Below are positions 1-64,000 of a DNA stretch of 64,000 nucleotides, piece after piece (the stretch's first letter is position 1; each line of letters opens with the position of its first letter). The stretch is from Aestuariivirga litoralis. GTDB taxonomy: Bacteria; Pseudomonadota; Alphaproteobacteria; Rhizobiales; Aestuariivirgaceae. The notes under the pieces were generated by a model. That model did no database searches, was not told the origin of the DNA, and saw nothing but the letters and a program-made list of their open reading frames with translations. Where the stretch lies: NCBI RefSeq assembly GCF_015714715.1, contig NZ_WAHS01000001.1:496001-560000 (forward strand). The letters are read 5' to 3'. Both the position numbers and the translations under genes were made by a program.

Positions 1-1
1 G

Positions 2-1144
2 ATGCGCGATGAGCGGCGTGGGGTCTCGCTTGTGTTCCAGCCGGCACATTCATGGGTGCGATATGAACCACTGGGCGTGATTGGCATTATCTCGCCGTGG
101 AATTATCCGCTGCTGCTTTCGCTTTCGCCACTGGTGGATGCTTTGGCGGCAGGCAACCGCGCGATGCTGAAGCCCTCGGAATTGACGCCGCGCTTTTCGG
201 AATTGCTGGCGCGTGTCATTGCTGCACATTTCCCGACGGAGCAAGTAACCGTGGCGACAGGCGGCGTAGATGTGGCCGAAGCATTTGCGAGTTTGCCCTT
301 CGATCACCTTGTCTTTACGGGTTCAACCGCTGTGGGTCGAAAGGTCATGCGCGCGGCGGCGGAGAATTTGACGCCGGTGACGCTGGAACTGGGCGGCAAG
401 TCGCCTGCCATCGTGACGCCGGATTATCCGATTGAGAAGGCGGCTGCTTCGATCTCTTTCGGCAAGTTCGTGAATGCGGGGCAGACTTGCATCGCGCCGG
501 ATTATGCTCTCGTCCCGCAAGAGCAAGTCGAAGGCTTTGCGGTGGCGGTAATGAATGCCGCACGCAAAGCCTATCCCAGCATTGCGGGCAATGATGATTA
601 CAGCGCGATCATCACGCCGCGCCACCGCGAGCGTCTGCGCGCCGCAATTGAAGAGGCGCGCGGGGCAGGGGCCAAGGTGCTGACCTATGGCGAGGCGGGC
701 AATGACCCGGCCAAGATTTCACCCACTGTTGTGTTGAACCCGTCGCCCGATGGGCTGCTGATGCGCGAGGAAATCTTCGGGCCTGTACTCCCGGTCATCG
801 GCTACCGCGCGCTGAGCGAAGGCATCGCCTTCGCCGCCGCCCGTGCGCGGCCACTGGCGCTCTATTGCTTCAGCAACGACCGCACCACGCAGAACCAGGT
901 GCTGAATGGCGTCACCTCGGGCGGCGTCACGCTCAATGGCACGCTAATGCATATCGCTCAGGATGGGCTGCCCTTCGGCGGTATCGGACCATCTGGGATG
1001 GGTGCCTATCACGGGAAAGACGGCTTCCGCCGCTTCAGCCATGCGCGCGGCGTGCACAAGATCGGGGCGATCAATGTCTTCGAACGCCTGGGCCCGCCTT
1101 GGGGGCGCCTGAGCCGGTTGGTGGGCCGTTTCCTGTCGCGGTAA
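2..1144 (+). CDS. Coniferyl-aldehyde-dehydrogenase-like NAD(P)-dependent aldehyde dehydrogenase, 5' end outside window
   Basis: The protein oxidises an aldehyde to the acid with NAD(P). 380 residues are visible, about 90 short of the usual 470, and the frame is open to the left edge, so the true start lies upstream. Visible landmarks are the SPWNYP cofactor-binding segment (about residue 31), FTGST (105-109), the general-base Glu129 in LELGGKSP and the nucleophile Cys163 in GQTCIAP. The C-terminal pattern (FGGIGPSGMG, then GFRRFSH) resembles coniferyl aldehyde dehydrogenases (CalB type) rather than betaine aldehyde dehydrogenases. Family is certain; the aromatic-aldehyde substrate is inferred. 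Confidence 0.9.
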   Translation: MRDERRGVSLVFQPAHSWVRYEPLGVIGIISPWNYPLLLSLSPLVDALAAGNRAMLKPSELTPRFSELLARVIAAHFPTEQVTVATGGVDVAEAFASLPFDHLVFTGSTAVGRKVMRAAAENLTPVTLELGGKSPAIVTPDYPIEKAAASISFGKFVNAGQTCIAPDYALVPQEQVEGFAVAVMNAARKAYPSIAGNDDYSAIITPRHRERLRAAIEEARGAGAKVLTYGEAGNDPAKISPTVVLNPSPDGLLMREEIFGPVLPVIGYRALSEGIAFAAARARPLALYCFSNDRTTQNQVLNGVTSGGVTLNGTLMHIAQDGLPFGGIGPSGMGAYHGKDGFRRFSHARGVHKIGAINVFERLGPPWGRLSRLVGRFLSR

Positions 1145-1286
1145 GCCCGATTGTCTGAGTTCAAATACAAATGAGACTGTTGCGTAATCGTGGCCAGGGG
1201 CACCCCCACGGCCTCCGCCGCAGCCTGGGCCGAAAGAGCCCGGCCACATGCTTGCCGGTTTTCTGGAACTCCGCTAGGCTCGCGCT

Positions 1287-2249
1287 ATGCGCACTGCGTT
1301 CATGGAAATGTTGGGCTTGTCGGCACCCATTCTGCAAGCGCCCATTGGCAGTTGCGCGACCCCCGCTCTTGCAGTGGCAGTTGGGCGTGCAGGCGGCATG
1401 GGCTCCATGTCCATGGCATGGACGGACAAGGAAACGGGCCTGCAGCAGCTTGCATCGCTCAAGGCGCAAACCCAATCCTTCTTCTTCAATTTTGTTCTGC
1501 GCTTTGGAGCGGAAGCACCACCCTGGTACATCGGCTCTGGCTTGCCAGCCGTCACTTTCTCTTGGGGCCTTGATGCCCCACTCATCGCCGCTTTTAAGAA
1601 ACATGGCACCCGCGTCGGCGTTCAGGTGGGATCATCAGAAGGCGCACGCCTTGCTATTGCTGCGGGGGCCGACTTCATCATCGCGCAGGGCATGGAGGCG
1701 GGCGGTCATGTGCAGTCCACAACGCCGCTGGACTTGCTATTGAAGACCGTGATCGCTGCTGCCGGTCAGGTGCCTGTTGTGGCAACGGGCGGCATCGCAA
1801 CTGCAGAAGATATCGTCAGGGTGATGAAGGCAGGGGCACAAGCCGTGATGATGGGCACGCGTTTTGTCGCCACCGCAGAGTCCGGCGCCCATGATCTCTA
1901 CAAGCAGGCGCTGGTTGCAGCGAAGCGTGAAGACCAAGCCTACACCCATTGTTTTGATATTGACTGGCCCTACGCCATGCACGGCGTACTTCGCAATTCC
2001 ACTTTCAAGGCCTGGGAAGCAGCAGGCCACCCGATGGCGCCCCATCGTCCTGGTGAAGGTGATATTGTCATCCGCCGGGGTGGCAGGGCGATCGTCCGCT
2101 ATTGCGACTCGCCGCCCGCCGCCGATGCTGAGGGAGACATTCTCGCGGCCTGCCTCTATGCCGGAACAAGTGTCGCCGGCATCAGCGACGTGCGCCCTGC
2201 AGGAGAGATTGTTCAGTCGCTCTGGGCCGAAGCGCAGAAACTGTTATAG
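1287..2249 (+). CDS. Nitronate monooxygenase / 2-nitropropane dioxygenase family FMN enzyme
   Basis: This 320-residue TIM-barrel flavoprotein probably detoxifies alkyl nitronates such as propionate-3-nitronate, using FMN and O2. Diagnostic stretches are APILQAPIGS near the N terminus, QGMEAGGH (134-141) with the active-site His, and the FMN phosphate-binding ATGGI (166-170) and GTRF (190-193) loops. The ATG at 1287 is used; an internal ATG five codons later is possible. It stands alone, 142 bases after the aldehyde dehydrogenase, so it may share that transcript. Some family members are quinone reductases, so the exact substrate is uncertain. Confidence 0.88.
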   Translation: MRTAFMEMLGLSAPILQAPIGSCATPALAVAVGRAGGMGSMSMAWTDKETGLQQLASLKAQTQSFFFNFVLRFGAEAPPWYIGSGLPAVTFSWGLDAPLIAAFKKHGTRVGVQVGSSEGARLAIAAGADFIIAQGMEAGGHVQSTTPLDLLLKTVIAAAGQVPVVATGGIATAEDIVRVMKAGAQAVMMGTRFVATAESGAHDLYKQALVAAKREDQAYTHCFDIDWPYAMHGVLRNSTFKAWEAAGHPMAPHRPGEGDIVIRRGGRAIVRYCDSPPAADAEGDILAACLYAGTSVAGISDVRPAGEIVQSLWAEAQKLL

Positions 2250-2408
2250 TGTTGCATCATGCGCCAGAACGGCGTTGAGCAATACCTGCGTTCCCGCCCC
2301 ACATTCCTCCAGCGTCGTTAGCTCCGCCTCATGACTACGGTGCCAGTGCATTTATATGTCGTTGCCAACCCGCCCCCCGTCTCATATGTACTGAGCCCGG
2401 ACACCGAT

Positions 2409-2437
2409 TTGACATTCCCGGCCATCTTGGCTACATC
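2409..2437 (+). promoter_or_regulatory. Candidate sigma-70 promoter for rpsD
   Basis: A perfect TTGACA (2409-2414) is followed after 17 bases by TACATC (2432-2437), a weak -10 match. It is the best promoter-like pair in the 365-base gap between the nitronate monooxygenase and rpsD. If used, rpsD has a leader of roughly 170 bases. Confidence 0.4.
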
Positions 2438-2614
2438 CCGCCCACCTAAGCGGTTTTCCCCGCTTTTTGCTTGCCCGTGAGGTCCGAAACCGGATTTCTG
2501 TCGGCCTCGAGAGAGGCAGAGGAGGGTGGGCTCCAACCCTAACCGGAATGGAGCTGTAAAGATACGAGCCACGCTCGCGCCTTTGCGCCTTCATTGCCAT
2601 TTGAGAGCTGTAAA
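2438..2614 (+). promoter_or_regulatory. Long structured leader upstream of rpsD
   Basis: The gap 2250-2614 has no convincing gene; its right half contains structure. AAGCGG/CCGCTT (2448-2453 with 2460-2465) forms a hairpin followed by Ts, like an attenuator. GCCTC-GAGA-GAGGC (2504-2517) is a perfect 5-bp stem with a GNRA tetraloop. The decamer GAGCTGTAAA occurs at 2551-2560 and again at 2605-2614, the second copy touching the rpsD ATG. S4 is a known translational autoregulator in other bacteria, so an S4-responsive leader is plausible, but no known leader fold is recognised here. Confidence 0.35.
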
Positions 2615-3229
2615 ATGACAAAGCGTTCAAACGCCAAATATAAGCTGGACCGCCGCCTGGGTGAAAACATCTGGGGCCGTCCGAAGTCTCCGGTCAACAA
2701 GCGCGAATACGGCCCCGGCCAGCACGGCCAGCGCCGCAAGAGCAAGCCTTCCGATTTCGGCATCCAGCTGCGTGCCAAGCAGAAGCTGAAGGGCTATTAC
2801 GCCAACATTTCGGAACGCCAATTCTCGAGCTACTATAAAGAAGCTCTGCGCATGACGGGCGACAGCTCGGAAAACCTGATCGGCCTCTTGGAGCGCCGCA
2901 TCGACACGGTGGTTTACCGTGCCAAGTTCGCCATCACCATGTTCGCTGCCCGCCAGCTCGTCAGCCATGGCCATGTGAAGGTCAACGGCAAGCGCGTGAC
3001 CATTGCCTCGATCAAGCTGAAAGTGGGCGACACGCTCGAACTTTCGCCCAAGGCTAAGGAATTCCCGGTTGTCATGGAAGCGCTGGCTTCCTCCGAGCGT
3101 GATACGCCGGACTACGTTGAAACCAACGGCAAGGACAATGCCAAGCTGACGCGCGTGCCGTCGCTGGGTGACGTTCCGTATCCGGTTCAGATGCAGCCGG
3201 CCCTCGTCGTCGAATATTATTCGCGCTAA
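2615..3229 (+). CDS. rpsD: 30S ribosomal protein S4
   Basis: S4 binds the 5' domain of 16S rRNA and nucleates assembly of the small subunit. The 204-residue length and the landmarks ([37 protein letters not shown] leading into the S4 RNA-binding domain at about 93-155) fit alphaproteobacterial S4. The start is the ATG at 2615; an in-frame TTG at 2594 would add a non-conserved leader. The Shine-Dalgarno is weak (GAGAGCTG). It is monocistronic, ending in a strong terminator 22 bases after the stop. Confidence 0.98.
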
Positions 3230-3251
3230 TCTTAATCAAATCAAAATTTCA

Positions 3252-3277
3252 AAGGGCCCGCAGAAATGCGGGCCCTT
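3252..3277 (+). terminator. Intrinsic terminator of rpsD
   Basis: A perfect 10-bp stem, AAGGGCCCGC paired with GCGGGCCCTT, closes the six-base loop AGAAAT and is followed by CTTCATT. It lies 22 bases past the rpsD stop. Confidence 0.85.
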
Positions 3278-3432
3278 CTTCATTGGCCCGGCCGGGGAGG
3301 CGCCTCCGAAGCTTGCGCGAGAGTCGTGTGCGCAGTGCGTCCGCAGTCCATGCGAAATTTCAGGCGGCGCAGAATGTGCCTAGTCTTGAGGCACGCGCTC
3401 GAATCAAGGCGACATAACAAAAGGACCCGACT

Positions 3433-3843
3433 GTGACGTTCTTAAGTACAATGCTTTCTAGCCGACCGTTGAAATGGATTTCCGGGGCAAGTGCCCGCAA
3501 CAAAACTACAGTGCAGCTCTCCATTTCGGTTCAGAAAGTTTTGGAAACTTATGGCGGCATCACTCAGATGACACCTGCCGCTGACGAGATCTCGGACCGG
3601 CTGTCACATTTTTTTGCCGATGTTCCAGAGCAGGCCTTCCACAATGCGCAAATTGCCTGCCAGCAACATCTGCACCGGCTGATGGCGGATGCCTTGGAAA
3701 GCCGCGATGGAGACATTGAAAGCAATCCGGAAGTGCGCAGCGTGATCCGCGCCATTTTCCAGCTCTCGGTTCTGCGGAAATCTTCACCCCTGCTTGCACA
3801 TGCCGGGGGCGTTGATTTTAGTGGATACCCAATTTCTGAATAA
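3433..3843 (+). CDS. Hypothetical protein, 136 residues
   Basis: I do not recognise this protein. It appears soluble, mostly helical, with no signal peptide or membrane segment; the first 25 residues are basic (SRPLKW, ASARNK) and the rest acidic. The start is a GTG preceded by AAGGA at 3421-3425; an ATG six codons on is an alternative. Its last 26 bases overlap the end of the opposing HTH gene. With that gene it forms an island between two housekeeping genes, rpsD and slyX. Confidence 0.6.
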   Translation: MTFLSTMLSSRPLKWISGASARNKTTVQLSISVQKVLETYGGITQMTPAADEISDRLSHFFADVPEQAFHNAQIACQQHLHRLMADALESRDGDIESNPEVRSVIRAIFQLSVLRKSSPLLAHAGGVDFSGYPISE

Positions 3844-4693
3844 TGTTTTCCGGCAGGTGCGGCGGGAACAGCGAATGCTGTGAACTGTCCTGCAGGAACT
3901 TGAGCGCTTGCGCGGTTCTTCGATCCACGCGCCCGTGGTCATAGGTCACGTAGCCGGTACATCGATAATAAGTGCGCCACCGGGTGATATCGCGGTCAAC
4001 CAGTTGCAGGATGCCAGTAAACGAAGCGGGGCTGCCACTGGGCAGAAATGCGCCCAGGACACCGGAATAATAGACCCGGTTATTCAAGTCGCCGGCGTCG
4101 AAGTCGAACATCCTCCAGCCGCTGATGCCCTCGGATTCATTATAGAGAATGCTGGTCCTGCGTCCGGTCTGGATGACAACGCCTTCCAGCATGGGCGGCC
4201 GGTCATGGGCATTCACCTGGCCGGGGGTTCCGCGGCGGCGCAGGCCTCGCATGCAGAGGTGGCCGCCTTCGTAATAAATGGCTATGCCGGTAATCAGCAC
4301 CATGCCCTTGTTCAGAAGGCTCGGCACGAACATCCAATAGAGGCCAGGGCTAAGCGAAGCCGAGCGGGATTCAACATCCAGCAGGTTTTGCAATTTCTGT
4401 AATTGATTGCTCGCGTTGGACGCGCTGTTCCCATGTGTGGCAGGTGCAAAAAGTTGCGCTGAATCGACGTTCAGATAGGTTGATATCTTTTCGAGGTTTT
4501 CCGGGCTGGGGAGGTATCTGCCGCTCAGGTATTTATTGAATTGCTGCCGATTGATGCCGGTGCCACGGCAGGCATCGGCTATTGTTCCCTTCTGGGCGCA
4601 AAGAGACAAAAAGTCTCTCCACGAACAATTGGTAGGCTGAACGGCTGCTTTCAGCGGCGTTTGCCATCTCTGTTTCCCGTACCCCGTACACAT
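3818..4693 (-). CDS. Helix-turn-helix (XRE-like) regulator with uncharacterised C-terminal domain
   Basis: This 291-residue protein has an N-terminal Cro/CI-type helix-turn-helix at about 36-75 (IADACRGTGINRQQFNKYL) followed by an alpha/beta domain of unknown family (about 120-285) that may sense a ligand. The ATG at 4693 is chosen: an upstream in-frame start at 4771 would run through the slyX start on the other strand. The base composition is low for the window (25 G/C of 60 at 4441-4500), suggesting acquisition. DNA binding is well supported; its targets are unknown. The divergent slyX begins 58 bases away. Confidence 0.75.
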   Translation of the reverse strand: MCTGYGKQRWQTPLKAAVQPTNCSWRDFLSLCAQKGTIADACRGTGINRQQFNKYLSGRYLPSPENLEKISTYLNVDSAQLFAPATHGNSASNASNQLQKLQNLLDVESRSASLSPGLYWMFVPSLLNKGMVLITGIAIYYEGGHLCMRGLRRRGTPGQVNAHDRPPMLEGVVIQTGRRTSILYNESEGISGWRMFDFDAGDLNNRVYYSGVLGAFLPSGSPASFTGILQLVDRDITRWRTYYRCTGYVTYDHGRVDRRTAQALKFLQDSSQHSLFPPHLPENIIQKLGIH

Positions 4694-4751
4694 GGCATAA
4701 TACAACCGCTGGTTAGATGCAAATGCATGACCTTTGATTGGAGCTTTCTTG

Positions 4752-4952
4752 ATGACTGACACCAAACGCATCGATGAGTTGGAAATCCGCTCGGCACATC
4801 AGGACCAGATGCTGGGCGAGCTCAACGATGTGATCGCCGCGCAATGGAAGAAAATCGAGCAGCTGGAATTTCTGCTGAAGCGCACGCGCGAAGAGCTGCA
4901 GAATATCAATCTGCGGCCGGAAGGCGAAGAAGCGCCTCCGCCGCATTATTGA
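4752..4952 (+). CDS. slyX: SlyX family protein
   Basis: A 66-residue coiled coil. The heptad-rich sequence from RIDELEIR to TREELQNI spans residues 5-53, and the protein ends in the family's characteristic PPPHY. SlyX is widely conserved in proteobacteria but its function is not established. The ATG at 4752 is preceded by the purine-poor TTTCTTG, so initiation looks weak; the TTG 18 bases upstream is unlikely because the family begins close to the coil. It ends 4 bases before the end of the opposing transporter gene. Confidence 0.9.
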   Translation: MTDTKRIDELEIRSAHQDQMLGELNDVIAAQWKKIEQLEFLLKRTREELQNINLRPEGEEAPPPHY

Positions 4953-4956
4953 ACCT

Positions 4957-5853
4957 TCAAGTCGCAGGTTGTGGTTTTGACAAGAACGTTTTTCCGAATT
5001 CTGCCACCGCGACTCCAGCGAGGATGATCAAGCCGGCCAGCAGTGTCTTGGCGCCAGTGGCTTCATTGAAAAACAGCCAGCCGATCAGGGCAATGCAGGG
5101 CGGGATGACATAGAGTGATGCGCCCACCGACGAGGGTGGCAAGACCGCTGCAGCATAGTTCCAGAAATTCACACTCAACAGGGTGGCGATCAGTGTCATG
5201 AAGAGCAGGCTGAAAATCGCCTGATGGCTGAGATGCATCGCCGTGTTGAGGGTGGTGCCGCTCAGGAAGCCCAAGGCTGGCAGAATGCACATGGCCGTGG
5301 TCCACAAGGTGACTTTGACCGGGCCATACTTCCTGATGAGCGGCCTGGCGAAGACGACATACACCGCCCAGCAGGCACAGCCGAACAGCATCATGAAGCC
5401 GCCAAAGATGGGAGATTGGCCGGTGCCTGACAGGCCGTCAGCAAACAGATAGCACGTGCCCGCGAACGAAATGAGCAGGCCCAGGATCACCGGAAGCGAC
5501 AGGCGTTCTACCCCAAGTGCTGCTGCCAAGGCTGCAATCATCAGGGGATTGGTAGCGTAGATCATGCCGCCTGCACCGGCACTCAGATTAGCGAAGCCGA
5601 AATTGGAGCCGACATAGTATCCGAAATTACCCACGATCCCGACCAGCAGGTAGCGCGGCAGATCCTCCCAGTCGAATTTAGGCCCGACCCAAAGCAGAAG
5701 CGGGATGCAAAAGATGCAATTGGTGACCATGCGGATCACCATCGCATCGCCGGCGCCGGTTTCCAGCGCAAAGGCCCTGACAATGGAGGGGCTGATGCTC
5801 CAGATGAGCACGGCGGCGCAGAGGCCGAGGATCGCCTTGAAATGTGTGGACAT
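4957..5853 (-). CDS. DMT superfamily (EamA) transporter
   Basis: This inner-membrane protein of 298 residues has about ten hydrophobic helices in two EamA repeats, each opening with the family's LCAAVLIWS- or GGFMMLFGCACWA-type helix. Such carriers export amino acids, metabolites or drugs; no substrate is evident. The ATG at 5853 puts the first helix close to the N terminus; a GTG at 5898 would add 15 residues. It converges on slyX with a four-base gap and diverges from recN. Confidence 0.88.
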   Translation of the reverse strand: MSTHFKAILGLCAAVLIWSISPSIVRAFALETGAGDAMVIRMVTNCIFCIPLLLWVGPKFDWEDLPRYLLVGIVGNFGYYVGSNFGFANLSAGAGGMIYATNPLMIAALAAALGVERLSLPVILGLLISFAGTCYLFADGLSGTGQSPIFGGFMMLFGCACWAVYVVFARPLIRKYGPVKVTLWTTAMCILPALGFLSGTTLNTAMHLSHQAIFSLLFMTLIATLLSVNFWNYAAAVLPPSSVGASLYVIPPCIALIGWLFFNEATGAKTLLAGLIILAGVAVAEFGKTFLSKPQPAT

Positions 5854-5988
5854 GGCCTTGCCATAGGCCTTGGGCCGCAAAGCGGCAACTGGCGCCACCT
5901 TGGAGACCCTGTGAAAAAATCAACGGACAGGTGAGAGAAACATAACAAGAACACTCGCCAGCCGGAGCAGATTCTGGTATAAGGCGGC

Positions 5989-9725
<3,737 letters not shown>

Positions 9726-10451
9726 GTGAATAGAACTTCTTTCTGGGACGATTTCCGCGCGGGACTCAAAATCTCCTGGGCGATGGTGCTGGCCTATGTG
9801 CCGCTGGCCATGCTGTGGGGCACGCTGGCGGCGGCCAAGGGCTTCACGCCGATTGATGCGTTGCTGATGAGCTTCTTTGTTTATGCTGGCGCGTCGCAAT
9901 TCATCGCCGTCAATATGTGGTCTGAGCCGCTGCCGGTGCTGCTGCTGATCGTGACGGCGCTGATTGTGAACTTGCGGCATTTCCTGATGGCGGCTTCGAT
10001 CTCACGCCACATTCAATCGGTGCCGCGCTGGATGCATCCATTCATGATCTACATCCTGACGGATGAGGCCTGGGCCATTGCCGAGCGCCGCGCGCTGGAT
10101 GGGCCTTTGAGCCTTGGTTATTATCTCGGCGTAGCACTGCCACTGTGGCCGACCTGGTTCCTGTTTTCAGCTGTGGGTGCGGTGATCGGGCAGTCGCTGG
10201 GTGACGTGGCGGCGCTGGGTGACTTCGGTCTGGCCGCGATGTTCATCACCATCATTGCCGGATTCTGGAAGGGCCCGCGCACGGCGGCAGTGATTGGTGC
10301 GAGTGCGCTGGTTGCGGCCTTGGCGAAAACCTATGTGCCGGGGCAGTGGTTCATTCTGATGGGCGGTTTTGCCGGCGTGGCGGTCGCGGCCTTGCTTCAT
10401 ACGGATGATGAAGTGGGCGTGCGGGATACAATCGAGAAGGGCACGCCATGA
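9726..10451 (+). CDS. azlC: AzlC family branched-chain amino acid exporter, large subunit
   Basis: The 241-residue membrane protein has about seven helices and the AzlC hallmarks DALLMSFFVYAGASQF and TALIVNLRHFLM. With AzlD it forms an inner-membrane exporter for branched-chain amino acids or analogues. The start is a GTG touching the ligA stop, so it is probably reached by read-through or reinitiation from recN-ligA. The azlD start overlaps its last four bases. Confidence 0.92.
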   Translation: MNRTSFWDDFRAGLKISWAMVLAYVPLAMLWGTLAAAKGFTPIDALLMSFFVYAGASQFIAVNMWSEPLPVLLLIVTALIVNLRHFLMAASISRHIQSVPRWMHPFMIYILTDEAWAIAERRALDGPLSLGYYLGVALPLWPTWFLFSAVGAVIGQSLGDVAALGDFGLAAMFITIIAGFWKGPRTAAVIGASALVAALAKTYVPGQWFILMGGFAGVAVAALLHTDDEVGVRDTIEKGTP

Positions 10452-10762
10452 GCATGCTCTCGGTGCATTGGGAATGGCTGCTGGCGATCCTTGGCATGGG
10501 GCTTGCCACCTATGCCACGCGCCTTTCCGGCCTGCTGCTGATGCGCGGCATCGAAGTCAAAGGCCGGATGAAGGCGGCGCTGGATGCGCTGCCGCCCTCA
10601 GTGCTCATGGCGGTGATCACACCCACCGTGCTGATGACGGGCAGGGCGGAAAGCCTTGCTGCCATCATCACCGCGATTGCTGCGATCATGCGCTTGCCGC
10701 TGCTGGCCACGATGGTGATCGGCATTGGCAGTGTGTGGCTGCTGAAGATTTTACTGGGGTAA
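10448..10762 (+). CDS. azlD: AzlD domain-containing protein, exporter small subunit
   Basis: A 104-residue protein with three to four hydrophobic helices; TYATRLSGLLLMRG and LPPSVLMAVITPTV are typical of AzlD. It overlaps azlC by ATGA, the usual arrangement for a stoichiometric pair. Its last 12 bases overlap the end of the opposing ThDP-enzyme gene. Confidence 0.9.
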   Translation: MSMLSVHWEWLLAILGMGLATYATRLSGLLLMRGIEVKGRMKAALDALPPSVLMAVITPTVLMTGRAESLAAIITAIAAIMRLPLLATMVIGIGSVWLLKILLG

Positions 10763-12385
10763 CGTTCCGTTTGCCGACAAAGCGAAGGCCGACGATTGCA
10801 CATGCAGAAGTGCCGCGCCCTTGTGATCGAGGAAGGCGTGCACCACGGCTTCCACATCATCACCCATATTGAGCGGGAAGGCTTTCACGCCGAAGGTTTC
10901 GGCCCAGGCGGTGAAATCCGGATTGACCAGTTTGGTGCCGGACACGCGGCCGGGATATTCACGCTCCTGATGGGTGCGGATGGTGCCGTAAATGCCGTTG
11001 TTCGACAGCACCACCTTGGGCGTGGCGCCGAAGGCGATGGCGGTGGCGAGTTCATTACCCGTCATCAGGATGCCGCCGTCACCCACAAAGCAGATGGCGG
11101 TGCGGGAAGGATCATTGAGTGACGCCGCGACGGCTGATGGCACGCCAAAGCCCATGGCACCGACGACAGCGCCGAGCAGCAGATTGTCCGGTGTCATTTT
11201 CCAATGGCGGTGCGGCCAGGTGGTCATGTTGCCAGCATCCATGGTGATGACGGCATTGGGCGGCGCGAGCTTCCCCAAAGCCACGGTGACGGCGCCGAAG
11301 TCCACGCCGTCGGTTGGGTTGGGGGATTTGAATTCCTGCGCCTTCACGGTGGCGCCGTGCACGGTGGAGATCCAGCGTTCGCGGGTGGCCGGGGCCACGA
11401 CGGCATTGCTGGCCAAGGCCGCGAGGAACTTCGCAGGGTCCGCCACGATGCCGAGATCAGCGCGGATCACGCGGCCGATGGGGCGAGAGTCTGGATAGAT
11501 ATGGATGAGCTTCTGCTTCGGTTGAGGTACTTGCGGCAGGGTGAAGCCCATTGAGGCCGGGTCACCAAGGCGAGTGCCCACGGCGATGATCAGATCGGCT
11601 TCGGCCAATGCTTCGCGCTGGCCCTTGGTGGTGCCGAAGCCGGTGTGCCCGGCATAGAGTTCGGAATTATTGTCGAACACGTCCTGCGATTTCCAGGTGG
11701 TGGCGACGGGCACGCGCAAGGCATCGGCGCAGCGCGCCAGCGCATCAGAACCGGCCTTGCCGCGCAAGGTGGAGCCCGCCATCAGCAGCGGGCGCTCGGC
11801 CTGCTTCAGCATGGCGAGAACTTCATCGACCTGCGAGGGCGCTGCATCAACGTTCGGCAATGGATAAGTGAGAACCTGCGGATTCGGCACGGTATCGTGC
11901 AGCATGTCTTCCGGCAGCGAGAGCACCACAGGCCCGCGCACGCCTTCGGCGGCGAGGCGGAAGGCACGCGGCATCATCTCCGGCAAACGTGTCGCGTCGG
12001 AAAGTTCGAACACGCCTTTTGAGGTGGAACCGAAGAAAGCGCCGTAATCCATTTCCTGGAAGACGTGACGGTATTTTTCCTCGCGCGAGACCTGGCCCAC
12101 GATCAGGATCAACGGCACGCCGTCCTGTTCGGCCTGATGGACAGCGATCGACGCATTGGTGGCACCGGGCCCGCGGCTGACCATCGCCACCGCCGGGCGG
12201 CCCGTCATCTTCGCTTCGGCCACGGCCATGAAGCCAGCGCCGCCTTCATGGCGGCAGATGATCACTTCGATGCCGCTGCCATGCAGCGCGTCGAGCAAGG
12301 CCAGATAGCTTTCGCCGGGCACGCAATAAACCCGCTTGAGCCCGTGGGCCTTGAAGCTTTCCACCATGAAATCTGCTGCGCGCAT
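10751..12385 (-). CDS. Thiamine-diphosphate-dependent enzyme, acetolactate synthase-like
   Basis: The 544-residue protein has the three-domain POX/AHAS fold: an N-terminal pyrimidine-binding domain with the conserved Glu47 in CRHEGGAG, a central domain, and a C-terminal ThDP-binding motif running from GDGG (435-438) to NN (462-463). Candidates are a non-biosynthetic acetolactate synthase, benzoylformate decarboxylase or oxalyl-CoA-type enzyme. No AHAS small subunit (ilvN) lies nearby, which argues against a role in valine synthesis. It converges on azlCD; the 85-base gap upstream shows nothing. Confidence 0.85.
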   Translation of the reverse strand: MRAADFMVESFKAHGLKRVYCVPGESYLALLDALHGSGIEVIICRHEGGAGFMAVAEAKMTGRPAVAMVSRGPGATNASIAVHQAEQDGVPLILIVGQVSREEKYRHVFQEMDYGAFFGSTSKGVFELSDATRLPEMMPRAFRLAAEGVRGPVVLSLPEDMLHDTVPNPQVLTYPLPNVDAAPSQVDEVLAMLKQAERPLLMAGSTLRGKAGSDALARCADALRVPVATTWKSQDVFDNNSELYAGHTGFGTTKGQREALAEADLIIAVGTRLGDPASMGFTLPQVPQPKQKLIHIYPDSRPIGRVIRADLGIVADPAKFLAALASNAVVAPATRERWISTVHGATVKAQEFKSPNPTDGVDFGAVTVALGKLAPPNAVITMDAGNMTTWPHRHWKMTPDNLLLGAVVGAMGFGVPSAVAASLNDPSRTAICFVGDGGILMTGNELATAIAFGATPKVVLSNNGIYGTIRTHQEREYPGRVSGTKLVNPDFTAWAETFGVKAFPLNMGDDVEAVVHAFLDHKGAALLHVQSSAFALSANGTLPQ

Positions 12386-12470
12386 TTTAAGACTAGCCCT
12401 TGTTTGGGCCCGTTTTTGCCGCGCGCAGCGTGATTTGTCGAGGCCGCTGAATGGCTATGCTGAACAGGTG

Positions 12471-13418
12471 TTAATTGGCGGTGCCGATGCCGGCTGCTGC
12501 CGCCTTGGCGTACCAGTCATTGGCCTTGGTGGCGTCTGGCTGCAGGCCGGTGATCTTGAGCTGGGTGAACACGCGCGGATCATACGTGCGCGCCACGCCC
12601 AATGTGCCCTTCACATTGCCCTGTGCATCCGCCTGCATATAGAGCTGGCGGGCGGAGGCCACGTCACCTTGCGACATCAAGGCATCAGCCTTGGCCACGA
12701 GATCATCGCCGGGGGCGACTGGATCGGGCAGCGCGGTGGCCACGCGCTGGTTCTGCGAGGCGTCTGCCAGCTTGAGGGCTGGGGCTTGGTCCGGAACCGG
12801 ATCGGCAGGCAGCGTCATCACAGCGGGTTGTGCCGTGACGGCTTGAGCCGCGACGGTGGAGCTTCCTGAAGCAGATGCTACGGGAGTTGCCGCTTGCGGC
12901 AGCGGCTGCGCCAGGGTGGCGACCTTTTGCTTCGCGGCATCAACCGTGGTGCCGAAGAAGGCAACAATCGTATCCTTGCGCGCAAGGCCGTATCCAAGGC
13001 TCAAGCCCAGTCCCATGGCGCAAAGACCAAAGACGAGGTAGCGCGGCCAGGACGGCTTGGCCTTGCGGCGGCGTTTGGCGAGCGGCATGGCGGGGGCAGC
13101 ATCCAAATCATCATCCAGTGAAATGGCCTGGCGCGGCTGGCGCATCGAGGCCGCGGCTTTGACTTCTTCCAGCACCGGATCATAGGCGCGCTTGGCCTGC
13201 TTGATCTTGGCTTCCAGCTTTTCGTGATAGGCGGCCAGTGCTTCATCTTCAGCGGCGCGGGCTTCGGCATGTTTGGCGGCGCGCTCACGGTATTTGGCCA
13301 CCAGGCTTTCGGCCTTTTCGGCTTCGTTCTGCGGCGGGAACCAGCTGGGCGTTGGGGTTTCGTTGTCAGGCATTTCAGACTCAAGTTTGCCATCAAGGCG
13401 CGAAGGCGAATAGCTCAT
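12471..13418 (-). CDS. Single-span membrane protein with coiled coil and Sel1/TPR-like tail
   Basis: I do not recognise a named family. The 315 residues read as a cytoplasmic charged coiled coil (about 30-90), a basic stop (AKRRRKAK), one transmembrane helix (about 125-146), an Ala/Pro/Gln-rich linker (about 160-230) and a C-terminal helical repeat resembling Sel1 or TPR units (about 235-310), probably periplasmic. It overlaps the upstream TAXI gene by ATGA, so the two proteins are made together and may work together. An internal Met16 is an alternative start. Confidence 0.75.
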   Translation of the reverse strand: MSYSPSRLDGKLESEMPDNETPTPSWFPPQNEAEKAESLVAKYRERAAKHAEARAAEDEALAAYHEKLEAKIKQAKRAYDPVLEEVKAAASMRQPRQAISLDDDLDAAPAMPLAKRRRKAKPSWPRYLVFGLCAMGLGLSLGYGLARKDTIVAFFGTTVDAAKQKVATLAQPLPQAATPVASASGSSTVAAQAVTAQPAVMTLPADPVPDQAPALKLADASQNQRVATALPDPVAPGDDLVAKADALMSQGDVASARQLYMQADAQGNVKGTLGVARTYDPRVFTQLKITGLQPDATKANDWYAKAAAAGIGTAN

Positions 13419-14341
13419 GGCGTTGCTCCTGTGGGGGTGATGGTTGGATTATCGGCCGCGTTGGCCATCATGGTTTTGACCAGAGCTGCGGCATTGGCCT
13501 CACGCGTCCAGCCCGGCACTTCGGCGCGCAGCATGTTGGTCGAGTCTGTGCTCTGGCGGAACAGTTCGAAGGTGAACGCCTTCATCGCCTTGGCGTGATC
13601 CTTCGACGTGTCAGCACTATTGGCAGCGAGAATGAGTTCGGTGCTGACGGTGTCGAGCTGCGCGTTGGATGGGATCAAGCCCGGCAGGTCGGCGCTGGTC
13701 AGTTTGGCGGCCTGATAGGTGCCGGTGAGTTCGGTGGGCAAGACCAGAGATAGCACTCGGAAATTCCGGCCCAGTCTGGCCAGGTTGGTGGGCACACCGA
13801 CAAAGAAGGCGGCATCGGCCTGGCCAGCGAGAAGTGCATCAACTGCGCCTTCCTGTGAGGCGGGAACGCGCAGGAAGGGCACTTCCATGGCGCCCATCAG
13901 CAATTCGCCGCTGGCGAAAGATGCGCTGTCGGCGGTGCCGGTGGCAATGCGCTTGCCGGCCAATGCAGTAATATTGGGAATGCCGCGTGCGGCCACCAGC
14001 ACGATCGGCAGCGGTTTCACGGCGCTGATATAGGTGAGCTTTACATCGGCCGGGTCCATGAGGCTTTGGGCCTTCACATAGGTCAGGCTGTCGGCGGTGA
14101 CCAAGGCTGCATCCAGCGTAGGGAAATTCTCAAGGTCCTGCACCGCCTGCACGCTGCCACGGCCCAGGACGGGCATGATGCGCAGGCCGCTTTCGTGATC
14201 CAGCGCCTTGGCAATGGTTGAGGCTTCGGGGAGCCAGGAGGCTTCACCCACCATGATGTTGAACGGGGTCTCTTTGGGTTCTGCTTGCAGGGCAGATGTG
14301 CCTAACACCAACATGGTGCAGCACATGAAAATCGTCTTCAT
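13415..14341 (-). CDS. TAXI family solute-binding protein
   Basis: The 308-residue protein opens with a Sec signal peptide (about 1-20, ending ALQA) and has the periplasmic binding-protein fold of TRAP-associated extracytoplasmic immunogenic (TAXI) proteins. These normally deliver dicarboxylates or glutamate-like solutes to a fused TRAP membrane subunit, but none is present here; the only partner is the single-span protein encoded in overlap downstream. It starts 119 bases after the citrate synthase stop and has a fair ribosome site (GAGGGGAATGGC). Family is likely, ligand unknown. Confidence 0.75.
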   Translation of the reverse strand: MKTIFMCCTMLVLGTSALQAEPKETPFNIMVGEASWLPEASTIAKALDHESGLRIMPVLGRGSVQAVQDLENFPTLDAALVTADSLTYVKAQSLMDPADVKLTYISAVKPLPIVLVAARGIPNITALAGKRIATGTADSASFASGELLMGAMEVPFLRVPASQEGAVDALLAGQADAAFFVGVPTNLARLGRNFRVLSLVLPTELTGTYQAAKLTSADLPGLIPSNAQLDTVSTELILAANSADTSKDHAKAMKAFTFELFRQSTDSTNMLRAEVPGWTREANAAALVKTMMANAADNPTITPTGATP

Positions 14342-14460
14342 GCCATTCCCCTCAACTCACTCAGGCCACCAGATGTGGCGCCGGCCCGGGGGGCTTTTTC
14401 GAAGCTGAATGTGGCAATCAGCGGGCAGAAGCGGGGTGATGTTAAGACAGGTTAATACAC

Positions 14461-15600
14461 TTAGCGGCTGACAATTGGTTGATAATCGCGCGGGGCCGGG
14501 CCGTCATACAGCGTCAACGGTCTGATCAGGATATTGTTTTGGGCCTGCTCGATGCATTGGGCCACCCAGCCGGGGGCGCGGCCTGCCGCAAAAATCGGCA
14601 CGAACATTTCCTGCGGGATGCCGTGAAGGTAATAAATGACGCCAGCATAGAAATCGACATTCACATTCACCCCAAAGCGGGCATAGGGCTTCATCGCTTC
14701 GGTGACGGCCTGCAGAATTTCATACCATTTGGGCTGACCCATCGCGGCGGATAGTTTCTCCACGCCGTCGCGCAGGTGGCGCGCGCGCGGGTCTTCGGTG
14801 CGATAGACGCGGTGGCCAAAGCCGGTGACGGCTTCGCCTGCGGCGCGCTTGGCCTTCACATAGGCGGCGGCATTTTCGGGCGTGCCGATTTCCTGCGCCA
14901 TTTTCATCACATCTTCAGCGGCACCGCCGTGGGCAGCGCCGGAGAGGGCGGCGATGGCCGCCGTCATCGCGGCGTGCAGATCAGCCTCGGTGCCGATCAC
15001 CACGCGGGCTGCGAAGGTGGAAGCATTGGCGCCATGCTCGGCGTGGAGGATCATGTCACGGTCCATCAGCGCAGCGGTTTCTGCCGACGGTTTGTGGCCG
15101 GTGATCATCCACAGGAAATTGGCGGCTTGCGAGAGCGCATGATCCGGCTTGGGCAAAGACTTGGCCGAGCGTGCCGCATGATGGGCCGCGATGATGACGG
15201 GGATTTGCGCGGTGAGCCGAGTGCCCTTGGCGCGCATGGCCACGACTGAGAAATCATCGCGCTGGGGATCGAAGGCCGCAAGTGCCGAAACGGCAGTACG
15301 CAACACATCCATCGGGTGGGCGGATTTGAGCGTGGAGATGAGACCCGAAATTTGTTCCGGCAGATCACGCGCGGCTTTCAGCGCCTTGTCGAAGGCGGCG
15401 AGTTCCGCGGCCTTGGGAAGTTCGCCATGGATCAGCAGATAGGCCACTTCCTCGAAGGTGGATTTTTCCGCCAAGTCATGGATAGAATAGCCACGGTAAG
15501 TGAGTGTGCCGGCCTTGCCGTCAATATCGCTGGTGGCCGAGCGTTCGAAATAGACGCCCTTCAGACCCCGGCGGATTTCAATTTTTTCTTCTTCGGCCAT
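14461..15600 (-). CDS. Citrate synthase (or 2-methylcitrate synthase)
   Basis: It condenses acetyl-CoA, or propionyl-CoA in the methylcitrate enzymes, with oxaloacetate. From the ATG at 15600 it has 379 residues, the short type without the N-terminal extension. The catalytic triad is visible: His224 in GAAHGGA, His263 in GFGHRVY and Asp316 in NVDFYAG. An in-frame upstream start at 15660 would run into the divergent pta gene and add a non-conserved segment. No prpB, prpD or acn lies near, so citrate versus methylcitrate activity cannot be decided here. Confidence 0.92.
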
Positions 15601-15618
15601 GTGGCAAACCCTTCGCTT

Positions 15619-16521
15619 ATGAATGTCATCGAACAGGCCAAGGCCAGGATCAAGGGCCAAAACTTGCGGCTCGTCATGCCAGAAGGGGATGACGCGCGCA
15701 TTGCGGAGGCGGCCGCCATTCTGCGCCGGAAGGGACTGGCCGATCCTATCGTGTTCGGAGCTGATGCGCCGAAGCCTTCCGAGGCGGCGGTGGCACGGCT
15801 GCAGGCGCAGCGCCCGAAGCTCACACCGGCCATGGCCGCAAAGCTACTGTCCAAGCCGCTTTATGCTGGGGCCGCCTTGGTGGCGGATGGCACGGCGCAT
15901 GCCATGCTGGCTGGCGTGGCGCACCCGACTGCGCGAGTGATCGAGGCGGCGTTGATGGTGGTGGGGCTGGAGGAAGGCATTGCCACGCCTTCCAGCTTCT
16001 TCTTGATGGAATGGCCGGAGCGGCGTCTCGTCTTTGCCGATTGCGCCGTGAACATCCAGCCGAGCGCTGCTGAACTGGCCGACATTGCCATTGCTTCCGC
16101 CCATAGTGCCGCGCGCCTGCTGGGCGAGGAAGCCTATGTGGCACTTCTTTCCTTCTCCACCAGCGGCTCCGGCAAGCATGCGGATTCTGACAAGGTGGTG
16201 GAGGCGCTGCGCATCGCGCGGGCCAAGGCGCCGCATCTTCATATTGACGGCGAGTTGCAGGGGGATGCCGCACTTTCGCAGAGCGTGGCGGCGCGCAAGG
16301 TTCCGCCGGGCAGCAAGGTGGCGGGCCGGGCCAATGTGCTGGTTTTTCCCGATCTGGATGCCGGAAACATTGCCTACAAGCTGTCGCAATATCTGGGCGG
16401 GGCCACGGCCATCGGGCCCGTGCTGCAGGGCTTTGCCAAGCCGGTTTCCGATCTATCACGCGGGGCATCGGTGTCCGACATTGTGGATACTGCATCTCTG
16501 CTGCTTTCACTCACGTCTTGA
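15619..16521 (+). CDS. Phosphate acetyltransferase family protein
   Basis: The enzyme exchanges acetyl (or butyryl) between CoA and phosphate. The 300-residue length is that of a bare PTA catalytic domain. Recognisable stretches are [13 protein letters not shown], the [12 protein letters not shown] strand, and [16 protein letters not shown] near the C terminus. The ATG at 15619 is 18 bases from the divergent citrate synthase start; the frame is open further upstream, but that is the antisense of citrate synthase. No acetate kinase gene is adjacent. ispG follows after 32 bases. Confidence 0.9.
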
Positions 16522-16553
16522 CCTTGCAACATGCAAAGGCCAGATGAGGGCGC

Positions 16554-17777
16554 ATGAGCTATTCGGCAATTGAGGCCCGCCACAAAACAGTGGGCGTGAA
16601 GGTAGGCCAGGTCACGGTGGGCGGCTCCGCGCCTGTTGTCGTGCAATCCATGACAAATACCGATACGGCAGATGCCGAGGCAACGGCCCTTCAGGTGGCG
16701 CAATTGGCGCGCGCCGGTTCGGAGCTGGTGCGCATCACGGTAGATCGTGAAGAGAGTGCTGCCGCCGTTCCCTACATCGCCGAGAAGCTGGCGAAGATGA
16801 AAGTGAATGTGCCGCTGGTCGGTGACTTTCATTACAATGGGCATATGCTGCTGACGCAGTATCCCGATTGCGCGGCAGCGCTGGCCAAATACCGTATCAA
16901 TCCCGGCAATGTGGGCTTCAAGGAAAAGAAGGACCGCAACTTCGCCACCATGATTGAAGTGGCGGCCAAGCATGACAAGGCGGTGCGCATCGGGGTGAAT
17001 TGGGGCTCGCTTGATCAAGCCATGCTGGCTGCGCTGATGGATGAAAATGCCAAATCGGCTACGCCCTTGCCCGCCCGCGCGGTGATGCATGAAGCGATTG
17101 TTCGCTCCGGTATCTCGTCGGCCCTCTATGCCGAGGAATTGGGTCTGGCGCGCAACCGCATCATCATCTCCGCCAAGTGCTCGGAGGTGCAGGATTTGAT
17201 CGCTGTGTACCGGATGATGGCGCAACGCACGGACCATGCGCTGCATCTCGGCCTCACTGAAGCCGGCATGGGATCGAAAGGCATTGTGGCTTCGACTGCC
17301 GCGCTGTCTGTTCTGTTGCAGCAGGGCATTGGAGATACGATCCGCATTTCGCTCACGCCGGAGCCCGGCGGCGACCGTACGCGTGAAGTTATTGTGGCGC
17401 AGGAGATCCTGCAGACGATGGGCTTGCGCGCCTTTGCTCCGATGGTGATCGCCTGCCCAGGCTGCGGGCGCACAACCTCCACCGTGTTCCAGGAACTGGC
17501 GCAGGATATCCAGTCTTACGTGCGCGGGCGGATGCCGGAGTGGCGTAATCAATATCCGGGTTTTGAAAATCTTTCCCTCGCGGTGATGGGCTGCATCGTC
17601 AATGGGCCCGGTGAAAGCAAGCATGCCGACATCGGTATTTCGCTGCCTGGCACGGGTGAAGTACCTGCCGCACCAGTCTATATCGATGGCCAGAAGGTGA
17701 AGACCCTGCGTGGTGAAAACATCGCCACGCAGTTCCAGGGCATTGTTGAAGATTATGTCGCCAAGCGCTGGGGCTGA
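16554..17777 (+). CDS. ispG: 4-hydroxy-3-methylbut-2-enyl diphosphate synthase (flavodoxin)
   Basis: IspG carries out the penultimate step of the MEP isoprenoid pathway, reducing methylerythritol cyclodiphosphate to HMBPP with a [4Fe-4S] cluster. The 407 residues include the three cluster ligands Cys301 and Cys304 (CPGCG) and Cys347, plus Glu354 in CIVNGPGES, and an N-terminal TIM barrel. Its position two genes from ispA, on the opposite strand, puts two isoprenoid steps within 3 kb. Confidence 0.98.
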
Positions 17778-17790
17778 GCCGCGATTCCCC

Positions 17791-18501
17791 ATGCGGGTGA
17801 AGGAATTCTTCACCGATTCAGATCGCTTCCTCAATCGGGGCGATATTCTGGTTTCCCGCAGCCCGAGCCCGGTGTCCGTTCTCATCCGCATTCTGTCTGG
17901 CTCGTTCTTCAGCCATGCAGCCATGGTGTTCCTGCTGCCCAAGGAAAAGGACGGGTTTTCCAAAACCTTCGTCATCCAGAGCCTGTTCATGGGCGTTGGG
18001 GTGGCTGATCTGGAGGGCTATGTGCAGGGGCGCGCACCGATTGAAGAAGTGGGCATCCTGCGGCTGGAAAGCGAGGGGTTCTATCAACCCTTCTTCAAGC
18101 GGGCGAATGGCTTCCTGCTCAATGAGGTGAACAAGCCTTATGATTTCCACCGGCTGTTCCGCATCGCGCTGTCTGTGCTGTTCGGAATCCATCAGGTGAC
18201 GCGCCGCGTGGGGCGCAGGCCCAGTGTTTACCGGCGCTGGATGCCACGGCAATTCATCTGTTCCGGCTTCATCCAATACGGATTGTTTGCGGCGGCTGAA
18301 ATGGAAAACATCCCGGTGGCCCGCGTGGTCCTCAAAAATGGGCTCACTGACCCAAGCAAGGATGAACTGCTGGGCATCACGCCAGAAGATCTGGCCACAT
18401 CGAACAAGCTCAAGTGGAAATATGTGATCCGGCGCGGCTGGGTCTATGAAGTGGACAATTACGAAGAGGCCAAGCGGCTTATTTCCGGCGGGCGATCATG
18501 A
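17791..18501 (+). CDS. Permuted papain-like amidase, YiiX/YaeF type
   Basis: The 236-residue protein fits the circularly permuted NlpC/P60 fold: a GDILVSRS strand near residue 17, the catalytic His42 in SFFSHAAMVF, and Cys157 in FICSGFIQYG, in the His-before-Cys order typical of the permuted class. Such enzymes cleave amide or ester bonds of peptidoglycan or lipids. The ATG at 17791 is 13 bases after the ispG stop, so co-transcription is likely. The tail overlaps the opposing ispA gene by 23 bases. Enzymatic family probable, substrate unknown. Confidence 0.7.
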   Translation: MRVKEFFTDSDRFLNRGDILVSRSPSPVSVLIRILSGSFFSHAAMVFLLPKEKDGFSKTFVIQSLFMGVGVADLEGYVQGRAPIEEVGILRLESEGFYQPFFKRANGFLLNEVNKPYDFHRLFRIALSVLFGIHQVTRRVGRRPSVYRRWMPRQFICSGFIQYGLFAAAEMENIPVARVVLKNGLTDPSKDELLGITPEDLATSNKLKWKYVIRRGWVYEVDNYEEAKRLISGGRS

Positions 18502-19351
18502 AATCTGCCGCACCGCGCAAGAGATCGGCTTTCGAGCCATAGGATTTGAGAGCGGCCTTGGCGTCTTCTACCAGATTGGTCGCCTCTTTTTTGGCAGCAT
18601 CGAGGCCGAGGAAATCCACGAAAGTGGCCTTGCCCTTGGCCTTGTCTTTCTGGGTGGCTTTGCCGAGGGCTTCGCTGCTGGATTCCACGTCTAGAATATC
18701 ATCGGCGATCTGGAAGGCGAGGCCGATTTTTTCGGCGTAGGTTTTGAGCGCGCTGGTGTCAGCCTTCGCCATCAGCGGGCCAGCGGTGCAGGCGAATTCA
18801 AACAGCGCCCCCGTCTTCATGCCTTGCATCTGGGAAATCGCTTCCAGCGAGGCAAATCCCCGCGTCTCGGCTTCCATATCCAGCATCTGGCCGCCGACCA
18901 TGCCGGAAGGGCCAGCGGCCTTGGCAAGGGCTGCAATCAGCGTGGCGGGTTCGCCTGCATTGCCCAGCACTTCAAAGGCTAAGGTGAGCAGGCCGTCACC
19001 GGCGAGGATGGCCGTGGCCTCGTCGAATTTGCGGTGGGTGGTGGGCTGGCCGCGGCGCAGGTCATCATTGTCCATGGCAGGCAGATCATCATGCACCAGA
19101 GAGTAGCAATGTATCATTTCAAGGGCAGCGGCCACGTTCAGTGCGCGCTCCTTATCCACGCCGTGCAGGGCGGCACTCTCAGTGACGAAGAAGGGACGCA
19201 GGCGCTTGCCCTGGCCCAGGGCGGCATAGCGCATGGCAGCGCGCAGGCGGTTGCCGGGTTGCGCCGGCAACAAGCGGTCGAGCTTCGCCTCCAGCAAGCT
19301 GGCGCGCGCCGACAGATTGATCTCGAAAGGAGTGCTGGAAGCCAAATTCAT
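18479..19351 (-). CDS. ispA: Polyprenyl synthetase, probable farnesyl diphosphate synthase
   Basis: It condenses IPP with DMAPP and GPP to short-chain prenyl diphosphates. The 290-residue protein has the first aspartate-rich motif DDLPAMDNDD (88-97), the second motif DDILD (217-221), and GQGKRLRP (46-53) for substrate binding. Its length matches IspA more than longer octaprenyl enzymes. The ATG at 19351 is used rather than an upstream in-frame start that would enter the intergenic inverted repeat. No dxs or xseB is adjacent, unlike in many proteobacteria. Confidence 0.93.
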   Translation of the reverse strand: MNLASSTPFEINLSARASLLEAKLDRLLPAQPGNRLRAAMRYAALGQGKRLRPFFVTESAALHGVDKERALNVAAALEMIHCYSLVHDDLPAMDNDDLRRGQPTTHRKFDEATAILAGDGLLTLAFEVLGNAGEPATLIAALAKAAGPSGMVGGQMLDMEAETRGFASLEAISQMQGMKTGALFEFACTAGPLMAKADTSALKTYAEKIGLAFQIADDILDVESSSEALGKATQKDKAKGKATFVDFLGLDAAKKEATNLVEDAKAALKSYGSKADLLRGAADFMIARRK

Positions 19352-19367
19352 CAAACTCTTGAAGCGG

Positions 19368-19389
19368 CATTCCCCTGTTCGGGGGAATG
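19368..19389. promoter_or_regulatory. Perfect inverted repeat between divergent ispA and mtgA
   Basis: CATTCCCC (19368-19375) and GGGGAATG (19382-19389) are exact reverse complements separated by six bases. They occupy most of the 44-base gap between two divergent starts, a position that suits an operator or a hairpin controlling translation of either gene. No T-run follows, so termination is unlikely. Confidence 0.4.
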
Positions 19390-19395
19390 TCATAA

Positions 19396-20124
19396 ATGGA
19401 CCTAATGTTATTTGGGGACAAGTTCAAAGGCTTTTGGAATGACGGGCCGCGCTGGCGCGTGTGGCTCAAGCGCATTGCGACCGTGCTGATCGCATGGCCG
19501 CTGGTGATGACGTTTGTATATGGCTTCGTGCCGGTGCCCATTTCCAATGTAATGATCCTGCGGCTGTTCACCGGCAATGGCCTGCACAAGGATTGGGTTT
19601 CGCTGAGCGAGATGTCGCCCGAGCTGCCGCGCGCGGTGGTGGCCTCGGAAGACCAGCGTTTCTGCAGCCATCACGGCATTGACTGGATCGAATTCGAGGA
19701 CGCCTTTGATGGCAGCGATGAAGCACCGCGCCGGGGTGCCTCTACCATTTCGATGCAAGTGGCGAAAAACCTGTTCCTGTGGGATGGGCGCAGCTTCATT
19801 CGCAAGGGTTTGGAAATGCCGCTTGCGTTGTACATGGATACGATCTGGACCAAGCGGCGCATGCTGGAGATCTATCTCAACATTGTGGAATGGGCGCCCG
19901 GCGTTTATGGCGCGGAAGCAGCGGCGCAGCATCATTTTCACAAGTCAGCCGCCCAGCTTTCGCGGCGCGAGGCGGCTTTGCTGGCGGCAGTGCTGCCCAA
20001 TCCGATCAAGCGGGATGCGGGCAAGCCTTCGGCCAAGGTGCGGGTGGTGGCCTCGCGCATCCAGCTCAGGATGGCGGGGATTGGCTCCTATCTTACTTGC
20101 ATAAGCCAGAATCCCAAGCTATAG
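19396..20124 (+). CDS. mtgA: Monofunctional biosynthetic peptidoglycan transglycosylase
   Basis: MtgA polymerises lipid II into glycan strands at the inner membrane. The 242-residue protein has one N-terminal membrane anchor (about 27-45) and a GT51 domain with the catalytic Glu85 in [12 protein letters not shown], then [18 protein letters not shown] and [20 protein letters not shown]. No transpeptidase domain follows. The same window holds three L,D-transpeptidases that could act on its product. It is followed by a terminator and rpmF. Confidence 0.96.
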
Positions 20125-20138
20125 AGCCCTCAACGTTC

Positions 20139-20165
20139 GGGCGTTTCTAGCGCCCTTTTTGTTTT
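20139..20165 (+). terminator. Intrinsic terminator between mtgA and rpmF
   Basis: GGGCG (20139-20143) pairs with CGCCC (20151-20155) around a seven-base loop; a strong T-rich tract (TTTTTGTTTT) follows. Confidence 0.7.
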
Positions 20166-20191
20166 GTTTTAGAGATTTCAGAGGTTTAGAT

Positions 20192-20377
20192 ATGGCCGTT
20201 CCACGCAAAAAGATGACCAAGAGCCGCATTGGCATGCGCCGTTCCGGCCAGAAAATGCAGACTGTGACTTGGACTGAAGACAAAAAGTCGGGTGAACTGC
20301 GCCGTCCGCACCACATCGATCTGAAGTCTGGCACCTATCGTGGCCGCCAGGTTCTGGACGTGAAGGCTGACGCTTAA
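20192..20377 (+). CDS. rpmF: 50S ribosomal protein L32
   Basis: A 61-residue basic protein beginning [17 protein letters not shown], the conserved L32 N terminus, and followed by [16 protein letters not shown]. Like many alphaproteobacterial L32 proteins it lacks the four-Cys zinc site. The ATG at 20192 is used; an upstream start at 20159 would add a non-conserved leader encoded by the terminator tail. It is flanked by terminators on both sides and so is probably monocistronic; its promoter is not obvious. Confidence 0.97.
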
Positions 20378-20404
20378 GCTTCATTAACGCTACTGACTAT
20401 TAAG

Positions 20405-20429
20405 AACCGGCCTTCTGGGCCGGTTTTTT
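20405..20429 (+). terminator. Intrinsic terminator of rpmF
   Basis: A perfect 8-bp stem, AACCGGCC (20405-20412) with GGCCGGTT (20418-20425), closes TTCTG and runs into a T-tract. Confidence 0.85.
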
Positions 20430-20473
20430 GTTTTGGCGGGCGGCCTTAACTTTTGCGCCGCTAGATTCGGCCC

Positions 20474-21571
20474 ATGTTGGCGGGTGTGTGGCAGAAGCTG
20501 AAAGTGGAGCGATCGGGCGAAGCTTGGGCGCAGGTGGCGGGCGCTTGGCGCGAGCTGGCCACAGCTGCGCTGGAGCCTGTCGGTATTTATGGACCTGAAT
20601 TTGCCTCTGCGCTTTTGACGCATCATCCGAGCGCCGAGCTGCTCACGATTTCTGATGGTGCATCCTTGCTGCTGGCCATGCCGGTGCAGGCGAAGCGCGG
20701 CCATGATTCTGTTTTAGCGACTGATGTGACGCCGAGTACTTTGCCGCTGGTCACCCAGCATGGCGGGCAGGAAGCCGTATTGGCGTTTCTCAATGCGCAG
20801 AAGCAGCCCTTTCGATTTGTGAACTTGCCCGAGGACAGTGCGTTTTTCGTCAGCGTCCAGGCGCAGGCGCAGCACTTTGCTTTCATCCGGCGCTGGCATC
20901 GCGCGGCGCTGAAAATCAGTGGCACATATGAAGCATGGGCGGAGAAGAATTTCGATACGAAGCGCCGCAAGGAATGGCGGCGGCTGTACAAACGGTTGAC
21001 CGAGCAGGGCGCTTTTGAAGTGGCGCGGCTGGATCGGCCAGACAATTTGCAGGGTCTTGTGGATGATTATCTGGCGCTGGAAGCCAAGGGCTGGAAAGGC
21101 CGCGCCGGCACGGCGCTGCAGCTTCATGCCGATACTGCGGCACAGTTCCGGCAGATCTGCACGCAGCTGGCGGCGGTGGGCAAGTTGCGCTTCTGGACAT
21201 TCAAGCTGAACGGCAAAGCCATCGCTTCGCTTGTGGGATTGGTGGAAGGCCCGCAGGCGTGGATTTTCAAGATTGCCTATGACGAGGACTTTGCGAAATT
21301 TTCTCCGGGCGTGCTGGTGGTGCTTGAGGCCACCAAAGATTTCTTCGCGGATGGCAATATCAGGCTGGTGGATTCTTGCGCCATTCCCGGCCATCCGATG
21401 ATTGACAGGTTGTGGCCGGACCGGCTGGCATTTGCCGATGTGCTGGTGGCGCCGCAGCGCGTTTCTGCGGCGCGGTTTGCGGTGATGGCATCGGCGCTGA
21501 AATCAGTCAGTCGTCTGCGTCACGCCGCTAAGCCGCTCTACCTCAAGCTCAAGGGTCGCAAGCTGTCCTAG
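20474..21571 (+). CDS. GNAT-fold acyltransferase of the BioF2-like/CelD type
   Basis: The 365-residue protein resembles the FemAB/BioF2-like acetyltransferase group (CelD/BcsL), usually involved in exopolysaccharide or cell-envelope modification. Landmarks are the basic KRRKEWRRLYKRL helix (about residue 162 on), DYLALEAKGWKGRAGTA, and the strand WIFKIAYDEDFAKFSPG with VDSCAIPGHPMIDRLW near the C terminus. It has no signal peptide or membrane helix. It stands between the rpmF terminator and the opposing nucleoside hydrolase, which it overlaps by four bases. Substrate unknown. Confidence 0.75.
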   Translation: MLAGVWQKLKVERSGEAWAQVAGAWRELATAALEPVGIYGPEFASALLTHHPSAELLTISDGASLLLAMPVQAKRGHDSVLATDVTPSTLPLVTQHGGQEAVLAFLNAQKQPFRFVNLPEDSAFFVSVQAQAQHFAFIRRWHRAALKISGTYEAWAEKNFDTKRRKEWRRLYKRLTEQGAFEVARLDRPDNLQGLVDDYLALEAKGWKGRAGTALQLHADTAAQFRQICTQLAAVGKLRFWTFKLNGKAIASLVGLVEGPQAWIFKIAYDEDFAKFSPGVLVVLEATKDFFADGNIRLVDSCAIPGHPMIDRLWPDRLAFADVLVAPQRVSAARFAVMASALKSVSRLRHAAKPLYLKLKGRKLS

Positions 21572-22509
21572 GCCAGCTTGGCCAGCCGTTCGATCAGCAG
21601 ATTGAAGAACGAGTCCGCGTTGATGCCGCGCACCACATGGGCATTGTGCGGGCGTTTGGTGACGCGCCACCAATCCACCACCGTCATGCCCATGGTGAGT
21701 TCGCTTTCGCATTCAATCGCGACATTGCAATCCTTGCCGGTGAAAAATTCCGGATGCAGCAGCCAGGCAATGACGCAGGGATCATGCAGCGGGGCGCCTT
21801 CTGAGCCATACTTATCAACGTCGAAGCGCTCGAAGAAATCCAGCATCTCGGCCACTGCGGGGCCGGTCTTGTTTTTCATCGTGCGGAATCTTTCAATATG
21901 CGTCTTCTTGCTCAAGGCCTGATGGGTGCAATCCAGCGGCACCAGCGTGATGGGCGTGCCGCTTTCAAACACCACGCGCGCGGCATGCGGATCGACATAG
22001 ATATTGAACTCGGCAGCCGGCGTGATGTTGCCGCCTTCCGAGAAGCCACCGCCCATGGCGATGATGCGCTTGATGCGCGAGGCGATGCGCGGCTCCTTGA
22101 TCAGTGCCAGCGCAATGTTGGTCATTGGGCCCAGCACGCAGAGTGTGACAGTGCCTGCGGGCCTGTTCATCAGTGTGTCGATAATGAAGTCCACCGCGTA
22201 TTGTTTCTGCAGCTGCATTTTTGGATCAGGCAGAACCGGACCATCGAGGCCAGTTTTGCCGTGCACATGTTCCGCCGTAACCAGTGGGCGCAGCAGCGGG
22301 CGCTCGGCGCCGGCATAGACTTTCACATCGGGCTTGCCTGCCAGTTCGCAGATTTTGCGGGTGTTCACTTCGGTAAGCGGCAAGGGCACATTGCCTGCAA
22401 CCGCACAAATGCCAAGCACTTCAATCTCGGGCGAGGCCAGGGCAAGAAAAATGGCCAGTGCGTCGTCCTGGCCGGGATCAGTGTCGATGATGATGTGATG
22501 TTGGGCCAT
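21568..22509 (-). CDS. Nucleoside hydrolase, inosine-uridine preferring type
   Basis: It cleaves the N-glycosidic bond of ribonucleosides to base and ribose for salvage. The 313-residue protein has the Ca-binding DTDPGQDD motif (9-16), TLCVLGPMTNIALAL, IIAMGGGF and PAAEFNIYVDPHAA, and a C-terminal HDPCVIAWLL with the Asp ligand. It is the last gene of the operon GST-DUF1801-nucleoside hydrolase and overlaps the DUF1801 gene by 32 bases. Exact nucleoside preference is not readable. Confidence 0.93.
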   Translation of the reverse strand: MAQHHIIIDTDPGQDDALAIFLALASPEIEVLGICAVAGNVPLPLTEVNTRKICELAGKPDVKVYAGAERPLLRPLVTAEHVHGKTGLDGPVLPDPKMQLQKQYAVDFIIDTLMNRPAGTVTLCVLGPMTNIALALIKEPRIASRIKRIIAMGGGFSEGGNITPAAEFNIYVDPHAARVVFESGTPITLVPLDCTHQALSKKTHIERFRTMKNKTGPAVAEMLDFFERFDVDKYGSEGAPLHDPCVIAWLLHPEFFTGKDCNVAIECESELTMGMTVVDWWRVTKRPHNAHVVRGINADSFFNLLIERLAKLA

Positions 22510-22933
22510 TGCGCGTTTCCTTGGTGTTTTTTTGCTTTTTGCGCAGATGGTGAGTCAAGGCAAGGGCGATGCAGTGGGAAAGTTCTGCGCGCGGCAGAGG
22601 CAGCGATGCATCAAACACAAGGGCGCGATCACCTTCGAAGGTGAAGGTCTTGGGATAGTGCTGTTTGAACTCATTCACCAGGCCGCTCTGGCAGTGAAAA
22701 TAGATGGCCAGTTTGCCTTCGTCATCACGGCGGCCATCGATGCGGATGGTGCTGCCGCTGCCGGTTTCTGGCGTGAGGAAGCTGAACTGGCCCCAGCGCA
22801 GCGCTTCGAGCAGTTTGCCCACGCCATCAGTTTGGCGCGCCGTTTCAACAATGAGCGCGCGCACTTCCTTCAGCCGCGCTTGAACGCCCTTCGAATAGGG
22901 TTTCACAGTTTGGGTGAGGAGGCTGGCGCTCAT
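22478..22933 (-). CDS. DUF1801 domain-containing protein
   Basis: A 151-residue cytosolic protein with the YdhG-like DUF1801 pattern: KEVRALIVETARQTDGVGK, LRWGQFSFLT, then IYFHCQSGLVNEFKQHYP. The function is unknown. The gene overlaps the upstream GST by ATGA and the downstream nucleoside hydrolase by 32 bases, so all three are coupled. The final His/Arg-rich residues are encoded within that overlap and may not be structured. Confidence 0.8.
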   Translation of the reverse strand: MSASLLTQTVKPYSKGVQARLKEVRALIVETARQTDGVGKLLEALRWGQFSFLTPETGSGSTIRIDGRRDDEGKLAIYFHCQSGLVNEFKQHYPKTFTFEGDRALVFDASLPLPRAELSHCIALALTHHLRKKQKNTKETRNGPTSHHHRH

Positions 22934-23643
22934 GCGGCGACCTTGGTTTCAGGGAAGTAGCGCTCGGCCATGTTGGTAATGTAATTCATCAGCACGGGCC
23001 GCGAGCGGATATAATCGCCAATTTCGCTTTCGAAGAATGGCGCTTCTGCTGCCCAGAGAAAACCGAACACTGTGGCATCGATGCCGCAGACCTTGTCGCC
23101 CAGAATGTATCGGTTTTTAGAGAGCATGGCTTCCACCGCATCGAGATCGCCTTTCCCGAGTTCGAAGCGCTGGGCATCGGTGTGGCGGCCCAGGCCCTGG
23201 CCCTGGTTGCGCTTGGCGACGCTGCGTTTCACCAGACGGCCGATCAGCGGGCGCAGCGGTGCGGGCGCGCCCGCGAAGAACTGGTAGGGCCCTTTGTAGA
23301 AATTGTGGTCACGCAGCCAGCGGATATGCATGGACAGAAAATAGAAATGCTCTTCCAGCATGCGCGCCACGGCCCAGCCCTTGGCGAGATCGGCCGGTTT
23401 GTAGCCGCCGGAGAAATCCACGCCGTGCTGGTCCTCGAGATGGCGCTGGATGAAATGGCTGTCGGCAATGATCTTGCTGTCATCCTTCAAATAGGGCGCC
23501 TTGCCCTTGGGGGCTTCGCCGAATTTCATTTTACGAGGTTCGAAGGGCAGGCCGGACATCTTCATCAGGGTGAGCGCCTTCAGGCAAAAGGGGCTGCCAT
23601 CGGGCAAACCGAAATAGGGACCGAAAACATAAAGCTCAAGCAT
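22930..23643 (-). CDS. Glutathione S-transferase family protein
   Basis: The 237-residue protein has an N-terminal thioredoxin-like domain (LPDGSPFCLKALTLMKMSGLPFE; the Cys sits where fungal/Ure2-type GSTs have Ser or Cys) and a helical C-terminal domain with the N-cap motif GDKVCGIDATVFGFL. It likely conjugates or reduces electrophiles. It is the first gene of a three-gene operon facing the YafY regulator across a 77-base gap containing a perfect palindrome. Confidence 0.87.
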   Translation of the reverse strand: MLELYVFGPYFGLPDGSPFCLKALTLMKMSGLPFEPRKMKFGEAPKGKAPYLKDDSKIIADSHFIQRHLEDQHGVDFSGGYKPADLAKGWAVARMLEEHFYFLSMHIRWLRDHNFYKGPYQFFAGAPAPLRPLIGRLVKRSVAKRNQGQGLGRHTDAQRFELGKGDLDAVEAMLSKNRYILGDKVCGIDATVFGFLWAAEAPFFESEIGDYIRSRPVLMNYITNMAERYFPETKVAA

Positions 23644-23677
23644 GATTTTCTCCTGTCACGGCCCTATACTGACACAC

Positions 23678-23699
23678 TGCTGACAACATGGTGTCAGCA
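23678..23699. promoter_or_regulatory. Palindromic operator candidate between the GST operon and the YafY regulator
   Basis: TGCTGACA (23678-23685) and TGTCAGCA (23692-23699) are exact reverse complements with a six-base spacer. A further CTGACAC half-site (23669-23675) lies just to the left. The site is 22 bases before the regulator start and 35 bases before the GST start, well placed to control both directions, presumably by the YafY protein itself. Confidence 0.6.
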
Positions 23700-23720
23700 G
23701 GTTTGCAGTAGGAAACTAGC

Positions 23721-24416
23721 ATGAGACGCGCCGACCGCCTGCTTCGTATTATCCAACTGCTGCGCCGCCACCGCCGGCCCGTCACCGGGCAGCGCATGGC
23801 GGAGGAGTTGGAAGTTTCGCTGCGCACGCTGTACCGCGACATTGCCGACCTGATCACCGATGGCGTGCCTATCCGCGGGGAGGCGGGCGTGGGCTATGTA
23901 CTCGGCGAGGGCTATGATTTGCCGCCGCTGATGTTCAAAGCGGATGAGTTGGAAGCGATCATGCTGGGGCTTTCCTGGGTGGAGCGGCGCGGCGACAAGG
24001 TGTTGCAGCTGGCATCAGCTGACGTGGTGGCGAAGATTGGCACGGTATTGCCGGAAGCGCTGCGGCCGTTCTTCTATGACGCACCGTTGCTGACCGCGCC
24101 ACGCTACAATGAACTGGTTGACCGCATTGACCTGAGTGAGGTGCGCAGCGCCATTCGCACCCAGCGCAAGCTTTCAATCGTTTATCAGGATGAGCGCGGC
24201 GAGGCGACGAACCGCGTGATCTGGCCCATCGCCATCACCTATTTCGATCCTCAGCGCCTGCTGGTGGGCTGGTGCGAGTTGCGCCGAGGCTTCCGGCATT
24301 TCCGCACCGACCGCATTTCCGCCATGACGCAGCTTGAGGAGAAATACCGCGAGCCGCGCCTGCGCCTGATGTCACGCTGGAAGGAAGAGCGGGCTCGGGA
24401 GCAGCATCAATCCTGA
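23721..24416 (+). CDS. YafY/YobV-type regulator (HTH_11 plus WYL domain)
   Basis: The 231-residue protein has an N-terminal DeoR-like winged helix (5-58, with LEVSLRTLYRDIADL as recognition region) and a C-terminal WYL domain (about 135-215: RKLSIVYQDERG, RVIWPIAITYFDPQRL, FRHFRTDRI). WYL domains sense nucleic-acid or small-molecule ligands. It is divergent from the GST/DUF1801/nucleoside hydrolase operon and so is its likely regulator. The 3' end overlaps the opposing XRE gene by 10 bases. Confidence 0.88.
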   Translation: MRRADRLLRIIQLLRRHRRPVTGQRMAEELEVSLRTLYRDIADLITDGVPIRGEAGVGYVLGEGYDLPPLMFKADELEAIMLGLSWVERRGDKVLQLASADVVAKIGTVLPEALRPFFYDAPLLTAPRYNELVDRIDLSEVRSAIRTQRKLSIVYQDERGEATNRVIWPIAITYFDPQRLLVGWCELRRGFRHFRTDRISAMTQLEEKYREPRLRLMSRWKEERAREQHQS

Positions 24417-24619
24417 TCTGGTTTGAATTCGAGAATATCGCTCGTCTGGCATTCCAGTGCCTTGCAGATCGCCTCCAGCGTTTCAAAGCGGATGCCTTTC
24501 ACCTTGCCGGATTTGAGCAGTGAAATGTTCTGCTCAGTGATGCCAACAAGTTCAAACAGCGTCTTGGAACGCATCTTGCGCCGGGCCAGCATCACATCAA
24601 GATTGACGACGATCGACAT
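24407..24619 (-). CDS. Small XRE-family transcriptional regulator
   Basis: A 70-residue single-domain helix-turn-helix protein of the YozG/HTH_26 kind: RRKMRSKTLFELVGITEQNISLLKSG is typical, ending with ICKALECQTSDILEF. These regulators often sit next to a DUF2975 membrane gene; none is present here. The ATG at 24619 is chosen (a second ATG lies two codons upstream). A much longer in-frame extension to 24871 is Arg/Gln-rich and looks like non-coding antisense, so I excluded it. Confidence 0.8.
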   Translation of the reverse strand: MSIVVNLDVMLARRKMRSKTLFELVGITEQNISLLKSGKVKGIRFETLEAICKALECQTSDILEFKPDQD

Positions 24620-24646
24620 GATCATACGAACTGCTTGTTTTCGGCA

Positions 24647-24802
24647 TTGATCTCGGCTGATGAGCCGCAGGGGCCGCTGCCGATTGATCTCCATGTGCTG
24701 ACGGGCGAGCGTGGTCGCTACACGCAGCCTGTGCACAACCATGATCTGCGCCGCCTGTGGCGCTTGGCGAGCGGCTTCCAGCGGCTTGCCCTCGCGTCTT
24801 AG
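24647..24802 (+). pseudogene. Possible C-terminal remnant of an unrecognised coding sequence
   Basis: This frame is open to a TAG at 24800-24802 and encodes about 51 residues with normal protein-like composition (PLPIDLHVLTGERGRY, DLRRLWRLASGFQRLAL). It has no convincing start (TTG at 24647, no ribosome site) and overlaps the end of the CDGSH gene by four bases. It may be the tail of a lost gene between two opposing genes. Weak case. Confidence 0.2.
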
Positions 24803-25431
24803 CTCTTGAAGCCCGCGGCCTTGTGGCTGCCGTCGCAGTAGGGCTTGTTGGCGGAATGGCCGCAACGGCAAAGCCAGGTGTCTTTTACCTTGTTGATGGT
24901 CTTACCGGTGCCGGTCACCACTTCGAGATTGCCGGTGATATGCAGTGGCCCATCCAGCGTCGGATCAACGATGATCGGGCCGTTGCGCATTTCCAGCGCC
25001 TTGAAATTCTTCGGTGCGGGTTCGCCTGATGCGGTGAAGCCCTCTTCCGTGTGGCTGCCATCGCAGAACGGTTTGTGGCGCGAGGCACCGCAGCGGCACA
25101 GGGTGAAGCGCAGGCCTTTTTCACCAGCAACATCCGCTTCGGCATTGAGGGCCAGCGGGCCGTTTTCGCGCAGGCGGACGGTGTTGACGATGGGCGGTTG
25201 TTCCAGTGCTGCGCCATCGGGCAGAGTGACGCGGATTGCGCCTGAGGGGCAGTTGTGGGCGATCTCTACGAGCTCGGTCGCGCTGGCATTTTCCGGGTGG
25301 ATCCATTCGCCTTCGACATTGGGCACGAAAACATCCGGGCGGTTCAGCACGCAATTGCGCGAATGAATGCAACGGCGCGCGTTGAAATGAATGGTGGCGT
25401 TTGGGCCGTTTACGGTTTCTTCGATGGACAT
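24799..25431 (-). CDS. Multi-cluster iron-sulfur protein: monocluster ferredoxin-like domain plus two CDGSH domains
   Basis: The 210-residue protein has an N-terminal divergent 4Fe-4S domain (Cys21, Cys27, Cys61 in the spacing seen in Fer4_19/YjdI proteins) and two CDGSH [2Fe-2S] domains with Cys-Cys-Cys-His ligands: Cys112, Cys114, Cys123, His127 and Cys188, Cys190, Cys199, His203. It is probably an electron-transfer or redox-sensing protein of the cytoplasm. The gene stands alone, 38 bases from the end of purN. Confidence 0.9.
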   Translation of the reverse strand: MSIEETVNGPNATIHFNARRCIHSRNCVLNRPDVFVPNVEGEWIHPENASATELVEIAHNCPSGAIRVTLPDGAALEQPPIVNTVRLRENGPLALNAEADVAGEKGLRFTLCRCGASRHKPFCDGSHTEEGFTASGEPAPKNFKALEMRNGPIIVDPTLDGPLHITGNLEVVTGTGKTINKVKDTWLCRCGHSANKPYCDGSHKAAGFKS

Positions 25432-25469
25432 GGCTGGGTTCTCCCTGGCTGTCCTGAAGTTAGATCAAA

Positions 25470-26039
25470 TCATCGGGAAAGGAAATCGCTGAGCGCCTTG
25501 GGATAGAGCTTGTGCTCTTCCAACAGCACACGGGCGGCAAGAGATTCGGGCGTGTCGCCAGCGAGAACTGGCACGCGGGCCTGCGCGAGGATGGGGCCAT
25601 CGTCGAGTTCAGCTGTGACCAGATGTACGGTGCAGCCGGCTTCCTTCTCACCCGCTGCGATGGCGCGTTCATGCGTGTGCAGGCCCTTGTAGAGTGGCAG
25701 AAGCGAAGGGTGGATATTGAGTATTTTTCCTGCCCATGGCGCTACCAGAACGGGCGTCATTACGCGCATGAAACCGGCGCAAGCAATGGCGTCTAGATGT
25801 TGCGCTTGCATGTAGTCATTGAGTGCGGCGTCGAAAGCCTCGCGCGAGGGATAATCGCGGTGGCTGATGATTTGAGTGGCGACGCCTAGCTCTTTCGCCC
25901 AGGTAATGCCTGCGGCATCGGCCTTATTGGAGACGACGCAGGCAATTTCAAAAATCGAATCTGCTGCGCGTGATGCCGCGACCAGCGCCTTCATGTTGGA
26001 GCCGGTTCCCGAGATGAGAACGCCCACCCGCTTTTTCAT
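25470..26039 (-). CDS. purN: Phosphoribosylglycinamide formyltransferase
   Basis: PurN transfers a formyl group from 10-formyltetrahydrofolate to GAR in purine synthesis. The 189-residue protein has GTGSNM (11-16) for phosphate binding and the catalytic Asn108, His110 and Asp146 (NIHPSLLP and ELDDGPI). It overlaps purM by ATGA, the standard purMN pair. Confidence 0.97.
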
Positions 26040-27115
26040 TCAGGCAGTGAACCGGAATAAGCGACTTGGGCTTCGTTGCCTTTGCGGGCGCGGATGGTGC
26101 CGAGGGTGACAACCTTTTCGCCCGCGCGGGTGAAAGCTTGCGCCACGGCCTTGGCTTCCTTGGCCTTGACCACCACGATCATGCCAATGCCGCAGTTGAA
26201 GGTGCGCAGCATTTCAGACTCGGCCACACCGCCGGTTTTCTGCAGCCACCGGAACACGGGCGTGAACGGCACAGCGGAAAGATCAATCGCCGCCACGGTG
26301 TTTTTGGGTAGCACGCGCGGGATGTTTTCGGTGAAGCCGCCGCCAGTGATATGCGCGAAGGCCTTGATGGCGGAATGCTTCTTCAGCAGTTTGAGAATGG
26401 TCTTCACATAGATACGTGTGGGTGTGAGCAGGGCCTGAGCGAGGGTTTTGCCCTTGTCGAAGGGCGCTGGCTCAGTGAGATTCACACCGCTCACATCGAC
26501 GATCTTGCGGATCAGCGAATAGCCGTTGGAATGCGGGCCAGTGGAGGCGAGGCCGAGAATCACGTCACCCGCCTTTACGTTCTTGGCGGGCAGGATTTTC
26601 TTGCGTTCGACAGCGCCCACGGCGAAGCCTGCGAGGTCATAATCGCCAGCTTTATACATGCCGGGCATTTCGGCCGTTTCGCCGCCGATCAGCGCGCAGC
26701 CGGCCTGTTTGCAGCCGTCGGCGATGCCGGCGATCACATCGGCGGCGGCCTTCACATCCAGCTTGCCGGTGGCGTAGTAGTCGAGGAAGAACAGAGGTTC
26801 AGCGCCTTGCACGACGAGATCATTCACGCACATGGCGACAAGGTCGATGCCCACGCCGCGGTGGATGCCGCTGTCGATGGCTAGTTTCAATTTGGTGCCC
26901 ACGCCGTCATTGGCGGCCACCAGAACGGGGTCCTTGAAGCCGCAGGCCTTGAGGTCAAACAACCCACCGAAGCCGCCCAAAGCTGCGTCAGCGCCCTTGC
27001 GCCGCGTGGATTTGGCCAGCGGCTTAATCACATCCACCAGGTCATTGCCGGCGGTGATATCCACGCCCGCATCGGCATAGGACAGTGCGTTGTGGGAGGG
27101 GCCAGATTTGCTCAT
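26036..27115 (-). CDS. purM: Phosphoribosylformylglycinamidine cyclo-ligase (AIR synthetase)
   Basis: PurM closes the imidazole ring of AIR with ATP. From the ATG at 27115 it has 359 residues, the family length; a longer open frame to 27292 is antisense to the divergent gene. Typical segments are [15 protein letters not shown] at the N terminus, [29 protein letters not shown] and [16 protein letters not shown]. It is divergent from the DUF2066 gene with 27 bases between starts. Confidence 0.97.
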
Positions 27116-27142
27116 GCCACGGGTTTGCCTCAAAGGGGTGAG

Positions 27143-28276
27143 ATGTGGCAAACCCCTAGCCAGATTCTGAACTGGAATAAAGCCAAAAGCGCCGTGATAA
27201 AATTCAAACTCATCTTCCTGCTCTGCGCCCTTCTGGCTCCGGCTCTGGCCTTTGCGTCTGGGCCCATCGAAACCAGCCCCTATGCCGTGCAAGGCGTGGA
27301 GGTGGACGAGACCGATGCATCGGCCAAACTGGCCAAGGACAAGGCGCTGGTTGATGTGCAGATGAAGGCCATTGCGATGCTCGGCGCGCAGCTGGGTGAT
27401 GCAGGGGTTGGAGAAGCTTTCAGCCGTTTTGATGCGGAAAAGGTGATGCCGCTACTCAAGTCGCTTTCGATTGAAAAGGAAGTGATCAGCCCAGGGCGCT
27501 ATCAAGGCACGTTCACCGTTCGCTTCCTGCCGGAGCGGGTGAAGCCGCTACTGCAGCAGGCGGGCGTGCATCTGCCGCAGGAGCAGGGGCCGGCCATGCT
27601 GGTGATCCCGGTATGGACCGATGAGAATGGCCGGGTGCAATTGTGGGAGGACAATCCCTGGCGCAAGGCATGGCTCGATCTTCATGCCAGCCAGGCGCAA
27701 ATCCCCATCCTGATTCCGCTGGGCGACCAGGAGGATGACCAGAACCTCACGGCGCAGGACATCACCGCCAACAATGCGGTGAAGCTGGAAGCCATCCGCC
27801 GCCGCTACGATGTGAAGACCATGCTGATCGCCATGGCGCAACCTGCCGAAGGTGGTGGCGTGCATGCGCATGTCGTCGGGAAATCGCCGCTTGGCAAAAT
27901 CACCATCGACAAGATTTACACGGCTGATACCGGCCAGGTGCCCGATTCAGCTTCTGTGGGTGCGCAGCGCTTTCAGCAATTGATCACCGACAAGTTCCGC
28001 TCGGAGCAGGCGAAGTCTGCCATGGCAAATCCTGCGCCCGCGCAATCCTTGCCCGTCACTGTGCCTTTTGCCGGGCCTTCGCAATGGAATGGGTTGCGTT
28101 CACGCATACTGTCCACGCCCGGCGTGGTGGGGCTGGATGTGACCTCGCTGGAAGCGGGCGGCGCTTCTGCCAAGCTGTTCTATAATGGCGCGGTGGAAGA
28201 TTTGGGTGCCTCGCTGCAGACTGCGGGCCTGCAACTTGTGAACAATGGCGGCACCTGGACCGTGGTGCCACTGTGA
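27143..28276 (+). CDS. DUF2066 domain-containing exported protein
   Basis: A 377-residue protein with a Sec signal peptide ([18 protein letters not shown]) and a DUF2066 region; function unknown, location probably periplasmic or outer-membrane associated. Two starts compete. The ATG at 27143 has AAGGGG five bases upstream but gives a long n-region. The GTG at 27194 gives a compact signal peptide but no clear ribosome site. It heads the DUF2066-perM-hdaA-ppk-ppx series, an order conserved in related bacteria, and is divergent from purMN. Confidence 0.8.
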
Positions 28277-28299
28277 TGAAAAGCCAGGGGGGAATATAG

Positions 28300-29376
28300 A
28301 TGCAAAAGCAACTCGTCTTCTGGCTGGTGGCGCTGTGCATCGCGCTGCTGTTTTTCTGGTATCTGCAGGACATTCTGCTGCCCTTTATCGCGGGTTTTGT
28401 GGCCGCCTATTTTCTCGATCCCATCGCCGACAGGCTGGTGCGGCTGGGCCTGCCGCGCGCGCTGGCCACAGCAGTGATCATTGTATCAGCCGTAGTGGCG
28501 GTGATTGTGGGCGTGCTTCTGGTCCTGCCAGTGTTCGGTACCCAGATTGGAAAGCTGGTGGCTGATGCGCCCAATCTTTCGCGCCAGTTCATGCAGATCG
28601 CCGACCAGTCGGCTCCGCAATGGCTGAAGGACTTCTTCGCCAATAATGGAAGCGACCTGCAATCCACCTTGACGGATTACGCCGGCAAGGCGGCGCTGTG
28701 GTTCGTTGGCTTCCTGACAACGCTGTGGAACGGCAGCAAGGCGTTGCTCAATCTGGCCTCGCTCAGTGTAATCACGCCGGTCGTTGCGTTCTATATGCTG
28801 AATGATTGGGACAGGCTGGTAGCCAAGGTGGATGGCTGGCTGCCGCGCGAGCATATCAAGGATTTGCGCAGCATTGCGCATGATGTGGATACGGCTCTTG
28901 CCGGATACATTCGCGGGCAGGGCACGGTGTGCCTAATCCTGGCGGTGTTTTATGCCGCAGGCTTCATGCTGATGGGACTGAAGTCGGGCCTGGCCATCGG
29001 CATTATGACCGGGCTTCTGGCTTTCATTCCGTTCTTTGGGCCGCTGATTGGCGGGGCCATCGCCATCATTGTGGGGCTGGTGCAATTCTGGCCCAATGAG
29101 ATCAGCGTGCTGAGTATTGTTGCCATTCTGGCGATCGGGCAGTTGGTTGAGTCCTATTTCCTGTCTCCCAAGCTGGTCGGGGAATCGATTGGGCTTCACC
29201 CTGTCTGGATGATGCTGGCGCTGCTCGCCTTCTCTTATGTATTCGGCATTCTGGGATTGCTGCTGGCGGTGCCGCTGGCTGCCACCACGGGTGTTTTTGT
29301 GCGGCACGGCCTGGCGCGCTACCTCGCCAGTGAAATCTATCTGGGCGGGCCGAAGAAGAATGCCAAGAGAGCCTGA
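28300..29376 (+). CDS. AI-2E family transporter (PerM/YhhT type)
   Basis: A 358-residue inner-membrane protein with about eight hydrophobic helices: a pair at the N terminus, a soluble loop (about 85-140), then a bundle containing the family motif FIPFFGPLIGG. Members export varied small molecules; the AI-2 name is historical and the substrate is unknown. Its last 17 bases overlap hdaA. Confidence 0.9.
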   Translation: MQKQLVFWLVALCIALLFFWYLQDILLPFIAGFVAAYFLDPIADRLVRLGLPRALATAVIIVSAVVAVIVGVLLVLPVFGTQIGKLVADAPNLSRQFMQIADQSAPQWLKDFFANNGSDLQSTLTDYAGKAALWFVGFLTTLWNGSKALLNLASLSVITPVVAFYMLNDWDRLVAKVDGWLPREHIKDLRSIAHDVDTALAGYIRGQGTVCLILAVFYAAGFMLMGLKSGLAIGIMTGLLAFIPFFGPLIGGAIAIIVGLVQFWPNEISVLSIVAILAIGQLVESYFLSPKLVGESIGLHPVWMMLALLAFSYVFGILGLLLAVPLAATTGVFVRHGLARYLASEIYLGGPKKNAKRA

Positions 29377-30061
29377 GCAGCTGCCTTTCGCGCTGCCACA
29401 GCGCGAGGCCGTGGGCCGTGATGATTTTCTGGTCACACCATCCAACGAGGCTGCGGTGCGGCTGGTGGATGAATGGCCGCAATGGCCGGCGCATGGCGCG
29501 GTGTTGATCGGGCCTGCGGGCGCCGGCAAAAGTCATCTGGCGCGGGTGTGGCAAGCGACCTCATTGGCGGAAATTGTTCCGGCACAGGCATTAGCCAAAG
29601 ATGACGTGCCGCAATTGCTGGCGCGAAAGGCCGTGTGCGTCGAGGATGCGAAGCCGGGGCAGTTTGATGAAAAAGCGCTTTTCCATTTGCTTAATCTGGC
29701 GCGTGCCGATGGTGGCCATGTGCTGCTGACCAGCGAGGAAGAGCCTTCCGGCTGGAAGGTGCAGCTGCCTGATCTGGCCTCGCGCCTCAAGGCATTGCCC
29801 GTTGTGCGTATCCTGCCACCTGATGATGGCTTGCTGCGCGGGGTTCTGGTGAAGCTGTTTTCCGATCGGCAGATCGGCGTGGATGAAGCTTTGATCAGCT
29901 ATATGATGCTGCGCATGCCGCGCTCGCTGGCGGCGGCGCGTGATCTGGTGGCGCAGATTGACCGCGAGGCGATGGTGGCGCGCGCCGAGGTGACACGGCC
30001 CTTCGTCGCCAAGGTCATGGCGCATTACGACAGCCCTGGCCTGTTTACGACACCATCATAA
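29360..30061 (+). CDS. hdaA: DnaA-like regulatory inactivator HdaA
   Basis: HdaA works with the sliding clamp to stimulate hydrolysis of DnaA-bound ATP and so prevents over-initiation of replication. The 233-residue protein has an N-terminal clamp-binding motif (QLPFALP, 7-13), Walker A GPAGAGKS (51-58), and AAA+ helical lid features similar to DnaA domain III, but no DnaA DNA-binding domain. The ATG at 29360 has GAAGAAGA upstream inside perM. The ppk gene follows after 42 bases. Confidence 0.88.
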   Translation: MPREPEQLPFALPQREAVGRDDFLVTPSNEAAVRLVDEWPQWPAHGAVLIGPAGAGKSHLARVWQATSLAEIVPAQALAKDDVPQLLARKAVCVEDAKPGQFDEKALFHLLNLARADGGHVLLTSEEEPSGWKVQLPDLASRLKALPVVRILPPDDGLLRGVLVKLFSDRQIGVDEALISYMMLRMPRSLAAARDLVAQIDREAMVARAEVTRPFVAKVMAHYDSPGLFTTPS

Positions 30062-30103
30062 GACGTTCATCAAACTGTCAAACTGGGTTAGGATGACCAC
30101 GTC

Positions 30104-32251
30104 ATGAATGACATGAGCCCCAAGACCGACATCACCGCCAGCCCAGAGCGCTTCTTCAACCGCGAACTTTCCTGGCTGGAATTCAACATGCGCGTGCTGG
30201 AAGAGGCCCGCAACCGGGCCCATCCGCTGCTTGAACGGCTGCGCTTTCTCTCGATCTCCGGCAACAATCTCGATGAATTTTTCATGGTGCGCGTGGCAGG
30301 GCTGGTGGGCCAGGTGCGCGAACAGATTTCGGAAATCAGCCAGGACGGTCGCGGGCCAGCCGAACAGCTGGAACTGATTCTCAAGCGCGCCCAGGAATTG
30401 ATGGCGGAGCAAGACAGGCGCTGGATCCAGCTCAAGGATGAGCTGAAGGAAAACGGCATCTCGATCATCAATGTTTCTGAAATCCTGCCGCTGGAACGTG
30501 CCTGGCTTGATCAGCGTTTCCTCGAACAGATTCTCCCGATCGTCACGCCGATCGCCATTGATCCGGCGCATCCATTCCCGTTCATCCTGAATCGTGGTTT
30601 CGTGATGGCGGTGGAATTGAGGCGCCGCAGCGACAAGAGCCTGTTGCGTGCACTGCTTCCCATTCCACAGCAGCTCGAACGTTTCGTGCGCCTGCCGGGC
30701 GAGCAGATCCGCTTCATCATGCAGGAAGATATTTTGAGTTTGTTCCTGCCACGACTTTTTCCCGGCTATGATCTGGTGTCCAAGGGCTTGTTCCGCATTA
30801 TCCGCGACAGTGACATCGAAATCGAGGAAGAAGCCGAAGATTTGGTGCGCATGTTCGAAGGCGCGTTGAAGCGCCGCCGCCGAGGCCTCGTCATCCGCAT
30901 GGAAGTGGATGCCAATTGCTCGCCGGATTTGCGCACCTTCATCGCCGAGGAACTGGGCGTGGGCGGTGACGTGACCACCATGACCGAAGGGCTTGTCGGT
31001 TTTTCCGATACCCAGCAACTGATTCTGGACGAGCGCCCGGATTTGCGTTTCCAGCCTTATGTGCCGCGTTACCCTGAGCGTGTGCGTGATCATGGTGGCG
31101 ATATTTTTGCCGCCATCCGCCAGAAGGATTTCGTCGTCCATCATCCGTATGAAAGTTTCGACGTGGTGGTGCAATTCATCCGCCAGGCGGCGAATGATCC
31201 CGACGTGGTTTCGATCAAGCAGACGCTGTACCGCACCTCGCGTAACTCACCCATCGTGGCTGCACTCGCCAAGGCGGCGGAAGCCGGCAAGTCGGTCGTG
31301 GCTCTGGTTGAGCTCAAGGCGCGCTTTGACGAAGAAGCCAATATCCAATGGGCGCGCGATCTTGAACGGGCTGGCGTGCAGGTGGTGTTCGGCTTCATTG
31401 AGCTGAAGACTCATGCCAAGGTTTCGATGGTGGTGCGGCGCGAGGCGGGCACCATGCGGTCCTATGTGCATTATGGCACCGGCAACTACCATCCGATCAC
31501 CGCGAAGATTTATACGGACTTGTCCTTCTTCACCTGTGACCCAGCGCTGACGCGCGACGCGGCACGGGTGTTCAACTTCATCACTGGCTATGCCCAGCCG
31601 GAGGAACTCGAAAAGATCTCGCTCTCGCCGATCAGCCTCAAGCCGCGTCTGCTGCAGCATATCGAGGAAGAGATTGCCCACGCGAAAGCCGGGCGTCCGG
31701 CGCAGATTTGGGCCAAGCTCAATTCACTGGTTGATCCTGGCGTGATTGATGCACTCTATGCGGCGTCCAATGCGGGCGTGCAGATTGATCTCGTCATTCG
31801 GGGCATCTCCTGCCTGCGTCCGGGTATACCGGGGCTTTCGGAAAATATCCGTGTGAAGAGCATCGTGGGGCGCTTCCTCGAGCATTCCCGCATCGTGGCC
31901 TTCGGGGCAGGGCATGACCTGCCGCATCCCAATGCCAAGGTCTATATTGGCTCGGCTGACTGGATGCCGCGCAACCTGCACCGTCGTGTGGAGACGCTGA
32001 TCCCCATCGAGAACCCCACGGTGCATGAGCAGATCCTGGACCAGATCATGGTGGCCAATTTCCGCGACAACCAGTTCTCCTGGAATTTGGAGCCGGATGG
32101 CAGCTTCAGCCGTGTGGAGCCCGACGATAAAAATCCGGCTTTCAGCGCCCACCAATTCTTTATGGAAAACCCTTCTCTCTCTGGACGCGGCAGTGCCCTT
32201 GCTGGCAAGATAGCGGGCAAGGAAAAGAAGAAGGGTAACCGGGGCAAGTGA
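30104..32251 (+). CDS. ppk: Polyphosphate kinase 1
   Basis: PPK1 reversibly polymerises the gamma-phosphate of ATP into inorganic polyphosphate at the membrane. The 715 residues include the N domain ([19 protein letters not shown]), the head domain, and the phospholipase-D-like C domains with the catalytic His437 ([10 protein letters not shown]) and His456 ([10 protein letters not shown]). The tail is lysine- and glycine-rich. ppx follows with a four-base GTGA overlap, so synthesis and degradation of polyphosphate are coupled. Confidence 0.98.
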
Positions 32252-33753
32252 GTTGGCATTCAGGCTTCAGGACCGAGCCGCCGAAATACCGGCCGGTCGC
32301 GGTGGTGGATATTGGGTCCAACTCCGTGCGTCTTGTTGTCTATGACGGCTTGCGCCGTTCGCCGTCTCCGATCTTCAACGAAAAAGTGCTCTGTGGCCTC
32401 GGCAAGGGCGTGGCCATTACCGGCCGCTTGAATGAAACAGCGATCACCCGCGCGCTGCAATCGCTGCGCCGCTTTCGCACTTTGGTGCAGCAGATCGGGG
32501 TAAAGCAGGTTTTCGCCGTGGCCACTGCTGCGGCGCGCGAAGCCGAGAATGGCGAAGAGTTTATCGACAAGGCCGAGAAGGCGCTGGGTGCGGGCATCCG
32601 GGTTCTGACCGGCAAGGAAGAAGCACGCTTTGCAGCTTTGGGTGTTCTGGCCGGCACGCCAGAGGCTGATGGTGTGGCAGGCGATCTGGGTGGCGGTTCG
32701 CTGGAGCTGATCGACATCAAGGACGGCAAGCTTCTCGATGGTGTAACATTGCCGATCGGGCCGTTGCGCCTTATTGATCTTTCCGGCGCCAATATCGACC
32801 GCGCGCAGACCATTGTGGATGAATATTTGTCCAAGACGCCGGTGCTGAAGAAGCTGAAGGGCCGCACTTTCTATGCCGTGGGTGGTGCGTGGCGTAACCT
32901 GGCGCGTGTTCACATGGCGCAGATGGATTACCCGCTGCATGTGTTGCATCACTACCAGATGGACCGCAAACAGGCGCGCAGCATTTCCGAGCTGATGTCG
33001 CATCTCACGGCTGCTTCGCTGAAAGACGTGAAGGACATGTCCAAGGCGCGTGTTGATACGCTGCCTTACGGTGCCATGATCCTCGACCGGTTGATGCATT
33101 TTGGTGAAGCCAAGAATGTGGTGATCTCGGTTTATGGCGTGCGCGAGGGGCTGCTTTATTCAAAATTGCCGCGCAAGAAAATGTCATCGGACGCGCTGTT
33201 GTCCTCGTGCTGGGATTTTGCCCGTCGCTATGCACGCTCGCCTGCGCATGAGCTGGAGCTCTGCGACTGGACCGACCAGATTTTCTCCAAGAAGGGTCTT
33301 GCCGAGACAGAAGAACAAAAGCGCCTTCGCTATGCGGCGTGTCTCTTGGCCGATATCGGTTGGCGCGCGCATCCGGATTACCGGGCCGAGCGTTCGCTGG
33401 GCATGATCTCACAAGCCGCCTTTGTAGGCATCGACCATCCGGGGCGCGTATTTCTCGCCCTTACCATTTTCTTCCGCTACGACGGCGAGGCGATGAGCGA
33501 AGACATGACGCGCCTTCTGGACGACAAGCATGTTGAGCGGGCGCATCTTTTGAGCTCGCTGTTCCGCCTGGCCTACATCCTTTCGGCTGCCATGCCGGGG
33601 CTGCTGCCACGCATCGGCATCAAGATCGAGGCGAAAGCGCTGGTATTGACCCTGCCGGAAAAGTTGAAAGACTTGATGGGCGAGCGGGTTGAAAAGCGCC
33701 TCAGTGAGCTTGCTTTTGAAATGGGGCTGACGCCGAAAGTGGCGATCAAGTAG
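32248..33753 (+). CDS. ppx: Exopolyphosphatase / guanosine pentaphosphatase family
   Basis: Ppx removes terminal phosphates from polyphosphate and may hydrolyse pppGpp. The 501-residue protein begins on a GTG overlapping the ppk stop. Actin/Hsp70-like phosphate loops are visible: [29 protein letters not shown] and [10 protein letters not shown]. The C-terminal half has HD-domain-like helical character, as in the long Ppx form. Confidence 0.96.
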
Positions 33754-33822
33754 CAGCCAGCTTTCATGCTTCCGTCATCTGGCCGTGGATTACTGCCAGT
33801 TAATGAAAACAGGAGTCGTGAA

Positions 33823-35346
33823 ATGAAAAGCCCAATCCTCGCCCTTGCCGCCGTTCTGCTTTTCAGCGTATGCGCCATCGCGGATGAAAAGCTGCCACAG
33901 GCTAATGATCCCTATTTCAAGAAGGCCGCCGAACAGCTGGCGCAACGCGAAGCATTGGTGCCCAACACGGGCAAGGCGAAGAACATCATCCTCATGATCG
34001 GTGACGGCATGGGCATTCCCATGGTTACGGCCACGCGCATCTATCAGGGCCAGGCCGCAGGCAAGGATGGCGTGACCAACAAGCTGGCCTTTGAACAACT
34101 GCCTTATGCAGCGCTTTCGCGTACCTACAGCGCTGATGCGCAGGTAACAGATTCAGCTCCTTCTGCCACCGCCATGACCAGCGGCGTCAAGCTGCGCAAT
34201 GACGTACTGGGCCTCAATGCCGACGCGGCTTGGGGCGATTGCGCGGGCTCCAAGGGCAAGGAAGTGCGCACGATTTTTGAAATGGCTGAGTTGGCCGGCA
34301 AAGCGACGGGTGCGATTACCACCACGCGCATCACCCATGCCACGCCGGCTGCCGCCTATGCCCACACGCCGAACCGCGACTGGGAGAATGATGCTCAACT
34401 CAAGGAAGCCGGCAAAGGCTGCAAGGATATTGCCGACCAGCTGGTGAGCTGGCCTTTTGGTGACGGGCTCGACATTGCCATGGGCGGTGGCCGCACGAAT
34501 TTCCTGCCGGATACCGAGAAGGACCCGGAGGACGAAGGCAAGACTGGCGAACGCAAGGATGGCCGTGACCTGACCAAGGAATGGGTTGCCAAAGGCAACA
34601 ACCACGTCGTGATCTATGACAAGAGGGGTTTCGATGCGCTGGATGTGAAATCCACTCCGAAAATCCTTGGCCTGTTTCAGCGCTCACACATGACCTATGA
34701 GGCCGACCGCGCCAAGGACAAGCTGGGTGAACCGTCATTGGCTGAAATGACCAAGCTCACGCTCGATGTGCTGAAGCAGCATGACAGCGGCTATGTGCTT
34801 ATGATCGAAGGCGGGCGCATTGACCATGCAGAGCATGAAGGCAATGCCGCGCGAGCCCTGTCTGAAACCGCGATGTTCGATGAAGCGGTGAAGGTGGTTC
34901 TGGCCAATACCGACCCGAAAGACACTCTGGTGGTGGTGACCGCCGATCACAGCCACACGATGACAATTGCCGGCTATCCCAAGCGCGACAACCCTATCCT
35001 CGGCAAGGTTGTTGGCGTTGATGGTAAGGTGACTTTGGCAGACGATGGCAAACCTTACACCACGATCAATTTCGCCAACGGTCCCGGCGGTCTTTTCCCC
35101 GTACTGAAAAAGGGCGAGGCCAAGGATGCCGCACAACCGGCAGGCCCGAGGCCGGACCTTTCAGATGTTGATACCGAAAAGGTTGATTTTATCCAGCAGG
35201 CCGGGGTTCCGATGGCATCTGAAACCCATGGCGGCGAAGATGTGGCGATCTATGCGTCAGGTCCGCAAGCCTATCTGTTTGGCGGCACGGTGGACGAGAA
35301 CTACATCTATCACGTTATGGCCAAGGCTTCCGGCCTCGGACAGTAA
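33823..35346 (+). CDS. Alkaline phosphatase, PhoA family, exported
   Basis: The 507-residue protein has a Sec signal peptide (about 1-20, ending CAIA) and the PhoA active site: metal ligand Asp61 in GDGMG, nucleophile Ser111 in TDSAPSATA, and the later metal-binding EGGRIDHAEHEG, TADHSHTM and ETHGGEDV. It releases phosphate from monoesters in the periplasm. The start at 33823 has an excellent AGGAG seven bases upstream. It sits 69 bases behind ppx; a PhoB box was not recognised in that gap. It interrupts the otherwise conserved ppx-rnd neighbourhood. Confidence 0.95.
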   Translation: MKSPILALAAVLLFSVCAIADEKLPQANDPYFKKAAEQLAQREALVPNTGKAKNIILMIGDGMGIPMVTATRIYQGQAAGKDGVTNKLAFEQLPYAALSRTYSADAQVTDSAPSATAMTSGVKLRNDVLGLNADAAWGDCAGSKGKEVRTIFEMAELAGKATGAITTTRITHATPAAAYAHTPNRDWENDAQLKEAGKGCKDIADQLVSWPFGDGLDIAMGGGRTNFLPDTEKDPEDEGKTGERKDGRDLTKEWVAKGNNHVVIYDKRGFDALDVKSTPKILGLFQRSHMTYEADRAKDKLGEPSLAEMTKLTLDVLKQHDSGYVLMIEGGRIDHAEHEGNAARALSETAMFDEAVKVVLANTDPKDTLVVVTADHSHTMTIAGYPKRDNPILGKVVGVDGKVTLADDGKPYTTINFANGPGGLFPVLKKGEAKDAAQPAGPRPDLSDVDTEKVDFIQQAGVPMASETHGGEDVAIYASGPQAYLFGGTVDENYIYHVMAKASGLGQ

Positions 35347-35382
35347 ATTGCGTGGTGCGGTCTGTCGCAGGCCGCGCCCGCT

Positions 35383-36333
35383 TCATGTTCCGAAGAATTC
35401 TTTCCATCGCTCTGGTGGGACGCCTGAAAACATCACGTGCGAGGCGTGCAATTCGCCTTCCGCCGGCCAGAACGGCTCCAACCCGCCGCTGGGGCAATTG
35501 GTGATTTCGCCCACCATGAAAGTCTTTCCGTCGCTGTAGAGATCGATCCTGACCAAAAAGAAACCTGCCGCCAGTTTTTCGGAAGCGGCAATCATTGCGT
35601 CCAGATTAGCCGGTCTTTCTACATCCTCCTCCATGGTCTTGCAGGCTACGGTGAAAGGCAGCCTGTTCCAATTCGTATCATATGTCAGGCAGGTGCGATC
35701 AACGGTGCGCCTGATCACTACTTCGATCATCCGGGCCTTGCCATTCACACAATGGATTTTGAAATCCGGTGGATCGATCATGTCAAAGGCCAGCCGTTCC
35801 ACGATGACCTTGCGGGCAAGTGGGCGATAATTCGCTTCAAAAGTGGCGCCATAGAAATTGAACTTCAACCATCCGGCGATCTGCTTGATGTTCAAAGCTT
35901 CGCCATTCTGGCGCACGATATATTGCCCGCAGGAATGGGTTGGTTTGATGCAGCAGCGGGCTGGAAAATCGTAAGCCCTGACCTGCGCCGCACTGGTCAA
36001 TATGGCCAGCGTGGGAACAGCATGCTGCGGGCCTAGCACTTCGCCGACATGTTGCTTCACCAGCTCCTTGTCAGAAACCTTCACGGCGAGCGGGCGCGCC
36101 AGGCTGCCATCAGTCTTCACTCTGAAATAAACATCGTTGAACAGCAGCCGTTTCACCGGAAGGCGGCGGTTCGCCTTTATGTGCAGCAGGTAACACATGA
36201 CGTATTCAAGCTGCCGCGAAGTGGGAAGGTGCAAGGCCTGGATGACATAGTGGATTGCAATGACAAGCCGCACCAAAGAGCGTGGCAGGAGCTTGGGCAA
36301 TTTATCCGGGGTTTGCAGTTCCGCTTCAGACAT
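35383..36333 (-). CDS. TupA-like ATP-grasp protein, copy B
   Basis: The 316-residue protein matches the TupA-type ATP-grasp family (teichuronopeptide synthesis protein and capsule/EPS relatives): SDKELVKQHVGEVLG, the phosphate loop CIKPTHSCGQYIVR, VIVERLA then FKIHCVNGKARMIEV, and the metal-binding VRIDLYSDGK with GEITNCPSGG. Such enzymes probably ligate an amino acid or acid to a surface polymer. The start is the ATG at 36333, overlapping the stop of the truncated middle copy by eight bases. The base composition is below that of its neighbours. Confidence 0.8.
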   Translation of the reverse strand: MSEAELQTPDKLPKLLPRSLVRLVIAIHYVIQALHLPTSRQLEYVMCYLLHIKANRRLPVKRLLFNDVYFRVKTDGSLARPLAVKVSDKELVKQHVGEVLGPQHAVPTLAILTSAAQVRAYDFPARCCIKPTHSCGQYIVRQNGEALNIKQIAGWLKFNFYGATFEANYRPLARKVIVERLAFDMIDPPDFKIHCVNGKARMIEVVIRRTVDRTCLTYDTNWNRLPFTVACKTMEEDVERPANLDAMIAASEKLAAGFFLVRIDLYSDGKTFMVGEITNCPSGGLEPFWPAEGELHASHVMFSGVPPERWKEFFGT

Positions 36334-36589
36334 CAAAGAATGCTTCCCATTGTTCTTGTGTAATGCCGGTGAACATTAGCTGTGACGCCAAGATTTCCGC
36401 CTCCGACGGGGTGACAGGTGTCGCGGCGGAATTCGAGCAATGGGTGATTTCACCGATCCTGGTCTCCTTGCCGTCAGTATGGCGATCAATCCCCACGACG
36501 AAAAAATCCGCTGCCAGGCGTTCGGCGGCAGCAATGAGAGCGGGCAGGCTTGGCGGCAGGGACCAATGTGCTGATGATGCGAGGATCAA
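36326..36589 (-). pseudogene. Decapitated third copy of the TupA-like ATP-grasp gene
   Basis: The frame encodes only the last 70-odd residues of the family: LAADFFVVGIDRHTDGK, GEITHC, and the C-terminal LMFTGITQEQWEAFF, which align with both flanking intact copies (LAADFYAVRID... and LAAGFFLVRID...). About 230 N-terminal residues are missing, including the ATP-binding loop, and the conserved Arg of VRID has become Gly. It could still be translated from a TTG at 36589 that overlaps the stop of copy A, giving 87 residues. I read it as the remnant of a tandem triplication. Confidence 0.8.
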
Positions 36590-37623
36590 GACAGGGTGAC
36601 CTGCGTTTGTAATTTCTGGGTCTTGGGATTTTGCGGCACTGGTGGGGGAGGTGCTCCCGTTTCGAGGCCGTGCAGGAATTTCGACCATTGCTCTGGTGTT
36701 CGGCCTTCGAAAATCACCTTCGAGGCAATGATTTCGCCTTCGGGCGGAAAGAACCTGTTTAATGCTCCGCCCGAACAATTGGTGATTTCGCCGATTTGAA
36801 AGGCTTTTCCATCGGTGTAGCCGTCAATCCTGACGGCATAGAAATCCGCGGCCAATTTCTCGGCCACCTCCAGAATTTCGGCCAGATTGCCCGGCCTTTT
36901 GAATTTCCGGTAGACATTGTCCAGTTGGTCGATGAACACCAATTCATTCCACTGCGTATCGAAATTAGTGCAAGAGCGAGCCGTTGAGCGATCGGCGATC
37001 ATAGCGACCATGCGTGCCTTGCCGGCTATGCAATGGATTTTAATTTCGTGAGGATTTTCTGCGCCTAGCGCGAAGCATTCAACAATCACTTTGGGGACGA
37101 GTCCTTGGTAATTGATTTCGTAACTCTCACGGTAGTAATCGAACTCGAACCAACTTTTGATGCGTTCAAGGTCCAGCTTCTCGCCATTTCTGCGCAGGAT
37201 CACTTGGGCCCAGCCGTGAGTTGACTTGATCACGCAACGCGCCGGAAATGGAAATGCATCGACCTCATCTGGATGTCTCAGAACCGCATGGGTTGGGATG
37301 TTGTAGGAATCGCCCACCACTTTCGCGATATGTTGCTTCACCAATTCCTTGTCCGAAACCAGATGCGGCAATGCTTCGTCCAGAAAAGGGCTGACCTTCA
37401 CCCAGAACAACACGTCATTGTGCAGGAGCCGCCTCTTGGGAAAGCGGCGAAGAACGATGATAAATAGCGCATAGCACATGGCAAAATCGCGCCAACGGGA
37501 AGGTGGAATACGCAACGCACGAATGACGTAGCGCACAAATCGTCCAAGCCAAACGGCAGGAAATGGCAATGGCGGTGGCATGGTTTCGGGAACGGGCAGC
37601 CAGTCTTTTGGTTTCGCTGTCAT
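36586..37623 (-). CDS. TupA-like ATP-grasp protein, copy A
   Basis: The 345-residue paralogue of copy B shares every landmark: SDKELVKQHIAKVVG, CVIKSTHGWAQVILRR, KVIVECFALG, HEIKIHCIAGKARMV, VRIDGYTDGK and GEITNCSGG. It carries an extra proline-rich C-terminal tail (ETGAPPPPVPQNPK). G/C is low (25 of 60 at 37081-37140, against 38 of 60 at 38401-38460 in rnd). It is first in a coupled series with the truncated copy and copy B and lies 15 bases after rnd. No glycosyltransferase is adjacent, so the acceptor is unknown. Confidence 0.8.
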   Translation of the reverse strand: MTAKPKDWLPVPETMPPPLPFPAVWLGRFVRYVIRALRIPPSRWRDFAMCYALFIIVLRRFPKRRLLHNDVLFWVKVSPFLDEALPHLVSDKELVKQHIAKVVGDSYNIPTHAVLRHPDEVDAFPFPARCVIKSTHGWAQVILRRNGEKLDLERIKSWFEFDYYRESYEINYQGLVPKVIVECFALGAENPHEIKIHCIAGKARMVAMIADRSTARSCTNFDTQWNELVFIDQLDNVYRKFKRPGNLAEILEVAEKLAADFYAVRIDGYTDGKAFQIGEITNCSGGALNRFFPPEGEIIASKVIFEGRTPEQWSKFLHGLETGAPPPPVPQNPKTQKLQTQVTLS

Positions 37624-37638
37624 GTGCGTCCCGAAGCG

Positions 37639-38823
37639 TCACATATGCCGGATGACGGCCTTGCCCTTGTCCATGGTGATACAGGCGCGGCCATGTTTCA
37701 GGTCGAGCGCGAGATTGCCGAACACTTCGCGCTGCCAACCCTTGGTGGCGGGCACATCGGCGTTGTCGTCCATCGCCAGAGCCTCGATATCACTGGCTGA
37801 GGCAACGAGCTTGGGCGCAATGCCTTGCGCTTCGCAGATGATTTTCAAAGCGAGCTTCAGGATTTCGGCGGCTGATTGCGCACTGGCCGACATTTCATCG
37901 GGGCGGCCCTTGTTGAAGGGCACTGTGTCTGGATCGCGGGCCAGGCCATCGGCCACCGCCTTGAGGATGGCGGCACCTGTGTTTGAATTGCCGGTGCCAC
38001 GCGAAACCAAGCGCAGCTCGTTCACATCCTGTGCCGATTGCGGAATCTGGATTGCGATTTCAGCCACCGCCTCATCCTTGAGGACGCGGCCACGCGGTAC
38101 ATCACGGTTTTGCGCCTCACGCTCGCGCCAGGCCGCCACCGACATTAGCACTGCTTGTTGCTTGCGGTTCTGGATGCGGGCCTTGATGCGGCGCCAGCTT
38201 TGCTCTGGATCAGCCCGGTAAGTTGAGGGTTCGGTGAGGTTCTTCAGCTCGGCTATCAGCCAGGCTTCGCGGCCGTTCTTGTCGAGCAGCTCTTTCAGCT
38301 TTTGATAGACGATGCGCAGATAAGTCACGTCAGCGATGGCGTAAGCCAATTGCTTCTGGGTGAGGGGACGGCGCGACCAGTCGGTGAATTGCGAAGACTT
38401 GTCGATGGAGCCACCAGCGAGCTTGCGCACGATGGCTTCATAGCCCACCTGGTCGCCGAAGCCGCAGACCATTGCGGCGATCTGGGTGTCCATCACCGGT
38501 TTGGGCAATGCGCCGGCCAGCAGATAGAGGATTTCAAAATCCTGCTTGGCGGCATGGAAAACCTTGACGACTTTTTCATTGGCCATCAGGTCAAAGAAGG
38601 GGCTGAGGTCGATGCCGGGCGCCATCGGGTCGATCAGCGCAGCATCGACGGTGCCTGACACCTGGATCAGGCAGAGCTTGGGGTAATAGGTGGTTTCACG
38701 CAGGAATTCGGTATCGACGGTAATGAACTCATCCTGCGCCCACTTGTTGCAATAGGCGGTGAGATCATCGGTGGTGACGATGGTGTGGACGGGATTTTGG
38801 GTGCCGAGATTGCGATGGGGCAT
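37639..38823 (-). CDS. rnd: Ribonuclease D
   Basis: RNase D trims the 3' ends of tRNA precursors and small stable RNAs. The 394 residues carry the DEDDy exonuclease motifs: Asp37 and Glu39 (VDTEFLRE), FHAAKQDFEILY and YAIADVTYL with the catalytic Tyr, followed by an HRDC domain (about 215-290) and a C-terminal helical domain. It lies five bases behind purB and is probably co-transcribed with it. Confidence 0.96.
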   Translation of the reverse strand: MPHRNLGTQNPVHTIVTTDDLTAYCNKWAQDEFITVDTEFLRETTYYPKLCLIQVSGTVDAALIDPMAPGIDLSPFFDLMANEKVVKVFHAAKQDFEILYLLAGALPKPVMDTQIAAMVCGFGDQVGYEAIVRKLAGGSIDKSSQFTDWSRRPLTQKQLAYAIADVTYLRIVYQKLKELLDKNGREAWLIAELKNLTEPSTYRADPEQSWRRIKARIQNRKQQAVLMSVAAWREREAQNRDVPRGRVLKDEAVAEIAIQIPQSAQDVNELRLVSRGTGNSNTGAAILKAVADGLARDPDTVPFNKGRPDEMSASAQSAAEILKLALKIICEAQGIAPKLVASASDIEALAMDDNADVPATKGWQREVFGNLALDLKHGRACITMDKGKAVIRHM

Positions 38824-38828
38824 TGTGT

Positions 38829-40136
38829 CTATGCCTTTCCAAAAACACGTTTGAAGATCGTGTTCACATGTTTGGTGTGGTAGCCGAGGTCAAACAGCTT
38901 TTCGAGTTCCTTGGGCGGCAGGTGTGCTGCCACATCCTTGTCGGCCTTCAGCAGGTCGAGGAACTGGCCTTCGCCGCGCCAGACCGGCATGGCATTGCGC
39001 TGCACGGCGGCATAGGAGGCTTCGCGGCTCATGCCCTTCTGGGTCAGCGCCAGCATCACCCGCTGCGAATGGATGAGGCCGCCCAGCTTGTCCATGTTGC
39101 GCTTCATATTTTCTGGATAGACGAGCAGCTTGTCGATCACACCTGCCAAACGCTTCAACGCGAAATCGAGATGCACGGTGGCGTCGGGGCCGATGCCGCG
39201 TTCAACCGACGAATGCGAAATGTCACGCTCGTGCCACAGCGCCACGTTTTCCATCGCCGGAATGGTGGCGGAGCGCACGAGGCGCGCAAGGCCGGTGAGG
39301 TTCTCGGTGAGGATCGGGTTGCGCTTGTGCGGCATGGCGCTGGAGCCCTTCTGGCCGGGAGAGAAATATTCCTCCACTTCCAGAACTTCAGTGCGCTGCA
39401 AATGGCGGATTTCGGTGGCCACCCGCTCGACCGAGGAGGCGATCACGCCCAAAGTGGCAAAGAACATCGCATGCCGGTCACGCGGGATGACTTGGGTGGA
39501 GACGGGCTCCACTTTCAAACCCAGCTTCTTGGCCACATAGGCCTCGACTGATGGATCAATATTGGCGAAGGTGCCGACAGCACCTGAAATGGCGCAGGTG
39601 CCCACGTCTTCACGTGCCGCCTTCAGGCGCTCTTTGGCACGGGAAAATTCGGCGTAGGCGAAGGCCAGCTTGAGGCCGAAAGTGACAGGCTCGGCATGGA
39701 TACCGTGGCTGCGGCCGATGGTCGGCGTCATCTTATGTTCAAAGGCACGCTTCTTCAGGGCGGCGAGGACTTCATCCAAATCAGCCATCAACAAATCTGC
39801 GGCGCGGGTGAGCTGGATGTTGAAGGTGGTGTCCAGCACGTCCGACGAAGTCATGCCCTGGTGCACGAAGCGTGCTTCGGGCCCTACGATTTCCGAGAGG
39901 TGCGTGAGGAAGGCGATAACGTCATGCTTCACTTCCGCTTCGATGGCGTCGATGCGGGCCACGTCGAATTTCGCGTTCTTGCCCTTTTCCCAGATTTTCT
40001 TCGCAGCGGCTTTTGGCACAATGCCAAGCACGGCCATGCGGTCAGCTGCGTGAGCTTCGATTTCAAACCAGATCCGGAACCGGGTTTCGGGCGCCCAGAT
40101 TTGGGCCATGTCTTTGCGGGTGTAGCGCGGAATCAT
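38829..40136 (-). CDS. purB: Adenylosuccinate lyase
   Basis: PurB makes AICAR from SAICAR and AMP from adenylosuccinate. The 435-residue protein shows the fumarase/aspartase-superfamily signature GQKGSSAMPHKRNP with the flexible Ser loop, TSSDVLDT and GRSHGIHAEP, which carry the catalytic Ser and His residues, and the N-terminal MIPRYTRKDMAQIW of the family. The only other purine gene series on this strand, purCSQL, lies 3.5 kb upstream. The 72-base gap before it shows no clear promoter. Confidence 0.97.
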   Translation of the reverse strand: MIPRYTRKDMAQIWAPETRFRIWFEIEAHAADRMAVLGIVPKAAAKKIWEKGKNAKFDVARIDAIEAEVKHDVIAFLTHLSEIVGPEARFVHQGMTSSDVLDTTFNIQLTRAADLLMADLDEVLAALKKRAFEHKMTPTIGRSHGIHAEPVTFGLKLAFAYAEFSRAKERLKAAREDVGTCAISGAVGTFANIDPSVEAYVAKKLGLKVEPVSTQVIPRDRHAMFFATLGVIASSVERVATEIRHLQRTEVLEVEEYFSPGQKGSSAMPHKRNPILTENLTGLARLVRSATIPAMENVALWHERDISHSSVERGIGPDATVHLDFALKRLAGVIDKLLVYPENMKRNMDKLGGLIHSQRVMLALTQKGMSREASYAAVQRNAMPVWRGEGQFLDLLKADKDVAAHLPPKELEKLFDLGYHTKHVNTIFKRVFGKA

Positions 40137-40208
40137 CTAATAACTTTCGGGGGGTACGATTTGTGTCGTCCCTGTAACGTATCTTGCCCCCGGGTGCGAG
40201 TCCGTATT

Positions 40209-40445
40209 CTAGAATGCCTTGAAGGTGACCACGGTGAACGTATCCCGGATGCCGGGCACGGTCTGAACCTTCTGGGCGATGAAATGGCCGATGTCTTCAT
40301 CCTCACTCAGATAGAATTTCACCATCAAATCAAACTCGCCGGCGGTGGAGAAAATCTCCGAAGCGATTTCGGCATCGGCAATGGCATTGGCCACTTGATA
40401 GGATTTGCCGAGCTCACATTTGATCTGGACGAAGAAGGCGCGCAT
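40209..40445 (-). CDS. Stand-alone Lrp/AsnC ligand-binding (RAM) domain protein
   Basis: The 78-residue protein is a complete RAM/AsnC_trans_reg fold: IKCELGKSYQVANAI, the AGEFDLMVKFYL strand and GIRDTFTVVTFKAF. There is no DNA-binding domain. Such free-standing domains bind amino acids and may oligomerise with full-length Lrp-type regulators. It starts directly at the stop of an amino-acid-type binding protein gene, which hints at a sensing link. Confidence 0.88.
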   Translation of the reverse strand: MRAFFVQIKCELGKSYQVANAIADAEIASEIFSTAGEFDLMVKFYLSEDEDIGHFIAQKVQTVPGIRDTFTVVTFKAF

Positions 40446-41552
40446 TCACTGGGTCTCTGGTGCAATGGTCTGATACTGACCGTTGTTCCACGAAAACCAC
40501 GAGAAGTGCAAGTCCGCAAGATCGCCTTTGGGATCAAAGCTCAAGGGGCCAAGGCGGGTAGTGATGGGCTGGCCGGACCTCGCCCAGGCCGCCAAAGCGG
40601 CTCCGGCATGGGGGCCCTTGGCCTGTGCGGCGGCCGCATAAACCTCGACGGCAGCATAGGCGGGCAGGGTGGGGCCATCGGTGGCGACGTTCAAAGATTT
40701 CAGCTCTGCCGCCAGATCGCGGCCTTCGCGCGTGCCCATCGGGTCGGCGGGGAAACTGACCAGGGTGGCCTCTCCAGCCGCACCGGAGGCTTGCCAGAAG
40801 AGATCGGCCAGCAGACTGTCAGGACCATAGCGCCGCAGGCTCAGGCCCGCTGCTTCGGCTTGGGCAGCCAGATGCCCGGCATCGGTGGCGGAGGCAGCAA
40901 TGTAGAGCGTGTCGATGCCCGCTTCCTTCATCCTGCCGATCAGGTCGGCATAGTCTTTCTGATCGGGGGTGAAGGAGGCGATCAATGTGGCGCCCTTTGC
41001 ATAGGCGGCGGCAAAACTCTGGGTGATGGATTTCATTGCCGGTGTGCCATCGTCCAGCAAAGCCAGCTTGGCTTGTGGCCGTTTGGCCAGCACGCGCTTG
41101 GCGGCAAAAGCTCCCTGCGCATCCATGCGCGCGGCGAGGCGCAATACATTGGACAGACCCGATTCGGTGAGGGACGGCAGCATGGCGGCGGGCGAGATCA
41201 TCATCACGCCGGCCTTGTCCAATACGCGAGCGGCAGCGAGAGAAGGATTCGAACAGAAAGACCCGATCACCACATCGGCTTTGGCTTCGATCAGCTTTTG
41301 GGCGGCATCTTCGGCCTTGGCACTGTCGCAAATATCATCAGCCGAAATCAGGGTGAGTGTTTCGCCCTTGATGCCGCCCCTGGCGTTAATCGCATCGACA
41401 GCAGCCTTGGCGCCGCCCAAGAGCTGTTGTCCAAAAGGCTGGTATTGGCCGGAGAGCGGCGCCTCCACGCCGATGACGATGTCAGCCTTGGCCGTGTTGA
41501 TCCCGGCCCATGCCATTACAAGGAACAGCCCTGCAACGGCAGATCTGATCAT
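40446..41552 (-). CDS. Branched-chain amino acid ABC transporter substrate-binding protein (LivK/Leu-Ile-Val type)
   Basis: The 368-residue periplasmic protein has a signal peptide (about 1-23, ending in AGINTAKA) and a type I binding fold: VIGVEAPLSGQYQPFGQQ, DAINARGGIKG and VIGSFCSNPSLAAARVL. No livH, livM, livG or livF genes are adjacent, so it must share a permease encoded elsewhere or act as a sensor. It overlaps the upstream GST gene by ATGA. Confidence 0.9.
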   Translation of the reverse strand: MIRSAVAGLFLVMAWAGINTAKADIVIGVEAPLSGQYQPFGQQLLGGAKAAVDAINARGGIKGETLTLISADDICDSAKAEDAAQKLIEAKADVVIGSFCSNPSLAAARVLDKAGVMMISPAAMLPSLTESGLSNVLRLAARMDAQGAFAAKRVLAKRPQAKLALLDDGTPAMKSITQSFAAAYAKGATLIASFTPDQKDYADLIGRMKEAGIDTLYIAASATDAGHLAAQAEAAGLSLRRYGPDSLLADLFWQASGAAGEATLVSFPADPMGTREGRDLAAELKSLNVATDGPTLPAYAAVEVYAAAAQAKGPHAGAALAAWARSGQPITTRLGPLSFDPKGDLADLHFSWFSWNNGQYQTIAPETQ

Positions 41553-42172
41553 CCATTCTTCTCTCTGGCGCGCTTGACGGCGGGGCGCTCGCCCATGCGC
41601 TTGAAATGATCGTTGAGGCGTGGATATTGCGTGATGTCCACGCCGTCATTCGGCAGCCAGGTGCAGATATTGTAGAGATAGCCATCCGCCGTGGTGAATT
41701 GCTCGCCCATGACCCACGGGCCCTTGAGCAAATGGTTCTCAAAGATCGACATGCATTCATTCATGTTCTGCGGCACTTTGATTTTGAGGTTCTCAATCAC
41801 CGCCGGATCATCGCTCCAGCGATAGCCGCGCCGGTTATGGGCGTGGTTCACATGCACGGTGGAGGACAGATAGGAGTTCACCGCCTGCATTTCGGCAAAG
41901 TGAAACGGATCGGCGGGTGCGAGTTTGGCTTGCGGATGCGTCTGTGCCACATAGGCCAGCAAAGCCACGTTCTCGCTCAACACACCTTCTGGCGTTCCAA
42001 GTGCGGGCACGCGGCCCTTTGGGTTCTTGGCCAGATATGAAGCCGAGCGCTGTTCCCCGCCGGGGAAATCCACCCGGTACATTTCATAGTCAGCGCCTGC
42101 TTCTTCCAGGGCAATGGCCGTGGCGAGAGAACAGGTGCCGGGTGCAGCGTAAAGGGTTAGCTTGGCGCTCAA
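41549..42172 (-). CDS. Glutathione S-transferase
   Basis: The 207-residue protein is a bacterial beta-class-like GST: LTLYAAPGTCSLATAIALEE contains the Ser/Cys active-site region, then PKGRVPAL with the cis-Pro, and the C-terminal helical domain with TTADGYLYNICTWL. It starts on TTG overlapping the grxD stop (TTGA), with AAGGGTG upstream inside grxD. Coupling to grxD suggests a thiol-redox role. Confidence 0.92.
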   Translation of the reverse strand: MSAKLTLYAAPGTCSLATAIALEEAGADYEMYRVDFPGGEQRSASYLAKNPKGRVPALGTPEGVLSENVALLAYVAQTHPQAKLAPADPFHFAEMQAVNSYLSSTVHVNHAHNRRGYRWSDDPAVIENLKIKVPQNMNECMSIFENHLLKGPWVMGEQFTTADGYLYNICTWLPNDGVDITQYPRLNDHFKRMGERPAVKRAREKNG

Positions 42173-42489
42173 GCAACACCCTTTTCATCGAGCAGCTTCT
42201 TCAATTCGCCGGACTGGAACATTTCCATCACGATATCGCTGCCACCGACAAATTCGCCCTTGATGTAGAGCTGCGGAATGGTGGGCCAGTTGGTGTATTC
42301 CTTGATGCCGTTGCGCAAGGCTTCATCAGCCAGCACGTTTACATCCTTGAACGGCACGCCGAGATGCTGAAGGATTTGCACAGTGCGGCCCGAGAAGCCG
42401 CACATCGGCATATCAGCGGTGCCCTTCATGAAGAGAACGATGTCGTTGGTCTTCACTTCATTGTCGATCTGTTCGTGGGTCGTGGCCAT
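42169..42489 (-). CDS. grxD: Monothiol glutaredoxin, Grx4 family
   Basis: GrxD carries and transfers [2Fe-2S] clusters together with BolA. The 106-residue protein has the CGFS active site (Cys30), KGTADMPMCGFSGR, the WPTIPQLYIKGEFVGG glutathione-binding region and GGSDIV. The ATG at 42489 is used; the longer open frame upstream overlaps bolA. It lies four bases behind bolA, the usual partner. Confidence 0.97.
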   Translation of the reverse strand: MATTHEQIDNEVKTNDIVLFMKGTADMPMCGFSGRTVQILQHLGVPFKDVNVLADEALRNGIKEYTNWPTIPQLYIKGEFVGGSDIVMEMFQSGELKKLLDEKGVA

Positions 42490-42493
42490 TTGA

Positions 42494-42730
42494 TTATTCC
42501 TGTGGGGTTGATGTTTGAAGGGCAAGGGCATGAAGCTCGCCACCCATGCGGCCCTTGAGGGCGGCATAGACCAATTGGTGCTGCTGCACGCGGTTCATGC
42601 CCTTGAAAGTGGGCGAGATGACATTGGCGGCATAGTGGTTGCCATCGCCAGCCAGATCGCGAATCTCAACGCTGGCATCGGGGATGCCTTCCTTGATGAA
42701 GCGTTCAATATCCTGGGCGCTCATGGCCAT
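42494..42730 (-). CDS. BolA family protein
   Basis: A 78-residue BolA/IbaG-like protein that partners with monothiol glutaredoxin in Fe-S cluster handling. The class II KH-like fold shows ASVEIRDLAGDGNHYAA and the helix KGMNRVQQHQLVYAAL, with the conserved His. The ATG at 42730 is preceded by AAGGA; one at 42724 is possible. It is first in the bolA-grxD-GST series and divergent from the L,D-transpeptidase gene. Confidence 0.95.
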   Translation of the reverse strand: MAMSAQDIERFIKEGIPDASVEIRDLAGDGNHYAANVISPTFKGMNRVQQHQLVYAALKGRMGGELHALALQTSTPQE

Positions 42731-42894
42731 GGGCGGAAAATCCTTGTTCGGTCTCCTAAATAAGCCCTCACGCAAGGGATTACCAGTGGCATAGCCACAT
42801 CCTTGATTTGCAGGGCGCGCGGAGATAGACCGTGGCTGCAATTTATGATTTGCGCTGCTGGGCCCAAGCCCGCTGCGCTCACGAGGGAGTCCTC

Positions 42895-43611
42895 ATGACA
42901 GTTTCACGCCGCGGTTTTGTGTTGGGTGCTTCTTTGCTGGGCGGCTGTTCGGTGGCGCAGGCGTCCAAACTTCTGGTGGCCCCGACCAAGAATGCCGCTG
43001 CATCTGCACCTGCAGCGCCCGCCGCCCCGGCGACTGCCGCCGCCCCGCAGCCTTTCGTGCCCTCGGCCCAGCCCGCACCTGCCTCCGAGCCGTTCCATGT
43101 GAAAATGGATGAATGGCGCAATCTGGATTTTAAATACCAGCGCCAGAAGATGGCATATGCATCCGACCAAGCGCCGGGCACCATTGTGGTCGATGCGGGG
43201 GGCTGCTTTTTGTATTACATTCTCGGCGGCGGGCAGGCGATACGCTATGGCGTTTCACTGGGCAAAGCCGCCCATGCCTGGACGGGGCAGGTGGTGATCC
43301 AGAAACTGGCTGTGTGGCCTGTCTGGGTGCCCGCACCCTATCATCTGCAGCAGATCCCATCCCTGGTGAAATGGATCCACGGCATGCCTGGCGGGCCGGA
43401 TAATCCGCTGGGCGCGCGCGCCATGTATCTCTATCAGGGCAAGGTGGACACAGTGAACCGCATCCATGGCGGGGCGGCGATCGACATGATCGGGAGCAAG
43501 AAAACCGCTGGCTGCATCGGCATGCTGAACTGCGATGTGATCGATCTCTATAACCGCGTCCGGCTGGGCACCAAGGTTGTGATGGTGGCCGGCAAGGGCA
43601 TTTTCGGCTAA
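42895..43611 (+). CDS. L,D-transpeptidase (YkuD) with lipoprotein/Tat-like signal
   Basis: The 238-residue protein begins with [15 protein letters not shown], which combines a twin-arginine-like start with a lipobox Cys, then an Ala/Pro-rich linker (about 30-66) and a YkuD domain. The active site is [10 protein letters not shown] followed by KTAGCIGM; the usual Arg after CI is Gly, a deviation from SHGCIRL. It would cross-link or anchor peptidoglycan. AGGGAG lies before the start. It sits between purL and bolA on the opposite strand and overlaps the purL end by four bases. Confidence 0.87.
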
Positions 43612-45800
43612 GCGCTGGCCATAAACTCCGGGAACCAGCCTTCATGGGCGCGGCGGATTTCCGAGATGGAAAGCGCTACCGCGCTGCCGATCTTGAGCGT
43701 GGCTTCGGCTGTAACCTCGCCTATGATTTCGGCGGGAACCCCTTGCTCTTGTGCGGCTGACAAAAGAGTCATCGCCTTGTCCGGCTTGGCGCTGATCATA
43801 TAGCGCGCCTGATCCTCGGCGAAGAGGGCCACATGGTCGAGCGCTTCGAGCTTCACACCGAAGCTGGTGGGCAAGGCCATCTCGATCACCGCGGCAGCAA
43901 GCCCACCGTCGGACAGATCATGCACAGCGGTGACATTGCCGGCATGGATGGCGGCACGCACGAAATCGCCGTGTTTTTTCTCACGTGCCAAATCAACCGG
44001 CGGCGGGGCGCCTTCTTCGCGGCCCAGCACATCGCGCAGATAGGCTGACTGGCCCAGTTCCTGGCCATGGCCACCGATGAGAATGATCACATCGCCCGCC
44101 TGCTTGAAGCGGCTGGTCATCATCTTGGAGAGATCAGGCAGCAGGCCCACACCACCGATGGTGGGCGTGGGCAGAATGCCTTGTCCCATGGTTTCGTTGT
44201 AGAGCGAGACGTTGCCGGAGACGATGGGATAGTCGAAAGCCTTGCAGGCTTCGCCGATGCCTTTTAGCGCGAACACCAACTGGCCCATGATTTCCGGGCG
44301 TTCGGGATTGCCGAAGTTCAGATTGTCGGTGATGGCGATGGGCTCGGCGCCCACGCAAGTGAGGTTGCGCCAGCTTTCGGCCACGGCCTGCTTGCCGCCT
44401 TCAAACGGATCAGCCTCGACATAGCGCGGCGTCACGTCGGACGTGACGGCGATGCCCTTCTTGTCATTGATGCGCACCACGCCGGCATCACCGCCGGGGA
44501 TCTGCGCCGAGTTGGATTGCACCAGCGTGTCATATTGTTCCCACACCCAGCGGCGCGAGCACATATCGGGCGAACCCATCAGCTTCACCAGTGCGGCACC
44601 CAGATCATTCGGCGCAGGCACAGATTCTGGCGCAAGGCGCGCGCGCTTCTTGGGCTCCACCCAAGGGCGATCATATTCGGGCGCGTTGTCGCCCATTTCC
44701 TTGATTGGCAGATCGGCTTTCACTTCGCCGCCATGCTTGATGATGAAGCGCAGCGTATCGGTGGTGGTGCCGATGACAGCAAAAGCCAGGCCCCATTTCA
44801 CGAAGATGGCTTCGGCTTCTTTTTCCTTCTCGGGCTTCAGCACCATGAGCATGCGCTCTTGGCTTTCTGAGAGCATCATTTCATAGGCGGTCATGCCGGG
44901 TTCGCGGCAGGGCACTTTGTCGAGATCAAGCTCGATGCCGAGATCGCCCTTGGCACCCATTTCAACCGCTGAACATGTGAGGCCCGCAGCCCCCATATCC
45001 TGAATGGCGATGACGGCACCGGAGGCCATGAGTTCAAGGCAGGCTTCCAGCAAGCACTTCTCAGTAAAGGGGTCGCCGACCTGTACGGTGGGGCGTTTTT
45101 CAGCCGCCTTCTCGTCGAATTCGGCCGAGGCCATCGTCGCACCATGGATGCCGTCACGGCCCGTCTTGGCACCGAGATAGACAACCGGCAGTCCCACGCC
45201 CTTGGCCTTGGAATAGAAAATCTTGTCGGCATCGGCGAGACCCACGGCCATCGCGTTGACGAGGTTGTTGCCATTGTAGCGCGCGTGGAAATTCACCTCG
45301 CCGCCCAGCGTCGGCACGCCGAAGGAATTGCCATAGCCACCCACGCCCGCCACCACACCGGAGACGAGATGCTTGGTTCTGGGATGCGAAGGCTCGCCAA
45401 AGCGAAGCGCGTTCAGCGCGGCGATGGGGCGGGCACCCATGGTGAACACGTCGCGCAAAATGCCGCCAACGCCGGTGGCCGAGCCTTGATAAGGTTCGAT
45501 GAAAGACGGGTGGTTGTGGCTTTCCATCTTGAAGATGATCGCCTGGCCGTCATCAATGTCGATCACCCCGGCATTTTCACCAGGCCCGCAGATTACGCGC
45601 TTGCCGGTGGTCGGCAATGTCTTGAGCCATTTCTTGGACGATTTGTAGGAGCAATGCTCGTTCCACATCGCCGAGCAGATGCCCAATTCGGTGAAGGTAG
45701 GCGCGCGACCGAGAAGGCCGAGGAAACGCTCATATTCATCGGGCTTCAGCCCGTGCTGGGCAACGAGTTCGGGGGTGATGGCGGGTTCGGCTTTGCTCAT
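43608..45800 (-). CDS. purL: Phosphoribosylformylglycinamidine synthase subunit II
   Basis: PurL is the ATP-dependent synthetase subunit that makes FGAM from FGAR. At 730 residues it is the small-type PurL, which needs PurQ and PurS. Landmarks are [47 protein letters not shown] and a second PurM-like half with [11 protein letters not shown]. It is the last pur gene of the purC-purS-purQ-purL series, separated from purQ by a membrane-protein gene. Confidence 0.98.
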
Positions 45801-45829
45801 GGGGCTCGTTTAGACAACAGGTTTTGGAT

Positions 45830-46486
45830 TCACAATTCTCTTGTGCGGGTTTTGAGACGCGCCAGCAGATGGTCCACCGTGACCACGACCAGACCGAGCG
45901 CGAAGAAGAAGGCGAGCAGGAACACAACATTGCGCAGCACGATCAGGTAGCCCAGCGTTCCGGCGTCCAAAAAGGGGTAGGGATAGAGCCCCGTCAGTGC
46001 TCCGCGCGACACCGCGTAAACCACATAGGCGAGGCCGGGTGCCAACCAAGTGAAACTGTCAAGGTAAGCCGTCGCGCCCTTGGGTACAAAAATCAGCCAG
46101 TAGAGAATGAATAAGGCTGGCGAAATGTAATGCAGCGAAATGTCGAGGAGTTTGAAAATGCCCTGCGGCTCCCAGATATCCTGCAACACCGCGATATAAA
46201 CGCAGGCCACGATGGCAATGTAGAGCGCCATGGCGGCCTGCCATTTGGGGGAACGCAGAATGCTGCTCTTCCAGTTCAACAGTGACGCCAGATAGAACAG
46301 CACCACGGCGATGTTGGTGAGAATGGTGAAAAAGCTAAGCACATTCACCATGCTGCCCGCAAAGCTCATGCCCTTTTCTTCAAAGGCAGGCACGCTGACG
46401 ATAAATTGGGTGATGACGGCAAGCGCCACAAAGGCAGCCCCCAGCATTTCATAAAAGCGTTGAAGGGGGCGGCCTGCGCCACTCAT
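45830..46486 (-). CDS. Pr6Pr family membrane protein
   Basis: A 218-residue integral membrane protein with six hydrophobic segments, matching the FAR-17a/AIG1-like (Pr6Pr) group: [37 protein letters not shown] and a C-terminal [14 protein letters not shown]. The function is unknown in bacteria; some eukaryotic relatives are fatty-acid-ester hydrolases. It overlaps purQ by ATGA and precedes purL by 29 bases, so it is transcribed inside the purine operon. Confidence 0.82.
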
Positions 46487-47145
46487 GCCGCGAGGAGACC
46501 CTCAAACAACGGCAGGCAATCCTGCTTGCCATGCAGCTTTTCGATCATGTTTTCGGGATGGGGCATCATGCCGATCACGTTGCCGGCTTCATTGCAGATG
46601 CCGGCAATGTCATTGGTTGAACCATTGGGGTTGGTGCCTTCGGCATAGCGGAACACCACGCGGCCTTCACCTTCCAGTCGCTTCACGGTTTCGGCATCGG
46701 CGATGTAATTGCCTTCTCCGTGCGCCACGGGGCAGGAGACGACGCTGTTTTTTGGCATCGTCCTGGTGAAATAAGTTTCATTGTTTTCAATGCGAAGGCG
46801 CACTTCCTTGCAGACGAACTTGAGTTGCGCATTGCGCAGCAGCGCGCCGGGTAGCAGGCCTGCTTCGGCGACAATCTGGAAGCCGTTGCAGACAGCCAAA
46901 ACCTTCAAGCCTTTCAAGGCTTTGGCTTTGACATCTGTCATGATGGGTGAGCGGGCGGCAATGGCGCCGCAGCGCAGATAGTCGCCGTAAGAGAAGCCGC
47001 CAGGCACCACCACCAGATCAACGTCAGGCAGCGTCGTGTCCGTGTGCCAGACGACATGGGGCTTGAACCCCGTGGTCTTTTCCAGCGCCATCACCATGTC
47101 GCTGTCGCGGTTGATGCCAGGGAAGAGAAGGACGGCGGATTTCAT
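46483..47145 (-). CDS. purQ: Phosphoribosylformylglycinamidine synthase subunit I (glutaminase)
   Basis: PurQ supplies ammonia from glutamine to PurL. The 220-residue class I glutaminase shows [16 protein letters not shown], the nucleophile Cys in [11 protein letters not shown], and the C-terminal MMPHPENM with the catalytic His. Its ATG overlaps the TAA of the inserted GIY-YIG gene (TAATG), so its translation now depends on reinitiation after that gene. Confidence 0.98.
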
Positions 47146-47651
47146 TAGGTAGTCCTAAATTTGTTATGCTCTGTTTCAAGCTCTAGTGAACAAAGAAATT
47201 CAAAAAAATATTGAAGATTGTCATCTTCGATCACATGAAATTTTATCGTCATTTGCAGAATTTTTTGGATACTCTCATCAAATGCCTTTTTGAACTCGAG
47301 GTCATTTCGCAAAAGATCAGTCCTTGACCCGACGGTGGTATAAGTTACCTTGCGTCCAGTCGTATTTCGAGCAAGCAAGAAAGCAAACGTTGAGCCGGAT
47401 GCAGTTCCGTTTACATGTTGCCGGATCCGCTTCCTTAGGTCTCGCGCCCGGCCTACATAAATTGGTCGATCACCTTGAAAAAAAACATAAACTCCAGGAG
47501 AATTAGGGAGTTCATTTCTTGCTCTTTCAAAAGAGACAGCAGCACCTTTTTTCAACGCCGCAAGATGTTGGCGCGCGTCCTTCAAAATCCCAGAGAACTT
47601 TGTACCAAGTTCTACAGAGTCTCCGAAATCGATGACGCTCGAACTCATCAT
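47145..47651 (-). CDS. GIY-YIG nuclease family protein inserted between purS and purQ
   Basis: A 168-residue protein whose central region has the GIY-YIG fold: GVY (53-55), YVG (65-67) and Arg75 in RKRIRQH; the catalytic Glu is probably in the acidic segment further on. It lacks an obvious DNA-binding domain. The gene is very AT-rich (17 G/C of 60 at 47161-47220) against GC-rich pur genes, so it looks foreign. The ATG at 47651 is two bases after the purS stop, and its TAA overlaps the purQ ATG, so it is neatly fitted into the operon. Confidence 0.85.
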
Positions 47652-47653
47652 AA

Positions 47654-47893
47654 TTAGCTCAGTTCTATCTCGTAATTCTCGATAACCGTATTGGCGATCA
47701 GTTTTTCGCACATGGATTTGAGTTGGGCTTCGGCCTTGGCCTTGTCCGTCTCAGCCAGTTCGACTTCGAAATATTTGCCCTGGCGCACGCTGTTCACGCC
47801 GCCAAAACCCATTGAGCCGAGGGCGCCTTCAATGGCCTTGCCCTGCGGATCGAGGACGCCGTTCTTGAGCGTCACTTTGACTTTGGCTTTCAT
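47654..47893 (-). CDS. purS: Phosphoribosylformylglycinamidine synthase subunit PurS
   Basis: PurS is the 79-residue bridging subunit of the PurLQS complex. [20 protein letters not shown] is the family start and [11 protein letters not shown] the usual end. It overlaps purC by ATGA. Confidence 0.96.
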
Positions 47894-48666
47894 GAATCAG
47901 TCTTCACCAGTTTGGGCTTGGCGCGTTCGGGCGCTTCACCGGGCTGAATGATACCGAGGCGGCGCGCCACTTCCTGATAGGCGTCCGTGAGGCTGCCCAG
48001 ATCACGGCGGAACACGTCCTTGTCGAGCTTCTGCTGGGTCTTAATATCCCAGAGCCTGCAATTGTCCGGCGAGATTTCATCGGCCAGAACCACGCGCATC
48101 ATGTCGTTCTCGATGTAGCGGCCATATTCCATCTTGAAATCGACCAGCTTGATGCCGATGCCGAGGAAGAGGCCCGAGAGGAAATCATTGATGCGGATCG
48201 ACATGTGCATGATGTCGTCCATTTCCATCGGCGTGGCCCAGCCAAAAGCGGTGATATGTTCTTCATTCACCATCGGATCGCCGAGCTTGTCGTTCTTGTA
48301 ATAGCATTCGATGATCGAGCGGGGCAGCGGCGTGCCTTCTTCCAGCCCGAGGCGCTTGGCCAGCGAGCCGGCGGCGACATTGCGCACGACGATTTCCAGC
48401 GGAATGATTTCAACTGAACGCACCAGTTGTTCGCGCATGTTGAGCGAGCGCAGGAAATGCGTGGGCAGACCCATCTCATTGAGCTTCAGGAAGATGTGCT
48501 CCGAGATGCGCTGATTGAGTACGCCCTTGCCTTCGATCACGGCCTTCTTTTCGGCGTTGAACGCGGTCGCATCATCCTTGAAGTGGACGATCACTGTATT
48601 CGGCTCCGGGCCTTCATACAGAATCTTAGCCTTGCCTTCATAAATGCGGGTGCGCTTGCCGTTCAT
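47890..48666 (-). CDS. purC: Phosphoribosylaminoimidazole-succinocarboxamide synthase
   Basis: PurC joins aspartate to CAIR with ATP. The 258-residue protein has [12 protein letters not shown] with the glycine loop at the start, [12 protein letters not shown], the central [13 protein letters not shown] and the SAICAR signature [10 protein letters not shown]. The ATG at 48666 removes five non-conserved residues. It heads the purC-S-(GIY-YIG)-Q-(Pr6Pr)-L operon, divergent from the zeta-subunit gene. Confidence 0.97.
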
Positions 48667-48900
48667 TGACAAAATCCTCAAAACTAAACCTCGGGAATCA
48701 CACTAACATAAGGGGGTAGGCTGCGGTGGAATCTCGCGCCCCCTGTGGAAAGCGGCCTTCTAGGACCTCTTGGTGCGGCGCACAATCGATTTTTCGCCTT
48801 GAACCGAAAGGGTTTTATCACCACATGAAAACAAGAGCTTGCCCTTCAGCTTGTCGCTGTCGCAATATCAGGCTTGATAACATTTTACGGGGACCAAAAC
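48667..48900. promoter_or_regulatory. Divergent intergenic region between purC and the zeta inhibitor gene
   Basis: The 234-base gap has no gene and should hold promoters for both directions. Rightward, TTGTCG and TGATAA with an 18-base spacer (about 48853-48882) are a weak candidate. AACC-GAAAG-GGTT forms a small hairpin in the middle. I found no PurR-like palindrome; alphaproteobacteria generally lack the E. coli PurR system. Confidence 0.3.
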
Positions 48901-49224
48901 ATGACCACTTTTGACAAGCGCGAAATGGCCGAAGAAGGCAAGTTTGCCCATGATGCTGAAAAGCTTTTCAAGATCCGCGCGCGCCGCGCCAAGCTGGTAG
49001 GCCAATGGGCTGCCGGGAAGCTGGGCTATGCCGGCGATGAGGCTGATGCCTATGCCAAATCCCTGATCTTGGCTGACCTGGAAGAAGATGGTGATGCGGA
49101 CGTTGTGCGCAAGCTGAAGGCGGATTTCGCCGCCAAGAAGATCGACGTGTCTGACCACCAGATTGAGCGCACACTGGCTGAAAAGCTGATCGAAGCCGAA
49201 AAGCAATTGCAGGCTGGCGCATAA
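48901..49224 (+). CDS. F1-ATPase inhibitor zeta subunit (DUF1476)
   Basis: A 107-residue all-helical protein that in Paracoccus-type alphaproteobacteria blocks ATP hydrolysis by F1. FDKREMAEEGKFAHDAEKLFK at the N terminus and KLVGQWAAGKLGYAGDEADAYAK are the recognised family stretches, followed by SDHQIERTLAEKL. The ATG at 48901 matches the family start. It is conserved next to purC in related genomes. Its TAA overlaps the ATG of the aldolase gene. Confidence 0.92.
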   Translation: MTTFDKREMAEEGKFAHDAEKLFKIRARRAKLVGQWAAGKLGYAGDEADAYAKSLILADLEEDGDADVVRKLKADFAAKKIDVSDHQIERTLAEKLIEAEKQLQAGA

Positions 49225-49979
49225 TGGATCTGCGCGCCCGGCTGCATGATGGCACGCCGTTTCTGTTTTCATGGATGGGTATTGCCGGTGCCAATCTGGC
49301 CGGGCAGGTGGCCCGCGCCGGCCTTGATGCGGTAGCGCTTGATCTGCAGCACGGCCAGATCGGCATGGACCAAGCGCAGGCCATGGCGGCCGCAGTTGTT
49401 GCCGCGGGCAAGCCCGTGATCACCCGTGTGTTGTGGAATGATCCGGGCTTGGTGGGCCAGGCGCTGGATTACGGGTCTTCCGTCATCATAGCACCGATGG
49501 TGAATTCGGTGGAGCAAGCCAAAGCACTGGTGAAAGCGGCGAAATATCCGCCGCTGGGCCAGCGGTCCTGGGGCGGCTATGCGATGGTGCAGGCTTCCGG
49601 CAAAACCATGGCTGGCTACCTCAAAGATGCCAACCGCGACACGTTTGTATTCGCCATGGTGGAAACTGTGGAAGCGCTGGACCTGGTGGAAGAAATTGCC
49701 GCGGTGCCTGGTTTGGACGGGCTGTTTGTCGGCCCCAGCGATTTGTCGATCGCACTTTCCAAGGGCCAGGAATTGAACCGCGTTTCTGCCGCCAACCTGG
49801 TGGCAATGAAACGGGTGCATGAGGTGGCCAAGAAGAATGGCTTGGTCTCAGGAGCTTTCGCCGGCACCTCTGAAATCATCAATCAGTATTATGCGATGGG
49901 CTTCACCTTCATGGCGGCGGTGACTGACAATGATGCCTTGAAGATGGGCATTGGTGCGATTGCAGCCGGCGTGAAATAA
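49224..49979 (+). CDS. HpcH/HpaI family aldolase
   Basis: A 251-residue class II pyruvate aldolase fold, related to 4-hydroxy-2-oxoheptanedioate aldolase. Visible are DAVALDLQHGQIGMDQA, the PPLGQRSWGG loop, VETVEALDLVEEIA with a metal-binding Glu, and LFVGPSDLSIAL with a metal-binding Asp. It would cleave 4-hydroxy-2-oxo acids to pyruvate and an aldehyde. The start overlaps the zeta-subunit stop (TAATG), an unusual partner for it. Confidence 0.9.
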   Translation: MDLRARLHDGTPFLFSWMGIAGANLAGQVARAGLDAVALDLQHGQIGMDQAQAMAAAVVAAGKPVITRVLWNDPGLVGQALDYGSSVIIAPMVNSVEQAKALVKAAKYPPLGQRSWGGYAMVQASGKTMAGYLKDANRDTFVFAMVETVEALDLVEEIAAVPGLDGLFVGPSDLSIALSKGQELNRVSAANLVAMKRVHEVAKKNGLVSGAFAGTSEIINQYYAMGFTFMAAVTDNDALKMGIGAIAAGVK

Positions 49980-50064
49980 CGACAAATTACGGGCCTGTTC
50001 TTCATTCTTCATTCTCCACGCCGCCTTAGTTAACTGGCGGCCGTTGGTGATCGGCGTAAATTAA

Positions 50065-50092
50065 CGATGCGGCGAAATGAGTTCCCGCATCG
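50065..50092. repeat. Perfect 8-bp inverted repeat upstream of a small membrane gene
   Basis: CGATGCGG (50065-50072) and CCGCATCG (50085-50092) are exact reverse complements 12 bases apart, in the 408-base stretch between the aldolase and pncB. It could be an operator or an RNA hairpin. Apart from it and the small reading frame at 50126 I see nothing in this gap. Confidence 0.35.
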
Positions 50093-50125
50093 GAAGGCTG
50101 GAGCCACGCGCCATCCCTTCCGCAC

Positions 50126-50356
50126 ATGATATGTGTGATTGGGCAGGGTGCTGCTTTGATCGGTCAGTACGTGTTCAAATCCGCCTGGATAGGCGGTTCT
50201 CTCTGCCTTTGCATGTTGCTGGCAGTGCAGATTTTCGGGCACACCACGGTTGAGGCCTATCTGCGTTACTACATGATTGGCTTTGCGCATTGGCTGCCCT
50301 ATGGATTGCCGGAATTCCTGGCGCGGGTGAAGGCTTCCTTGCTGCAGGCGATTTGA
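50126..50356 (+). CDS. Possible small membrane protein, 76 residues
   Basis: I do not recognise it. The sequence has one clear hydrophobic helix (WIGGSLCLCMLLAVQIFG, about 21-39) and a second amphipathic segment (YYMIGFAHWLPYGLPEFLA). No ribosome site precedes the ATG, and the opposite strand is also open for 86 codons, so it may not be real. It ends 31 bases before pncB. Confidence 0.4.
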   Translation: MICVIGQGAALIGQYVFKSAWIGGSLCLCMLLAVQIFGHTTVEAYLRYYMIGFAHWLPYGLPEFLARVKASLLQAI

Positions 50357-50387
50357 CCTTTATTCCCAATCGGCTATTGCTCTGGGC

Positions 50388-51611
50388 ATGACGCTTCCTT
50401 CTGCCCAGGCCCAGATTCTTGATCGTTTGATTGCCCTAGTTGAAGGCGCAGGCCCATTGCCAGCGCAGACCGACAAGTATTTCACCAACACCTCGCGCAT
50501 CGTGGCCGATCATGGCGATGTGGAAGTGACCTTTGCCGTGTTCATGCGCCGCCGCGTGGTGGCTGCCCTTGAGCCGGTGATCCGGCTGGTCACGCATTTC
50601 GTGCCGGATGCCAAGATCAAACGCTTTGTCGCCGAAGGCGAAGTGGTGCCCTCCGAGCACAAGCTTCTCGAAATCACCGGCTCAATGAAAAAGCTGTCGG
50701 AGATTGAAACGCTGCTGCTGCAGAAGACGGGCTTTCCCTGTGTCGCCGCCAACAACGCCTATGAAATGTGCATGGCTATTCCGGACGCTGGTTTCATGGA
50801 TATGCATGCGCGCCATGGTTCGGGTGCTGAGATGAACATTCTGGCCGCTTACGGCGCCAAGGTGGGCAGCGAGGCGGCGCGTGCCGCCAATCCCAAGGTC
50901 AAAGGTTTCATCGGTTCATCGCAGGATCTTACTGCTCCGTTTTTCGGAGCAGGAGGCGGCATGGGAACCATGCCCCACGCGCTGGTCGGCTATGCAGATG
51001 GCGATGTGCTGAAGGCGATGAAGCTGTTTCATGAAACGCTTCCCGAGGCGAAATCGCTCATCGCGCTGGTGGACTACACAGGTGAGGAAATTGCCGACAG
51101 CCTGCGTTGCGCCAAATGGTTCTTTGATGAGGCGAAGCTTGATCAGGCCGGCAAAGCATTCGGCATCCGGCTTGATACGCATGGTGGCCGGTTTGCCGAA
51201 GGGCTGGACTATGAAAAGTCCGTCGATGTGGTGGGCGACTGGCTGAAGGTGCGCGGCGAATATTCGATCGTGGAAACCGTGCTGGGCGGGCGCACTGTGC
51301 AACTTGACCCGACCAACATCCTGATCGACAAGGTGCGCCGCATTCTGTTCGGCAAAGGTGTGTCGGTTGCGGCCATCATCCATGCGCGCCGTGCCTTGGA
51401 CAAGGCGGGGTATACGGCGGCACAGATCGTTGGCTCGTCCGGATTTGATCCGCAAAAATGCCAGATCATGGGTGCAGCTCGTGCACCTATCAACACGGTG
51501 GGTACCGGCTCTTTCCTGCCTGCCACGCTGACTGAAACCTACGCAACTGCCGATATCATCAAATATGGCGACACCACCCGAGTGAAGATAGGCCGGGAGT
51601 TTTTACTATAA
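50388..51611 (+). CDS. pncB: Nicotinate phosphoribosyltransferase
   Basis: PncB makes nicotinate mononucleotide from nicotinate and PRPP in NAD salvage. The 407-residue protein shows TDKYFTNTSRI at the N terminus, HARHGSGAEMNI in the region of the substrate-binding and phosphorylated His, and RLDTHGGRFAEGLDYE and GSSGFDP near the PRPP site. It lies downstream of a possible small membrane gene and 82 bases before an L,D-transpeptidase gene. Confidence 0.92.
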   Translation: MTLPSAQAQILDRLIALVEGAGPLPAQTDKYFTNTSRIVADHGDVEVTFAVFMRRRVVAALEPVIRLVTHFVPDAKIKRFVAEGEVVPSEHKLLEITGSMKKLSEIETLLLQKTGFPCVAANNAYEMCMAIPDAGFMDMHARHGSGAEMNILAAYGAKVGSEAARAANPKVKGFIGSSQDLTAPFFGAGGGMGTMPHALVGYADGDVLKAMKLFHETLPEAKSLIALVDYTGEEIADSLRCAKWFFDEAKLDQAGKAFGIRLDTHGGRFAEGLDYEKSVDVVGDWLKVRGEYSIVETVLGGRTVQLDPTNILIDKVRRILFGKGVSVAAIIHARRALDKAGYTAAQIVGSSGFDPQKCQIMGAARAPINTVGTGSFLPATLTETYATADIIKYGDTTRVKIGREFLL

Positions 51612-51693
51612 TAAGGCCAATGTTTTGCGTTGAACGAGCATAAGCGCAAAGCTGCAGTTCTCATTGAGGAGGCCACTTCACTGGGAGACTGTT

Positions 51694-52176
51694 ATGAACA
51701 AATTTTCTATCGCGTTGCTCGTCACTGCGACTGCCTTTGGATTCCAGGCCGCTGACGCCAGCGCCAAGGTGCATCACAAACACAAGAGCCATCACAAGGC
51801 GATGCATTATGCATCGGCAGCCGTGGTGGCCCGTATTGACATCAGCTCACAGCGTCTGACGGTCAGCGTGAATGGCCAGAACTATGGCAGCTGGCCGGTT
51901 TCCACAGCGCGTGCCGGCTATCACACGCCGCGCGGCACCTATGGTGCGATCCGGATGGCGCGGGTTTATTATTCCAAGAAATATGACATGTCGCCGATGC
52001 CGAACTCAGTGTTCTTCTATGGCGGCTATGCCATCCATGGCACCTATCATGTGAGCGGCCTTGGCCGCCCCGCCAGCCATGGTTGCGTGCGCCTGGCACC
52101 CGTCAATGCGGCCCAGCTTTACTCGCTGGTGGCGCGCTACGGAATGGGTAATACGCGGATTGTGATTACAGATTAA
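51694..52176 (+). CDS. L,D-transpeptidase (YkuD), tandem copy 1
   Basis: A 160-residue exported enzyme: signal peptide (about 1-25, ending ADASA), a His/Lys-rich spacer (KVHHKHKSHHK) and a compact YkuD domain with IHGTYHVSGLG and the catalytic SHGCVRL. It forms 3-3 cross-links or attaches proteins to peptidoglycan. GGGAG seven bases before the ATG at 51694 fixes the start. The next gene is a close paralogue. Confidence 0.92.
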   Translation: MNKFSIALLVTATAFGFQAADASAKVHHKHKSHHKAMHYASAAVVARIDISSQRLTVSVNGQNYGSWPVSTARAGYHTPRGTYGAIRMARVYYSKKYDMSPMPNSVFFYGGYAIHGTYHVSGLGRPASHGCVRLAPVNAAQLYSLVARYGMGNTRIVITD

Positions 52177-52309
52177 TCACAAGATAGGTGGCTAAACCCG
52201 CCGTCTCTTCATCTTCAAAAAATGTTAATAGAAGTTAACGGGCCCCTTGCGGGGCCTCGCAAGCTCTGCGTAAATAAGGAACGGGGCAACTTACATTTTT
52301 GGAGACAAC

Positions 52310-52783
52310 ATGCGCAGGCTTCTTCTGGGGCTCATCTTGCCCCTTTCATTTATTATCATGAGCGCTTCGGCGCAGGCCGCATTCGGCGACCTTTTCAGAC
52401 CGCGTCCGAATTTTGGTTCGCCCGGCAATGTGGTGGCCCATATTGATATCTCGAGCCAACGCCTTGATCTGACCGTAAATGGCATTCCTTATGGCAGCTA
52501 TGCCGTATCCACCGCGCGTGCCGGTTATCACACGCCGCGTGGCCGCTATGGCGTGACCCGCCTGGCCAAGGTTTACTATTCCAAGAAGTACGACAATGCG
52601 CCGATGCCGAATTCGGTGTTCTTCTATGGCGGCTATGCCATCCATGGCACCGGCCACATTGCCAATCTCGGCCGCCCGGCCAGCCATGGCTGCGTTCGTC
52701 TCGCCCCGCAGAATGCTGCAATGCTATTCAGCCTGGTGCAGAAGTATGGCGCCCGGCACACCCGCATCATCCTGACCGATTGA
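52310..52783 (+). CDS. L,D-transpeptidase (YkuD), tandem copy 2
   Basis: A 157-residue paralogue of the preceding gene, sharing VSTARAGYHTPRG, YYSKKYD, PMPNSVFFYGGYAIHG and RPASHGCVRLAP. The signal peptide ends ASAQA and it lacks the His-rich spacer of copy 1. TGGAGA precedes the ATG. GGCCCC-TTGC-GGGGCC (52241-52256) in the 133-base gap between the copies forms a hairpin without a T-run. It ends in a TGATG overlap with the SDR gene. Confidence 0.93.
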   Translation: MRRLLLGLILPLSFIIMSASAQAAFGDLFRPRPNFGSPGNVVAHIDISSQRLDLTVNGIPYGSYAVSTARAGYHTPRGRYGVTRLAKVYYSKKYDNAPMPNSVFFYGGYAIHGTGHIANLGRPASHGCVRLAPQNAAMLFSLVQKYGARHTRIILTD

Positions 52784-53568
52784 TGAGCCGCGTTGCCCTT
52801 ATAACGGGCGGCGCACAGGGCCTGGGAGCCGCCACCGCTCAGAAACTTCTGCGCGGTGGTTTTTCCGGCGTCCTGCTGCTGGACCGCAATGCCGACAGGC
52901 TGGCGCAGGAGGCCAAGGTTCTGGCTCCGCTGGGCCGGGTGGAAACCCTGGCGCTTGATCTCGCCGATGATGTCACGCCCAAGCGTGCTGTTGCTGCTTG
53001 CGTTGAGAAATTCGGGCGGATCGATGTGCTGTTCAACGCCGCCGGAAACACGGCGCGGGGCAGCATTGCCAACGCCACGTTGGAAACCTTCCACGGCCTG
53101 TTCGATGTTAATGTCAAAGCTGCTCTGTTCATGATGCAGGAAACTGCAAAAGTGATGAAGGCGCAGGGCGGCGGCACCATCGTCAATGTGTCTTCGATGA
53201 TTGCCTATGGCGGCCTGCCGCAGCTCGGCGTCTATTCCGCCAGCAAGGCTGCGCTCAATGCGCTGACCAAGCATGCCGCGCAGGAATTCGCCTGGGACGG
53301 CATTCGCACTTTCGCCATCGCACTCGGCTGGGCTCTCACTGAGGGTGAACGCGCAGTGCAGGCGCGTGAAGGAGCCCCTGCGGATTGGGCTGAAAAATTC
53401 GGTTCTGAATTGCCGGCCGGACGGCACATTGTGCCGGAGGATGTGGCGGAGCTGATGGCCTATCTGGTTTCACCCGCCGCGCAGATCATGAATGGCGCGA
53501 TCATTGATTTCGAGCAGATGCCGGTGGGCATGTACCGCGCGCACCCGGCGATGAAGAGCTCAACCTAG
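52783..53568 (+). CDS. SDR family NAD(P)-dependent oxidoreductase
   Basis: The 261-residue classical SDR has TGGAQGLGAATA (the cofactor glycine loop), NAAG, the catalytic Ser of VNVSSMI and YSASKAA with Tyr and Lys. A C-terminal insertion (REGAPADWAEKFG) precedes the usual VAELMAYLVSPAAQIMNGA. The ATG at 52783 overlaps the transpeptidase stop. Substrate unknown. Confidence 0.92.
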   Translation: MSRVALITGGAQGLGAATAQKLLRGGFSGVLLLDRNADRLAQEAKVLAPLGRVETLALDLADDVTPKRAVAACVEKFGRIDVLFNAAGNTARGSIANATLETFHGLFDVNVKAALFMMQETAKVMKAQGGGTIVNVSSMIAYGGLPQLGVYSASKAALNALTKHAAQEFAWDGIRTFAIALGWALTEGERAVQAREGAPADWAEKFGSELPAGRHIVPEDVAELMAYLVSPAAQIMNGAIIDFEQMPVGMYRAHPAMKSST

Positions 53569-54447
53569 TTCAAGCAGATTGATTTCCGGCGGCGCACCGA
53601 AGCGGATCGGCAGGTCCGAAACGCCAAGTCCGCCTGACACGATGAGATGGCAGCCGTCCTCGATGATGTGACCATAGGTGTATTTGCGACCATAGGCGGA
53701 CGGAATGTAAGGCGCGTAACCCGCGATGCGGATCTGCCCGCCATGAGTGTGGCCTGACAATGTGAGCGAGACATGCGAGGGCATGTTGGCGAACATATCC
53801 GGCTCATGAGCCAGATGAATGATCGGTGCAGCATCCGTCACCTGCGCCAGCGTGCCATCAAGATCGGCCATGCCGACCAGCATGTTGCGGCCACGGAAAG
53901 CGACCAGGCTGTCGGTGCCTGTCACCCAGAATGGGATGCCATCCTTGTTGAGGCGTAACGCCCTGTTGGACAGAACTGGGATGCCGTTATCCTCGAAGGC
54001 GCGCTGGGCCTCTGGCGGGCCCTGACGGGTGCGCTGGGCATTTTTGTCGCCCCACCAATCATGATTGCCATTGATTGAATAGACGCCAAGCTTGGCGCGG
54101 AGCAGTCCGGCGATCTTGGCGGTCTCACCAATCGGCACCGTGCCGGAGCGGAATTTGAGGCCGGACACATAATCGCCCAGCATGAAAATGATATCAGGCT
54201 CCAGCGCATTCACCGCGTTGATGACACTGCGCCAGCGGGTGAGCGGAAACCATGGCTCCACCACATGCGGATCGGCGATCACGGCGGCGCGCAGTTTCAG
54301 GCCCGGTGTCCAGTTTGGTGGCGTGAAAGCATAGGCCGTGGTGTTGAGCAGAAAACCCGGCTCAATCACCACGCCATAGGTGGCCATTCCGAGGCCAGCC
54401 GCAGTCATGGCGCCAAAACTTTTGATGAAGGTGCGTCGGGTAATCAT
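53560..54447 (-). CDS. Metallophosphoesterase with twin-arginine signal
   Basis: The 295-residue protein starts with a Tat signal (RRTFIKSFGAMTAAGLG) and carries a calcineurin-like dimetal site: DPHVVEPW (first Asp and His), GDYVSG, NGNHDWW and LSGHTHGGQ. It is probably a periplasmic phosphoesterase of the YaeI/UDP-diacylglucosamine-like group. It converges on the SDR gene with a nine-base overlap and lies 21 bases after the LysR gene. Confidence 0.9.
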   Translation of the reverse strand: MITRRTFIKSFGAMTAAGLGMATYGVVIEPGFLLNTTAYAFTPPNWTPGLKLRAAVIADPHVVEPWFPLTRWRSVINAVNALEPDIIFMLGDYVSGLKFRSGTVPIGETAKIAGLLRAKLGVYSINGNHDWWGDKNAQRTRQGPPEAQRAFEDNGIPVLSNRALRLNKDGIPFWVTGTDSLVAFRGRNMLVGMADLDGTLAQVTDAAPIIHLAHEPDMFANMPSHVSLTLSGHTHGGQIRIAGYAPYIPSAYGRKYTYGHIIEDGCHLIVSGGLGVSDLPIRFGAPPEINLLELG

Positions 54448-54468
54448 AATGCGCGGAGCCTAACCCAG

Positions 54469-55428
54469 CTAAAGTGGCTTTTCCGTGTTACTATCCCGCT
54501 TGCTATTGCTGGTGAGGGCCTCTTTCAGGCACCAATCGCGGAACAGGGTTACCAGAGGATTAGCGGCCTGATTGGGCGCCGACAGGATGTGATAGGCAAA
54601 TTGCGGTGGCGCGCGCAGTGCCAGCTCAAACGGCTTCACCAGACGGCCGCGCGCCAGATCGTCAGCCACCAAGTTTGAATCACCAAGCGCCACGCCCATA
54701 CCGTCAATGGCGGCTTGCACGGCAAATGATGTCTGCTGGAAATGCAGTCCCGACTTGTCATCAAAGTCAGCAATGCCGGCGGCGGCCATCCACATTTTCC
54801 AGTTCGGCCAGGCGGCGCCATGGCCCTCCCAATCCAGATGGATGAGTTTGAACTTCAACAGATCACGCGGGGATTTAAGCGGGCGTTCCTTGGTGATGAT
54901 AGAGGGGCTGCAGACGGGGAACACCTTGTCCTGAAACAGCAACACGGAATCGAGGCCCGGATAATTGCCGTCGCCAAAGCGGATGGCGACGTCGACATCA
55001 TCGCGGTCAAAATCCACCGGCACATGGGTCACGTCGATGCGCACATCAGCACCGGGTGCTATTTCGAGAAAGCGGTCCAGGCGCGGCACCAGCCATTTTG
55101 CGGCCAACGAGGGCGAGGCGGACACTTTGAGCTGGTTGCGATTCTCCAGCCGCTTGATGCGTTTGATGGCGCGGCCCAGCATTTCGAGGCTTTCGCTGCA
55201 CGCGGTTAACAGAATCTCACCTTCGCGGGTCAATGCCATGGACCGGCTGGTGCGGTTAAACACCGTTACACCAAGCTGATCTTCGATCTCTTTGATCTGG
55301 TGGCTAATGGCCGCCGGGGTGACGCCAAGTTCTTGTGCGGCTTTGGAAAAACTCATGTGGCGACCGGCTGCGGTGAACGCCCGCATTGAGCGCAAACCGG
55401 GGAAACGTTCTAGGAGTGAAATCACCAT
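54469..55428 (-). CDS. LysR family transcriptional regulator (GcvA-like)
   Basis: The 319-residue regulator has an N-terminal winged helix (about 14-73: MRAFTAAGRHMSFSKAAQEL, TPAAISHQIKEIE) and a periplasmic-binding-like effector domain (about 100-300). It most resembles the GcvA/AmpR subgroup. The ATG at 55428 is used; a TTG two codons upstream is an artefact of open frame. It is on the same strand as the carnitine-type operon further right but separated by a divergent small gene and terminator; it may control that small gene. Confidence 0.9.
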   Translation of the reverse strand: MVISLLERFPGLRSMRAFTAAGRHMSFSKAAQELGVTPAAISHQIKEIEDQLGVTVFNRTSRSMALTREGEILLTACSESLEMLGRAIKRIKRLENRNQLKVSASPSLAAKWLVPRLDRFLEIAPGADVRIDVTHVPVDFDRDDVDVAIRFGDGNYPGLDSVLLFQDKVFPVCSPSIITKERPLKSPRDLLKFKLIHLDWEGHGAAWPNWKMWMAAAGIADFDDKSGLHFQQTSFAVQAAIDGMGVALGDSNLVADDLARGRLVKPFELALRAPPQFAYHILSAPNQAANPLVTLFRDWCLKEALTSNSKRDSNTEKPL

Positions 55429-55440
55429 CTTCAAATTATC

Positions 55441-55498
55441 CTAACAGATAAAATGAGAATTAGTCGTTATTCCGCCGTTATTCAATGGTGTATATAAT
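55441..55498 (+). promoter_or_regulatory. Divergent control region between lysR and the 50-residue gene
   Basis: A perfect TATAAT at 55493-55498 is placed correctly for the small gene at 55532; the -35 region is poor (TTCCGC). CTAA (55441-55444) and TTAG (55460-55463) form a spaced inverted repeat of the size LysR-type proteins bind, between the two divergent genes. Confidence 0.45.
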
Positions 55499-55531
55499 GA
55501 TCATCAAGCGAATTTAAAGAAAGTTAACGCC

Positions 55532-55684
55532 ATGACCAAGATTGCTACAAACTCCGCCAAGTCGGTTTCCTCCAAGGTGCGCAACTTCGCCCGTGAATTG
55601 TTCACGGTTGATCCGGCCATTAGCCGCATGCTCGACAACACCTATGTGGCTGTTCAGCTGAACAACCGCATCTGGATGGTCTGA
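55532..55684 (+). CDS. Small protein of 50 residues, unrecognised
   Basis: The ATG at 55532 opens a 50-residue frame ending at TGA 55682-55684. The N-terminal half is basic and Ser/Thr/Ala-rich (MTKIATNSAKSVSSKVR), followed by ARELFTVDPAISRMLDN and a hydrophobic, aromatic end (YVAVQLNNRIWMV). It has a TATAAT promoter element, a weak ribosome site, and a strong terminator 48 bases downstream, so it appears to be its own transcription unit, divergent from the LysR gene. The function is unknown. Confidence 0.65.
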   Translation: MTKIATNSAKSVSSKVRNFARELFTVDPAISRMLDNTYVAVQLNNRIWMV

Positions 55685-55732
55685 GTTTAATCTCTCCTCG
55701 AACGGCCGATCCCCTCGGCTGTTTCCCCAAAG

Positions 55733-55761
55733 GACCGGTGGCGCCATCCACCGGTCTTTTT
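55733..55761 (+). terminator. Intrinsic terminator of the small gene
   Basis: A perfect 9-bp stem GACCGGTGG (55733-55741) with CCACCGGTC (55748-55756) around a six-base loop, followed by five Ts. It lies just beyond the end of the opposing creatininase gene. Confidence 0.88.
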
Positions 55762-55765
55762 GCGC

Positions 55766-56506
55766 CTACACAAGGATTTCGAGCAGGCGCTTGAGAATGA
55801 GGTCTCGGCCCTTTGTGCCCAGTTCGGTTGAGGCCTGTGCCGCCGTCTCTGTGTACCAGCCTTTGTTCTCCCGATGCCTCGCCATGTCCACGGCTTCCGG
55901 ACACAAAGCCATCATCAATGACGTCTCGCCAATTCCAGCGTGATCGAAGGGGAAACCCTCCATCACCTCGCGCGACATCAGCGGATGGATTTTCACAAGG
56001 TTGAACGGGTCATCGCCGCCGCGATCCTTGGCGTAATAAGCCGCCATATCCTTTTTGCCCCACCAGCCTTCGCCGCGCTGTTCCTCTACAAAGCGGAAGC
56101 AGGCTTGGCGCGCGCCCAACCGGAAGGACAGATCGGTCGGCATGCCATTGGCGAAGTTTTCCGACTGGTGATGGATGATGCCGTGAATGTTTCGGAAGCC
56201 GATTTTCAGCAGGCCGTAAAACAGTTCCTCCGCGAAGGGTGCGAGTGCCTTGCCGTTAACCTGCACTGAGCCATTGCCTTCCGGCTTCTCCACCGCATAG
56301 CTGGCCGCGCCGTAATAGAAGGGCGGCAGGATCACGATGTCGCGCTGCTTCTCGACAAGCTCCAGCATGCGGATCACCACCAGCGTATCCATGCCGAGGC
56401 CCAGATGTTCGCCGTGATATTCGAGCACGCCCAATGGCAGCACGACAGGCGTATTGTTCGCGATGGCTTGCCGCAGCTGATGCGGCAACATCAGCTCGTA
56501 GCGCAT
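55766..56506 (-). CDS. Creatininase family amidohydrolase
   Basis: The 246-residue protein has the family metal site LPLGVLEYHGEHLGLGMDT (about 23-41) with the expected Glu, His and Asp, then HHQSENF and a later DHAGIGETSLMM with the final Glu. Family members open lactam or amide bonds (creatinine, formamidopyrimidines, peptides). It is the last gene of the carnitine-type operon, overlapping the hydratase gene by TAATG. Activity on a carnitine-derived compound is only a suggestion of context. Confidence 0.85.
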   Translation of the reverse strand: MRYELMLPHQLRQAIANNTPVVLPLGVLEYHGEHLGLGMDTLVVIRMLELVEKQRDIVILPPFYYGAASYAVEKPEGNGSVQVNGKALAPFAEELFYGLLKIGFRNIHGIIHHQSENFANGMPTDLSFRLGARQACFRFVEEQRGEGWWGKKDMAAYYAKDRGGDDPFNLVKIHPLMSREVMEGFPFDHAGIGETSLMMALCPEAVDMARHRENKGWYTETAAQASTELGTKGRDLILKRLLEILV

Positions 56507-57288
56507 TACTTGCCTTTCCAGACCGGCGGGCGCTTCTCAGCGAAGGCTTTTGCACCCTCCAACTGGTCTTCGGATGAATAGAGCTTGTCGACGGTTTTCA
56601 GCTTGCGCTTGGTGACCATATCAAAGGCCTGCTGCACGGGCAGGTGGCCCGTTTCGCGGTCCACTTCCTTGATCGCCGCGAAAACCAGCGGCGGGCCGCT
56701 GGCCAGTTGGGCCGCCACTTCACGGGCGCGTTCCATCAATTTATCAGCGGGCAGGATTTCGTTAATCAGGCCCCAATGCTTGGCCTCCTTGGCATCCACC
56801 GTGCGGCCGGTGAACAGCATTTCCATCGCCACATGATAGGGAATGCGGCGGGGCAGCTTGATGGTAGCGGCATCGGCTACTGTGCCGGAGCGGATTTCGG
56901 GCAGCGCGAAGGTCGCGTGCTCAGCCACCAAAATGATGTCGCATGAGATCATGATTTCAAAGCCGCCGCCGAAGGCCAGGCCATTCACTGCGCAGATCAC
57001 CGGCTTGTTGAGGCCGGGCAATTCCTGCAGGCCGCCGAAGCCACCCACGCCGTAATCCGAGTCCGGTGCTTCACCGGCGGCGGCGGCCTTCAAATCCCAG
57101 CCGGGGCAGAAGAACTTTTCGCCAGCACCTGTGAGGATCGCCACGCGCAATTCCGGATCATCACGGAATTTGGCAAAGGTTTCGCCCATGATGCGCGAGG
57201 TGGCGGCATCAATGGCATTGGCCTTGGGCCGGTCCAGAGTGACTTCGAGGACAGCGCCTTTTTTCTCAACGCGGAGGGGGGATGACAT
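56506..57288 (-). CDS. caiD: Crotonobetainyl-CoA hydratase-like enoyl-CoA hydratase (CaiD type)
   Basis: This crotonase hydrates an enoyl-CoA. The 260-residue sequence closely follows E. coli CaiD: VTLDRPKANAIDAATS, LRVAILTGAGEKFF, PGWDLKAAAAGEAPDS and the C-terminal AFAEKRPPVWKGK. It would convert crotonobetainyl-CoA to carnitinyl-CoA. The oxyanion and Glu regions (NGLAFGGGFEI, FALPEIRSG) are intact. It lies two bases after the acyl-CoA ligase gene. The resemblance to CaiD is from memory of the family. Confidence 0.88.
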   Translation of the reverse strand: MSSPLRVEKKGAVLEVTLDRPKANAIDAATSRIMGETFAKFRDDPELRVAILTGAGEKFFCPGWDLKAAAAGEAPDSDYGVGGFGGLQELPGLNKPVICAVNGLAFGGGFEIMISCDIILVAEHATFALPEIRSGTVADAATIKLPRRIPYHVAMEMLFTGRTVDAKEAKHWGLINEILPADKLMERAREVAAQLASGPPLVFAAIKEVDRETGHLPVQQAFDMVTKRKLKTVDKLYSSEDQLEGAKAFAEKRPPVWKGK

Positions 57289-57290
57289 TT

Positions 57291-59324
57291 TTACGACCTC
57301 TTTCTGATCAAAGCATCGGCGGCCACGGTACCATTGGACAGCACAAAGAGCGGGTTGATATCGAGTTCTTCCAAGGTGGCTTCGTGCGCGGCAGCAAAAG
57401 CGGCTACGGCTTCGATGGCCGTGATGACGCTTTCGGTGTCGCCCTTTTTGCCACGAAAGCCTTCGACCAATTTCCAGATGCGCAAGGATTGCAGCGCGCG
57501 GGTGATTTCGGCGCGGCTGGTAGGCAGCAGAAGCGTGGCGCTGTCCTTCAGTAGTTCTGTGAGAATGCCGCCAGCGCCGACCACAAGGGCCAGGCCGAAT
57601 TGTGGATCGCGCTTCACGCCCACGATCAATTCGGTGACCGCACCTTGCACCATCTTCTCAACCAGAACTTCGGGCCCGAGCTCGGCCATCTTGTTGGCGG
57701 CGAACTGGGCTTCGGCTTCGGTCTTGAGGTTCAAAGCCACGCCACCGGCTTCGGTTTTGTGGGCGATGGATTCTGAAGAGGTTTTTACCACGACAGGAAA
57801 GCCTAGCTTTGCTGAGGCTTTGCCGGCTTCGGCGATCTTCACCACTGCGCCTTCGGGGACGGTAAGACCATGTGATTTCAGCAGCTGCTTCCCAGCCGCT
57901 TCAGTCAACAATTTCGCTTCCTCGTACCCGCTTTTGTCCGGATGACGAAGGGTGGGGGGTGGTTCGTTGCGTGCCCAGTTCTCGCCGATGAAGGCTGCGG
58001 CTTCGAGAGCGGTGAGCGTGTCGTCAAAGCCCATCATCGGCGCGATGCCATCGGCGGTGAGCTGCACCATCATGGCGCGCGTCATGTTTTCCGGGAAGGT
58101 GGCCAGCACCACGGCGCGCGATTTGTTGGCCTTGGCGGCGGCACTGAAGGCGCGGGCGGTTTTCAACCAAGCAGCAGGGTCGGTTTGCGGCAGCGCCGGG
58201 GTGTCGAGGATCAGCACGCCGCAATCAAAGCCGCCCGAAAGTGTTGCGGTGAATGTAGCAGTGAGCTTCTCCTCATCGTTCCAGATGAAGGTGTGATAGT
58301 CGAACGGATTGTCAACCGAGACGAATTCATTGAGCGATTGCTTGATCTTCGGCTTGGTTTCTTCCTTGAAGGGCGGGAAGGACACTTTGCGCCCCACCGC
58401 CATGTCGGCGATCAGCGCGGCTTCGCCGCCGGAGCAGGAATGCGACACGAGGCGGCCGCCGGGCAGGGGGCCGCCGTGATGCAGAAGCTTCAGGGCTTCC
58501 GCCAGTGCCGTGACGCTGGTGACGCGCGCGATGCCATAGCGTTCGAACATCGCGTCATAGAGCTGGTCTGCACCGGACAGCGACGAGGTGTGGCTCATGG
58601 TGACCTTGGCGCCCTGTTCGGACTTGCCGGTCTTGATCGCGACGATGGGTTTCTTCTTGCTGCGCGCCTTGGCCGCGACCGCTGCAAAAGCCGAGACATT
58701 CTTGATGCCTTCAATGTGCAGGCCGATGGCGGTGACGCGCGGGTCATCCACCAGCGTATCCACCATGCGGGTAATATCCACATCCGCCTGGTTGCCCATG
58801 GTGAAGATCGCGGCCAGCGGCAATTCGCGCTGAGTAGTGGTGAGGTTGACGGCGATGTTGCCTGATTGCGTGATGATGGCGACACCCTTGTCGCGCACCT
58901 GAATGCCATGTTCATCGGGCCAGAGTGCGGCACGGGAAAGCCCGTTGACGAAGCCATAGCAGTTCGGCCCCATCAGCGGCATGCCGTCTGCGGCTTTCAG
59001 CAATTCAGCCTGCAAATCCGTGGCGCCAGCTTCGGCAAAGCCCGCGGCATAGATCACAGCGCCGCCGCAGCCCTTGGCCCGCAGCTGGCGCACGATTTCC
59101 ACTGCGGGTTCACGCTTCACCGCGATGAAGGCCGCATCGATGGGGCCTTCGATCTCATCAACCGATTTTACGGTCTTGATACCGCCGAGTTCTTCGCGCT
59201 TCGGGTGAACGGCGTAGATATTGCCGGGGAATTCAAATTCGCGGGTGCGCTTGATGGCAATCGCGCATTCATTGCCGCCGACGAAGACGATGGATTTAGG
59301 ATTGAGGAAACGGGAGAGAGACAT
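57291..59324 (-). CDS. ADP-forming acetate--CoA ligase family protein (single-chain)
   Basis: The 677-residue protein fuses an alpha part (CoA-binding, about 1-130; succinyl-CoA-ligase-like flavodoxin domains to about 450, with the phosphorylatable His in MSHTSSLSG) and a beta ATP-grasp part (about 470-677: GFPVVVKTSSESIAHKTEAG, ending LDINPLFVL). It makes acyl-CoA from acid, ATP and CoA, producing ADP and phosphate. Here it probably activates gamma-butyrobetaine or carnitine in place of CaiC/CaiB. It overlaps the dehydrogenase gene by one base (TGATG). Confidence 0.9.
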   Translation of the reverse strand: MSLSRFLNPKSIVFVGGNECAIAIKRTREFEFPGNIYAVHPKREELGGIKTVKSVDEIEGPIDAAFIAVKREPAVEIVRQLRAKGCGGAVIYAAGFAEAGATDLQAELLKAADGMPLMGPNCYGFVNGLSRAALWPDEHGIQVRDKGVAIITQSGNIAVNLTTTQRELPLAAIFTMGNQADVDITRMVDTLVDDPRVTAIGLHIEGIKNVSAFAAVAAKARSKKKPIVAIKTGKSEQGAKVTMSHTSSLSGADQLYDAMFERYGIARVTSVTALAEALKLLHHGGPLPGGRLVSHSCSGGEAALIADMAVGRKVSFPPFKEETKPKIKQSLNEFVSVDNPFDYHTFIWNDEEKLTATFTATLSGGFDCGVLILDTPALPQTDPAAWLKTARAFSAAAKANKSRAVVLATFPENMTRAMMVQLTADGIAPMMGFDDTLTALEAAAFIGENWARNEPPPTLRHPDKSGYEEAKLLTEAAGKQLLKSHGLTVPEGAVVKIAEAGKASAKLGFPVVVKTSSESIAHKTEAGGVALNLKTEAEAQFAANKMAELGPEVLVEKMVQGAVTELIVGVKRDPQFGLALVVGAGGILTELLKDSATLLLPTSRAEITRALQSLRIWKLVEGFRGKKGDTESVITAIEAVAAFAAAHEATLEELDINPLFVLSNGTVAADALIRKRS

Positions 59325-60487
59325 CAGCCACCCAGCGGACGGAGCAAAGCGCGGCTGATGATGTGGCGCTGGATTTCGGATGTGCCTTCCCAGATGCGTT
59401 CGACGCGCGCGTCACGCCAGATGCGTTCCAAGGGCAGGTCACTCATCAGGCCCATGCCGCCGTGAATCTGGATGGCTTCATCGGCCACCATGGCCAGCAC
59501 TTCGGTGGCCTTGAGCTTGGCCATGGCCATGTCCATTTCCTGAACAGTGCCCTGGTCATATTTCCAGGCGGCTTCGAAAGTGAGGAGTTCAGCGGCCTTC
59601 AGCTCCATCGCCATGTCGGCGAGCTTGAAGGATACGCCCTGGAACTTGCCGATCTGCTGGCCGAATTGCACGCGGTCCACCGCCCATTGCTTGGCGAGAT
59701 CGAGTGCGCGTTCGGCGCGGCCGAGGCAGGTGGAGGCCACTTGCAAGCGTGTGGCCCCGAGCCAGGCACCGGCCACTTCGAAGCCCTTATGCACTTCGCC
59801 CAACACTTGCGCCTTGTTCACGCGGCAATCGTTGAATTCCAGAATGCAGTTCTGATAGCCGCGATGGGAGACGTTCTTGTAGCCGTCGCGAACGGTGAAA
59901 CCGGGCGTGCCCTTGTCGATCAGGAAGGCTGTGATCAGCTTCTTCTTGCCGCGCGGGGTGTCCTCCTCGCCGGTGGCAGCGAACAGGATCACAAACGTGG
60001 CTTCGTCGGCATGGCTGATGAAATGCTTGGTGCCGTTGATGACGAAATCATCGCCGTCAGCCTTCGCGAAGGTTTTCATGCCGCGCAAGTCAGAGCCGAT
60101 GCCGGGTTCTGTGAGGGCGAGGCAGTCTGAGGCTTTGCCTTCAATGGCGGGGAACAGGTATTTCTTGCGCTGCTCTTCATTGCAGGCGAGCAGGATGTTG
60201 GACGGGCGGAACACGCAGTTCCAATGCAGCGCGTAAGAGGCGCGGCCGAGCTCGCGTTCGTAGAGGCACCAGGTCAGCGTATCGAGACCCGCACCGCCCA
60301 CTTCGGCTGGCATGTTGGCGGCATAAAGACCGGCCTGCATGGCCTTGGCCTTGATCTCGTCGCGCAGTTCGGGGCGCAGGATGCCGGTGGCCTCGATCTC
60401 GGCTTCATGCGGGAAAAGCTCGGCCTCCACGAAATCTCGGGTGGTCTTGACGATGAGCTTCTGTTCTTCGGTGAGATTGAAATCCAT
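59324..60487 (-). CDS. Acyl-CoA dehydrogenase
   Basis: The 387-residue FAD flavoprotein has the signature ALTEPGIGSDLRGMKT, a FAD-binding WAVDRVQFGQQIGKF, IQIHGGMGLM, and the catalytic base Glu367 in WEGTSEIQRH. Lying between the acyl-CoA ligase and an SDR in this operon, it would desaturate gamma-butyrobetainyl-CoA to crotonobetainyl-CoA, like CaiA. General short- or branched-chain dehydrogenases look alike, so the substrate is inferred from context. Electrons would pass to ETF encoded elsewhere. Confidence 0.93.
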   Translation of the reverse strand: MDFNLTEEQKLIVKTTRDFVEAELFPHEAEIEATGILRPELRDEIKAKAMQAGLYAANMPAEVGGAGLDTLTWCLYERELGRASYALHWNCVFRPSNILLACNEEQRKKYLFPAIEGKASDCLALTEPGIGSDLRGMKTFAKADGDDFVINGTKHFISHADEATFVILFAATGEEDTPRGKKKLITAFLIDKGTPGFTVRDGYKNVSHRGYQNCILEFNDCRVNKAQVLGEVHKGFEVAGAWLGATRLQVASTCLGRAERALDLAKQWAVDRVQFGQQIGKFQGVSFKLADMAMELKAAELLTFEAAWKYDQGTVQEMDMAMAKLKATEVLAMVADEAIQIHGGMGLMSDLPLERIWRDARVERIWEGTSEIQRHIISRALLRPLGG

Positions 60488-60493
60488 GAGGTC

Positions 60494-61261
60494 CTACTTA
60501 ATGTGGAATGCTTCGATATGGCCGTCCATCGCAACGTCCTGGCCATTGATCATGAAGGCGGCGGGGCTGGCCAGAAAGACTGCGAGGGCCGCAATTTCAT
60601 GCGCTTCAACAAAACGTTCCAGCGACTGGCCCGCGACAAGCTCGCGGGCCACACGGTCAAAAGGCATGTTGCGCAGGCTCGCCTCGCCCTGGATCACGCG
60701 GTTGATGCGGTCGCCCGCTACGCCGCCGGGGCAGATGGCATTACAGCGCACATTGTAGGGCCCAAGCTCAATCGCCAATGATTTGGTGAGGCCGATCACT
60801 GCCCATTTGGCGGCGGCATAGGGCGTGCGGTTGCCGAAGCCATATTGCCCGGCATTGGACGACATGTTGAGGATGAGGCCGGATTTCTGCGCCTTCATCA
60901 CCGGGGCGGCGCGGCGGGCGCAGAGGAACTGCGCATCGAGGCAGATCTCGATGCATTCTTTCCACTCGGCCAGGTCGATGTCATCGACGGGTGCAGTGGG
61001 GCCCTTGATGCCGGCATTGTTGATCATCACATCGAGCCCGCCCAAATCTTCCAACGCATCATCGAACCAGGCATCGATTTCTGATTCTGAGCGCACATTG
61101 ACCTTGGTGGCGGCAATGTCGGGGAAATCCTTGCGGAAGATTTGCAGCGCCTCGTCATTCACGTCGCAGATGTGGACCTTGGCACCAGTGTCGTGGAACG
61201 CCTTAGCCATGGCGCGGCCAATGCCGGAGGCGGCCGCAGTGATCATTACGCGTTGCGCCAT
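60494..61261 (-). CDS. SDR family NAD(P)-dependent oxidoreductase in the carnitine-type operon
   Basis: The 255-residue classical SDR shows ITAAASGIGRAMA (the glycine loop, with TAAASGIG instead of TGxxxGIG), an Asp in HICDVND that favours NAD, NNAG, the Ser of LNMSSNAG and YAAAK. Such enzymes oxidise hydroxyl groups. In this operon it may act as a second hydroxyacyl dehydrogenase, or on a side product. It is one base from the PhzF gene. Confidence 0.92.
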   Translation of the reverse strand: MAQRVMITAAASGIGRAMAKAFHDTGAKVHICDVNDEALQIFRKDFPDIAATKVNVRSESEIDAWFDDALEDLGGLDVMINNAGIKGPTAPVDDIDLAEWKECIEICLDAQFLCARRAAPVMKAQKSGLILNMSSNAGQYGFGNRTPYAAAKWAVIGLTKSLAIELGPYNVRCNAICPGGVAGDRINRVIQGEASLRNMPFDRVARELVAGQSLERFVEAHEIAALAVFLASPAAFMINGQDVAMDGHIEAFHIK

Positions 61262-62095
61262 CTATTCCTCCATGATGCGGGCTGCGCCGGACACGCGGAT
61301 CGAGCTTCCAGACACATCGGAAAATTCAGCTGTGAGGCGCGAGGGTGAACCCATGTCATCGCCCTGATGGATGCTGATCTTGCCACCATGCGGCCATTTC
61401 AAATCGCGCAGATAGCCCGCAAAGGCCGCAGTGGAAGCGCCGGTGGCGGGGTCTTCATAGACACCGCCTGATGCGAAAGGGTTGCGGGTGTGGAACAGTT
61501 GCGGCGTTTCAGAAAAGACCAGCAGCACGGTGACCAGGCCATATTGGTTCATCAGTTTGCGGCCCTGGGCGAGATCGTATTTCATCGCGGAAAGTGCGGC
61601 GCGCGATTTGAGTGCGAGCACGAAATGATGAGCCCCGCCGTGGATCAGAGCAGGGGGAATGGCTGGATCGAGATCGGCCGTTGTGTAACCGAACAGGTCT
61701 CGCACCTGAGACACCAGAGATGCGGGCGCTTTGGCGGAGCGGGTGGGCGGCGATTGCAGGGCGGCGTGCATGGCGCCGTCTTCGACGTGGCCTTCCACCG
61801 TGATGTTGGCCTTGTTGAGTGCGAGCTTATAGACGCCGCCGCCATGCTTGCGGGCTAGTGCCGCACCCAGCGCGATCGTGGCATGGCCGCAGAAGGGCAC
61901 TTCGGATTCCGGCGAGAAATAGCGCACGCGGAAACCTTCCGGCGTGGGCACGGCGAAGACGGTTTCGGAATAGCCGAGATCAGCTGCGACGTTGCGCATG
62001 TCTGCATCCGGCGGCATGGCATCTTCCAGCACAACGCCCGCGGGGTTGCCGCCGCGGGTGCCATCTGAAAAGGCCGCTATGCGCAGGACATTCAC
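61262..62095 (-). CDS. PhzF family isomerase/epimerase-like protein
   Basis: The 277-residue protein has the two-lobed diaminopimelate-epimerase-like PhzF fold: FSDGTRGGNPAGVVLEDA, LGYSETVFA with the catalytic Glu, SPESEVPFCGHATIALG, and EDPATGASTAAFAGYL. PhzF proteins catalyse proton shifts on small acids. The start is a GTG five bases after the dehydrogenase stop. The role in carnitine degradation is unclear: perhaps isomerisation or racemisation. Confidence 0.9.
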   Translation of the reverse strand: MNVLRIAAFSDGTRGGNPAGVVLEDAMPPDADMRNVAADLGYSETVFAVPTPEGFRVRYFSPESEVPFCGHATIALGAALARKHGGGVYKLALNKANITVEGHVEDGAMHAALQSPPTRSAKAPASLVSQVRDLFGYTTADLDPAIPPALIHGGAHHFVLALKSRAALSAMKYDLAQGRKLMNQYGLVTVLLVFSETPQLFHTRNPFASGGVYEDPATGASTAAFAGYLRDLKWPHGGKISIHQGDDMGSPSRLTAEFSDVSGSSIRVSGAARIMEE

Positions 62096-62100
62096 GCTCG

Positions 62101-63129
62101 TTACTTCTTCTTCTTCTTCTTGTTTGATTTCTTGTCAGATTTTTTGGCTGGCTTCTTTTTCTTGGTGGCTTTCTCTTCACGCTCCAGCGACAGGCCTGAG
62201 CCGATCTTGTGCTTCTTGAAGAGCTTCATCATGTCCACCAGGATGGCGTTCCGCTTGGCTTCGATCTGGGCCACGCTGCGGCCAGCGGCCTGGGCATCAG
62301 TGCCGTCGATCAGGCGCTTCTCGAGAGCGTCATTCCATTTGGGGAATTTGAGATCGGTCCAGGGCAGTTCCAGCGTGGGATCAAACTGCTTCATGAAATC
62401 GCGCATGCCGCCGGGGCCGCCGCCGACATGATATGTCATGAAGGAACCCATGAAGGCCCACCGCATGCCGGCGGAATAAACGATGGAGTCATCGATGTCA
62501 CCGGTGGTCCCGATGTCCTTATCAAGGATGTGCAGTGCTTCGCGCCACAGGGCTTCCTGCAGGCGGTCACAGATATAGCCGTCGATTTCCTTTTTCAGGC
62601 GCAGCACCTGCATGCCCACTTGCTGGAAGTAAGCGTCGGCGCGGTCAAGCGAAGCTGCGTCGGTCTTGTTGCCGGGCACCAGTTCAACAAGCGGCAAAAG
62701 ATAGACCGGGTTGAACGGATGGCCGATCACCACGCGCTCAGGATGCTTGATGCATTGCGATTGCAGATTGCTGGGCAGGAAGCCTGAGGAGGATGACGAC
62801 AGCACCACGTTGGGTGCGGCAATCGCATCGAGATCGCGGAACAGCTTGATCTTCAGCTCTTCGCGTTCGGGGGCAGCCTCATGGATGAACTCGGCCTTCG
62901 ATGCCATCTTTGCCAGATCAGTCGTGAAGGTCAGCTTACCCTTGTTCTTGGACTTGCCGCGCAGTGCGTCGAGTGAGGGCCACGCCGTCTTGATGGCGGC
63001 CTTAAGCTTGGCTTCGGCGGCGGGGGATACGTCATAGGCGATGACGTCGATGCCGCGGTGCATGGCGCGAGCTGCCCAGCCTGCGCCGATGAGGCCGGTG
63101 CCGGCAATGCCGATGGTCTTGATTGTCAT
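62101..63129 (-). CDS. lcdH: Carnitine 3-dehydrogenase-like 3-hydroxyacyl-CoA dehydrogenase family protein with lysine-rich tail
   Basis: It would oxidise L-carnitine to 3-dehydrocarnitine with NAD. The 342 residues show the Rossmann loop IGIAGTGLIGAGWAARA, SSSSSGFLPSNLQ, the catalytic GHPFNPVYLLPLVE and a C-terminal helical domain. Carnitine dehydrogenases of some bacteria carry a fused thioesterase; here the C terminus instead ends in 27 residues of which 15 are Lys (316-342). Adjacency to a BKACE gene supports carnitine as substrate. It overlaps the next upstream gene by ATGA. Confidence 0.85.
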   Translation of the reverse strand: MTIKTIGIAGTGLIGAGWAARAMHRGIDVIAYDVSPAAEAKLKAAIKTAWPSLDALRGKSKNKGKLTFTTDLAKMASKAEFIHEAAPEREELKIKLFRDLDAIAAPNVVLSSSSSGFLPSNLQSQCIKHPERVVIGHPFNPVYLLPLVELVPGNKTDAASLDRADAYFQQVGMQVLRLKKEIDGYICDRLQEALWREALHILDKDIGTTGDIDDSIVYSAGMRWAFMGSFMTYHVGGGPGGMRDFMKQFDPTLELPWTDLKFPKWNDALEKRLIDGTDAQAAGRSVAQIEAKRNAILVDMMKLFKKHKIGSGLSLEREEKATKKKKPAKKSDKKSNKKKKKK

Positions 63130-63407
63130 TCCACATTTTCCATTTCAAAAAGTTCGTTCTTGGCGCCCGAAGCTGCGAGCAAATGTACATGCTGCAGGCG
63201 CCTTGCGTCGCCGCGGTAGGCTTCAAAATCTTCCATCGAGGAAAAAGTAACGATCTGCATTTCGCGCAGGCCATCCTTCGTCCTCAGGCGGCGCTCCAAG
63301 GTGCCGCCATAGTCCTTGATCAAGGGGATCACCTGGCCTTCGTACTCACCAAAGCTGGCAACACCGCCAGCAGGAATGGTTGCAACCATGACCAGAGTGA
63401 GTGCCAT
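63126..63407 (-). CDS. Small dimeric alpha-beta barrel (DUF1330/NIPSNAP-like) protein
   Basis: A 93-residue protein with a ferredoxin-like alpha-beta pattern (LVMVATIPAGGVASFGEYEG, MQIVTFSSMEDFEAYRGD). Members of this fold act as small binding or monooxygenase-like subunits; the role here is unknown. It sits between the BKACE and carnitine dehydrogenase genes with a five-base gap and a four-base overlap. Confidence 0.7.
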   Translation of the reverse strand: MALTLVMVATIPAGGVASFGEYEGQVIPLIKDYGGTLERRLRTKDGLREMQIVTFSSMEDFEAYRGDARRLQHVHLLAASGAKNELFEMENVE

Positions 63408-63412
63408 TTGAC

Positions 63413-64000
63413 CTATCCTTTTTTGAGCCCCAGGATTTCGCGGCCTTCCGCCGGCGTTGCCACCTTGGTGCCGAGCAGCTCAATCAGCTTCACGGCCTTT
63501 TCGGTGAGGCTGCCGTTGGAGGCGAACACTCCCTTTTCCAGATAGAGGTTGTCTTCCAGGCCGACGCGCACATGGCCGCCCAAAAGCACGGCCTGCGCCA
63601 CCGCATTGAATTGCAGACGGCCGATGGAGAAGGCAGCCCAGATGGCATCCGGCGGAAGCAGGGCCTTCTGATAGGCCATGGTTTCGGGAGAGAAGGGCGC
63701 ACCCCACGGAATGCCAAGGCACAGCTGGTACATCGGCTTCGGATCAATCAGGCCTTCCTTGACCATCTGATTGGCGAACCACAAATTGCCTGAGTCAAAG
63801 ATTTCCATTTCCGGCTTCACGCCGTAGGATTTGATCAGCCTGGCCTGTTCGCGCAGCTGGGTGGGGGTCTGCACCACGATGGACTGGCCATCGCCGAAAT
63901 TCAGCGAGCCGCAATCCAGTGTGCAGATTTCCGGGCGCAGTTCCTTGATGTGGATGAGGCGTTCCAGCGGGCCCACCACGTCGGTGCCTTCTCCGAACTT
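63413..64000 (-). CDS. BKACE family beta-keto acid cleavage enzyme, 5' end outside window
   Basis: About 195 C-terminal residues of a roughly 300-residue enzyme are visible and the frame continues past the right edge. It has the family's [32 protein letters not shown] and [14 protein letters not shown], which place substrate and Zn ligands. BKACEs split beta-keto acids with acetyl-CoA; next to carnitine dehydrogenase the substrate is probably 3-dehydrocarnitine, giving acetoacetate and betainyl-CoA. A thioesterase to release betaine is not in the window. Confidence 0.9.

What the first reader, a model, noticed from the sequence alone, without database searches (positions are those of the whole stretch)
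55766..64000. Nine-gene operon that looks like a complete gamma-butyrobetaine/carnitine degradation route
Acyl-CoA ligase, acyl-CoA dehydrogenase and a CaiD-like hydratase could take gamma-butyrobetaine to carnitinyl-CoA; carnitine dehydrogenase and BKACE could take carnitine to a betaine product. All genes are in one direction with overlaps or gaps of six bases or less. I know the separate parts from E. coli cai genes and Pseudomonas/Rhizobium carnitine catabolism; having them together with PhzF, SDR and creatininase members is not a layout I recognise.
Basis: partly seen in the sequence, partly recalled or inferred. Interest (0 to 1): 0.7.

Follow-up and report, generated by a model that had tools for sequence, protein, structure and literature searches.

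The report
Carnitine-degradation operon in Aestuariivirga
This bacterium carries a one-direction set of nine genes that most likely breaks down carnitine and its precursor gamma-butyrobetaine; the core is a known rhizobial pathway, and the open questions are a missing thioesterase domain and a second dehydrogenase that may handle the mirror-image form of carnitine.

Summary
The nine-gene run is real: nine same-strand ORFs, gaps of -4 to +6 bases; BKACE runs 300 bases past the window. The carnitine/gamma-butyrobetaine reading is well supported. Dehydrogenase and BKACE nest inside families tied to each other in Pseudomonas, Burkholderia, Rhizobium, Halomonas and Bacillus, and the core order BKACE-CDH-ACAD-ligase-hydratase recurs in 44 of the 58 fetched loci that hold all five, including an annotated Rhizobium leguminosarum plasmid. 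So the core layout is not new: it is the rhizobial route with an ADP-forming ligase. Three qualifications. (1) The thioesterase domain fused to the dehydrogenase in relatives is absent here, apparently lost; what frees betaine is unknown. (2) PhzF, a 93-residue ferredoxin-fold protein and the creatininase-family gene are lineage-specific additions of unknown role. (3) The SDR belongs to a BKACE-linked clade that, by gene position, includes deoxyribonate dehydrogenase; I propose that it oxidises D-carnitine to 3-dehydrocarnitine (untested). A LysR gene downstream is a likely regulator. My idea that the ligase replaces the thioesterase failed in a wider sample. I saw no assay of any protein of this operon.

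The parts
63413..64000 (-). [quoted passage not shown] continues to position 64300 outside the window (295 aa); proposed 3-dehydrocarnitine + acetyl-CoA -> betainyl-CoA + acetoacetate
   Evidence: PF05853 315 bits, cut-off 24.8; inside the clade (SH-aLRT 100) of 101 of 103 CDH-linked BKACE rows, the three own-genome paralogues in the tree outside; HCHVR and GLED motifs present
63126..63407 (-). 93-aa orphan protein, predicted ferredoxin-like (alpha/beta-barrel) fold; role unknown
   Evidence: no Pfam/NCBIfam hit; model pLDDT 75, Foldseek to NIPSNAP and antibiotic-biosynthesis-monooxygenase-like proteins; one other of 61 genomes searched, same place
62101..63129 (-). L-carnitine 3-dehydrogenase-like (3HCDH family, 342 aa)
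   Evidence: best NCBIfam models L-carnitine dehydrogenase 347 bits (cut-off 414) and carnitine 3-dehydrogenase 326 (cut-off 592); tree position
62104..62172 (-). lysine-rich C-terminal tail, where relatives carry a fused 4HBT_2 thioesterase domain
   Evidence: ORF ends compared; fused in 4 and absent in 24 of 28 other genus genomes with a complete CDH ORF read; the 12 genus rows without it in the tree form one clade, SH-aLRT 98
61262..62095 (-). PhzF-family isomerase-like protein, lineage-specific
   Evidence: PF02567 173 bits; TIGR00654 139 bits, above cut-off 76; 0 of 36 other genomes of the genus, 5 of 24 others of the order
60494..61261 (-). SDR of the BKACE-linked clade; proposed D-configured 3-hydroxy-acid (D-carnitine) dehydrogenase
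   Evidence: passes only a generic FabG subfamily cut-off (230 vs 222 bits); below the 3-hydroxybutyrate dehydrogenase cut-off (199 vs 307), which another gene of the genome passes
59324..60487 (-). acyl-CoA dehydrogenase; proposed gamma-butyrobetainyl-CoA -> crotonobetainyl-CoA
   Evidence: Pfam; 63% to the R. leguminosarum cluster enzyme; best NCBIfam model acryloyl-CoA reductase 294 bits (cut-off 640), CaiA 182 (cut-off 540)
57291..59324 (-). ADP-forming acyl-CoA ligase (677 aa); proposed gamma-butyrobetaine:CoA ligase (BcoAB-like)
   Evidence: PF13380/PF13607/PF13549; 47% to the R. leguminosarum cluster ligase; His245 faces the phospho-His292 of DddX
56506..57288 (-). CaiD-like enoyl-CoA hydratase; proposed crotonobetainyl-CoA -> carnitinyl-CoA
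   Evidence: best NCBIfam crotonobetainyl-CoA hydratase 345 bits (cut-off 500), next model 234; 69% to the R. leguminosarum 'carnitinyl-CoA dehydratase'
55766..56506 (-). creatininase-family amidohydrolase, lineage-specific
   Evidence: PF02633 91 bits; creatininase equivalog 72 bits, cut-off 235; 11 of 36 other genomes of the genus, next to an ECH of this kind only in L182 among the loci mapped
54469..55434 (-). LysR/GcvA-like regulator, 331 bases downstream, same strand; likely regulator of the operon (inference)
   Evidence: GcvA subfamily NF008352 324 bits, above cut-off 288; follows ECH on the same strand in L042, L043, L046, L047, L053, L075, L077 and L187, L188, L194

Best explanation
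An Aestuariivirga catabolic operon for gamma-butyrobetaine and carnitine, a diverged cousin of the rhizobial bco/carnitine cluster. Proposed steps, all inferred from homology and gene order: the ADP-forming ligase makes gamma-butyrobetainyl-CoA; the acyl-CoA dehydrogenase makes crotonobetainyl-CoA; the CaiD-like hydratase makes carnitinyl-CoA; CoA is released (enzyme not in the operon); the 3HCDH-family dehydrogenase makes 3-dehydrocarnitine; BKACE with acetyl-CoA makes betainyl-CoA plus acetoacetate; CoA release gives glycine betaine. The thioesterase domain that would do the last step is absent in this subclade, apparently by loss. The SDR probably feeds BKACE from the mirror-image hydroxy acid, D-carnitine. 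PhzF, the 93-aa protein and the creatininase member have no assigned step.
For: Spacing and family hits. Dehydrogenase homologue at 74% identity or more in 30 of 36 other genomes of the genus. Core order in 44 of the 58 loci (of 200 examined) that hold all five core genes. R. leguminosarum pRLN5: BKACE, carnitine 3-dehydrogenase, ACAD, acetate-CoA ligase family, carnitinyl-CoA dehydratase, ABC transporter, in the window's order, 42-69% identical. Trees: CDH, BKACE. Fused thioesterase in 4 of 28 other genus genomes and in four other genera of the family (L050-L053). S. meliloti BcoAB is a gamma-butyrobetaine:CoA ligase (PMC8364193, passages); SM2011_c01638 does carnitine -> 3-dehydrocarnitine and betainyl-CoA -> betaine (PMC12482172, passages).
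Against: No protein reaches a carnitine-specific NCBIfam cut-off: 347 vs 414 and 326 vs 592 (dehydrogenase), 345 vs 500 (hydratase), 182 vs 540 (ACAD vs CaiA). The thioesterase domain is absent and no transporter lies in the operon; the genome has one OpuAC protein about 1.6 Mb away and no BCCT match. In G025 the ECH homologue and creatininase gene stand without the ligase before them, so ECH is not bound to the set. The primary S. meliloti paper could not be read. No experiment.
Confidence: 0.85

Rival explanations
1. The operon degrades a different zwitterionic or hydroxylated acid, such as DMSP or another betaine, by the same chemistry.
For: All scores lie below carnitine equivalog cut-offs; the closest solved relative of the ligase is the DMSP lyase DddX; relatives of the SDR sit in BKACE clusters with sugar-type transporters.
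Against: Window CDH and BKACE nest among families linked to each other across phyla; relatives carry the fused thioesterase; DddX Trp391, Glu432 and Phe435 face His, Ala and Leu in the window ligase, though that pairwise alignment is loose.
Confidence: 0.1
2. The SDR is a 3-hydroxybutyrate dehydrogenase that disposes of the acetoacetate released by BKACE, not a carnitine dehydrogenase.
For: Acetoacetate is the other BKACE product (PMC6365646, passages); 3-hydroxybutyrate dehydrogenase models are second and third best.
Against: 199 bits against a cut-off of 307, and the genome has another gene that passes (330 bits); the SDR falls in the BKACE-linked clade, that other gene outside.
Confidence: 0.15
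3. In thioesterase-less clusters the ADP-forming ligase runs backwards on betainyl-CoA and carnitinyl-CoA, freeing the acid and making ATP, so the thioesterase became dispensable.
For: In the first sample of BKACE-bearing loci with enough flank, 20 of 20 without a thioesterase carry the ligase against 23 of 62 with one.
Against: Not replicated: in the wider class sample 2 of 16 without a thioesterase carry the ligase against 9 of 32 with one; independent pairs on the tree gave no significance even in the first sample (median p 0.5). A standalone thioesterase homologue exists in the genome.
Confidence: 0.1

Closest known systems
Rhizobial gamma-butyrobetaine/carnitine cluster (S. meliloti bco and carnitine genes, from passages; R. 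leguminosarum pRLN5 cluster, from the annotated record)
   Same: Same five core families in the same order (BKACE, CDH, ACAD, ADP-forming ligase, CaiD-like hydratase); identities 50, 42, 63, 47, 69% to R. leguminosarum
   Different: No fused thioesterase, no ABC transporter behind the hydratase, LysR downstream instead of a GlxA-type gene beside BKACE; extra SDR, PhzF, 93-aa and creatininase-family genes
Pseudomonas carnitine catabolism (carnitine dehydrogenase, BKACE, DhcAB; route from PMC12482172 passages)
   Same: CDH and BKACE of the same families; window BKACE 63-66% identical to those of the eight fetched Pseudomonas loci
   Different: Those eight loci have a separate thioesterase and no ligase homologue near CDH
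E. coli cai operon (recalled, with PMC2131755 passages)
   Same: CaiD-like hydratase and an acyl-CoA dehydrogenase
   Different: ADP-forming instead of CaiC-type ligase; ACAD far below the CaiA cut-off; no CoA transferase among the nine; CDH and BKACE steps added
Deoxyribonate route of P. simiae and Paraburkholderia (SDR + BKACE; PMC6365646, passages)
   Same: An SDR makes a beta-keto acid that BKACE cleaves; relatives of the window SDR sit in that position in L304 and L309
   Different: Sugar-acid substrate; the BKACE of that kind is about 31-32% identical to the window's; no CDH

Membership tests
Rhizobial bco/carnitine cluster | Order BKACE-CDH-ACAD-ADP-forming ligase-CaiD-like hydratase on one strand | tested here: met
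   (in the window the 93-aa gene, PhzF and SDR lie in between)
Rhizobial bco/carnitine cluster | CDH fused to a betainyl-CoA thioesterase domain | tested here: not met
   342-aa CDH with a lysine-rich tail, no thioesterase domain; fused form in relatives
Rhizobial bco/carnitine cluster | Ligase active on gamma-butyrobetaine | not testable with these tools
   homology only; S. meliloti BcoAB activity from PMC8364193 passages
L-carnitine dehydrogenase NF005471 / carnitine 3-dehydrogenase NF005716 | Score above the curated cut-off | tested here: not met
   347 vs 414 and 326 vs 592 bits
L-carnitine dehydrogenase family (tree) | Nested among CDHs that neighbour BKACE and thioesterase genes | tested here: met
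   (quick tree, long outgroup, modest deep support); BKACE tree
BKACE (PF05853) | Pfam gathering cut-off | tested here: met
   315 bits vs 24.8
CaiD crotonobetainyl-CoA hydratase NF002936 | Score above the curated cut-off | tested here: not met
   345 vs 500 bits, though the best model by 111 bits
E. coli cai operon | CaiA-type dehydrogenase (NF002885 cut-off) | tested here: not met
   182 vs 540
ADP-forming acyl-CoA ligase superfamily | CoA-binding, ligase and ATP-grasp domains with phospho-His | tested here: met
DMSP lyase DddX | Proposed base Glu432 and cation-pi residues Trp391/Phe435 | tested here: not met
   they face Ala384, His344 and Leu387; residues from PMC8163506 passages
3-hydroxybutyrate dehydrogenase TIGR01963 | Score above the curated cut-off | tested here: not met
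   199 vs 307 bits
BKACE-linked SDR clade (deoxyribonate dehydrogenase type) | Groups with BKACE-adjacent SDRs apart from other SDRs of the genome | tested here: met
   100/97 for 39 rows; rows were chosen by similarity, so the grouping itself is partly expected
D-carnitine dehydrogenase | NAD-dependent oxidation of D-carnitine | not testable with these tools
   proposal from gene context and own stereochemical reasoning
Creatininase TIGR04448 | Score above the curated cut-off | tested here: not met
   72 vs 235 bits

The most novel reading that the evidence does not exclude
The operon SDR is a D-carnitine ((S)-carnitine) 3-dehydrogenase: it oxidises the mirror-image hydroxy acid to the same 3-dehydrocarnitine that the 3HCDH-family enzyme makes from L-carnitine, so two dehydrogenases of opposite handedness feed one BKACE. 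More generally, 3HCDH + SDR + BKACE triples would be racemate-degrading modules. This would give a gene to an activity known from whole cells and extracts.
Probability: 0.3. Interest if true: 0.45.

Novelty: new member of a known kind. Interest (0 to 1): 0.27.

Why it matters
As it stands it extends the aerobic gamma-butyrobetaine/carnitine route, with its gene order, to Aestuariivirgaceae, and shows that most members of one genus keep the cluster without the fused thioesterase domain. If the SDR proposal is right, it would offer a gene for D-carnitine oxidation, which bears on how bacteria remove racemic carnitine, and would explain a recurring SDR-BKACE partnership.

Tried and rejected
Ligase reversal replacing the thioesterase: striking in the first sample, not replicated in a wider one; kept only as a weak rival.

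Thioesterase relocation: a standalone 4HBT_2 homologue (G000:C1:424961-425446, 35% to the fused domain) matches in 35 of 36 other genomes of the genus, with or without a fused domain and also in the six without the operon's CDH, so it is no specific replacement, though it may serve.

PhzF, the 93-aa gene and the creatininase gene as conserved pathway members: rejected. A PhzF homologue (33%) does lie about 6 kb from a CDH homologue in L236, which has no BKACE nearby. The small protein between BKACE and CDH in Phaeobacter aligns only loosely with the 93-aa protein (24% identity) and was not found by phmmer among gap ORFs; only the G003 copy was.

Promoter and terminator scans of about 300 and 400 bases at the operon ends found nothing; they use sigma-70 and intrinsic-terminator patterns only. 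The paper of Bazire et al. 2019 was not held; no held paper has both 'Aestuariivirga' and 'carnitine'.
Full report
Observation. Nine minus-strand ORFs run from window 55766 to 64300, the last 300 bases of the BKACE gene lying outside the window (place). Neighbours are separated by -4 to +6 bases. In transcription order: BKACE, a 93-aa protein, a 3HCDH-family dehydrogenase (CDH), PhzF, SDR, acyl-CoA dehydrogenase (ACAD), an ADP/NDP-forming acyl-CoA ligase, a CaiD-like enoyl-CoA hydratase (ECH), a creatininase-family protein. A LysR/GcvA-type gene follows 331 bases later on the same strand. The ligase is not of the CaiC type.

Organism. The window lies in a 3.3 Mb genome of 4 contigs. Same-genus genome G018 has a contig of 114,671 bases that holds the operon; a record of the same length with the operon at the same place is Aestuariivirga litoralis KCTC 52945. 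So the genus is most likely Aestuariivirga (Aestuariivirgaceae, Hyphomicrobiales). This is an inference from contig length.

Conservation. A CDH at 74% identity or more is in 30 of 36 other genomes of the genus; it is missing in G006, G014, G015, G019, G025 and G033, three of them under 90% complete. In most loci of the genus and family the order is BKACE-CDH-SDR-ACAD-ligase-ECH, then often LysR. Of 200 loci examined, 58 held all five of BKACE, CDH, ACAD, ligase and ECH within 11 kb; 44 of these had them on one strand in the window's order and 14 had other arrangements. In R. leguminosarum pRLN5 the order is BKACE, carnitine 3-dehydrogenase, acyl-CoA dehydrogenase, acetate-CoA ligase family protein, carnitinyl-CoA dehydratase, ABC transporter, with 50, 42, 63, 47 and 69% identity to the window proteins. 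Against a fixed unit: in G025, where no CDH was found, an 85% ECH and a 75% creatininase homologue stand before LysR without the ligase in front of them.

Known pathway. From passages: S. meliloti BcoAB is a gamma-butyrobetaine:CoA ligase (PMC8364193); [quoted passage not shown] The primary paper (Bazire et al. 2019) is not held; I recall from its abstract that five enzymes do seven steps from gamma-butyrobetaine to glycine betaine, which comes from no call. An Arctic SAR11 region with CDH, BKACE and gamma-butyrobetaine dioxygenase is also in print (PMC12421898, passages).

Trees. CDH domain, 120 rows: the window row lies in a crown with CDHs of Pseudomonas, Burkholderia, Rhizobium, Halomonas and Bacillus, most of which have a 4HBT_2 thioesterase fused or near. 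It is a quick tree with a long outgroup and modest support at depth. BKACE, 106 rows: 101 of 103 CDH-linked rows (from 121 loci; the rest had no BKACE hit over 180 residues) form one clade (SH-aLRT 100) that holds the window's; the three own-genome paralogues in the tree lie outside, as do two rows (L105, L136) where the best BKACE hit was of another kind; a further own paralogue (L005) was dropped by my length filter. Against the assignment: no protein reaches a carnitine-specific NCBIfam cut-off.

Thioesterase. Of 28 other genus genomes with a complete CDH ORF read, 4 (G002, G005, G010, G027) have a thioesterase domain fused behind the CDH and 24 do not; four other genera of the family have it fused (L050-L053). 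The 12 genus rows without it in the tree, the window's included, form one clade (SH-aLRT 98). Loss on that branch is the simplest reading, but the tree does not fix the direction. The window CDH ends in a lysine-rich tail. The genome has a standalone homologue of the domain, matched in 35 of 36 other genomes of the genus, so it is a general gene that might serve. Price et al. propose that CoA release after another BKACE is genetically redundant (PMC6365646, passages), which fits. I tested whether absence goes with the ligase. First sample: 20 of 20 thioesterase-less against 23 of 62 others (82 BKACE-bearing loci of 89 with enough flank; the window was entered by hand; two thioesterase-less loci without BKACE, L117 and L122, have no ligase). 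Second sample, 80 loci from a search of 387 class genomes, 69 with enough flank, 48 of those with a BKACE: 2 of 16 against 9 of 32. The idea did not replicate.

Accessory genes. PhzF: none of 36 other genus members, 5 of 24 others of the order; beside unrelated genes in the two loci whose ORFs I printed (L183, L184), no operon homologue in L185 and L186. The 93-aa gene: one of 36, at the same place; its model has a ferredoxin-like fold (pLDDT 75) like NIPSNAP and antibiotic-biosynthesis-monooxygenase proteins. Creatininase family: 11 of 36, next to ECH only in G025 among those mapped. Two other genus members have a copper amine oxidase between ACAD and ligase. So the operon takes up genes lineage by lineage; I assign these no step.

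SDR. It is beside the CDH in 27 of the 28 genus genomes read (not in G013). Of 155 loci with BKACE and CDH, from many families, 30 have an SDR on the same strand within 3.5 kb, 29 of them 45% or more identical to the window's; most of the rest have none. I chose 18 of the 55 plasmid records that match the window SDR and looked 6 kb to each side: 13 have a BKACE (one truncated, L303), 5 do not (L293, L294, L295, L297, L308), among them the three most similar SDRs (51-59%). In the own genome the operon SDR alone, of 16 SDR places, lies within 10 kb of a BKACE (coordinates). The 22 carnitine-operon SDRs, 12 other BKACE-linked SDRs and those five group together (39 rows, 100/97) apart from 11 own-genome paralogues, among them the one that passes the 3-hydroxybutyrate dehydrogenase cut-off, and the third gene of L304; as rows were chosen by similarity, the grouping is partly expected. 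In L304 the SDR is the fourth gene counting BKACE as the first, as H281DRAFT_00644 is to 00641 in P. bryophila, where that SDR is the deoxyribonate dehydrogenase; the P. simiae enzyme was purified and shown to oxidise deoxyribonate (PMC6365646, passages). Own reasoning, from no call: L-carnitine has the handedness of L-3-hydroxy acids, the usual substrates of 3HCDH-family enzymes; D-carnitine and the C3 of deoxyribonate have the opposite one. D-carnitine dehydrogenase is a listed activity, and Agrobacterium sp. 525a cells turn D- into L-carnitine (PMC2131755, passages). A search for 'D-carnitine dehydrogenase' found two papers; I saw passages of one, which name no gene for it. Hence the proposal that the SDR is the D-carnitine arm.

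Verdict. A well-supported but unassayed carnitine/gamma-butyrobetaine operon, a new member of a known kind with a missing domain and turnover of accessory genes. Downstream betaine use is plausible: three SoxD-type sarcosine oxidase genes are in the genome.

Noticed in passing
L046:7473-9413 (-) and L187:6106-8046 (-): A 646-aa copper amine oxidase ORF sits between the acyl-CoA dehydrogenase and the ligase in two other species of the genus; Pfam was run on the L187 one.
   Followed up: partly
L064, L065, L066, L068, L073: Other Aestuariivirgaceae carry a second cluster ECH-CDH-BKACE with a 41-43% CDH; in the window's genome the only other CDH match is 34%.
   Followed up: partly
L182:2166-4965 (G025): ECH-creatininase-LysR stand without the rest of the operon in a genome with no CDH of this kind found (82% complete): remnant or separate use.
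   Followed up: partly
L009:8072-13565 (G000:C2 about 278-284 kb): Two further BKACE genes lie with genes that look like a flavin hydroxylase, an intradiol dioxygenase and a maleylacetate reductase-like protein: probably an aromatic route (names judged by eye).
   Followed up: no
L179:9961-10446 (-): Standalone 4HBT_2 thioesterase, 35% to the fused carnitine thioesterase domain, matched in 35 of 36 other genomes of the genus.
   Followed up: partly
window 51664-52783 (+): Two adjacent, very similar small secreted proteins that look by eye like L,D-transpeptidase (YkuD) domains.
   Followed up: no
L298, L301, L307 (plasmids of Phyllobacterium, Sagittula, Agrobacterium): SDR, 3-hydroxyacyl-CoA dehydrogenase and BKACE stand side by side with sugar ABC or TRAP transporter genes: possible modules for both enantiomers of another 3-hydroxy acid.
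   Followed up: partly
L300, L305, L306 (plasmids of Mesorhizobium, Phyllobacterium, Rhizobium): BKACE (48% to the window's in L300) directly before the SDR, with a branched-chain-type ABC transporter, hydantoinase-like genes and a thioesterase, no CDH: an SDR-BKACE route of unknown substrate.
   Followed up: no
L096, L098-L100, L102, L113, L116, L125: In a set of proteobacterial MAGs CDH and ACAD lie on one strand and ECH, ligase and BKACE on the other, an alternative layout of the same gene set.
   Followed up: no
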